Positions 1 to 38,754 of a stretch of 38,754 nt of DNA are shown piece after piece; position 1 is the first letter of the stretch, and each line of letters begins with the position of its first letter. Source of the stretch: a virus; the IMG/VR virus record IMGVR_UViG_3300013094_000127, positions 1 to 38,754 of that record; one strand, written 5' to 3'. The notes below the pieces were generated by a model. It did no database searches and was not told the origin of the DNA. It saw only the letters and a program-made list of their open reading frames with translations. Both the position numbers and the translations under genes were made by a program.

Positions 1-761
1 GCTTCAATGTCGAGTTTAGCAAGTTCATCATAAGCTGTCTGCAACGCTGCAACATCGTTTGTCTTTTTGCTGTTCCATAAATTCTGGCGTCGTAAGAGTG
101 CATCGATTTGATCCTGTATACGTCGGTTTGCATCGCCTACTGCTTTAATTCTAAATTCTTCAGCAGTGATAGCATCCTTTGTGGCTTTGGCTAGTTCTTT
201 GAGTCGCTCTGCCTTTTCACTGAGTAGTGTGATACCCAACAACTGTTCGATCATGAGCCGTTGATCGTTGCTTTTTAAACTAAGGAACGGCTCTGTGTAG
301 GTGTTGAGTGCCACAATGTGCTTGAACATTTCATGACTCATACCCAACATGCGTTCAATTTCTGCCTGTGTTTCGCGACTATCGCCCTGACTCTCGTCCG
401 TGATCTCACGTTCAGTATCGTCGATAAAGAACTTCATCACATTGGGCTTGCGTCCACGTTCAATGCGATAGTTAATGCCATTGACTTCAAAATCAACTGT
501 AACCATCATGCCCTTGCCGTTGGTCTTGTTGATCAAGTTGTCTTTCTTGATATTGGTTAGTGCCTGTCCATACAGCCCATAACTGAGCGCATTGATGATT
601 GTGGTCTTACCTGTACCGTTACGTGCGCCGCTGTCGTCTCCACCCAAGTCTAGGTTTTCGCCTAGCACCAGGGTTAAATCGTTACGATCAAAGTTTACGG
701 CCTGTGTAGCATTGCCTACACTCATGAAATTTTTAACTGCAAGGTCTTTTATTTTAAACAT
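1..761 (-). CDS. 46: gp46-like recombination endonuclease subunit (SbcC/Rad50-type ATPase), partial
   Basis: The N-terminal 253 residues of an SMC/Rad50/SbcC-type ATPase are visible; the rest lies beyond the left edge. With gp47 this family forms the T4 gp46/47 complex that processes DNA ends for recombination-dependent replication. The protein opens with a typical first strand (MFKIKDLAVKNFMSVG), followed by a Walker A motif GARNGTGKTT with the lysine at about residue 52. A later stretch (EQLLGITLLSEKAERLKEL) begins the expected coiled coil. The ATG at 759-761 lies 3 bases after the stop of the radical SAM gene. No Shine-Dalgarno sequence is visible, so translation is probably coupled to the gene before it. 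Identity is firm; the length cannot be judged. Confidence 0.93.
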   Translation of the reverse strand, partial: MFKIKDLAVKNFMSVGNATQAVNFDRNDLTLVLGENLDLGGDDSGARNGTGKTTIINALSYGLYGQALTNIKKDNLINKTNGKGMMVTVDFEVNGINYRIERGRKPNVMKFFIDDTEREITDESQGDSRETQAEIERMLGMSHEMFKHIVALNTYTEPFLSLKSNDQRLMIEQLLGITLLSEKAERLKELAKATKDAITAEEFRIKAVGDANRRIQDQIDALLRRQNLWNSKKTNDVAALQTAYDELAKLDIE

Positions 762-764
762 AAA

Positions 765-1619
765 TTATCGGCTGCAATGATGTATACATTCAGCGCTAGG
801 GTTATTTTCTAGTTGGTGTGCTATGTCGGGCAAGTCTTCAAAACGGTCAGCACACAGTCCGGTGTTGAGAAAACAACAAGGACTAATCTTTCCATTAGCA
901 TTCAAGTATACACTAGGTTGTGACAAATGTCGACAGTATTCGGTAGTTATAATTGGTCTAATCTTTTTATATTTGCTCATGGCATTGTCGTTGTGCCAAG
1001 TTACTATGTCAAGTTCAGCCCCAGTTTGATAGTGCCTAAACGGAAACTCTTTGCGTACATCACGCACAAATTCAAAACGCTTGAATCCTAATTTTTGACT
1101 CATGCGTATGCAGTCTTTGATTTGATGCTCGTTATGCTTCCACGGAATAAACTGCCATACTGCAACTCCTCCGGCAGACATAAAAGTTTGTGCATTAGCA
1201 AGCACAGTATCAAAGTCTGTGCCTTGTCGATAGATGCTGTGAGTGTCGGCAAGTCCGTCTAAACAAAACCATACTTCGTGATCGTGATCTTTTAAGATGT
1301 TGGCGTACTGCACCCACCAAACAGTATTGCGTAAACTGCCATTGGTTCGCACAATGATCTTTTTAGCATAGCGTTTGGCAATTTCTGTTAGCAATTTGAT
1401 GTTGTATGCAGCAATAGCGTCTCCATAAGTCCCACAAAAATCAATAGCCTCAAGGTTAGGCATTTGCTGTAGATACTGTTCAAATACTGTTTCTTTGAGA
1501 TCTTCAATCACCAACTCGGGGATAGTGCCAAACCCTCCGCGACTACGCCCGCATCCAGGGCAGGAAGCATTACATTTGGTTGTAGCCTCAACTTGTAGCC
1601 ATTTGGCGGTTGATATCAT
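765..1619 (-). CDS. Radical SAM enzyme with cysteine-rich C-terminus
   Basis: This 284-residue protein has the radical SAM signature CNASCPGC (CX3CX2C; Cys16, Cys20, Cys23), whose cysteines hold the 4Fe-4S cluster that cleaves S-adenosylmethionine. It is followed by strands typical of a partial TIM barrel (FCGTYGD, IIVRTNGS, VWFCLDGL). Six cysteines lie in the last 57 residues (229, 248, 249, 256, 278, 282), suggesting an auxiliary SPASM/twitch-like Fe-S site of the kind found in peptide- or protein-modifying radical SAM enzymes. It is wedged between gp47 (ATGA overlap at 1616-1619) and gp46 (3-base gap), which are normally adjacent partners. The radical SAM call is firm. The substrate is unknown; it lacks the short CX14C-type pattern of QueE, and peptide modification is only an inference. 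Confidence 0.85.
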   Translation of the reverse strand: MISTAKWLQVEATTKCNASCPGCGRSRGGFGTIPELVIEDLKETVFEQYLQQMPNLEAIDFCGTYGDAIAAYNIKLLTEIAKRYAKKIIVRTNGSLRNTVWWVQYANILKDHDHEVWFCLDGLADTHSIYRQGTDFDTVLANAQTFMSAGGVAVWQFIPWKHNEHQIKDCIRMSQKLGFKRFEFVRDVRKEFPFRHYQTGAELDIVTWHNDNAMSKYKKIRPIITTEYCRHLSQPSVYLNANGKISPCCFLNTGLCADRFEDLPDIAHQLENNPSAECIHHCSR

Positions 1620-2632
1620 AAGTTTCTGTAGATATCCAACAAGAGATTTTTATTGAACTTGCCGTTTTCTAGTGCAGTAAGTTGACCTGTAACAATTTGG
1701 TCAACACTTTCAAATTCAATATTGCCCTGTATTTCGTATTCGGTCAAGTCAGTGACCTTAGCAGGGATTAAGGTAAGCTCACGTAGGTTATACTGTCCTA
1801 CAAAGGTTTCTTTGATAAAGCTGGCTTCCTCGTAGCTGATATCTATGTCTAAGTTTACACGAATGTGCATGTTGGGCTGCAACATAACTTCGGTATTCTT
1901 GAGTACATCGCTCAGCTGGAATACACGATACTTTGGTTGATTAGGCCAGGCATGATACTCGGGCTCTTTGCCCCATTCTAATATGGTTAATCCTCTGTCG
2001 TCGTCTCCAGCATCAGCATAATTGTGTGGAAACGCATTGCCAATGTAGGTCACATTGTTCTTGGTTTGTCTTTTATGAAAATGCCCGGTGAACACATGTC
2101 CAAAGTGAGCAAAGTCTTCACGCTTGACGTCACCATGATCGGGCATGGCGACCATGGCATTCATTAAATAGCCCGGGAGCTCGAGGTGACCAAATATGTA
2201 GTGTCCCTTGAGCTTGTGGAGTCGTTTGTGGTCGTCTCCGCAAAGCCAAGGAGCAATAACCACATCATCAGCAACGAACCAATCGTTAACAATTTGAATA
2301 TTCGGGAGGTGACGAGCCCATTCAACTGATTGGATATCACGTTTATCGCGATAATAAAGATCATGATTGCCAGGAATGAAGTAAACACGATCAAAATTGT
2401 CATTTAGGTGTTCCAATGCCTTGAGGCTGTAGTTGAGTGTAACAATATTGATACTGGCACGATTGTTGTGCCAATCGCCAAGAAACATACAGGTTTCACA
2501 ACCTTCCTCTTTGGCCTTGGCAGTAGCCCATTTAACAAAGTTCAAACAGTCCTCGTTGTGCTGTTGACTGTTTGATTTAAGTCCAAAATGTATATCAGTA
2601 AATATTGCTGCTTTTTTAAATAGGTTAGACAT
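1616..2632 (-). CDS. 47: gp47-like recombination nuclease subunit (SbcD/Mre11-type)
   Basis: The 338-residue protein is almost exactly the length of T4 gp47 (339). It has all the calcineurin-like phosphoesterase motifs in order: DIHFG near the N-terminus, GDWHN, GNHD, GHLELPG and GHFHKRQ. These residues bind two metal ions in the Mre11/SbcD nuclease, the partner of gp46 in DNA-end resection and recombination-dependent replication. The ATG overlaps the end of the preceding sulfotransferase-like gene by 8 bases, and the stop overlaps the start of the radical SAM gene by 4 bases, so the genes are probably translationally coupled. Identification is strong. Confidence 0.95.
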   Translation of the reverse strand: MSNLFKKAAIFTDIHFGLKSNSQQHNEDCLNFVKWATAKAKEEGCETCMFLGDWHNNRASINIVTLNYSLKALEHLNDNFDRVYFIPGNHDLYYRDKRDIQSVEWARHLPNIQIVNDWFVADDVVIAPWLCGDDHKRLHKLKGHYIFGHLELPGYLMNAMVAMPDHGDVKREDFAHFGHVFTGHFHKRQTKNNVTYIGNAFPHNYADAGDDDRGLTILEWGKEPEYHAWPNQPKYRVFQLSDVLKNTEVMLQPNMHIRVNLDIDISYEEASFIKETFVGQYNLRELTLIPAKVTDLTEYEIQGNIEFESVDQIVTGQLTALENGKFNKNLLLDIYRNL

Positions 2633-3485
2633 CTATTAGATAGTTCCGTAATTCTTTTGTGTTTGTAGGAAACACATCTAGATTATAGCATCTTATGTCA
2701 AGCTGATGCAAGACTCTCAATGCCCATTGTATCCAGGCTTCGTCGTAGATGTCTAGTTGTTCATGTGACCAATCGAGGTCTTGTTGATCTACAACGGCTT
2801 GCACTATGTTTCTGCAGGTTTGATCTGTGCGTAAAAATTTTTGATTTTGCTGCCAATGCACAAAAACTTCGGGACGATCTTTGATTTTTGGCAAACCAAG
2901 TTGGGCAAGCAAAAAATCAATTGTGCTACTTGGTTCCTGTACAAAGTCACAGACATCAATATAGACTGCATCTGCATGACTAGTTCTGAACTGATTCCAC
3001 AGCATCAAATAATCGTACCAAGCAGACAACTGATAGGATATGGATTCACGTTTGTGCCACAGTGGTCCTTCAGTATAGGTGCCCAATAACCAATTTTGAA
3101 ATGATTCTGGGTAGGTAAGTTTGGTTAGCACATTGTGCAGTATCAGTAGAGAAACAGTGGGATCAGGACGAACTACAATGATTTTTCTAAAATATGGAGT
3201 GAACTGATCAACAAATTGGTTTGTAATAGGAATGCCAACGCCACTGGCATGACAACGGGCTATGTAAACATTGCTGTCGCTCTCAACATAGTGTTTAATA
3301 CCAAATCGCTCTCGCGAAGGATTGTCAAGTTTTGTGCCCAGATACTTGTGTGCATTACCGTTTGTGTTAAACGGTAAATCATCATTTTCTAATTGCCCCG
3401 AGAAATAACATACGCACCACTCAATGAATGTTCCGTAAGCACCCGGGGGATAAAGTAACAGTACAGTATCTTTTTTAGTCGTCAT
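2625..3485 (-). CDS. Putative sulfotransferase-like P-loop protein
   Basis: I chose the start MTTKKD (ATG at 3485), which gives 286 residues and an 11-base overlap with the end of the sigma gene; an earlier in-frame start would overlap by 41 bases. The N-terminus VLLLYPPGAYGTFIEW looks like a first strand plus phosphate-binding loop. A later IIVVRPDP strand with a following helix resembles the 3'-phosphate-binding part of PAPS-dependent sulfotransferases. The C-terminal half is helical and rich in Trp, Tyr and Gln. I recognise the family loosely from marine T4-like phages, but the fold assignment rests on these two motifs only. No substrate can be proposed. It lies inside the recombination/sigma operon, which says little about its job. 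Confidence 0.5.
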   Translation of the reverse strand: MTTKKDTVLLLYPPGAYGTFIEWCVCYFSGQLENDDLPFNTNGNAHKYLGTKLDNPSRERFGIKHYVESDSNVYIARCHASGVGIPITNQFVDQFTPYFRKIIVVRPDPTVSLLILHNVLTKLTYPESFQNWLLGTYTEGPLWHKRESISYQLSAWYDYLMLWNQFRTSHADAVYIDVCDFVQEPSSTIDFLLAQLGLPKIKDRPEVFVHWQQNQKFLRTDQTCRNIVQAVVDQQDLDWSHEQLDIYDEAWIQWALRVLHQLDIRCYNLDVFPTNTKELRNYLIDV

Positions 3486-4353
3486 GTCCGCCGTCAACTG
3501 ACACATAGCCACCACTCATGCCCTGACGAGTGTAACTTGGGTTCAGTCCATTCATTTCAAGAATGTCATCGCGTAGATTTTGATTGCGTTTTTCGATGTT
3601 TAGAACACGAGTGAAACTGTTGGTCACTGCCGCTGTGTAATAGGCAAATGGGTTTTGGCTCTTGCTTTCGTCAAACCGTAACCCAATGTAAGTCAATTGT
3701 AGCAGTGCCTGTGCCCGCATTTCATCATTGTAGGTGTACCCGCGCCAGTTGCTACGTGTAGCATAGCGTTCACACAGTTTGATAAACATGTTGGCTAGTG
3801 TGTGAGTCATTTTGCCATGATCTTTACAGAACTCGCCCGAGTCCAAATCACCGCGCCAATGGCTCTTGCCCACACAGTAGGGTTCGCCGTCTTCGTTGAG
3901 TTTATAGTGTTGGAACGGAGGGAAATTGACCTTGACATACTTGTTATGTTCAGTATCAGCTTCGTCAAAGTCCAAGATTAGGGGATCTTCCTCGTCCTCA
4001 ATTTCCAGTGCTGCCATACGTGCCTTGCGTGTTTTAGCATCGTCAAGCGGAATATGATCACGTGTCATTACCCTAAACACCACATCTGTAGCAGGAACGT
4101 CCTTAAGTTTGACTTCAAATTCGTCCAACTTGCGCTTGGTTCCATCACTGGTAGCTGCTTCGTGTGCCAATTTGGCTAGTCTTTCAGCACGTAAGCGCCT
4201 GCCCTCTAGTGTGTTCTTTTTGTTTAATTTGCTGATATCTTCTAAGATAATATCATAATCTGCATATTCGGGTCGAGTGTAGGTGCAGTAGGTTGTCTTG
4301 CTCTTGTGGATTTCTTTTAAGATATCCTTGTTGTTGAGGTAATTGTGCTTAAT
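3475..4353 (-). CDS. 55: gp55-like late-transcription sigma factor, apparent ATT start
   Basis: T4 gp55 is the divergent sigma factor that brings RNA polymerase to TATAAATA late promoters. The core here (RYATRSNWRGYTYNDEM, then FDESKSQNPFAYYTAAVTNS) aligns with the conserved region of T4 gp55 (KRFNFSGYTQSW, then FDETKYKNPHAYITQA). The N-terminus HNYLNNKDILKEI matches T4 NYVNNKELLQAI, so translation must begin far upstream of the first conventional start codon (TTG at 4170). No in-frame ATG, GTG or TTG exists between 4170 and the upstream in-frame stop. An ATT at 4353-4351 lies 7 bases after AGGAG (4365-4361) and gives 292 residues (T4 gp55 is 185). An ATG at 4360 is out of frame and stops after three codons. 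A one-base error in the AAAA run just upstream is the alternative. First gene of the minus-strand operon. Confidence 0.85.
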   Translation of the reverse strand: MKHNYLNNKDILKEIHKSKTTYCTYTRPEYADYDIILEDISKLNKKNTLEGRRLRAERLAKLAHEAATSDGTKRKLDEFEVKLKDVPATDVVFRVMTRDHIPLDDAKTRKARMAALEIEDEEDPLILDFDEADTEHNKYVKVNFPPFQHYKLNEDGEPYCVGKSHWRGDLDSGEFCKDHGKMTHTLANMFIKLCERYATRSNWRGYTYNDEMRAQALLQLTYIGLRFDESKSQNPFAYYTAAVTNSFTRVLNIEKRNQNLRDDILEMNGLNPSYTRQGMSGGYVSVDGGHDD

Positions 4354-4370
4354 TTTGCATCTCCTAATAC

Positions 4371-4406
4371 TTGAACAATAATAACAAAGTTTGCAGAATT
4401 TGTCAA
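4371..4406 (-). promoter_or_regulatory. sigma70-type promoter for the sigma/recombination operon
   Basis: On the minus strand a perfect -35 TTGACA (4406-4401) is followed, after exactly 17 bases, by TATTAT (4383-4378), one mismatch from the -10 consensus. Transcription should start near 4371, leaving an 18-base leader that contains AGGAG and ends at the proposed ATT start of the sigma gene. This is the kind of promoter the host polymerase would read early, before the phage late sigma factor exists. Confidence 0.75.
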
Positions 4407-4438
4407 CCTTTTTATAATATTAGCACTTAATATTTGGT

Positions 4439-4446
4439 AATAAATA
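4439..4446 (+). promoter_or_regulatory. T4-type late promoter (AATAAATA)
   Basis: AATAAATA matches the T4 late consensus TATAAATA at 7 of 8 positions. It lies in the divergent intergenic region, 21 bases before the ATG of the first virion gene. The leader contains AACGGA at 4452-4457. It is one of five such boxes in the window with near-identical spacing to a start codon. Confidence 0.75.
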
Positions 4447-4467
4447 CTACAAACGGATACATTACTT

Positions 4468-5328
4468 ATGGCACTTTTACCATCAGCGGGCGCTTCGGAC
4501 CCAACAGCAAACAATGGACTAGCCACAGGGCAAGGTATTGGCGACACACTACTAAATTTGGTAGATCCATCAGGCATACGCAAAAAGATCTCTGGTCTGT
4601 TTGACGGAGGTGTAGCTTCCCTGTTTAACAAAAACGTACCTCCCAGTATCAATGTCACATCCAGTAACAGTCCAAACAATGTGTTGAAAACTGATTGGCG
4701 AGTACGAGTAGGCATGTTGGATTGGTCAGTTTTTTCAAACAACAAATTGCTTGCACCCTTGATCGATAAGACTAACGGGGTGGTATTTCCTTACACTCCT
4801 AATATCAGTGTAACCCACAATGCACGTTATCAAGAGCAGTCGTTGCAGCACAGCAACTATAAAAATTATTTTTATGAAGGCAGCGATGTTGCAGCCATCA
4901 CTGTTACTGGTGACTTCACAGTACAAAATCACGATGAAGCGCTATATCTATTGGCTACAGTTTACTTTTTTAGAAGCTGTACAAAAATGTTTTTTGGACA
5001 AGACGACCTAGCAGGTAACCCGCCCCCATTGGTTACGCTAAATGGCTACGGGGACTACTACTTTCCAGAAGTGCCTTGCGTGATTACCAGCTTCCAACAC
5101 ACTTTGCCTGCTGATGTTGACTACCTGGAATTTTATTATAGCGAAGGTGGACAAGCATACGAAGGCAGCGGCGAAGTCAGCAACACACAACAACAAATTG
5201 CGAGACTGCCTACTACAAGTCAAATCACTGTAACTCTACAACCAGTTTACAGTAGAAAAACCGTACACGACCGTATGTCATTGACTGAATTTAGCAAAGG
5301 ACATTTGTTAGGAAGAGGATTTATATGA
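4468..5328 (+). CDS. Baseplate tail-tube-junction-like structural protein (gp48/gp54-type)
   Basis: This is the first gene of the late virion block, 286 residues, directly upstream of gp53. After a flexible Gly/Ser/Asn-rich N-terminus (about 1-75) comes a globular beta-rich domain containing VVFPYTPNISVTHNARY, YYFPEVPCVITSFQHTLP and a final SQITVTLQPVYSRK strand. This layout recalls the tail-tube-like fold of baseplate cap proteins such as T4 gp48 and gp54, and proteins like it occur beside gp53 in marine T4-like phages. No signal peptide or membrane segment is visible. The ATG has no clear Shine-Dalgarno sequence but sits 21 bases after a late promoter. A structural virion role is well supported by position; which T4 protein it equals is uncertain. 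Confidence 0.65.
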   Translation: MALLPSAGASDPTANNGLATGQGIGDTLLNLVDPSGIRKKISGLFDGGVASLFNKNVPPSINVTSSNSPNNVLKTDWRVRVGMLDWSVFSNNKLLAPLIDKTNGVVFPYTPNISVTHNARYQEQSLQHSNYKNYFYEGSDVAAITVTGDFTVQNHDEALYLLATVYFFRSCTKMFFGQDDLAGNPPPLVTLNGYGDYYFPEVPCVITSFQHTLPADVDYLEFYYSEGGQAYEGSGEVSNTQQQIARLPTTSQITVTLQPVYSRKTVHDRMSLTEFSKGHLLGRGFI

Positions 5329-5633
5329 CAGCACAATATTCTAAAGCAAGTCCCTATTTTTCTACAAATACGTTTGGGGGTACGCAGTTTCTTGATGTAT
5401 TGGTTTACCGTACGATTGATAAACAGGTAGATGATGTTACATATACAATAGATAAAATTTACGAGTATCGTCCAGACTTGTTGGCATTTGACTTGTATGG
5501 CGATAGTGCTTTATGGTGGGTATTCCGTGCTCGCAACGCCAACGTATTAGACGATCCTATCTTTGATTTTCAAGCAGGTGTTACAATTTCAATACCTAAG
5601 AAAACAACTCTAGTAAGTAACTTGGGACTCTAA
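5325..5633 (+). CDS. 53: gp53-like baseplate wedge protein
   Basis: This 102-residue protein starts within an ATGA overlap with the previous gene. It matches gp53-type baseplate wedge proteins: PYFSTNTFGGTQFLDVLVYRTI at the N-terminus, then a short LysM-like segment (YTIDKIYEYRPDLLAFDLYGDSALWWVFRARN) and a final FDFQAGVTISIP strand. In T4, gp53 (196 residues) joins wedges during baseplate assembly; short versions like this one are usual in marine relatives. It lies between a tube-junction-like protein and the hub genes, as expected for a baseplate cluster. Confidence 0.8.
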   Translation: MTAQYSKASPYFSTNTFGGTQFLDVLVYRTIDKQVDDVTYTIDKIYEYRPDLLAFDLYGDSALWWVFRARNANVLDDPIFDFQAGVTISIPKKTTLVSNLGL

Positions 5634-5636
5634 TAG

Positions 5637-8600
5637 ATGGCAGATACACAAAGTGTCGCTCAAGCGCAAGATCAATTAGCTTCTGCAAACGAAGCAGCCA
5701 CCGCAGCCAACAACGACCTAGCTTACCGTAAAAAGTTAGCAGACCAGCTAGACCAGACTGTGTCTCTTGCTCGACAAGCTACTTTGGGTAAGACCACAGA
5801 CAGTGCTGAATATCAATATTATCAAGGTGTATTGGCACAACAACAAGATGCACAAGATGCACTAGCGGCAGCACAGCAGAAAGTCACCGCAGCCAATAAT
5901 AACGTTGCAACTGCGGCACAGAATTTAACTACTGCTCAGCAAACGGCAGCATCAGCATCTCAAAAAACAGCCGGTGATGCAGCAACAACTAATACTGATC
6001 CGCCAACACAAAACACTGGCACAGACAGCGGAGATCATGCTGATCCTGTTACTAACGAAGAAGACAGCAATCAGGAAGATACTGAACAACCTGATGCGGT
6101 GGTACTCGGAGGACCTGCTTACAGCGGTGCCAGTGGCGGGCGTGGCTCTTATACTGGTTACAATGCTGCCGATGAAGCTGCATCGCGTATAGTTACTCAA
6201 GTTGGCACGCCAAGCTATACAGATAAAGATCTCTATTCTAATGTAAGTGAAAATATCTTAGACAGCTATGCTAGCTACACCTATGGACTTACTCTACATG
6301 TGTTGACTCGTGAGGACTACAACTCAATGACCGAGGATCCTGTAAATTTCAAGCCCACTAAAACTTTAATCAGCACAGCAAACAGATACAGCGAAACATT
6401 TGTTGATGCCGCAGGTAATTTTGTCAGCGGTAGAGATCCAGAATTTAATCTTGACTTTTACTTTGATAGTTTTAAAATGACCACCTTGGTTGGATTAAAC
6501 TCTAATAACCGTGGTACCAATGCCATTGACTTTAAATTTACTATTGTTGAGCCCTACGGGTTGACGCTAATAGATCGTATCATGCGAGTCAACAACGAAG
6601 GCCTTAATGGTAAAAACTATCTTGACATGCCTTATCTACTTGAGCTCAATTTCTTTGGTATTGATGATTCTGGAAACATAGGCAAAATTGACGCACATAC
6701 TAAATGGTTTCCAATAAAATTAACTGGAATGAAGATCAAAGCCAGTGTTAAGGGATCTGAATACGAGATTGATGCTATCCCGTTTAATCATTCGGCCATG
6801 TTAGAAAGCATACAAGCAATCAAAACTAGGTTTGAAGTTACAGCAAAAACAGTCATTGATTATTTTTCGTCTAGTGGAGAGACAGAAGCAACAGCGGCTG
6901 TTAAAGCAGTAATTGATGAGGATACACAACGCAAGGCAAAAATCAAAGCAGCCGAAGCAGATACTCAAGCACGTCAAGAAGCTGAAAATAAAAAAGTAGC
7001 TGATCAAAATAAACAACAAGAAGAACAACCGTTTGACCCAGAAGGCACAGGTAGTCAAAATTACGGAGAACAAGCAACACGTAAACCTAAAAAAGTTGAG
7101 CCGACAGATCCCGGGGTTCCCAACACACCAGTGGTACTCAACACAAAAAGCTTCACTGCTGCTTATAACGCTTGGAACAAATACGAATACAGAAATGGCA
7201 ATGTAAAATTTGCAGATACTATAGATTTTGTGTTCTTAGACGATACACTAGCAAACAGTCCAATAGTTGAACCTAAGAAAAATCCAGCACGTAAAGTTGG
7301 CGAAACTGATGCAAAAACAAATGCACAATCTACCAGTGACAACAAAGATGCAACTCCGGCTGCTACAGCAGACTTCCAAGCCACAGTGAGAAGTCTTGAG
7401 GCCGGTACTGCGGTCAATGATGTTATTAACATGGTATTGACCAACAGTAAATTTTTGTCAGATCAAACAACTGATCCTGCTACACAGCGTAAGAACGCAG
7501 CGGATCAGTATAAAGTAGATGATAAAACAGCAGCCAACATTGTTAATGTAGCATCTGCAAAAAATCTTCCAGTCAAAATGTGGAAAATAGTACCACGTAT
7601 TACACTTGGAGATTTTGATGCAGTTCGTAATCAATGGGGTAAAAATATCACATTCTATATCCAAACGTATCTAGCATTTCAAACAAAAGATGATCGTTTG
7701 CCTCAAAGTTTACCACCTCCACCTGTAAAACGCTATGACTATACCTACACTGGACATAATAAAAGTATCATAGATTTTGATATTAACTTTAACTGTCTGT
7801 ACTATACTGCTTATAGTGCAGATCGTGGTAACGGTGCCGCGGCAGCAGGTGCAGCACAAACCAGTGACGAAAATAAAAATAGTGATAAAATAGACAACCA
7901 ACAGTCAAAAACTATTGACCAGTATAGAATAAACCCTAATTCGGGACAACAACAAACCAGCGCTGGCGGTGCAACACAACGTAGCGACGTGCAAAATGCT
8001 TCAAGCGCAGCACAAGAAAGTATGTACACCAGTGCTGGTGGGGATATGTTGCAGTGCAAATTGCACATACTTGGAGATCCTGAGTTTATCAAACAAGACG
8101 ATCTTTTTATTAATCCAATCCAAGCAGGCACAGGAAAATATGCAGGCAGTACCGGAAGTTTAAACATGGACAGTGGAGAAATCTACTGTTGGATAAATTT
8201 CAGAAGTCCTTCGGATTTTAATGCTGACACTGGCTTGTATGATCTTGACAGCAAAAACAAATATACAGTCAGCGAGTTTAGTGGATACTACAGAATTATC
8301 AGTGTTGAAAGTGAATTTAGATCTGGTAAGTTTACACAAAATCTTGAATTAATTCGCCAACCTAAACAGCCACTTATTAACCAACGACCTGTACAAGATT
8401 TGCCTAAAGGACTCAATCCAAGAAATAACGCAGCACCAACACCGTCTGATAATCCAGCGGTGTCTGGCGGTGATTTGGAAAAAGATGTGGAACCAGAAGT
8501 AGGAACCAATTTGTTCAAAAATGCAAAATCTGAACCTGAATTGCCGCCAGAAGCAAAACTGCCCAATTCACAACTAGTACCCAGTGATGAAAATCCTTTC

Positions 8601-8762
8601 GCAGACTCCGAAGACGAAGACTTATCAACTATAGCAGAAGCACCTGAAGAACCAGAAACAGTTGATGAAGCAACTAGTGCAGATGGTAATACAGTACCAA
8701 TTCAAAATGCGCCAACCTTGGCGCAGACACAACAAAATGTTCTAGCAGCAATTACAGGATAA
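5637..8762 (+). CDS. Large baseplate hub-like structural protein with coiled-coil N-terminus
   Basis: The protein has 1041 residues and I do not recognise a precise T4 equivalent. Residues 1-110 are rich in Ala, Gln and Asn and look like a coiled coil; an acidic, disordered linker follows to about 170. A globular beta-rich part (about 195-400, with DFKFTIVEPYGLTLIDRIM and KWFPIKLTGMKIKASVKG) is followed by a charged Lys/Gln/Glu linker (about 425-500). Further globular pieces end with CKLHILGDPEFIKQDD and SGYYRIISVESEFRSGKF (about 810-910), then an acidic Pro/Glu-rich tail. The C-terminal pattern resembles hub proteins of the gp27/gpD type. Position, 3 bases upstream of the gp5-type needle, favours a central hub role. 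The low-complexity linkers are unusual for a baseplate protein. Confidence 0.6.
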   Translation: MADTQSVAQAQDQLASANEAATAANNDLAYRKKLADQLDQTVSLARQATLGKTTDSAEYQYYQGVLAQQQDAQDALAAAQQKVTAANNNVATAAQNLTTAQQTAASASQKTAGDAATTNTDPPTQNTGTDSGDHADPVTNEEDSNQEDTEQPDAVVLGGPAYSGASGGRGSYTGYNAADEAASRIVTQVGTPSYTDKDLYSNVSENILDSYASYTYGLTLHVLTREDYNSMTEDPVNFKPTKTLISTANRYSETFVDAAGNFVSGRDPEFNLDFYFDSFKMTTLVGLNSNNRGTNAIDFKFTIVEPYGLTLIDRIMRVNNEGLNGKNYLDMPYLLELNFFGIDDSGNIGKIDAHTKWFPIKLTGMKIKASVKGSEYEIDAIPFNHSAMLESIQAIKTRFEVTAKTVIDYFSSSGETEATAAVKAVIDEDTQRKAKIKAAEADTQARQEAENKKVADQNKQQEEQPFDPEGTGSQNYGEQATRKPKKVEPTDPGVPNTPVVLNTKSFTAAYNAWNKYEYRNGNVKFADTIDFVFLDDTLANSPIVEPKKNPARKVGETDAKTNAQSTSDNKDATPAATADFQATVRSLEAGTAVNDVINMVLTNSKFLSDQTTDPATQRKNAADQYKVDDKTAANIVNVASAKNLPVKMWKIVPRITLGDFDAVRNQWGKNITFYIQTYLAFQTKDDRLPQSLPPPPVKRYDYTYTGHNKSIIDFDINFNCLYYTAYSADRGNGAAAAGAAQTSDENKNSDKIDNQQSKTIDQYRINPNSGQQQTSAGGATQRSDVQNASSAAQESMYTSAGGDMLQCKLHILGDPEFIKQDDLFINPIQAGTGKYAGSTGSLNMDSGEIYCWINFRSPSDFNADTGLYDLDSKNKYTVSEFSGYYRIISVESEFRSGKFTQNLELIRQPKQPLINQRPVQDLPKGLNPRNNAAPTPSDNPAVSGGDLEKDVEPEVGTNLFKNAKSEPELPPEAKLPNSQLVPSDENPFADSEDEDLSTIAEAPEEPETVDEATSADGNTVPIQNAPTLAQTQQNVLAAITG

Positions 8763-8765
8763 TAT

Positions 8766-11700
8766 ATGGCACAGGATAAGGTAACAGGCAATAAAACGTC
8801 AAAAAACTACAACCGGGAAAACATTCCGGGTATTAAATTTGACACAGCCACTATGTTAGGTATTGTTAAAGACAATATCAGTCCTGCTCGCGATGGAAGA
8901 TTGAGAGTATGGATTCCAGACTTTGGCGGAGACGAAACTAATCCCAGTTTTTGGCGTACTGTAAACTATGCTAGTCCCTACATGGGCACTACCTATCAAC
9001 CCACAACTAGTCTAAACAACAACTATACTGGAGTTGTACACAGCTATGGTATGTGGTTTACTCCTCCCGACATTGGCAACCAAGTGTTGTGTACATTTGT
9101 CAACGGTGACCCAGATCGTGGATTTTGGTTTGCTTGTGTGTCGGGAGTGCTTAGTAATTGGATGTTGCCAGCAATTGGATCCAGCAGCAACGTAGACAAA
9201 GAGTCTGCTAGTGTAGACATAAAACCCAGCATATTGCCTGACAACAATGTTCCACCTCAGGTTCTACCTGTTGCCGAGTTCAACGAAAACATTGATGGCA
9301 CAGTAAGCAGCACATTCTATACCAACAAGAAACCTATACACGAGTTTCAAGCCAATATCTTGTTCAAGCAGGGTCTAGATCGTGATCCTGTGCGTGGTGC
9401 TATCAGCAGTAGCAGTCAACGTGAAACTCCTAGTCATGTATTTGGTATTAGCACTCCTGGTCGTGCATTAACTAAAGATACAGCAGATGATCCAGGCTAT
9501 GCTGCCCGAGTAGCAGCAGGCGGTATTACAAACGATCAATACAGCGTTCCTACACGCAAAGGCGGGCACACGTTTGTCATGGACGATGGTGACGTAAATG
9601 GCAAAGACAACTTGATTAGATTACGTACTGCCAATGGACATCAAATCTTAATGAATGATGATCAATCAACTATGTACATTGCACACAAAGATGGTACAAG
9701 TTGGATAGAGATTGACGACACTGGCATTAAAATGTACACTATTGGCGATTTCAGTGTACGCAGCGAGGGCAACTTTAACTTACACGCTGACAAAGATATT
9801 AATATTCAAAGCGGTGGCGCAATCAATATTGCCAGCGATGAATCTTTTACAGTCAATAGCGCAGCAGTTAAAATTGGCGGTAGTGAAAATCTATTGCTGT
9901 ACGGCACTAAAACCAACATAGGCGCCGGACAACTTACTATGAGTGCAGACGGAAAGTTGATTGTCAGCAGTGGCGGGGCAATGACTGTCAGTGGTGCTAC
10001 AATTGATATTAATGGTGGTGCAGGTGGCAACAGCATCAGCTTCCCAACATTGGAAAAGAACAAGCTAGCCGACACCACATACGACAGCGAAGTAACAAAA
10101 CTTTGGAACAGCGTACCGCAAAGTGTAGACAGCGTTGTTACAATACTACCAAGCCACGAACCATGGACACGTACAGGCAAGCCTGCACCATTAGTAAAAC
10201 AAGCAGGTTCTAGTGTATGCGCTCCGCCTTCAGGAACACCCACAGTACCTGCAGCCTACTCACTACCTCCTCCTAACGGCAACAAAGCAGACAAAGGTAC
10301 GGTCAACGGTCAAACAGCACCTTGGTCAACAGATACTGCTTTCTTGGCCAAAGTTAAATCTACTGCCGCTGCACTTAACTGTAACTACATAGACTTGTTG
10401 GCTTGTATGGCCAACGAAACTGGCGCAACATTTGATCCAGCTATTACCAACAGCTTGGGCTACACTGGTTTGATACAGTTTGGTAAAGCAGCAGCAACTG
10501 ATTTGCGAACTACAACCGATGCACTACGTCAGTTAAATCGTGCTGATCAAATGGACTGGGTATTGAAATTCTTCCAGTTGCAAAAATTGACACAAAAAGC
10601 ACCTGCACCTAAACTACAAGATTTGTACTTGTGTATCTATTGGCCAGCAGCAGTAGGCAAACCTGACAATTTTATTATCAATGCAGCAGGCAGCAATCAA
10701 GCACAGTCCAATAAAGGACTACAAGCAGCAGATGGTAGCATTACCTGTGCCTCAGTTGGTGCAGCAGCAGCCAATTGGTTGCCTGGAATTCAACAGGCAC
10801 TGGCTAACGCAGGCGAAACAAGTCAAGTTGCACAACCGCCAGCTGGCGCTATACTAGACGGATCTGGACATCCTATTAGGTCTGGATCAGGCGAAGTAGT
10901 AAAAAGCAGCACCGTTACTAAAGACGCTGGTATTGCATTGGCCGGAGGGCAAGCAGTTACATCACCAAACTGCCCTGCAGAAGTTTTAGCAAAAACAACC
11001 ACCTACGCACCGGCCGGAAACTTTGGTGCAACCACACCAAACATAAACACCACACAAGCCAAGGCCATGATGGCAGAATTGGGCTACTACATCAGCCAAT
11101 TCAACTACAGCTTTGTCAGTACAGATCGACAACTCATTGGCAAATACGGTATGGATGCACAGTTCTTGTCTACAAACGGTTATATCAAACCCGATGCAGT
11201 TGGCACATTTGGTGCAAGCACACTAGGTAAACCAGTTGCATGGACTGGTAAAGATGGTATAACAAGTCAAGACGACTTCTTTAATAGTCCTGCTCTGCAA
11301 GACTCTATCATGTATGCTGCACTCAGCAAGTATTATACAGAGCTGTTGGCCAATGGAGGTATACTGCCTGCAGATGATGTATGTACAGCAGCAGGCATGA
11401 TGTTTGTGGCTTACCAACTGCGTAGCAGCGCTGCCGCTAAAAATTGGAGAGATACCGGAGTTGCAAATGATCCTCTAAACAAAGTTGGCGGAGAAGTATT
11501 TTACAATCACGGACGTTATGCTATTGATATTCTAGCAGCAGGCGGTGCCGTTAGCAGCGTCGCTCAAACTGTGGGACTCAGTGGTGCTAATACTACAGGT
11601 ATCAATCCTGATGATGTGTTTACATTTACCGGCTCTGGATCAGGCACAAGAGACAACTTTGATCAACTCAGCAGCGAATTTAAAGACGCTATTCTCAAAA

Positions 11701-12032
11701 TGGCACAAGACTTTAAAGCTAAAACTGGTGCTAAGATTGCTATCAGTAGCGCTTATCGTAGTCAATCTTATCAACAGTCGCTAATAGATCGTTGGCATGC
11801 AGCAGGGGGCGGTCCAAATAATCCTACAGCAGGCGGTATTACTACACCATCATTGAAGAAGAGCGCACACACTGAGGGCGCAGCAATTGACAGTGGACAA
11901 ATGCCTTTGGTAGCAAGAACTGTTGATCTAGCAACCTATGGATTACGTTGGGGCGGGGCTCCAGTAAGTCAAGGCGGTTTCAGCAAGGCAGACCCGGTTC
12001 ACATACAATTAATCAACTTCCAATTACAATAA
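8766..12032 (+). CDS. 5: gp5-type baseplate needle with multiple cell-wall-degrading domains
   Basis: The 1088-residue protein begins with the OB-fold of gp5/VgrG-type needles (residues 15-130; GRLRVWIPDFGG, WFTPPDIGNQVLCTFVNGD). A repetitive beta-helix spike follows (about 290-430; HADKDINIQSGGAINIASDE). Next is a lytic-transglycosylase-like domain (about 515-680) with the catalytic-type Glu near 551 in ANETGATFDP, followed by GYTGLIQFG. A second muramidase-like module (about 760-930; IGKYGMDAQFLSTNGYI, WTGKDGI, NHGRYAIDIL) resembles domains in cyanophage tail lysozymes. Last is an M15/VanY-type peptidase (about 962-1088) with SAYRS (Arg998), SAHTEGAAID (His1035, Asp1042) and DPVH (His1079) as zinc-site residues. 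T4 gp5 has 575 residues and one lysozyme domain placed before the helix. The role is to puncture the outer membrane and open peptidoglycan. Confidence 0.88.
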   Translation: MAQDKVTGNKTSKNYNRENIPGIKFDTATMLGIVKDNISPARDGRLRVWIPDFGGDETNPSFWRTVNYASPYMGTTYQPTTSLNNNYTGVVHSYGMWFTPPDIGNQVLCTFVNGDPDRGFWFACVSGVLSNWMLPAIGSSSNVDKESASVDIKPSILPDNNVPPQVLPVAEFNENIDGTVSSTFYTNKKPIHEFQANILFKQGLDRDPVRGAISSSSQRETPSHVFGISTPGRALTKDTADDPGYAARVAAGGITNDQYSVPTRKGGHTFVMDDGDVNGKDNLIRLRTANGHQILMNDDQSTMYIAHKDGTSWIEIDDTGIKMYTIGDFSVRSEGNFNLHADKDINIQSGGAINIASDESFTVNSAAVKIGGSENLLLYGTKTNIGAGQLTMSADGKLIVSSGGAMTVSGATIDINGGAGGNSISFPTLEKNKLADTTYDSEVTKLWNSVPQSVDSVVTILPSHEPWTRTGKPAPLVKQAGSSVCAPPSGTPTVPAAYSLPPPNGNKADKGTVNGQTAPWSTDTAFLAKVKSTAAALNCNYIDLLACMANETGATFDPAITNSLGYTGLIQFGKAAATDLRTTTDALRQLNRADQMDWVLKFFQLQKLTQKAPAPKLQDLYLCIYWPAAVGKPDNFIINAAGSNQAQSNKGLQAADGSITCASVGAAAANWLPGIQQALANAGETSQVAQPPAGAILDGSGHPIRSGSGEVVKSSTVTKDAGIALAGGQAVTSPNCPAEVLAKTTTYAPAGNFGATTPNINTTQAKAMMAELGYYISQFNYSFVSTDRQLIGKYGMDAQFLSTNGYIKPDAVGTFGASTLGKPVAWTGKDGITSQDDFFNSPALQDSIMYAALSKYYTELLANGGILPADDVCTAAGMMFVAYQLRSSAAAKNWRDTGVANDPLNKVGGEVFYNHGRYAIDILAAGGAVSSVAQTVGLSGANTTGINPDDVFTFTGSGSGTRDNFDQLSSEFKDAILKMAQDFKAKTGAKIAISSAYRSQSYQQSLIDRWHAAGGGPNNPTAGGITTPSLKKSAHTEGAAIDSGQMPLVARTVDLATYGLRWGGAPVSQGGFSKADPVHIQLINFQLQ

Positions 12033-12041
12033 ATATAGAAT

Positions 12042-12428
12042 ATGGCAATTATCTATAAAGGTTTCAGTACAATTAACCGCAGCAAGAAGTTTCGTGCTAG
12101 CGATATTGACTTGGTTAAACAGGATCTGTTAAATCATTTCAGTATACGCAAAGGCGAAAAACTCATGCAGCCAAACTTTGGCAGTATCATATGGAGTTTA
12201 TTGTTTGAACCTTTAACTGACAGCGTGAACGAACTTATAGTTAACGATGTTAAGAAGATTGTTGGATACGAACCACGTTTGGGCGTGAGCAACATCACTA
12301 TCACGTCCCAAGATTATGGTATTCAAATTGAACTAGACCTTGTGTTTATCCCCACAAACCAAACTACATCAATGACCATGACCTTTGATTCAAACAGTCA
12401 AACACTGACTACAAAGGGTTCCTACTAA
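12042..12428 (+). CDS. 25: gp25-like baseplate wedge protein
   Basis: The 128 residues match the gp25 family (T4 gp25 is 132), the most conserved baseplate component of contractile systems. It has the family's N-terminal helix (DIDLVKQDLLNHFSIRKGEKLMQP), the hallmark NFGSIIWSLLFEPLTDSV, and the C-terminal strands after VGYEPRLGVSNITI. gp25 sits at the junction of gp6, gp7 and gp53 and touches the first sheath ring, starting sheath assembly. It lies 9 bases after the gp5-type gene and 52 bases before gp6, a common gp25-gp6 arrangement. No Shine-Dalgarno sequence is obvious. Confidence 0.93.
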   Translation: MAIIYKGFSTINRSKKFRASDIDLVKQDLLNHFSIRKGEKLMQPNFGSIIWSLLFEPLTDSVNELIVNDVKKIVGYEPRLGVSNITITSQDYGIQIELDLVFIPTNQTTSMTMTFDSNSQTLTTKGSY

Positions 12429-12451
12429 TTAACTACGTAGATTTTGATTAT

Positions 12452-12459
12452 TATAAATA
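12452..12459 (+). promoter_or_regulatory. T4-type late promoter (TATAAATA), upstream of gp6
   Basis: A perfect 8/8 match to the T4 late consensus lies in the gap between gp25 and gp6, with 21 bases between the box and the gp6 ATG. The leader again carries AACGGA (12466-12471), 9 bases before the start codon. This is the best-supported late promoter in the window. Confidence 0.88.
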
Positions 12460-12480
12460 CATAATAACGGATGTATTTAG

Positions 12481-15400
12481 ATGTCAACCACTACACGTCA
12501 GACTAACCTGCTAGTAAACCAAGACTGGACAGCAGTTTATCAAACTTTTAAGCAAGCTGATTTTACCAGCTATGACTTTGAAACACTACGCAAGACCATG
12601 ATTGACTACTTGCGTAACTACTACCCTGAAGACTTTAACGACTTCACAGAGTCTAGCGAATACATTGCCTTAATTGACCTTATTGCTTTCTTGGGACAAA
12701 GTTTAGCATTCCGTGGCGACATGAATGCACGTGAAAACTTCTTTGACACAGCAGAACGTCGCGACAGTATTCTTAAACTAGCACGTCTGATTAGTTACAA
12801 TCCGGCTCGTAACGTCAGTGCCAGCGGCTATTTAAAAATTGACAGTCTAAACACCACTGAAAATCTATTTGACAGCAACGGGCTAAACCTCAGCAATTTA
12901 CTAATTTCGTGGAACGATACTGCTAACCCAGATTGGCAAGAACAATTCACAACTATTCTAAATGCCACCTTAGTCAGTAATCAAGTAGTAGGCAAGCCAG
13001 GAAATAGCAATACCATCAACGGTATCATCAACGACGAATACAGCATTAATTTGCCTCCCGGAGTCATCCCTCGACAAAGTTTCACTGCTATTGTTGAAAA
13101 CAGCAGCATGAATTTTGAAGCAGTCAGTGCTACAAGTTTTGGGCAAAAATACATCTATGAGCCTGCCCCAGTTCCCACTGGCAGATTCAATGTCTTGTAT
13201 CGTAACGATAATCTAGGCAACAACAGTATCAATACTGGTTATTTTGTCTACTTCAAACAAGGTACATTGAGCACACAAGATTTCAACTTAAATCAAAGTT
13301 TGCCAAATCGTGTGGTCAACGTTAACTACAACAGTATTAACAATGATGACGTATGGTTATACCAATTGGATTCCACTGGAGCCCCATCTGTCTACTGGCC
13401 ATCTGTGCCAGCGATTGCAGGCATCAACGTTATCTACAATCAAAGCAGTAACCGTAATCTATATCAGATCAACAGTCGCAGCAATGACCAAATTGATTTG
13501 GTGTTTGGTGACGGCGCTTTTGCCAACATCCCGCAAGGTGTTTTCCGCTTGTACTACAGAACCAGCAACGGATATACCTATAAGATTACACCAGATGAGA
13601 TACAGAGTGTCACACTGAGCTTTCCTTATGTAAGTCGCAACAACACAGTTGAGACATTGACCATGACTGTGAGTTTGAACTATACAGTATCAAATAGTCA
13701 GCCACGTGAGAGCATTGACGACATTCGTACCAAAGCTCCTGCCAACTACTATACACAAAACCGTATGATCACAGGCGAAGACTACAGCCTGTTCCCATAC
13801 ACAAACTTTAGCAGCATCTTAAAAGTTAAGGCAGTTAACCGTCAAAGCAGCGGCACAAGTCGTTTCTTGGACGTGCTAGACGTAACTGGCAAGTACAGCA
13901 GCACAAACATTTTTGGTAGCGATGGCATCTTGTACAGCCAAGCTCCCAACACCAGTACAACATTTAGCTTTGTTATAGCCACAGACATTTATCAAACCAT
14001 CTACAATACTGTAGCTCCATTGGTTGCCAGCAAACCAGTGTTGCAGTATTACTATGCCAACTTCCCACGCTATACTCCTCCGAGTGGTACAACATGGAGT
14101 CAAAGTACTGCAACCGGCAATAGTAGCACTGGGGTTTTCAGCAACGGCGGAAATACTCAACAGATTGGTATTGGAGTTAGCAACAATCTAAAATATATTT
14201 CTACTGGATCCATGGTGCAATTCAATGCAGGCACAGGTAATTACTTTGACGCACAGAATCAAATACAAACTGGTACAGCAACATACCCTGGGGAAAACAA
14301 TTATCTTTGGGCCAGCGTTGTAAGCGCTAACCCAGGTTTTAATGTACAGTTAAGCAAAAATATCCCTAGTGGAGCAGTAGCCGATACAGTTATTCCTGTG
14401 TTCAAAAATGCGTTACCATCAGGTGCTCTAATAGATCAAACAGTACGCCTGTTGCAAAGCTATCAAAACATTGGGTTGAGCTACAACAGTACAACACAAT
14501 CCTGGCAAATTATTTTACCACAAGACTTAAACTTGGGTGCATTTAGCCTCACACATCAAGGCGATAAAACTGGCATGGGACTAGACAGCAGTTGGTTAAT
14601 TGCATTCTCCTACAACGGTATCAGTTATAATATTGCTAACCGCGGACTTGAATATGTGTTCCAAAGCGCAGGCGAAACACGTTTTTACTTTGATCCAGAT
14701 GTTAAAACATTTGACAGTAAAACTGGCTTGACCATTAATGATCAAATTAACGTACTAAAGACTAATAGTCAGCCCGACAGCGCAAATCCAATTGGCCAAG
14801 ATCAGCAATGGTACATCTATGACAATGTGGTAAATCCTGATGGATACGTTGACAATACACAGGTATTGGTAACGTTCCCTATGACCAACAATGATGGCGT
14901 TCCAAACGATCCTGATTTGTTTACTAATATTGTAGCTCCCTCTGTAAATTCTTCTAAGAAATACGTTTTCTTCCAAGAAGTCAACAGCGGCGCTGCAAAC
15001 TTCTTGACTACAGCACCAGTTGACAATGCAACCATTGTGACATCTTATGCAACTCAAGCAGCAATCACTACAAACTGGGCTCTGTATCTAAACGGACAAA
15101 TCTTCTACGCAACTGGTGAAAACAAATTTTATCAGCTGAATGTTACTACTAACAACGGTACAACAACTAGAACATTGACTACGCTTACTAACTATATTGC
15201 CGAAGTTGGTCGCCAGGCAATACAGTTCCAATATCGTCACAGCAGTCCTAATGATCGTCGTATTGATCCAGCTCCAAACAACATCATGGATCTCTACATC
15301 TTGACTACACAGTACAGCACAGACTATCTAGCTTGGATAAGAGATACAACTGGTACAGTAGTTGAGCCTAGCCTGCCTACTAACGATGAGTTAAAAACAG

Positions 15401-15870
15401 AATACGGAACTGGAGCAAACAGTCTTGAAAATTACAAGGCCATTAGCGATACTATTGTGTATAACCCAGGCAAATACAAACCCCTGTTTGGTGCAAAAGC
15501 AGATCCAAGTCTACAAGCAACCTTCAAAGTTGTTAAAAACCCTAATGTTAATGTCAGCGACAACGACATTATCAGCGGAGTAGTTTCTGCACTCAATACC
15601 TATTTTGACACAGCAAATTGGGACTTTGGTGACACGTTCTATTTCAGTGAACTCAGCACATATCTTCACAATCAACTAGCACCTAACGTAGCTAGCATTA
15701 TTATTGTGCCAGCCAGCACAGATATTGCTTTTGGCGGACTGTTGCAAATCAATGCTAACCCTAATGAAATCATGGTTAGCGCTGCAACTGCAAACAATGT
15801 ACAAATCATCAGTGCAATTACAGCAGCACAAATTAATCAAACCTTAGCAGGATTGGGAATCGTAGTTTAA
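12481..15870 (+). CDS. 6: gp6-like baseplate wedge protein, enlarged
   Basis: The N-terminal part is clearly gp6: YDFETLRKTMIDYLRNYYPE, DFTESSEYIALIDLIAFLGQ, SLAFRGDMNARENFFDTAE and LARLISYNPARN. In T4, gp6 dimers build the continuous inner ring of the baseplate and carry the change from dome to star shape. Another typical gp6/gpJ-like segment appears mid-protein (PANYYTQNRMITGEDY), and the C-terminus has the expected alpha/beta domain (DTANWDFGDTFYFSELSTYL). At 1129 residues it is about 470 longer than T4 gp6 (660); the extra length lies in Asn/Thr/Ser-rich beta segments between about 500 and 950. It starts 21 bases after a late promoter and ends 1 base before the giant gene. Confidence 0.92.
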   Translation: MSTTTRQTNLLVNQDWTAVYQTFKQADFTSYDFETLRKTMIDYLRNYYPEDFNDFTESSEYIALIDLIAFLGQSLAFRGDMNARENFFDTAERRDSILKLARLISYNPARNVSASGYLKIDSLNTTENLFDSNGLNLSNLLISWNDTANPDWQEQFTTILNATLVSNQVVGKPGNSNTINGIINDEYSINLPPGVIPRQSFTAIVENSSMNFEAVSATSFGQKYIYEPAPVPTGRFNVLYRNDNLGNNSINTGYFVYFKQGTLSTQDFNLNQSLPNRVVNVNYNSINNDDVWLYQLDSTGAPSVYWPSVPAIAGINVIYNQSSNRNLYQINSRSNDQIDLVFGDGAFANIPQGVFRLYYRTSNGYTYKITPDEIQSVTLSFPYVSRNNTVETLTMTVSLNYTVSNSQPRESIDDIRTKAPANYYTQNRMITGEDYSLFPYTNFSSILKVKAVNRQSSGTSRFLDVLDVTGKYSSTNIFGSDGILYSQAPNTSTTFSFVIATDIYQTIYNTVAPLVASKPVLQYYYANFPRYTPPSGTTWSQSTATGNSSTGVFSNGGNTQQIGIGVSNNLKYISTGSMVQFNAGTGNYFDAQNQIQTGTATYPGENNYLWASVVSANPGFNVQLSKNIPSGAVADTVIPVFKNALPSGALIDQTVRLLQSYQNIGLSYNSTTQSWQIILPQDLNLGAFSLTHQGDKTGMGLDSSWLIAFSYNGISYNIANRGLEYVFQSAGETRFYFDPDVKTFDSKTGLTINDQINVLKTNSQPDSANPIGQDQQWYIYDNVVNPDGYVDNTQVLVTFPMTNNDGVPNDPDLFTNIVAPSVNSSKKYVFFQEVNSGAANFLTTAPVDNATIVTSYATQAAITTNWALYLNGQIFYATGENKFYQLNVTTNNGTTTRTLTTLTNYIAEVGRQAIQFQYRHSSPNDRRIDPAPNNIMDLYILTTQYSTDYLAWIRDTTGTVVEPSLPTNDELKTEYGTGANSLENYKAISDTIVYNPGKYKPLFGAKADPSLQATFKVVKNPNVNVSDNDIISGVVSALNTYFDTANWDFGDTFYFSELSTYLHNQLAPNVASIIIVPASTDIAFGGLLQINANPNEIMVSAATANNVQIISAITAAQINQTLAGLGIVV

Positions 15871-15871
15871 T

Positions 15872-18800
15872 ATGGCACAAATAAAGACAGCAAATTTTTT
15901 ACCAGAAGTATTTAGAACTGATGCTAACCAAAAGTTTTTAAATGCTACACTAGACCAACTAGTAACTCAGCCTGACCTACGCAACGTCAATGGTTATATT
16001 GGGCGTAAATTTGCACCTACATTTAAGAGCACAGACAACTATCAACCTGAGCCCAGTGCCTTACGTCAGAACTATCAACTTGAACCCAGCGTTGTTGTTA
16101 AAAACAAGATAACAGGTACAACTGATTTCTTTAGTAGTTACATTGACTTGTTGAATCAAGTTAGTCACTATGGCGGAATTAACAACAATCAAACAAGATT
16201 GTTTGCTGGGGAAAATTACAGCTACGATGGCCTGTTTGACTTTGATAAATTTGTTAATTTTAACCAATACTACTGGTTAGAAAATGGCCCAGATACTGTA
16301 GCAGTCTACGGCAGCGAAATTCCTGTTAAAGAAACTTTTACAGTTACACGTGATGTTTCAACCGGTACCTATCGTTTTAGCAATTCAGCTGGTGTTGAAA
16401 ATCCAGTAATACGTTTAGCACACGGCGGTACTTATCAATTCGTGGTCAATCAGCCCGGATACCCATTTTGGATTCAGACTGATCCTGGCACAAGTGGATA
16501 CAAACTTAGCCAAAGCAATCTATCTAGCCGTGATGTGTTTGGAGTTACAAACAACGGTACTGATGTTGGTGTAGTTACATTTAACGTGCCATTGCCAACA
16601 GCACAAGATTTCTTTGTGCGTATGACACTTGCGGGCAGCGCAGATCTAAGTACTGCCCTACACTATAATCAAGTACACGGACAACGTTTGAGTGCAGTTA
16701 TTGCAGCCGGTGAGAACGGGCTTGACGGCGTCAATACTATAAATCAATTGAATTTGAAATCTTTGATATTTGTAGGCACTGATCTTGACAGCAGTTTTTG
16801 GACAGTTAACGGCAGCACTATCCCAGTCGCTCAACGTAGAAACGCATGGTTAATTACACTCAGTAATGATGCTGATCCCGTTGTTACACTAAGCCCAGCG
16901 CTACAACCATTCGTTGTTGATGCCTTGCAAAAAGTATTTGTACGCGGCGGTCTAACTCGTGCTGGAAATTCTTATTATTTGGCCAATGACTATTTGTCAT
17001 TGAACTTGTTTAATTTGATGCCAGACATCACAGCACCTTTGCCTACTATATTTTATCAGGATGGTGTAAGTTCTAGCTACTTTGGTCAAATCAATCTACT
17101 AGATCCTGTTACAACAACAATCAATATTGAAACTGAAATTGTTGGTGCAAACAGTTACACAAGTCCCAACGGAGTTGTATTTTCTAACGGTTTAAAAGTT
17201 ACATTTGATTCTAGTGCCAATCCCAGCACTTATGCAGGGAACACTTACTATGTTGAAGGTGTTGGCAGCGCAATTAAATTGTTAGATGTTACCACATTTG
17301 TAACTCCTGAATCTTATGCATCGGCGGGATTAACTAGCCCTGACTATATTACTATTAATCGAGCAAGTATAGATCTAAACGCTTGGACTCGCAGCAACCG
17401 CTGGTTCCACATTGACATTATCAACAAGACCGCAGAGTACAATGGTGTCACTCCAATATTGGATCAAAACCTACGTGCAAATAGACCAATCATTGAATTT
17501 GAGCCAAGCATACAACTTTACAATAGTGGACGAGTTGCTAAACGAGCAATTGATATATTTGACACCACTACTACAGATAGTCGTAACACAGTTGAATTAC
17601 AACCTCAAGGTTTTACAATTAATGGTGTTGTGCTTACGTCAGGTATGCGAGTTGTCTTTACAAAAGATTTTGATCCTACAGTCAGAAATAAAATCTTTGT
17701 AGTCAACATAGTTTACATCGCAAGTCTAGGCAATAATGTTATTAACTTGACATTGGCCGACGATTCTCTAGTAGAGGCAGGTAATAACCTTGTAGTTGTA
17801 AATGGTCCAGCGGCGCAGAGACTTGAATATTGGTTTGACGGATCCAATTGGCACAATGGCCAACAGAAAACAGCAGTAAATCAAACACCTATGTTTGATG
17901 TTATTGACAATAATGGTCTAAGCATTGGTACCTACAGTGGTTCTACATTTGCTACAAATAAAAATAATCTTGGCACAGTAGTTGGCGGCACTCCAATTTT
18001 CAGCTATACCGTTGGCACTGGCACCAATGATACATCGCTTGGTTTCCCACTAAGCTACAGAAACTTTAATCAAATTGGTGACATACAGTTTACCAATAAT
18101 TTTGATACTGACACCTTCAACTACACTGATAGTTCTGATAATAGCCTAACTGGAGTAAAGATTAACACCGTCGGTACGCTACAGCAAAATACCAGTTTAA
18201 CTGGATTTGCGCTAAGAAACTGCTGGACAACCAATACTGAACAAAGTAAACAGTTCCAAATCATCAGTGGGGTCTATGACGGTAATAATCCCTACTTTAA
18301 GATTGACATCAGCAGCGATAGTGAAGTTACGATTCCTTATTTCCGTGTGTATAAAAACGCATTACAAATTACCAGCTGGGAACTAGTCACTGTTGGAACT
18401 GTTACCTACGTCTATGTTACTGATTCTTCATTAGCAGCCGGCGACGAAATTGACATCTTAATCTATAACAGCACTACCCCAAGCAGCTTGGGTTATTATG
18501 AAGTTCCTAAGAACTTGGATTTCAACAGTCAAAATGCTAACTTTAGTAGCCTAACATTAGGACAACTACGTAACCATGTGAGCACAATGGTTGCCAACAG
18601 CAATCAAGTTGTGGGCAGCTTTCCTGGCAGCAGCAACCTACGTGACTTGCCAGTCAAAGCGCAAGGCGGCAGCATCCTACAACATGCAAATCCTGTACTC
18701 TACAGCGAACTATTCTTGGTTGACGACAACACCAATTTTATCAATGCGTTGGATCTAGCAAGACACGAATACAGCAAATTTAAAAACAAAATTCTTGAGC

Positions 18801-21800
18801 TTAGTGCTAGAACACAGGGTCTTGACTATACTAATATTCCTGTACTGCTTGATACTCTATTGAAAAATATCAATGCAGTCAAAAACAAATCGTTTGCTTG
18901 GTACTACAGTGACATGGTTCCTTACGGTGATATTAAAAATGTTATCACCTATACAGTACTAAGTCCAGAAATTGTTGACTACGAGATCAGCAATATTTTC
19001 AGTGAAACCACTCTCAGCAACCAAGCTGTACTAGTCTATAAGAATAATGTACAATTGGTTAGAGGTATTGATTATCAATTTGATACCAATCGTTCTGGTA
19101 TCACAATGTTGACTACATTGTCGACTGGGGACGTGATTACCATCAATGAATACAGCAGCACTGACGGAAACTTTATTCCTGAAACGCCAACTAAATTAGG
19201 ACTGTATCCCAAGTTTACACCAACTATATATCTTGACACTACATATCAAACTCCAATAAATGTAATCCAAGGTCACGATGGTAGTATTACGCCAGCATTT
19301 GGTGACTACCGAGATCAATTGTTATTGGAATTTGAACTACGTATCTACAACAACATCAAAGTAGACTACGCTAAAAATGTATTTGACATCTACAATTTCT
19401 TACCTGGCAAGTTTAGATCTACAGACTACAGCAACACTGAATTCACTCAATTGCTTACAGATAGTTTCTTGACATGGGTAGGTGGAAATCGACTTGACTA
19501 TATTACCAACACTACATTTGTAGCCAGCGAACCTTTTACTTGGAACTACAACAGATTTGTTAATTCTATAAGCAGTAAACCTTTATTGGGTTACTGGAGA
19601 GCAATTTACAAATATTTTTACGATACAGATCGTCCTCACACCAATCCTTGGGAAATGATTGGGTTTACTGAAAAACCCTCATGGTGGGAAACACGTTACG
19701 GTCCAGCCCCTTATACCAATGGTAACATGGTGCTGTGGGACGATATGGCCAACGGTGTGATTTGGAACAACGGCAACTCATATGTAGATGAACGTTTTGT
19801 TCGTACCGGACTGCAACAGATTATTCCAGTAGATTATACTGGGGCACTATTGCCGCCAAGTGCAGTAATGGTTAAAAACTTCAACAGTAACGATGCCAGT
19901 GCAGATTTTAAAATTGGTGATCAAGGTCCAGTAGAAACTGCATGGCGTCGCAGCAGCGATTTTCCATATGCAATGCAACAGGCCTTGGCATTGAGCCATC
20001 CTGCATTCTACTTTGGTACGCTGATGGACATTGGTCGTTACTATAAAAATACAGCACTAAACCAGTATGTTCTAAGTGATACACTACAACGTGTCACACC
20101 TACCAGCATCAATATTAACGGAACAGTCAACGGTGGAACTACTACGCTACGTGCCGCGGGCTATCTAAATTGGATTGCTGAATACCTACGTAACCAAGGC
20201 ATTGATCCAGGAACTAAACTGTATGAATATCTTGACAATGTCAATATTCAACTTGCTTACAAAATGGCTGGTTTTACAGATCAAAGCTTCATGCAGGTTA
20301 TTGCAGAACAAAGTAGCCCAGCCAGTACAAACAGCGGAGTTGTAATTCCCAACGAAAGCTATAGCATTGAGCTATACAAATCAACTCCTATTAAAACTGT
20401 AACCTATAGCGCAGTTATTGTAGAAAAAACTGCCGCTGGTTATACTGTTAGCGGATTTGATAACACCTCGCCTTATTTTACTATCATACCAAGTTTAGCA
20501 AATAACAAGAGTTATAACATCCCTGTGCTTAATGACAACGCAGTGATTTATCAAAATTATCAGCGCTACAAGGTTAATATACCTTATGGGTTTGAATTTA
20601 CTAATCGTCAACAGGTAGTTGACTTCTTGGTCAGCTATCAACGATACTTGCGCGGCATTGGTTGTCGTTTTACTGATGTTGACCCTGATCTAGGAACTCA
20701 ACGTGATTGGTTGTTGAGTGTTAAAGAATTTATGACATGGGCGCAACAGGGTTGGCAAGCAACTAGCGTATTGGTACTAAGTCCAATCTTGAACAAGTTA
20801 ACTGTGGTTACAGCCAGCGGTATAGTTGACAAAATTCAAAACCAACCAGGCCAAAGCTGTGTAATTGATACCAACTATAACTTTGTCAAGTATAGTCAAC
20901 TCAGCGTAAACAGATTAAGCACAGCCAATGGCAACACATTCAATGTCACAGCAAACACTGGACAAACATTGGCCCTAGTTAAACTAGACGTAGTTGAATA
21001 TGAACATGTTATGATTTTTGATAACATTGACATTTTCAATGATGTTATCTATGTTCCTGAATTAGGTAATAGACAGTACAGATTAAAATTAGTTGGTAAG
21101 AAAACTGGGTCGTGGACGGGAGCAATGAATCCTCCAGGATTTGTTTACAACAGCAACACAGTTGACCAATGGCAACCCGGCACCGATTATCTGTTTGGTA
21201 GTTTAGTACAGTATAAGAGCAAGAATTATACAGCACTACAGGATATTGTGGCTTCAAACACATTTGATACAACCAAATGGTCTCAAGTTACAGCACAAGA
21301 ATTAAAAACTGGCCTATTGCCAAACTTTAGCTATAATGCTGAGAAATTTAATCGCTTCAACGATATTGATAATCCTGAACTGCTAGGTGATTTCCACTTG
21401 TACAGTGACAGTGCAATTGGTTTCCAACCTCGTGACTACATGACAAACTTTGGTATTGATGAGGTCACACAGGCCAAATTCTATCAAGGGTTCATCCGCG
21501 AAAAAGGAACATTGAACGCAGTCAATGCTTTTACAGCAGCTGGTTTTAACGGCATTACCAGCGACATCAATGTATACGAAGAATGGGGTATGCGTGTTGG
21601 CGAATACGGTGCGTTAAACAACAACCGTAGCATTGATCTGATCCTAACTGAAGGTACGTTCAACGGCGACCCTGTAACATTTACACTATTGCCCAACAAC
21701 GGATCTAGTATCAGCAGTATCATTGGCATACAGCCTAATCAGTTATATCGTACTGAAGGTGCATATACACCTAGCATTTACTTGAATCGTGATGCAACCA

Positions 21801-24800
21801 GCATTTATGAAAATGACATACAGACTGCTGGATATGTTAACATCAATGATGTAACTACCACTGTTTTTGATATCAGCACTCTAAGCAACTTGGGACAGTT
21901 GAGCGCAAACATCTATTCGTATGGCATTGGCTCAACTATTTGGACTGCATCAGATGTTAGTGGAAAATGGAATGTTTATCGTGTGAGTGAAACTGACAAT
22001 TCAGTGATCACCGTCAAATACAGCATAGACAATATCGGTATTGTAGTAACCAAGAATCCACACAATCTAGTATTCAATGACAACATCATGATCAAGGGTT
22101 TTGATGGTCGAGTTGATGGATTCTATAGAGTATTCAATGTCATTGACGCTTACACGTTCAACGTAGTGTTCTACGGACAGAACTCAACACAGATCAAACA
22201 GGCTATCACTATAAACGGCCTTGGTCCTTTATACAAACTACAAAGTGTTCGTATCAGCACCCCTACTGATCTCAGCAGTATCAGTCCTGCACATGGCTGG
22301 ATTGATAATGACAAACTTTGGGTTGACATGGATGATGCAACCAATGGTTGGGCTGTATACAACAAGAGTACCCCTTGGACTGGTAACGTAAGTTTCTTGA
22401 ATCCAAGCATGATGCTAGATGCCAACAGCTATGCAACTGGACAGGGTTTTGGTACAGTTGCAGCAATCAATACCGCAGGCACTTTTGCAGTTGCTGGTTT
22501 GCCAACACTAAACAACGGTAACGTTATTGCGTTTGTGGCAAACGTCACCAACGGTAATGTTTTAACAAAAGTGGCCAATATTGGCCAACACAGTGGCGAT
22601 ACACTATTTGGTTCAAGTCTTGCTACAGCAGGTAACCTATTGTACATTGGTAACCCAGGTAGCAGCTCACAGTACGGTCGTGTACACATTCATCAATTTG
22701 ACGGCAACGTCAGCTTCCCTTGGACTCAGACATTGTCAAGCCCATGGACTAGCAATACCGGTGACGCTTTTGGTACCAGTATTGATGCAAGCAGCGACGG
22801 AACTTGGTTGTACGTGTCCGCACCTAATGCAGGCAATGTCTATGTATATCAAGCCAATGCAACCAGCTTCTATACATACGCCAATACAATCACTGTAGGC
22901 AGCAGCGCAGCAGCAAAATTTGGATATCAAATTAAAACCACAAGCGATGGACGACAAGTGGCCATTGGCGCACCTTATCAAGCAGTGAACGGTGTAAGTG
23001 CGGCGGGTGCAGTTTATGTATTTGATCGCAGCATAGAATCATTTATTGCCAGCGGTACTACTTATACAACACAGTACACAATTGGCTCTACTAGCCGTAT
23101 TACTGTAAACGGTAACGTTATAACCAGTGGCTACACTGGCACTGGTACCACAACACTAACATTTAGTACAGCACCTGTTATTGGTAGTTTGATTACAGTT
23201 GAAACTAATAAAATTCAATTGTTGGAAACACTAACCGCCCCAACTCCGACTAGTGGAGCAGCATTTGGTACAACAACCTATATTGCAGGTAACGATGCAG
23301 ATGTCTATGTTGCAAGCCCTGGCTACAGCGTACCTGGTTATTACAGTGGTATTGTATATCGCTTTGTAAACCAAGGCGCTAGCTATGGTACAATCAGCAG
23401 CACAAACTACAGCCCTGTAATTAATCCGGGAGACAACTTCCGCATTAACGGATTTAAGATTGTGTCACAGAGCAACACAGTTGCTAACCTTGCAGCCACA
23501 ATCAATAGCGCAAACATTCCGGGAGTTACAGCGTCAACTACTGTTTACAATGCCTTGGCTATTACAAGCAACATTGTAACTCCATACCAAAAGGTAGTAA
23601 TTGGATCCGGATCCAGCAACCTATTGGCTAATTTGGGCATGATGGTTTACAACAATGTTCAAACACTACAACACCCTGAATCAGACAGCGTAGCAGAGTA
23701 TGGAAGTCAAGTTATTGCAAGCCCAGACAGCACAAGTCTAGTGGTTGCAGCCAATGGTGGCAGCACACAAAACATCACAACGTTTGATTCTGCAACTACA
23801 ACCTTTGACAATACTACAGATATTTTTGTAGATGTAATATTAGGCTCTGGTATGGTGTATGTGTACGGTCTTGTTAACGGATCTCTTTCAAGCACTACAC
23901 AAGATCAATATGTACTAGTACAACGTTTGCAAAACAACAGTCTAAGTCCAAACGACCAATTTGGTTATAGTGTTGCAATGAACGCCACTACTATGATTGT
24001 TGGAGCACCTGGCGATAGCAATCACACTACTCAAGATCCATTGAGCGGTGTTTCAGTGAACATTCCCGCAGCAGGAACTTATTATACCTATAACAACTTT
24101 AGCGGTAACGTAGGTTGGGATATTGTTGATCAAGAAACTGACAAAGTTGATATTAACAGCGTCGGAAGAATGTATCTGTACAATGCCAACACCAATGTGA
24201 TTGTAACTAACTTGGACTACATTGATCCTGCCAAAGGCAAGATACTTGGTGTTGCTCAAGAAGATCTTGACTATATCACAGCATACGACCCAGCTGTATA
24301 TAATTCAGTTGGTGGTGCAGACAGTGTACCAAACTTGGCCAACTATCAAGACGATTTTTGGGGCCCAGAACAGCTTACAAAAACCTGGTGGAATACAGGT
24401 GTAATGCGCTATATTGATTACGAACAAGGTAATCTAACATATCGTGCCAACAACTGGGGTCGTACTTTCCCTGGAAGCCAAATACAAGTCTGTGAATGGG
24501 TAGCAAGCAGTATGCCTCCAAGTGCCTATAATGGACTAGGAACCCCGCTGTACCTAGACAACAGCGCCTATAGTGCAGTTACTACTATCAACCCCAATAC
24601 CAAATTGGCAACAACTACCTATTACTATTGGGTTTACGGTAAAGACAGTATCGAACCAGAAAGCGTTCACCTCAACACTGTCAGCACTATACAAGATCTA
24701 ATTGCTAATCCGCAGGCGCAAAGTATTCCTTATGCTACTGTGTTGCGTGACGATACTATCAGTTTGCACGGAATTAGCAATTATCTAAGCGGTAACAGTA

Positions 24801-27800
24801 TTGTTCTGCACGCCGACTACGATACTCTTAAAAATACCAATATCATTCACAGCGAATATCAATTGGTACAAGAGGGCAATGCCAATAGTCCAATACCTAC
24901 ACGCATTGTTGACAAACTTGTTGACAGTCTAAGTGGAATTGACTTCAACGGTCTTGCGGTTCCTGACACAAGTCTTGCACCACAAAGCAGTATTGGACTT
25001 GGGGTATATCCAAATCAAACTCTATTCGTAAATCGCTTGAACGCATTGAAAAATTGGGTAGAATATGTAAACGGTATATTGATACAGTATCCTATTGTTG
25101 AAGAATTCAATATCAGTGGACTATATCAATCTGCACCGTTGCCAGATTTGTCAACATATGATTTACAAGTAGCAACCTACGCTGAACTTGGTTATGTAGA
25201 AACCAATTATCTAACCGTGGGCTATGTGGTATTAGTTACAGCAGATGAAACAAACCAAGGACTATGGGTTACCTATACTTGGAACGGATCAAGTTGGCAA
25301 CAAACCAACATACAGAGTTATTATACACCATTCTACTGGAGCAAGACAGACTGGTATGACAGCACATACGACAGCACAGTATTGCCTACTTATGTAGTTG
25401 AAACCAACTCAGCAGTTGCATCTCTTACATTGGTGCCTGGCAACACTGTCAAGGTAACAAACAATGGCAATGGACAATTTGTTGTTTATCGTGTTAATAG
25501 CGACGCTACTACAAGCCTAGTAGGAATAGAAAACGGTACTATACAGTTAAATAGCAATCTCTATACTACCACTGTTGCTGCCAATGAAATACGTATTATA
25601 TTTGATACTATAATGAATGACATTTTTGTTGATACCTTGAAGGTCAACTTCAACAACATGTTCTTCTTCTTGATCAACTATATATTGACAGAACAACCAA
25701 ATATTGATTGGGCGTTTAAAACCAGCTTTATCAGTATCTTGCATAAGTTCCGTACATTAGATCAACCTGCTAATTATGTACCAGATAATCAAACCTACTA
25801 CGAACAGTACATCAATGAGGTTAAACCTTATAGAACAAGTATTCGTGAGTATAAGTTAGATTATCAAAGTCTTGATCAATACAAGGGTGATACAACAGAC
25901 TTTGATATTCCAAGCACATATATCAATGATTTTGGCGGATACCGCAGTCCTAACGGAAGCAATGCACTTGATTCTACTTGGCTAAGCACACTACCACAAT
26001 ACAACCAGTGGTATAACAACCATTCTTATATTATCAGTAATGTAGCTGTAGTCAGCCCTGGTGCCAACTATATCTACAAACCTACTGTTACTGTAGTAGG
26101 CGGTGGCGGTACAGGCGCGAATATTGAAGCCATAATAAATTCCAATGGTGCAGTAACATCATTTGTTGTACATAGCCCAGGTTCTGGCTACACAAGTCAG
26201 CCAACTATCTTTATCAACGGTACTGGTACAGGCGCTAAAGGCTATGCTCAACTTAAAAATCACTATCAAATTGATAGTTTGCCAACTACAACACTAACTG
26301 CCAACAGCAATGTTACAGTCTATGTTGGTAACATTATCAGTCAAGCCAACACCAATGCCTACGGCACTGTGTACTACGCTAGCACCGGTAATATTATTAC
26401 GTTGATTAACACTAATGGTACATTCAATACTACAGACTACATCTACAGTGATGCAGCTAACTTGAATACCAATGTAACAACTACCAGCAGCTTTACACAA
26501 TTTGTTAACCGTAGTTACAATACTGTTCGTTCAATTACAACTACTCTAAACTTTGACCGTGTCAGCTATTCAAGTAATATTATTGCATGGCAACCAAATA
26601 TTACTGTGGGCAATAGCAGCATTGTAAGCTACAACGGACAAGCATATCAAGCAACTGCAAATGTCTACAGTACCGCTATTCTAACACTGAGCGGAAATAT
26701 CAGCGCCAGCGTTGGCAATTACATTACTCAAGCAAATACTACAGCAAATGCTCAAATTGTTTCAATCAGCAGCAATTTACAATTGATCACAGTTGGTAAC
26801 TTGACTAGCAATTTTGTACGCCGCGCAGGTAATATATCGGTTAACGGTACACCTACGGGTATCCGTCCAATTGTAGTTAATAATCTGTTTGATCACAGCA
26901 AATATACCTTGCTGAATTCATCTCAAGTAGGAACAGCAGCTGATCGTATTGCAGCATACTATCAACCTACTGTGGGAATGCCTGGTAAAGATTTGGCACA
27001 GCTAATGGACGGGATTGACTATCCAGGAGTGCAAGTTGACGGGGTTACCTTTGAGGCAAACAGCAGTATATTCAACAGTAACTTGATTTATACTTGGGCT
27101 AATACCAGTACCATCTATAGTTCTAATGTTTCTATCCCAAGTGAAAACTTGACCCTTGCAAATTCTGTGATAGCCTATACTGGAAATATTATCACACAGG
27201 CAACTACAGGTGCAACGGGTGTAGTCTATAACACCAGCACAGGTAACGCTATTACATTGGTCAACGTAGTTGGCACATTTGATAACAGTCATTATATCTT
27301 CCGCGACTCGTCAAACTTGGCAACTAAGGTCACCAGTACATCATCGTTTATTCAAAATACCACACAGAATCTAGTTGATTTTACAACTTTAAACTACGGT
27401 GTTGGTCAACCATTGGTATTGACAAATAATGATACTGGTTCTTACTATAATCTGACAATCACAGAAATTGACAACTGGAAAATTATTGTCAGCGGTAATA
27501 TACCAACAGCCCCATTGGGTGCTAATTTGACCTTGAAGTACTACGATTACAACAATCCGTTGTATCTTGACAGCATTATCCAAAATACCTATACCAATAG
27601 CAATACTGCTATTAACCTAGATGGCGGTGCATTCTATGACACCTATAGCAGTCATGCTCCTGAAGAATTGGTACCCGGTGCTACATTTGATAGTTTGAAT
27701 ATGTTGGTAACTACCAACATAAGAAACAATAGTGCAAAAATGAGTTATCGTGTTGTGTACAACATGAATACCAACCCAACTAACGGGTATAAAGTTGACC

Positions 27801-28360
27801 CATCATTGCCAACTTGGGCCAACAATGTGGTCAATACCGGCAACTCAAATTACCTAGTGTTCCCACAGTACTACGGTGTAAGTGCAAGCCATACTACTAC
27901 ACTAGCAGCAAACTTGTACTCTACTGACAGTAATATTCATGTTACAAATGCCAGTGCTTTATCGCTGCCGGGTCCTTCAGAATTGATACCCGGGGTAGTT
28001 TACATCAACGGTGAGAAAATCGTATTCTGGGGCGTAGATCTAAACAATAATGTGCTGTACAACATCCGCAGAGCAGTGGACGGAACCGGAGCGGCCAACG
28101 TGTACACAGTGGGCACATCGGTGGTAGAAGCTGGTACAAACCAGCTGATTCCTGGCGGAAACATAGTACACACAACCACTTGGTTAGATTTACCAACTAG
28201 CGCAGCGCAGATCATCACTGATAATTTTGGAACGACCATTGTGGACAATCTTGGAAATGTGCTGTACACACAAGGCCCATCAAATGGCGCAGTAACAAAC
28301 GGACAAGGTCTAGAAAACTCGGTAAATGCACAAGCTACATTTATCAGTAACTTGACCTAA
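15872..28360 (+). CDS. Giant baseplate/tail structural protein (4162 residues) with FG-GAP beta-propeller
   Basis: A single uninterrupted 12.5-kb gene follows gp6, where T4 has gp7. The N-terminus (LPEVFRTDANQKFLNATLDQ, GYIGRKFAPTF, then FDFDKFVNFNQYYWLENGPD) is one I recognise from very large virion proteins of T4-like phages of marine and alphaproteobacterial hosts. The rest is beta-rich, high in Asn, Thr, Ser and Tyr, with no coiled coil or membrane segment, so it is unlikely to be a tape measure. Seven FG-GAP-type repeats (about 2188-2724) predict an integrin-like beta-propeller. A carbohydrate-binding-module-like stretch (WQPGTDYLFGSLVQYKSKNY) lies near 1767. A tandem Gly-rich segment lies near 3395-3470, and duplicated modules lie near 3475-3835. 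The stop TAA runs into the next late promoter. Peripheral baseplate or receptor contact is an inference. Confidence 0.75.
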   Translation: MAQIKTANFLPEVFRTDANQKFLNATLDQLVTQPDLRNVNGYIGRKFAPTFKSTDNYQPEPSALRQNYQLEPSVVVKNKITGTTDFFSSYIDLLNQVSHYGGINNNQTRLFAGENYSYDGLFDFDKFVNFNQYYWLENGPDTVAVYGSEIPVKETFTVTRDVSTGTYRFSNSAGVENPVIRLAHGGTYQFVVNQPGYPFWIQTDPGTSGYKLSQSNLSSRDVFGVTNNGTDVGVVTFNVPLPTAQDFFVRMTLAGSADLSTALHYNQVHGQRLSAVIAAGENGLDGVNTINQLNLKSLIFVGTDLDSSFWTVNGSTIPVAQRRNAWLITLSNDADPVVTLSPALQPFVVDALQKVFVRGGLTRAGNSYYLANDYLSLNLFNLMPDITAPLPTIFYQDGVSSSYFGQINLLDPVTTTINIETEIVGANSYTSPNGVVFSNGLKVTFDSSANPSTYAGNTYYVEGVGSAIKLLDVTTFVTPESYASAGLTSPDYITINRASIDLNAWTRSNRWFHIDIINKTAEYNGVTPILDQNLRANRPIIEFEPSIQLYNSGRVAKRAIDIFDTTTTDSRNTVELQPQGFTINGVVLTSGMRVVFTKDFDPTVRNKIFVVNIVYIASLGNNVINLTLADDSLVEAGNNLVVVNGPAAQRLEYWFDGSNWHNGQQKTAVNQTPMFDVIDNNGLSIGTYSGSTFATNKNNLGTVVGGTPIFSYTVGTGTNDTSLGFPLSYRNFNQIGDIQFTNNFDTDTFNYTDSSDNSLTGVKINTVGTLQQNTSLTGFALRNCWTTNTEQSKQFQIISGVYDGNNPYFKIDISSDSEVTIPYFRVYKNALQITSWELVTVGTVTYVYVTDSSLAAGDEIDILIYNSTTPSSLGYYEVPKNLDFNSQNANFSSLTLGQLRNHVSTMVANSNQVVGSFPGSSNLRDLPVKAQGGSILQHANPVLYSELFLVDDNTNFINALDLARHEYSKFKNKILELSARTQGLDYTNIPVLLDTLLKNINAVKNKSFAWYYSDMVPYGDIKNVITYTVLSPEIVDYEISNIFSETTLSNQAVLVYKNNVQLVRGIDYQFDTNRSGITMLTTLSTGDVITINEYSSTDGNFIPETPTKLGLYPKFTPTIYLDTTYQTPINVIQGHDGSITPAFGDYRDQLLLEFELRIYNNIKVDYAKNVFDIYNFLPGKFRSTDYSNTEFTQLLTDSFLTWVGGNRLDYITNTTFVASEPFTWNYNRFVNSISSKPLLGYWRAIYKYFYDTDRPHTNPWEMIGFTEKPSWWETRYGPAPYTNGNMVLWDDMANGVIWNNGNSYVDERFVRTGLQQIIPVDYTGALLPPSAVMVKNFNSNDASADFKIGDQGPVETAWRRSSDFPYAMQQALALSHPAFYFGTLMDIGRYYKNTALNQYVLSDTLQRVTPTSININGTVNGGTTTLRAAGYLNWIAEYLRNQGIDPGTKLYEYLDNVNIQLAYKMAGFTDQSFMQVIAEQSSPASTNSGVVIPNESYSIELYKSTPIKTVTYSAVIVEKTAAGYTVSGFDNTSPYFTIIPSLANNKSYNIPVLNDNAVIYQNYQRYKVNIPYGFEFTNRQQVVDFLVSYQRYLRGIGCRFTDVDPDLGTQRDWLLSVKEFMTWAQQGWQATSVLVLSPILNKLTVVTASGIVDKIQNQPGQSCVIDTNYNFVKYSQLSVNRLSTANGNTFNVTANTGQTLALVKLDVVEYEHVMIFDNIDIFNDVIYVPELGNRQYRLKLVGKKTGSWTGAMNPPGFVYNSNTVDQWQPGTDYLFGSLVQYKSKNYTALQDIVASNTFDTTKWSQVTAQELKTGLLPNFSYNAEKFNRFNDIDNPELLGDFHLYSDSAIGFQPRDYMTNFGIDEVTQAKFYQGFIREKGTLNAVNAFTAAGFNGITSDINVYEEWGMRVGEYGALNNNRSIDLILTEGTFNGDPVTFTLLPNNGSSISSIIGIQPNQLYRTEGAYTPSIYLNRDATSIYENDIQTAGYVNINDVTTTVFDISTLSNLGQLSANIYSYGIGSTIWTASDVSGKWNVYRVSETDNSVITVKYSIDNIGIVVTKNPHNLVFNDNIMIKGFDGRVDGFYRVFNVIDAYTFNVVFYGQNSTQIKQAITINGLGPLYKLQSVRISTPTDLSSISPAHGWIDNDKLWVDMDDATNGWAVYNKSTPWTGNVSFLNPSMMLDANSYATGQGFGTVAAINTAGTFAVAGLPTLNNGNVIAFVANVTNGNVLTKVANIGQHSGDTLFGSSLATAGNLLYIGNPGSSSQYGRVHIHQFDGNVSFPWTQTLSSPWTSNTGDAFGTSIDASSDGTWLYVSAPNAGNVYVYQANATSFYTYANTITVGSSAAAKFGYQIKTTSDGRQVAIGAPYQAVNGVSAAGAVYVFDRSIESFIASGTTYTTQYTIGSTSRITVNGNVITSGYTGTGTTTLTFSTAPVIGSLITVETNKIQLLETLTAPTPTSGAAFGTTTYIAGNDADVYVASPGYSVPGYYSGIVYRFVNQGASYGTISSTNYSPVINPGDNFRINGFKIVSQSNTVANLAATINSANIPGVTASTTVYNALAITSNIVTPYQKVVIGSGSSNLLANLGMMVYNNVQTLQHPESDSVAEYGSQVIASPDSTSLVVAANGGSTQNITTFDSATTTFDNTTDIFVDVILGSGMVYVYGLVNGSLSSTTQDQYVLVQRLQNNSLSPNDQFGYSVAMNATTMIVGAPGDSNHTTQDPLSGVSVNIPAAGTYYTYNNFSGNVGWDIVDQETDKVDINSVGRMYLYNANTNVIVTNLDYIDPAKGKILGVAQEDLDYITAYDPAVYNSVGGADSVPNLANYQDDFWGPEQLTKTWWNTGVMRYIDYEQGNLTYRANNWGRTFPGSQIQVCEWVASSMPPSAYNGLGTPLYLDNSAYSAVTTINPNTKLATTTYYYWVYGKDSIEPESVHLNTVSTIQDLIANPQAQSIPYATVLRDDTISLHGISNYLSGNSIVLHADYDTLKNTNIIHSEYQLVQEGNANSPIPTRIVDKLVDSLSGIDFNGLAVPDTSLAPQSSIGLGVYPNQTLFVNRLNALKNWVEYVNGILIQYPIVEEFNISGLYQSAPLPDLSTYDLQVATYAELGYVETNYLTVGYVVLVTADETNQGLWVTYTWNGSSWQQTNIQSYYTPFYWSKTDWYDSTYDSTVLPTYVVETNSAVASLTLVPGNTVKVTNNGNGQFVVYRVNSDATTSLVGIENGTIQLNSNLYTTTVAANEIRIIFDTIMNDIFVDTLKVNFNNMFFFLINYILTEQPNIDWAFKTSFISILHKFRTLDQPANYVPDNQTYYEQYINEVKPYRTSIREYKLDYQSLDQYKGDTTDFDIPSTYINDFGGYRSPNGSNALDSTWLSTLPQYNQWYNNHSYIISNVAVVSPGANYIYKPTVTVVGGGGTGANIEAIINSNGAVTSFVVHSPGSGYTSQPTIFINGTGTGAKGYAQLKNHYQIDSLPTTTLTANSNVTVYVGNIISQANTNAYGTVYYASTGNIITLINTNGTFNTTDYIYSDAANLNTNVTTTSSFTQFVNRSYNTVRSITTTLNFDRVSYSSNIIAWQPNITVGNSSIVSYNGQAYQATANVYSTAILTLSGNISASVGNYITQANTTANAQIVSISSNLQLITVGNLTSNFVRRAGNISVNGTPTGIRPIVVNNLFDHSKYTLLNSSQVGTAADRIAAYYQPTVGMPGKDLAQLMDGIDYPGVQVDGVTFEANSSIFNSNLIYTWANTSTIYSSNVSIPSENLTLANSVIAYTGNIITQATTGATGVVYNTSTGNAITLVNVVGTFDNSHYIFRDSSNLATKVTSTSSFIQNTTQNLVDFTTLNYGVGQPLVLTNNDTGSYYNLTITEIDNWKIIVSGNIPTAPLGANLTLKYYDYNNPLYLDSIIQNTYTNSNTAINLDGGAFYDTYSSHAPEELVPGATFDSLNMLVTTNIRNNSAKMSYRVVYNMNTNPTNGYKVDPSLPTWANNVVNTGNSNYLVFPQYYGVSASHTTTLAANLYSTDSNIHVTNASALSLPGPSELIPGVVYINGEKIVFWGVDLNNNVLYNIRRAVDGTGAANVYTVGTSVVEAGTNQLIPGGNIVHTTTWLDLPTSAAQIITDNFGTTIVDNLGNVLYTQGPSNGAVTNGQGLENSVNAQATFISNLT
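22434..24042 (+). repeat. Seven FG-GAP-like repeats encoding a predicted beta-propeller
   Basis: Inside the giant protein seven blades follow a GDxFGxS...VGAP pattern. They begin GQGFGTVAAI, GDTLFGSSLA, GDAFGTSIDA, AAKFGYQIKT, GAAFGTTTYI, AEYGSQVIAS and NDQFGYSVAM. Most end with an APN, GAP, ASP or similar turn and a YVYQ/YVFD-type strand. Seven such repeats are what an integrin-alpha-type seven-bladed propeller requires. Blades 4-5 and 5-6 are separated by insertions of roughly 80-100 residues. No clear DxDxDG calcium loop is visible in the blades. Confidence 0.65.
26290..26512 (+). repeat. Internal duplicated module, copy 1
   Basis: Within the giant gene this segment encodes VGNIISQANTNAYGTVYYAS, then GNIITLINTNGTFNTTDYI and TTTSSFTQ. 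It is clearly homologous to a second copy at 27151-27370, and a weaker, shorter relative lies between them (26690-26860, GNYITQANTTANAQIV). It looks like an internal duplication of a small beta domain. Confidence 0.65.
27151..27370 (+). repeat. Internal duplicated module, copy 2
   Basis: The encoded sequence TGNIITQATTGATGVVYNTS, GNAITLVNVVGTFDNSHYI and TSTSSFIQ matches copy 1 at 26290-26512 position by position, with about half the residues identical by eye. The two copies are about 640 bases apart and in the same reading frame. Confidence 0.65.
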
Positions 28361-28367
28361 ATAAATA
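28360..28367 (+). promoter_or_regulatory. T4-type late promoter (AATAAATA)
   Basis: The box begins on the last base of the giant gene's TAA stop and lies 23 bases before the ATG of the next fibre gene. It matches the late consensus at 7 of 8 positions. This leader lacks AACGGA but has AAAAGG (28371-28376). Confidence 0.7.
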
Positions 28368-28390
28368 TACAAAAGGCGTAAAGATTTGAC

Positions 28391-29689
28391 ATGACAATTA
28401 CAATTACCAATTTACCGTTACAGAGTACGGTCCAAGATACAACGTTAATTCCTGTAGAAACCAGTGGGATCACCGGGCATATAACTGCACTTTCTTTACA
28501 ATCTTACCTATCATCAGCATCTCTTGCCAGTGTAACTGCTACAACTGGTAGTTTTACGTCCGTATCTGCTTCTACGATTTCTGCGGCAACACTGACTATA
28601 GGGGCTATTACGGCGTCTGCTAATATAACTGCACAGGCTAACGTAGTAGTGACCAACAATGTTTACGCTAGTAATTTGTATGCTACTTACGCTAATATAT
28701 CTAACAATTTAGCAGTAAGCGGAAACGAAACACTGGGCGGTAATTTGTCAATGTCGGGCGCCATACTGTTCAGTTCTGCTACAGTCAGTGCAGCAGGAAC
28801 TAACCAAGGGACGGCTACAGCAGTTTCTGCAGATAACGTATTTGTTACAGGTGGAACTGGTGGCATACTGTTACCTTCAGCAGTAGCTGGACGAGAAATA
28901 TCAATTACAAACAATACTGGAAGCAATATTACAGTCTACCCAGCAAGCGGACACAGTATTGAAAATAATTCTGCAAACGCAGGCACAGTAGTACCTCCAT
29001 ACGCTACATTAGGATTAATTGCAAAATCAGGCAACAACTGGTGGACCAGTCAACCAGTTTACAATGCTGGTAGCGGTATTTCAATTACACAAAGCGCCAA
29101 CGGTACAGTAACTTGGGCAACAACTGGGGTTGCAGCATCAGAAACCCTAAGTACAGTAAGTGCTCGAGGAGCAAGTACCAGCGCCAACGTGACCATGAGT
29201 GGCGGTCTAAACATCGGCGCACTATACCCAACTGCCAATGCATCAGTTAATCTTGGATCAACTAGCGGTTGGTTTAACACAATTTACGGTACAAGTACAC
29301 ACGCACAGTATGCTGACTTGGCAGAATGCTACGAGTCAGATGCTACCTATGCTCCTGGTACTGTGATGATTTTTGGTACAGATACAGAAGTCACAGTAAG
29401 TCAAACTGCAAACGATCCAGCAGTAGCCGGAGTTGTTTCTACCAACCCTGCGTACCTCATGAATGAACAGTTAACTGCCGATCATGTTGTAGCATTGGCT
29501 CTAACAGGTCGTGTACCCTGCCGTGTTGTGGGCACAGTAAAACGCGGAGACCGCATGGTAACCAGTTCAATTCCAGGTGTGGCAATGGCCAATAATGATC
29601 CTGAAATTGGCACAGTAATTGGTAAAGCATTGGGCAACTACAACAGCACAGAAATTGGTGTGATAGAAGTAGTTGTGGGCAGAGTTTAA
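28391..29689 (+). CDS. Tail fibre protein with conserved YADLAE-type C-terminal domain
   Basis: The 432 residues form a low-complexity Ser/Thr/Ala-rich shaft with repeated short strands (about 30-125). A domain common in phage fibres follows (about 145-220; VTGGTGGILLPSAVAG, ITVYPASGHSIENN, NNWWTSQP). The C-terminal domain (about 300-432) carries YGTSTHAQYADLAECYESD, PGTVMIFG, GVVSTNPAYLMN, and GRVPCRVVGTVKRGDRMV. The same C-terminal domain recurs in the gene at 35353, so this module is duplicated within the region. It is preceded by its own late promoter. Role: distal or side fibre of the virion; the receptor is unknown. Confidence 0.78.
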   Translation: MTITITNLPLQSTVQDTTLIPVETSGITGHITALSLQSYLSSASLASVTATTGSFTSVSASTISAATLTIGAITASANITAQANVVVTNNVYASNLYATYANISNNLAVSGNETLGGNLSMSGAILFSSATVSAAGTNQGTATAVSADNVFVTGGTGGILLPSAVAGREISITNNTGSNITVYPASGHSIENNSANAGTVVPPYATLGLIAKSGNNWWTSQPVYNAGSGISITQSANGTVTWATTGVAASETLSTVSARGASTSANVTMSGGLNIGALYPTANASVNLGSTSGWFNTIYGTSTHAQYADLAECYESDATYAPGTVMIFGTDTEVTVSQTANDPAVAGVVSTNPAYLMNEQLTADHVVALALTGRVPCRVVGTVKRGDRMVTSSIPGVAMANNDPEIGTVIGKALGNYNSTEIGVIEVVVGRV

Positions 29690-29690
29690 C

Positions 29691-29698
29691 GATAAATA
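29691..29698 (+). promoter_or_regulatory. T4-type late promoter (GATAAATA)
   Basis: The box follows the previous stop codon by one base and lies 22 bases before the ATG at 29721. It matches the T4 late consensus at 7 of 8 positions. Its position supports that ATG rather than the in-frame ATG at 29673, which lies upstream of the promoter and inside the previous gene. Confidence 0.75.
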
Positions 29699-29720
29699 TA
29701 AAATAACCAGAGAACCAAAC

Positions 29721-30368
29721 ATGAGCAAAGATACAGTACGCCAACCAGACGACCTAAGTGGAATTTATGTAGCAGGCCACATCAAGATCTTCAATCCAGA
29801 AACAGGTGAAGTTTTTATCAACAAACGCAATGCTATCCACTATGAGAATATTAGTACAGCATTGGGCTACATGTTGGCAAACAAAGGACAAAATTTCATT
29901 TATGAAATGCACTTTGGTAATGGCGGTACCAGTGTCGACCCAACTGGCGTTATCACTTACTTGCCTCCAAACACTACTGGACAAAGTAGCAACCTATACA
30001 ACGCAACATACAGTAAAGTTGTTGACGATACCGCAGCAGCCAACGGTAACCCTGCACAAAATTACATTCAAGTGCGTCATATTCCTGGACAGGTATATAC
30101 AGATATTCTAGTAAGTTGTTTGTTGGACTACAGCGAACCAGCTGGCGAAAGTGCGTTTGATAACAGTCAAACTTTAACAGATACTTACACTTTTGATGAA
30201 TTGGGCTTGTTTGGTCGCAGCACTGACGGTACTAGCGGACTAACAACAACAGGACTCATGTTGACACACGTGGTTTTCCACCCTGTACAAAAATCTCTAA
30301 ACAGACTTATTCAAGTTGACTACACAGTCCGTATTCAAACTCTAACTAACCTAAGCGCGATCGGATAA
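29721..30368 (+). CDS. Conserved virion structural protein of marine T4-like phages
   Basis: I chose the ATG at 29721 (MSKDTVRQPDD, 215 residues) because it follows the late promoter by 22 bases. I recognise the pattern GHIKIFNPETGEVFINKRNA, MHFGNGGTSVDPTG, RHIPGQVYTDILVSCLLDY, and THVVFHPVQKSLNRLIQVDY from conserved structural proteins of cyanophages and related T4-like phages. It has no catalytic motif, membrane segment or repeat. Position between fibre genes, downstream of gp6 and the giant protein, suggests a baseplate or fibre-attachment component. The exact T4 counterpart is not clear to me; a distant gp8 relationship is only a guess. Confidence 0.7.
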   Translation: MSKDTVRQPDDLSGIYVAGHIKIFNPETGEVFINKRNAIHYENISTALGYMLANKGQNFIYEMHFGNGGTSVDPTGVITYLPPNTTGQSSNLYNATYSKVVDDTAAANGNPAQNYIQVRHIPGQVYTDILVSCLLDYSEPAGESAFDNSQTLTDTYTFDELGLFGRSTDGTSGLTTTGLMLTHVVFHPVQKSLNRLIQVDYTVRIQTLTNLSAIG

Positions 30369-30371
30369 TAA

Positions 30372-31550
30372 ATGTCATACTTAATCAACTCAACAACTGG
30401 TCAACTGTTAATTCAACTGTTAGATGGTACAGCTGACGGTCCAGATATTAATGCTGGTGCAAATGCTACGGATTTGGACCTATTTGGTAAAAACTACCCT
30501 TTATACGGTCAATATCAAAACGAAAACTTCATCAAGCTGTTACAGAACTTTGCTAACACTATTGCACCAAGTAAACCACTACAGGGAGAACTTTGGTACG
30601 ACCTCAACGTTGGCATCTTAAAAGTCTACAACGGCACAAGTTTTATTCCAGTTAGTCCACTGTTTGTTGCTAGCTCGGCACCTACTACAACACTAGTAGG
30701 TACACAGTGGTGGGACAGCACAAACTATCAGCTAAACATGTGGAACGGTTCCGGCTGGAGCTTGATTGGTCCAGGATACAAAGCACCGGATGGTGTTAGT
30801 GGATCTATTGTTGCCGACGTACTAGACACAACATCAGCACAGCACACTATTATTAAATTTTATCACAATAATAACGTGGTAGCAGTCAGCAGCTACGATA
30901 CTGTGTTTACGCTCAATGCCTCTAACCCAATACCAGGATTCTCAACAATCTATCCTGGATTTACATTGGCCACAGGAGTAGCCAATAACCTATTCCATGG
31001 TACCGCAGTTAATGCACAACAGTTGGGCAATATTGCAGCAGTTAACTATGCTCGTAATGATATTGACAGTACTTTCTATGGTAATGTTTCAATTGGCGGC
31101 GGAAATTTAGTTATATCAACCAACAGCGGAGTTGGCACTGCTAAGATATCAAATACTGTACTAAATGGTAACGTTAGCGTTTATGCCAACATTGGCGGAG
31201 CAAGCACTCTTGCCATTAGCATTAATGGTGCTACTGGAGAAGTTACAGTCGGTACCTATACTCCAACTAATGCTTACAGTTTGACTCAAAAGACCTATGT
31301 TGATACAAACATTGCTACAGCAATCGCTCCACTAGCACCAAGCTATAGTCCTACATTTAGCGGGATACCTACAGCACCTAACGTGGCGTTGGCTAGCGCA
31401 AATACTGCACAGGTTGCATCAATGGCGTCAGTACAAAATGCTATTACTAATGGAAATACTGCACCTTGGTTAGGAAGTCAAAAGACAGTGAGCACAAGTT
31501 TACCTACTAACGGCCAAGGCAATCCTGGCGACTTTTGGTTCCAAATCTAA
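30372..31550 (+). CDS. Tail fibre-like protein, N-terminal module shared with the gene at 35353
   Basis: The 392-residue protein starts with a module (about 1-135) containing YGQYQNENFIKLLQNFANTI, LQGELWYDLNVGILKVYNG and two WWD/WNG strands. The same module opens the protein at 35353 (LLQNENFIKLLENFSNNT, LGQLWWDSANKELKVYQG). A shared middle segment follows (GFSTIYPGFTLATGV versus GLSTIYPGLNMITGI). The C-terminus instead has a fibre-like repeat region (QKTYVDTNIATAIAPLAPSY, SPTFSGIPTAPNVAL) and ends GNPGDFWFQI. It lies 3 bases after the previous gene, within one transcription unit. The N-terminal module probably anchors the fibre; this is an inference from its sharing by two proteins with different ends. 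Confidence 0.72.
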   Translation: MSYLINSTTGQLLIQLLDGTADGPDINAGANATDLDLFGKNYPLYGQYQNENFIKLLQNFANTIAPSKPLQGELWYDLNVGILKVYNGTSFIPVSPLFVASSAPTTTLVGTQWWDSTNYQLNMWNGSGWSLIGPGYKAPDGVSGSIVADVLDTTSAQHTIIKFYHNNNVVAVSSYDTVFTLNASNPIPGFSTIYPGFTLATGVANNLFHGTAVNAQQLGNIAAVNYARNDIDSTFYGNVSIGGGNLVISTNSGVGTAKISNTVLNGNVSVYANIGGASTLAISINGATGEVTVGTYTPTNAYSLTQKTYVDTNIATAIAPLAPSYSPTFSGIPTAPNVALASANTAQVASMASVQNAITNGNTAPWLGSQKTVSTSLPTNGQGNPGDFWFQI

Positions 31551-31553
31551 CAT

Positions 31554-34013
31554 ATGACTATTCCTTCAGCAGCAGCCAAATATGGTCTAGGTACCACATA
31601 CATAAACAGTGCCAATACCTACTACCCACTTAAAGGTATGTGGATTAAAAATGCAGATGGTACTTGGCATCCTGTAAAAACTGGATGGGTATGTCACGAC
31701 GACGGCTCTTGGGAAAGAATTTATCCAACTCCGGCGGGGGTGTTTACTCCCAACATACCGTTCATATCAGCCAACACGTATCAAAACCATACTGCCAATA
31801 CTACAGTTGCACTGATTACCAACACCGGGGATTATGATCTCACCATTAATTCTATCAGCATCAATGATGACGTAAACGGCAATTACACCACATTATCTAA
31901 TGTTTTTCCAAAGACACCCATTACACTAGTACCAGGGGCAACTACCACTGTCAGCACTACAATCTACGGTAATAATGTTGCAGCCAACATCAACGGTAAT
32001 CTTAGTTTTACCTTGTACACTGGACATCTTGGATATGCCAATGTGGTATATCCGGTATCTGCCAATGTGATACCAGACTATAATGGTATTGCAGCCAACA
32101 TCACTACATTTAATCTTGTTGCATACGAAGGCGACCTTACCAATGTTTACGGCAACGGAAAACCTGGCACATTCAGTTATACTGTGCCATCGGGTGTTAC
32201 TAGTATCTATGTAGAACTAGAGGGCGGTGGTGGCGGCGGTGGTGCTAGCTCTAGCAACTACCCTGGCGCATTCGGTAACCCTGGACATAAACTCTATGGC
32301 AACTTATCAGTTACAGCCGGCGATGTAATAGTAGCTAACATTGGCGGTGGCGGACAATTTGGACTAACTGGAGTCAGTGGTGCAGGTGGGGTTGGCGGCC
32401 CCAGCTATAACAGCTATGGCGGGGGCGCTGGATCAAATTCGGGGCCAAACAGCTATGGAGGCGGTGGTGGTGGTGGCGGAGCAGCGTCTGTACTACAAAA
32501 AAATGGCGCAGTGATTGCTGTAGCAGCCGGAGGCGGTGGCGGCGGTGGGGCAGGTTCAAACGGGCCAGGCAACCCGCAATCAACTTATTCTAGTTCTGGC
32601 AGCAATATTGGTGCAGTTGGCACATCTAATACCAACGTTGGCGGCGGTGCAGGTGGAGGCGGTGGCGGTAACTACGGCGGTGCAGGAGGTGCAGTACCAT
32701 CTAGTGATACGGGTGCCAACAGCGGCAGTGACGGAGCTGATCTTGTGCCTGCAAATTTTGCAGTGTCGTATGGTACTAACAATGGAACATCTGATGTTGC
32801 AAGTTACGCTGGATCATTTAAAATAATTGAAGTAGTCAAAAAACCCTACAACTATACTGGCCAAGGCCAAAATGCTTTTACTATCACTAATACTGGTAAC
32901 GGCAAAAACTTGAGTATTTCTAATTATACTAGTCAAAATGGTTACTGTGTGCCTTCTGCTTTGCCTGCTTTACCAAGTGTGGTTGGATACAATTTCTCAA
33001 CAAACACAGGAAATTCAGCAGTCATAAATCTAGGGGCTACTACTCTCCCAGCCGGGGTATATCAAGACAATTTGATAGTAACCAGTGACGCATTAAATGC
33101 AGCCAACTTGACGATTCCTGTCACGGTAAACGTACAGAAGCCCAGCGGATTTGTAGCATTTGACACTCCAGGAACCTATACTTGGAGAGTTCCGCAGCAC
33201 GTATATTTCCTTAGAATGCTCATAGTGGGCAGTGGGGGTGGCGGTGGATCTAGTGTGTCTAACTACACCGTATTACAAGGTGGTAGTGGCGGTGGTGGTG
33301 GTAGTGGCGGATACCAAACACACAAAAATTTAAAAGTTACACCCGGCGAACTTCTAACAATTACAGTTGGAGCTCCAGGCGGTACCGGCAGTCAAAACGT
33401 CAATATTTTTTATGTAACCAACTATAACAGTTCATGGAGCAGTTTCATGAACGATAATGCAGTTTGGTTTAGTCCTGACGGAGCTTCGCCAATTGGCGAC
33501 TATGTAGTATCTGATCGACAGTTTATTGCTCCAATTGCAGGCACTTACACATTTACTGCCCAAGCAGATAATAACATGTATGTGGTCGTTGACGGCACAC
33601 AGTTATTGATTGCAGGATCGGCAACTACATCAACAGTTGAAACTTTATCATTAACTCCAGGTAAACATGACATACACATGCTGTCAGTTAACTATAGTGG
33701 CACTGGTGGATTTGCACTGACAATTACAGATCCAAACTCAAACGTGATATGGACCACTAGATCTCTATTAAACCCAACAGTTGGATCTTCTGGCGGGGAC
33801 ACAATCATATCGGGCAGCTTTGGTACTTACGGTAGCACTGGTGGATCACCGGGCACTGGAGCCTATAACGACGGGGTACAACCTTCCGGATATTATTCTT
33901 ACGATGGTGGGGGCTGGGATGCTAGCACTGGCGTTGGCGTTGGTGTTGGTGTTGGCGGCAACAGTTCTGATGCGACTGGCGCTGCGAGCGGTGACGGTGG
34001 TGCATCGGCGTAA
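31554..34013 (+). CDS. Glycine-rich tail adhesin with PA14-like domain, apparently lacking its C-terminal strand
   Basis: This 819-residue protein is modular. It has an N-terminal tag (WIKNADGTWHPVKTGWV, DGSWERIYPTP) and a HYDIN/ASPM-like Ig domain (about 60-185). Glycine-rich domain 1 (about 202-425) opens with FSYTVPSGVTSIYVEL and closes with GSFKIIEVV. A second Ig-like domain (about 430-540) and glycine-rich domain 2 (about 537-819, opening YTWRVPQHVYFLRMLIVG) follow. A PA14-like beta domain is inserted in domain 2 (about 616-740; FIAPIAGTYTFTAQADNNMY, LTPGKHDIHML). Domain 2 stops inside glycine-rich sequence (SGDGGASA) without a closing strand; that strand is encoded at 35074-35319, after an oxygenase gene. 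Such glycine-rich fibre tips can bind receptors (compare the polyglycine adhesin of phage S16); PA14 domains often bind sugars. Confidence 0.75.
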   Translation: MTIPSAAAKYGLGTTYINSANTYYPLKGMWIKNADGTWHPVKTGWVCHDDGSWERIYPTPAGVFTPNIPFISANTYQNHTANTTVALITNTGDYDLTINSISINDDVNGNYTTLSNVFPKTPITLVPGATTTVSTTIYGNNVAANINGNLSFTLYTGHLGYANVVYPVSANVIPDYNGIAANITTFNLVAYEGDLTNVYGNGKPGTFSYTVPSGVTSIYVELEGGGGGGGASSSNYPGAFGNPGHKLYGNLSVTAGDVIVANIGGGGQFGLTGVSGAGGVGGPSYNSYGGGAGSNSGPNSYGGGGGGGGAASVLQKNGAVIAVAAGGGGGGGAGSNGPGNPQSTYSSSGSNIGAVGTSNTNVGGGAGGGGGGNYGGAGGAVPSSDTGANSGSDGADLVPANFAVSYGTNNGTSDVASYAGSFKIIEVVKKPYNYTGQGQNAFTITNTGNGKNLSISNYTSQNGYCVPSALPALPSVVGYNFSTNTGNSAVINLGATTLPAGVYQDNLIVTSDALNAANLTIPVTVNVQKPSGFVAFDTPGTYTWRVPQHVYFLRMLIVGSGGGGGSSVSNYTVLQGGSGGGGGSGGYQTHKNLKVTPGELLTITVGAPGGTGSQNVNIFYVTNYNSSWSSFMNDNAVWFSPDGASPIGDYVVSDRQFIAPIAGTYTFTAQADNNMYVVVDGTQLLIAGSATTSTVETLSLTPGKHDIHMLSVNYSGTGGFALTITDPNSNVIWTTRSLLNPTVGSSGGDTIISGSFGTYGSTGGSPGTGAYNDGVQPSGYYSYDGGGWDASTGVGVGVGVGGNSSDATGAASGDGGASA

Positions 34014-34030
34014 CAATTAATCGAGCAAGC

Positions 34031-35062
34031 ATGGACATTCAAACATTTGATAATTTTCTACCTGAAGAAATTTTGGTAGAAATTAATCAGAATATTTCTC
34101 AACACGGATTCCGCTACGGTTGGCAAAGCATCAACTCTCGCGATCAATCAATTCCCTACGCACATTGGAACAACACATTTGCTGGAGTTGATGCAGAAAA
34201 CGGACTTGATCTCAGCAACAAGCTAGATGGTGCTATTGCAAAAGCGTGGGAACATATTAGGTCTACTTACTGCCCCGGAGCGTCATTGGTTAGATGTTAC
34301 ATGAACGCACATACCTATGGCGTTGAGGGTTATCCACATACAGATACTATACGCAACGGGCACACAGTCTTGGTATATCTAAACGATGTATGGAAACGAG
34401 AATGGGGCGGCGAAACCATGTTCTATGACAAGGACACAGTACTGTATGCAGAACTACCTAAAAGAAATAAAGGTTTGATTTTTGATGGTAAAATATGTCA
34501 TGTAGCCAAAGGCGTCACACGACTGTGTCCTAGTCTCAGAGTCACGCTGATGTTTAAGATTACCAAGCAGGACGATATAGATAGTGATCGAGATCGACTA
34601 CAGGAATTTTTAATGTCAATTAAGGCAGACACTGGTCCACATGCAAACAACAGTAGCCTATTGGGACATCTTCTACGCACATACGACTATTTAAAAGCCA
34701 TTGGGCAACCTCAGTATGTTTGCAATGCAGGCGCGATACACAGCATTTTTGGCACAAATTTATACCAATGGAAAGATCGATTGGACTACAGCGAGCGAGA
34801 TCGCGTGGCAGCAGCTGCCGGGGAAGATGCTACTAGACTGGCAGAAATTTTTAGCAAAGTACCGCGCCCTGCAGCAATTGAATCAGCACTGAAACAGTTT
34901 ACTGGAAAATTATTAGCCTTGTCTGGCCCAGCAATTGAAATAACTCAACTTGATCTAAATGATCTTGCTGCCATCGAGGGCGCAAATTTAAGAGATCAAT
35001 CAGCATTTGGAAATCATTACCCAATGCTTAAAGATTACTGGACTGAATTAAATAACAAATAA
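34031..35062 (+). CDS. 2OG-Fe(II) oxygenase fused to an HD-like (DUF6817-type) domain
   Basis: Residues 1-180 form a prolyl-4-hydroxylase-type 2-oxoglutarate/Fe(II) dioxygenase. The HxD iron ligands are His103 and Asp105 (GYPHTDT), followed by the strand TVLVYLNDVW and WGGETMFYD. The distal iron ligand is His157 (DGKICHVAKG), with Arg170 the likely 2-oxoglutarate-binding residue (SLRVTLMFK). The C-terminal half (about 190-343) has PHANNSSLLGHLLRTYDYL, then CNAGAIHSIFGT, and DRVAAAAGEDATRLAEIF. This His pattern resembles the HD-like DUF6817 family. The oxygenase call is firm, the second domain fairly good by eye. The gene sits between the two halves of a glycine-rich adhesin, 17 bases after one and 11 before the other. 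Substrate unknown: a fibre protein, a nucleotide or a small molecule are all possible. Confidence 0.83.
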   Translation: MDIQTFDNFLPEEILVEINQNISQHGFRYGWQSINSRDQSIPYAHWNNTFAGVDAENGLDLSNKLDGAIAKAWEHIRSTYCPGASLVRCYMNAHTYGVEGYPHTDTIRNGHTVLVYLNDVWKREWGGETMFYDKDTVLYAELPKRNKGLIFDGKICHVAKGVTRLCPSLRVTLMFKITKQDDIDSDRDRLQEFLMSIKADTGPHANNSSLLGHLLRTYDYLKAIGQPQYVCNAGAIHSIFGTNLYQWKDRLDYSERDRVAAAAGEDATRLAEIFSKVPRPAAIESALKQFTGKLLALSGPAIEITQLDLNDLAAIEGANLRDQSAFGNHYPMLKDYWTELNNK

Positions 35063-35066
35063 GGAG
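35061..35066 (+). promoter_or_regulatory. Strong Shine-Dalgarno for the 81-residue glycine-rich gene
   Basis: AAGGAG overlaps the stop codon of the oxygenase gene and lies 7 bases before the ATG at 35074. It is one of the few strong Shine-Dalgarno sites on the plus strand and indicates that this small gene is translated as a separate protein. Confidence 0.7.
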
Positions 35067-35073
35067 AATTATC

Positions 35074-35319
35074 ATGGCAGGTGGAACAGGTGGAGCAGGC
35101 GGTAGCCCAAACGGGGCAGCTGGAGCAAACGGACAAACTCAACCGCAGGGTACACAGAATGCTACTGCGGGCGGAGCAGGTGGCGACAACAAAGCTACAA
35201 TAACTTTTGGCACTACTGTACTTGGTCCCTACGGACAGGGCGGCAACGGTGCAGATGTAGGGCGATCACAGGGCAGCGACGGCAACCCTGGAGCAGTTGT
35301 AATAATCTGGGGTGACTAA
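35074..35319 (+). CDS. Small glycine-rich protein, likely detached C-terminus of the adhesin
   Basis: The protein has 81 residues, about a third of them Gly. It runs from MAGGTGGAGGSPNGAAGANG through ATITFGTTVLGPYGQGG to the closing strand GAVVIIWGD. That ending is typical of the last strand of glycine-rich phage fibre domains and is exactly what the adhesin at 31554-34013 lacks. The gene has its own strong Shine-Dalgarno site and start. It may pair with the truncated adhesin to complete the domain, or it may be a relic of a longer gene interrupted by the oxygenase gene. It lies in a different reading frame from both neighbours. Confidence 0.65.
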   Translation: MAGGTGGAGGSPNGAAGANGQTQPQGTQNATAGGAGGDNKATITFGTTVLGPYGQGGNGADVGRSQGSDGNPGAVVIIWGD

Positions 35320-35320
35320 G

Positions 35321-35328
35321 GATAAATA
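35321..35328 (+). promoter_or_regulatory. T4-type late promoter (GATAAATA)
   Basis: The box lies two bases after the previous gene's end and 24 bases before the ATG at 35353. It matches the late consensus at 7 of 8 positions. Its leader carries AACGGA (35337-35342), 10 bases before the start codon. Confidence 0.75.
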
Positions 35329-35352
35329 AGTAAAGAAACGGAAATTTAATTC

Positions 35353-36621
35353 ATGTCCTACACTATTACGTTGACAAACGGCACAGCCCTACTATCTCTA
35401 GCTGATGGTACACAAGATTCTAATACTACGAGTCTAAATCTTATTGGCCGCAACTTTTCAGGTTTTGGACTATTACAAAACGAAAATTTTATTAAATTAC
35501 TTGAAAATTTTTCTAACAATACTGCACCAACTAATCCTTTACTAGGACAGCTTTGGTGGGACAGCGCCAACAAAGAACTGAAAGTATATCAAGGCAGTAA
35601 CAACTGGAAAGTCATCAGTAATAGTCAAACTGGCACTACCCCTCCAGTCAATCCTGTAACAGGTGACTTTTGGTGGAATACTGGCAGTACAGGACAATTA
35701 AACGTTTGGAGCGGAACACAGTGGGTTAGCATTGGGCCAGCAACCCCTCCAGGCGCAGCACAAACATCGCTACAGGCATTTACAGTATCTGACGGGGTAG
35801 CGCCTCACTATGTTGGTAACATCACAGTCAACAACAAGTTAACAGGTATTTTTAGCAGCGACTCGACAGCATTTAATCCAGCTACACCAAGTCAGACCGG
35901 CGGACTGTCTACAATCTACCCTGGATTGAATATGATTACTGGCATAGTATCAGCTGGTGATATAACAACAGCCGGTAATGTCTTTGCTACCAATGTTTCA
36001 GCTTCTAATTCTACAATATCGGGCAATTTGAGAGTTTCAAATATTTCTGTTGGTGGATCATTGAATGTAAGTGGTAATGTTACTTTTACTGGAAACTTGA
36101 CTTTCCCAACAAATTCTACTACATTTAGTAATATCAGTTCAAGCATTACACCTAGTGCAAACTTGAGCTATAATTTAGGCAGTATCACCAATTGGTGGAA
36201 TAATATCTACGGAACAAGTATTCACGCACAGTACGCTGACTTGGCAGAACGATTTGAAGCAGATGCAGTATATGATCCTGGCACAGTGGTTGAACTAGGC
36301 GGATCTGCTGAAATTACTGCTGCGGTAGATGATTTAAGCGAAGATGTGTTTGGAGTCATAAGTACTAGAGCAGCCTTTGTTATGAATAGCCGTGTAGGCG
36401 ACGATTTAACTCATCCCCCAATTGCAGTACAAGGACGTGTTCCGGTTAAAGTAATTGGTACAGTACGCAAAGGCGACCGTCTAGTTAGCGCGGGAAATGG
36501 TTTTGCTAGAGCAGGATTACGCAGTGAAATTACCACTTGGAATGTAATCGGGCGTAGTTTAGAAAATAAAACAACAATCGGCGAAGGTGTAGTTGAAGCC
36601 GTAGTGAAATTGAATTCATAA
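35353..36621 (+). CDS. Chimeric tail fibre protein sharing both ends with neighbouring fibres
   Basis: The 422-residue protein has the same N-terminal module as the protein at 30372 (LLQNENFIKLLENFSNNT, LWWDSANKELKVYQG). It has the same C-terminal domain as the protein at 28391 (YGTSIHAQYADLAERFEAD, PGTVVELGG, GVISTRAAFVMN, GRVPVKVIGTVRKGDRLV). Between them is a Ser/Asn/Thr-rich shaft with short repeated strands (about 200-280). It is thus a mosaic of two paralogous neighbours and shows how fibre modules have been exchanged. It is transcribed from its own late promoter. Role: virion fibre; receptor unknown. Confidence 0.78.
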   Translation: MSYTITLTNGTALLSLADGTQDSNTTSLNLIGRNFSGFGLLQNENFIKLLENFSNNTAPTNPLLGQLWWDSANKELKVYQGSNNWKVISNSQTGTTPPVNPVTGDFWWNTGSTGQLNVWSGTQWVSIGPATPPGAAQTSLQAFTVSDGVAPHYVGNITVNNKLTGIFSSDSTAFNPATPSQTGGLSTIYPGLNMITGIVSAGDITTAGNVFATNVSASNSTISGNLRVSNISVGGSLNVSGNVTFTGNLTFPTNSTTFSNISSSITPSANLSYNLGSITNWWNNIYGTSIHAQYADLAERFEADAVYDPGTVVELGGSAEITAAVDDLSEDVFGVISTRAAFVMNSRVGDDLTHPPIAVQGRVPVKVIGTVRKGDRLVSAGNGFARAGLRSEITTWNVIGRSLENKTTIGEGVVEAVVKLNS

Positions 36622-36624
36622 GGA
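36620..36624 (+). promoter_or_regulatory. Shine-Dalgarno for the gene at 36632
   Basis: AAGGA begins inside the previous stop codon and lies 7 bases before the ATG at 36632, which fixes that start. Confidence 0.6.
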
Positions 36625-36631
36625 ATAAGAA

Positions 36632-37618
36632 ATGGCATACAGTCAAGGTGGTTTAATTGCAGCAGCAGATTACAACGGATTCGTTGGTACAAGTCCCAGC
36701 AGCACAGCAAACACAATTAATACAATTTGGGCAGCAGGCAACGGGCAATATGGCTACGGCCAAACAGCAGTTAGCCAAGTTAGCGGTACAGGTCTTATAA
36801 CTGCTACGCAATGGGCCAGCGCAATTAACACACTGAACAGTATTAAGACACACCAAACAGGTAGCGGTACAGGTATTGGCGCTCCAACTTCAGGCAGTTT
36901 AGTTGCCTATCTGAGCACATTTAGCGGCGCAATCTCAACTGCATACAGCAGCGCATTGAGTTTTAACAGCCAAGGTTCTACAGTAACTGGTGCAGTATTT
37001 TCCCCAGCAGAAACCTACACTAACTTGCAGGCCGCAGCAACATTTACAATCACACGTACAATAACATTTGCCAGTGGCGATCAAGCACGTTACTTTTTTA
37101 ACTCTGGCGGACAAATAAACTTTGTTATCACTGGAGTTACCAACAACGACGGTACAAGTCGTAGTGGTGATATGGTCACATTACTTGCTACTAACTTGGC
37201 ATCAGTAAATAAAATAGTTGCACTAGCTGCTGGCGGTAGAACAGGAACCGGCGGTACTGTAGTACTTAACAATCCACCTTATTACTATTCTTTGACTACT
37301 AGCCCACAAACAGCTATTAACATCACTAGTACTACCAGTGGTTATACAAGCGATTATATAACTCTTGCAACACAGAGCAATGGCGCCCAAGGTTCAAACG
37401 GTGACAAAGGATCGGTGGTTACAGTTGTTCTAACCATGTACAGTGCTGCACGTCCAACATTGCCTGCTCCTCCTGCTAACCCACCAGGAACTGGTACAAC
37501 AACAACCAACACAGTTGTTAACGACACCATCAACGTTACAGTAAGTCACCGTATTGACGTAGTCTATCCAGAAACTACCAACCTCAGCAACGTTTGGGGC
37601 GCAGTAACTATCTCCTAA
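36632..37618 (+). CDS. Virion structural protein, fibre-region type
   Basis: The 328-residue protein opens MAYSQGGLIAAADYNGFVG, followed by IWAAGNGQYGYGQTAVSQ and TATQWASAINTLNSIKTHQ. I recognise this arrangement from structural proteins of T4-like cyanophages and similar phages. The middle (about 125-230) is beta-rich (FTITRTITFASGDQARYFFN, INFVITGVTNNDGTS); a Pro-rich stretch (about 275-292) precedes a final strand pair ending in VTIS. No enzyme motif or membrane segment is seen. It is the last gene of the late virion block before a sigma70-type promoter. A function beyond a virion component cannot be given. Confidence 0.65.
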   Translation: MAYSQGGLIAAADYNGFVGTSPSSTANTINTIWAAGNGQYGYGQTAVSQVSGTGLITATQWASAINTLNSIKTHQTGSGTGIGAPTSGSLVAYLSTFSGAISTAYSSALSFNSQGSTVTGAVFSPAETYTNLQAAATFTITRTITFASGDQARYFFNSGGQINFVITGVTNNDGTSRSGDMVTLLATNLASVNKIVALAAGGRTGTGGTVVLNNPPYYYSLTTSPQTAINITSTTSGYTSDYITLATQSNGAQGSNGDKGSVVTVVLTMYSAARPTLPAPPANPPGTGTTTTNTVVNDTINVTVSHRIDVVYPETTNLSNVWGAVTIS

Positions 37619-37623
37619 TTGAC

Positions 37624-37652
37624 TTGACATCTACGCAGTATTGCGTTATACT
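37624..37652 (+). promoter_or_regulatory. sigma70-type promoter with leaderless geometry
   Basis: A perfect -35 TTGACA (37624-37629) is separated by 17 bases from TATACT (37647-37652, one mismatch from TATAAT). The predicted start point, 7 bases past the end of the -10 box, falls on the A of the ATG at 37659, so the transcript would have essentially no 5' leader. It breaks the run of late-type promoters. Confidence 0.75.
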
Positions 37653-37659
37653 GTGTAGA
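37630..37659 (+). repeat. Inverted repeat overlapping the promoter at 37624
   Basis: The arms TCTACGCAGTA (37630-37640) and TACTGTGTAGA (37649-37659) are reverse complements at 10 of 11 positions, with an 8-base loop. The right arm includes most of the -10 box and reaches the start codon. No T-run follows, which argues against a terminator. An operator for a dimeric repressor is plausible. Confidence 0.6.
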
Positions 37660-37970
37660 TGAGTACCGAACAATTAGTTTCCCAAATCCGACAAGCCACA
37701 AGCTATCAGCAGAACAAACAGATTCTGCGAGAGAAAATCCAAACTGACTTACATTTTGCCCACAATGGCGGCTTGTTCAAAGTCACCCCTGAACTATTGG
37801 CATTTGTAGCCACTTGGCCCATTGACGAACTATATCTAGAAGACACATACCAAAATCCTGTAGAAATTGATAAGCAGGTATTTTTGGTACAGGCACAGCA
37901 ACACTACCACAAAGTAATGAACCGTTGGCATCAAGCACATGACGAACTCAAACGTATCCGCAAAGTCTAA
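37659..37970 (+). CDS. Conserved hypothetical protein of T4-like marine phages
   Basis: This 103-residue, mostly helical, soluble protein contains QNKQILREKIQTDLHFAHNG, GLFKVTPELLAFVATW, ELYLEDTYQNPVEID and a C-terminal helix HYHKVMNRWHQAHDELKRI. I recognise the LYLEDTY-NP pattern from small proteins of unknown function in cyanophages and pelagiphages; I cannot assign a role. It is read from its own sigma70-type promoter and overlaps the next gene by 32 bases, suggesting joint expression. The ATG lies at the predicted transcription start. Confidence 0.65.
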   Translation: MSTEQLVSQIRQATSYQQNKQILREKIQTDLHFAHNGGLFKVTPELLAFVATWPIDELYLEDTYQNPVEIDKQVFLVQAQQHYHKVMNRWHQAHDELKRIRKV

Positions 37971-38748
37971 AGGTGTTGTGGTCTTTGCGTTTAATACGCA
38001 AGTTGACTATGTGGCCATTGCTGACCAAACTTGTAGGCTTATTGAAAAGAATTTGGGCCTGCCCATTGCACTGGTTACTGACCACGATGCGGTGCCTGTG
38101 TTTGCCTACGATCAAATTGTGCGAGTTGATCCGCAGGGCGCAACTTACCGCACAGAAGATGCCAGTGTACAGTGGCGTAACTTTGGTCGTTATCTTGCCT
38201 ACGAACTCAGTCCCTACGATGAAACTATTGTACTAGACACAGACTACCTTGTGCTTGACGACAGCCTGCTCAAATTATTTGATACAGATTGGGACTATAG
38301 ACTCATGCACCACAACAGTGATGAGAATGGGCCTAGCTATGAACAGATGGGCAATACCAGTTTGCCATTCATTTGGGCCACAGTGGTGTTATTTAGAAAA
38401 AGCCCTCGAGCCCAAATGTTGTTTGAGCTAGTAGGTAAGATACAACGCAACTACAACTATTATCGCTTGCTCTACAACATTAGAGAAGGCAACTATCGTA
38501 ATGACTATGCCTTTGCTATTGCCAATATTATCATGAGCGGATATCACGTTAACGAACAACAGGGCATACCTTGGCGAATGTTTACTGTGTCTAGCCCAAT
38601 TGAACGTATAGCAGCAACCGACACACAGATACATGTACACCTAGCTGACAAGGCCTTGGTACTACCATATCAAAATATACACGTTATGGACAAAGCATAC
38701 TTACAAACTGATAACTTTAGGGAACTGGTCAATGAGCTCACAATTTAA
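37939..38748 (+). CDS. GT-A-type glycosyltransferase-like protein
   Basis: The 269-residue protein has the layout of a nucleotide-sugar-dependent GT-A fold. It has a first strand GVVVFAFNTQVDYVAIA, a region LGLPIALVTDHD, and the metal-binding DxD in ETIVLDTDYLVLDD (Asp100, Asp102). A later PFIWATVVLFRKS strand and a conserved acidic/aromatic region NYRNDYAFAIA follow. The ATG at 37939 overlaps the previous gene by 32 bases. An alternative GTG at 37978, with AAAGG 4 bases upstream and no overlap, would remove 13 residues before the first strand. It could glycosylate phage DNA, virion proteins or host surface; the sequence does not decide. The fold is likely, the substrate unknown. Confidence 0.7.
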   Translation: MTNSNVSAKSKGVVVFAFNTQVDYVAIADQTCRLIEKNLGLPIALVTDHDAVPVFAYDQIVRVDPQGATYRTEDASVQWRNFGRYLAYELSPYDETIVLDTDYLVLDDSLLKLFDTDWDYRLMHHNSDENGPSYEQMGNTSLPFIWATVVLFRKSPRAQMLFELVGKIQRNYNYYRLLYNIREGNYRNDYAFAIANIIMSGYHVNEQQGIPWRMFTVSSPIERIAATDTQIHVHLADKALVLPYQNIHVMDKAYLQTDNFRELVNELTI

Positions 38749-38754
38749 AGAACA
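38732..38754 (+). CDS. Possible start of the next gene, partial
   Basis: An ATG at 38732 opens a frame (MSSQFKE) that runs off the window and overlaps the end of the glycosyltransferase gene by 17 bases, like other overlaps in this phage. GGGA lies about 10 bases upstream (38720-38723). Too short to identify. Confidence 0.35.

Follow-up and report, generated by a model that had tools for sequence, protein, structure and literature searches.

A glycine-rich phage adhesin divided at a recurrent cut suggests a two-chain tail-fibre tip with an exchangeable module

Phage adhesins are usually regarded as proteins in which each domain is formed by one chain. Fractured genes with split inteins are known, in which the two parts of a gene flank another gene. 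In aquatic phages, 2OG oxygenases are common and unexplained. The gp38 adhesin of T2-type phages and phage S16 carries a glycine-rich receptor-binding domain at the fibre tip, the polyglycine II sandwich (PMC12892980).

The window analysed here is a stretch of viral DNA of 38,754 nucleotides, in which an adhesin with an unclosed last domain is followed by an oxygenase gene and a small glycine-rich gene. The features of the locus are the following.

30372..31550, + strand: tail-fibre gene immediately 5' of the adhesin, kept in syntenic relatives
31554..34013, + strand: adhesin (tail-fibre N-chain), 819 aa, with a conserved N-terminal part and two glycine-rich domains, the second left open
32163..32843, + strand: first glycine-rich domain, complete, about residues 204-430 (Pfam Gly_rich_2 at 204-396)
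33162..33392, + strand: part that opens the second glycine-rich domain, residue 537 onwards (profile from seven lineages)
33393..33788, + strand: PA14-like insert inside the second glycine-rich domain, about residues 614-745 (weak PA14 match, E=0.022)
33789..34010, + strand: glycine-rich N-chain tail, reaching the cut with GDGGASA as its last residues
34031..35062, + strand: 2OG-Fe(II) oxygenase-DUF6817 protein, 343 aa (PF13640, E=1.5e-7; PF20680, E=1.1e-14)
35061..35066, + strand: AAGGAG, the Shine-Dalgarno for the small gene, which overlaps the stop codon of the oxygenase gene
35074..35319, + strand: small glycine-rich protein (C-chain), 81 aa, with the part that closes the second glycine-rich domain
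35353..36621, + strand: tail-fibre gene immediately 3' of the small gene, kept in syntenic relatives

Two stretches of the adhesin match Pfam Gly_rich_2 (PF21722; E=1.2e-8, 35.7 bits versus a curated cut-off of 24.3). The first domain starts with FSYTVPSGV and ends with GSFKIIEVV, and the second starts with YTWRVPQHV and continues into glycine-rich sequence that lacks a closing strand. The open reading frames thus bear out the preliminary description of this DNA, which reported an adhesin with two glycine-rich domains, the second unclosed, a separate small gene with its own strong Shine-Dalgarno, and gaps of 17 and 11 bases flanking the oxygenase gene. The first domain is missing in the relatives L007 (by alignment) and L030. 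The PA14-like insert ahead of the cut, overlooked earlier, is kept in L007 and L014 and, at 31-34%, in L025 and L026.

Relatives with a divided adhesin were found with a degenerate DNA pattern for the start of the small gene. Because this pattern demands an ATG start, the downstream gene (35353..36621) was used as an anchor for a search unbiased towards the split. Among annotated phages, tblastn found no relative of either the adhesin or the small protein. The same cut occurs in seven lineages (the window, L007, L030, L027, L035, L033 and L014), and an analogous one in two more distant phages, L105 and L071. The N-chains of relatives end in GDGGC, GGGGC, GTGDC or GGGGD, or continue into a Hint-like or helical domain. 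In the seven lineages, the small protein starts with MAGGxGGxGGSPxG and ends with the closing strand; those of the other lineages are 44-69% identical to the protein of the window. A Shine-Dalgarno similar to that of the window precedes the small gene in relatives, and its dN of 0.26-0.35 versus a dS of ~ 0.9 to > 2 indicates purifying selection. Recurrence in lineages with such divergent small proteins, together with this selection, argues that the arrangement is not due to chance.

The search for unsplit homologues proposed earlier was run and yielded partly syntenic relatives with the opening and the closing within one chain. The single-chain adhesins of L038 and L041 lie at the same place, preceding the conserved downstream gene, that of L026 lies within a related tail-fibre cluster, and L109 is likewise single-chain. 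A profile built from nine small proteins matches the last part of the unsplit domains of L109 (68-171), L038 (133-243) and L026 (256-350), ending at the closing strand, with 0 of 500 shuffles in each case. These significances come from composition-preserving shuffles without the HMMER composition correction, under which the scores of this short, glycine-rich profile are not significant. The profile does not match the N-chains, nor is there a match at the end of the unsplit L041. A profile of the opening part, built on the seven lineages, matches the beginning of the same unsplit domains (L109 5-99, L038 7-129, L026 3-99; 0 of 300 shuffles each). The matches of the two profiles do not overlap in L038 and L026, and overlap in L109. 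The match to unsplit domains supports the earlier proposal that the 81-residue protein supplies the closing part which the second glycine-rich domain of the adhesin lacks. The second domain of the window and of its split relatives does not hold both parts in one chain, its closing part being found only in the separate small gene.

The gap at the cut is filled differently from lineage to lineage while the cut itself is unchanged. It holds the oxygenase in five lineages and the oxygenase with two further genes in one; two lineages have a helical domain and a small gene there, and one has a Hint-like domain and another gene. L014 and L033 share the cut and have no oxygenase at the locus. In a tree of the flanking genes (IQ-TREE, rooted on the unsplit relatives), these two are nested inside the oxygenase lineages, with 77% support for the node and weaker support in single-gene trees. 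The cut appears to predate the present cargo. The preliminary description had considered that a cargo gene broke the adhesin; a recent break by the oxygenase gene is rejected because the cut is common to lineages with other cargo, whose small proteins are only 44-69% identical. The same cut with different genes in the gap rather points to a receptor-binding tip of two chains whose module can be exchanged.

Given the match of the small protein to the missing closing part, the existence of unsplit relatives and the conservation of the split, a tip domain of two chains is the best reading of the locus, and we consider it probable that the tail-fibre tip is built in this way, with a cut that accepts modules. 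Judged from sequence comparison, the pattern suggests a conserved and selected two-chain domain whose halves would co-assemble, and not a recent accident. In this Gly_rich_2 domain, the opening strands, the PA14-like insert and the first of the glycine-rich blocks would come from the N-chain, and the final glycine-rich blocks with the closing beta-strand from the separately translated small protein. Both chains would be translated from one late mRNA and then most likely associate non-covalently, pairing as neighboring strands in a polyglycine-type lattice. An AlphaFold model of the domain of an unsplit relative is poor (pLDDT 50). The cut would probably lie in a loop acting as a docking site for modules, namely the oxygenase-DUF6817 protein alone or with two genes, a helical C-terminal domain accompanied by a partner gene, or a Hint-like domain plus a further gene. 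The module in the phage of the window would be a putative enzyme with a protein prolyl-4-hydroxylase fold, apparently coupled to the adhesin and possibly acting on the tip.

This enzyme displays the HxD...H metal triad and distal Arg of prolyl 4-hydroxylase-type 2OG-Fe(II) oxygenases. The probable metal ligands H103, D105 and H157 and the 2OG-binding R170, with roles assigned by the known family motif, are invariant in eight homologues, and the protein is under purifying selection. Its model (pLDDT 84.7) adopts a prolyl-4-hydroxylase fold, matching PHD2 in Foldseek with E ~ 1e-8; in VIA-align, residues 1-199 align to PHD2 and the P. putida P4H with Z ~ 17 and an rmsd of 2.7-3.9 over 150-180 residues. 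The oxygenase gene has no Shine-Dalgarno and starts 17 bases past the adhesin stop, and it is apparently translated by coupling to the adhesin. In annotated phages, tblastn found only distant oxygenases in cyanophages, at ~ 30% identity over half of the protein. The protein also matches PHROG 274, named "DNA endonuclease V"; both Pfam and the fold identify the matched region as a 2OG oxygenase, no endonuclease V is found among the matches listed, and the name looks like a mislabel.

What the oxygenase acts on can be read in two ways, both of which agree with a two-chain tip. It is quite possible, if somewhat short of probable, that the enzyme is cargo directed at a host molecule (e.g., EF-Tu or a ribosomal protein) and resides in a tolerant spot of a strongly expressed late operon. 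Its structural matches include 4iw3, a bacterial prolyl hydroxylase solved with EF-Tu, and 4nhy (OGFOD1), its homologues occur at unrelated loci, unrelated genes occupy the gap in other lineages, and cyanophage 2OG oxygenases have been discussed as auxiliary metabolic genes (PMC9602691). Random cargo, however, would not predict the repeated occurrence of one enzyme family at this cut among otherwise strongly differing lineages. The other reading, that the oxygenase matures the tip by hydroxylating the adhesin or the small protein on prolines or other residues, adds to the two-chain tip rather than competing with it; it would explain why the gene sits in the adhesin operon, and we hold it to be possible but rather unlikely. 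The fold is that of a protein prolyl-4-hydroxylase, with the viral collagen prolyl hydroxylase of PBCV-1 among the matches, coupling to the adhesin is apparent, and the oxygenase is retained in five lineages plus L071. Furthermore, X-Pro-Gly occurs in the small protein, as GNPG in four oxygenase lineages and as GRPG in the remaining one of the five, and the N-chain tail ahead of the cut also contains prolines. Yet L014 and L033, which lack an oxygenase at the locus, retain both the cut and PG motifs, homologues of the enzyme adjoin clamp-loader genes, away from adhesins, and the fold does not name a substrate. The earlier suggestion that the enzyme acts on the adhesin was not supported: linkage, apparent coupling and fold are what point to it, and the cut persists without the enzyme. 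We found no literature joining glycine-rich fibres with 2OG oxygenases, or prolyl hydroxylases with phage fibres.

The two halves might also not meet as separate chains of one domain. That the small protein is a glycine-rich protein in its own right, or a remnant in decay, and lies outside the tip domain would be consistent with the strong Shine-Dalgarno and start codon of the small gene and with the lack of a Pfam match for its product alone. We deem this very unlikely, as the small gene is under purifying selection and its product matches the closing part of unsplit domains, with the closing-strand end in every lineage. In addition, a motif scan of the fetched loci placed all short orphan closing halves a few genes 3' of an adhesin with an open last glycine-rich domain; at the loci examined, the small protein always follows an open adhesin. 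We regard it as extremely improbable that the halves are rejoined, whether ahead of or in the course of translation (intron or ribosomal bypass) or through protein splicing (split intein). Inteins and introns are known to split phage genes, and one relative, L033, has Hint-like sequence at the cut. Against it, the non-coding bases number only 17 and 11, the parts lie in three different frames, and positions 33400-35500 give no group I or II intron match, nor any intron-family match with E<=1, so an intron-interrupted gene was rejected. In every lineage, the small protein starts with a Shine-Dalgarno and ATG directly into glycine-rich sequence, with no C-intein, and the N-chain of the window has no Hint match. 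A split intein in the window was likewise rejected, the N-chain tail and the start of the small gene both being plain glycine-rich sequence. The N-chain of L033 enters its Hint-like sequence at the cut with a Cys as first residue, following GGGG, and the N-chains of L007, L030 and L035 end at the cut in Gly-Cys or Asp-Cys; in L007 and L030, this terminal Cys is the only cysteine of the adhesin. The cut could then be a chemical assembly point at which the tip is matured at the Cys; the oxygenase and the other modules would be alternative means of maturing a tip of two chains, an idea that we consider unlikely. Such maturation may involve autocleavage, thioester chemistry or joining to another chain.

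A receptor-binding domain distributed over two genes, kept through long divergence and with a junction that takes up enzymes or domains, would allow tips to diversify without loss of the fold. It would also offer a first specific hypothesis about the substrate of one family among the 2OG oxygenases of aquatic phages.

The proposed two-chain tip resembles several known systems in part. With fractured genes carrying split inteins, it shares the division of a gene into two parts around another gene; unlike those, there are no intein halves at the cut of the window, the cargo is not an endonuclease, and the pieces presumably assemble without splicing. The oxygenase shares its predicted fold and conserved metal ligands with prolyl 4-hydroxylase-type enzymes (PHD2, bacterial P4H and the PBCV-1 viral prolyl hydroxylase), and differs from them by its extra DUF6817 domain and its location in an adhesin operon. 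The adhesin is like Gly_rich_2 (PF21722) in its match above the curated cut-off and in the same kind of opening strand, but the second domain of the window is unclosed, with its closing strand in another gene. A possible likeness to gp38 extends to a glycine-rich tip domain, constant glycine-rich motifs with variable loops, and a tip made from more than one gene product (PMC12892980); membership in the polyglycine II sandwich is tentative, and gp38 is absent among the solved-structure hits by sequence listed. In gp38, the complete domain is a separate protein placed on gp37, whereas here one domain is split over two chains, with an enzyme gene between them.

The locus lies in the tail-fibre and baseplate region of the window, where genes upstream of the adhesin match gp53, gp25 and an OB-domain protein, all of the baseplate, and fibre-type proteins flank the adhesin on either side. 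Rechecking on the sequence confirmed the coordinates in the preliminary description, with gaps of 17 and 11 bases, for three consecutive genes:

31554-34013, plus strand: adhesin (N-chain), a tail-fibre protein of 819 residues
34031-35062, plus strand: 2OG-Fe(II) oxygenase-DUF6817 protein of 343 residues
35074-35319, plus strand: small protein of 81 residues, the putative closing half of the second glycine-rich domain of the adhesin

Two stretches of the adhesin match Pfam Gly_rich_2. Within the second of its glycine-rich domains lies a PA14-like insert, and this domain is left unclosed at the point dividing it between two genes, hereafter the cut. Searched by itself against Pfam families, the 81-residue protein gave no match. 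The adhesin also holds a complete additional glycine-rich domain (32163-32843), absent from the related phage loci L007 and L030. Ahead of the tail genes, radical-SAM-like and metallophosphoesterase-like proteins are encoded as neighbours on the minus strand (765-2632).

The nearest relatives found display the same gene order with diverged proteins. In all four, the small protein starts with MAGGxGGxGGSPxG and terminates in a closing strand, e.g., GNPGAVVIIWG.

Identity of the proteins of related loci to those of the window
L007: oxygenase 57%, small protein about 67%
L030: oxygenase 60%, small protein 69%
L027: oxygenase 45%, small protein 53%
L035: oxygenase 42%, small protein 44%

Purifying selection acts on the small gene, and a GGAG-type ribosome-binding site precedes it in most of these relatives. 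In the window, L007, L030 and L035 the oxygenase start shows no recognisable site of this kind, and the oxygenase frame of L027 has a GTG overlapping the adhesin stop, which suggests that oxygenase translation is coupled to that of the adhesin. In a motif scan of the fetched loci, short orphan closing halves lay only downstream of open adhesins; the scan missed the closing halves of L027 and of the more distant L105, both recognised by eye. The N-terminal part of the split-locus adhesin of L035 (5797-9249) includes a subtilase domain (Peptidase_S8, E=4e-18), placing a protease on a protein of the tail fibre.

Unsplit homologues, proposed as a check in the preliminary description, do exist, with single-chain adhesins in L038, L041, L026 and L109; L038 and L041 were recovered with the gene conserved downstream as bait, which holds no preference for split loci. 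Those of L038 and L041 share the N-terminal part and end immediately before the conserved gene; in L026, which belongs to a related fibre cluster, a single chain holds the same domain with the PA14-like insert and then glycine-rich sequence including the closing strand; L109 carries a canonical domain in one piece. The profile built from the N-chain part matches residues 5-99 of L109, 7-129 of L038 and 3-99 of L026 (as good in 0/300 shuffles), and one built from nine small proteins matches residues 68-171, 133-243 and 256-350, respectively (as good in 0/500 shuffles), stopping at the closing strand in each. The latter test was run with the HMMER composition correction off; since corrected scores are near zero or negative, the evidence for this match is the shuffle comparison together with the position. 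Against the N-chains, the small-protein profile gave no match above chance.

The content of the cut changes among lineages. In L014, whose contig gave no oxygenase match, the N-chain continues into a domain termed helical from its sequence (SIICTKLHELGY...), with a 109-residue gene and then the small gene behind it; the closing-half protein there (11148-11588) has an insert of ~57 residues containing a hydrophobic segment. The N-chain of L033 continues as Hint-like sequence (GGGGCFLPHTLIRMADGTEKP...; Pfam Hint E=0.006, under the curated cut-off), after which come a 155-residue gene and the small gene. L105 has its own copy of the helical domain on each half, with 152 of 175 aligned positions identical; each copy precedes a small related gene (3159-6899), and the module is apparently tandem-duplicated. 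The distant L071 holds three genes at the cut, the last of the same oxygenase family, and then a 78-residue closing half. One gene between its halves (4377-5492) resembles a PP-loop ATPase (SGGIDSS motif, no Pfam match), as does a gene near the oxygenase homologue of L003. A glycine-rich fibre protein of L065 (2658-4859) shows two Hint-type stretches in succession (Hom_end_hint E=5e-15).

The N-chain ends in cysteine at the cut in L007, L030 and L035, and in the first two it is the sole cysteine of the adhesin. Given the cysteine frequency of these adhesins, the chance of three terminal cysteines out of five is P about 5e-8, for lineages that are not independent and a test picked after the data were seen. 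The corresponding cysteine of L033 is residue 1 of the Hint-like sequence; the window N-chain ends in GASA.

A tree of the flanks, built from 841 positions in three conserved regions and with the two unsplit relatives as root, places (L035, L027), then (L014, L033) and (L030, L007, window). The node nesting the oxygenase-free pair L014 and L033 has 77% support, and the two group at 84%. The oxygenase tree splits window, L007 and L030 from L027, L035 and L071 at 99%. These topologies are read most simply if the cut predates the lineages and the oxygenase was present early, being later replaced in L014 and L033; independent gains at one place are also conceivable.

The AlphaFold model of the oxygenase (pLDDT 84.7) adopts a protein prolyl 4-hydroxylase fold over residues 1-199, with structural matches to PHD2, Pseudomonas putida P4H, OGFOD1 and the PBCV-1 viral prolyl hydroxylase; H103, D105, H157 and R170 are invariant in the homologue alignment. 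PHROG 274 ("DNA endonuclease V") matches the oxygenase part (34031-34579), and the name, which looks wrong for this protein, recurs in cyanophage annotations of its homologues. The literature searched contains no mention of DUF6817, the additional domain of this protein. Because homologues adjoin clamp-loader genes in other phages (as judged from their sequences), the family is not confined to adhesin loci. Candidate hydroxylation sites, namely X-Pro-Gly of the small protein and prolines ahead of the cut, occur in enzyme-free lineages as well. Action of the oxygenase on the tip is possible, and we consider it somewhat improbable.

The split adhesin noted in the preliminary description stands, and it is more general than could be known from the window. 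Most likely, this is a two-chain tip domain whose junction holds exchangeable modules, and we infer that the two chains assemble with each other. The helical domain, accompanied by its partner gene, also terminates fibre proteins in the cultured cyanophage SynMITS9220M01, and the pair is present in L025 and L057 too.
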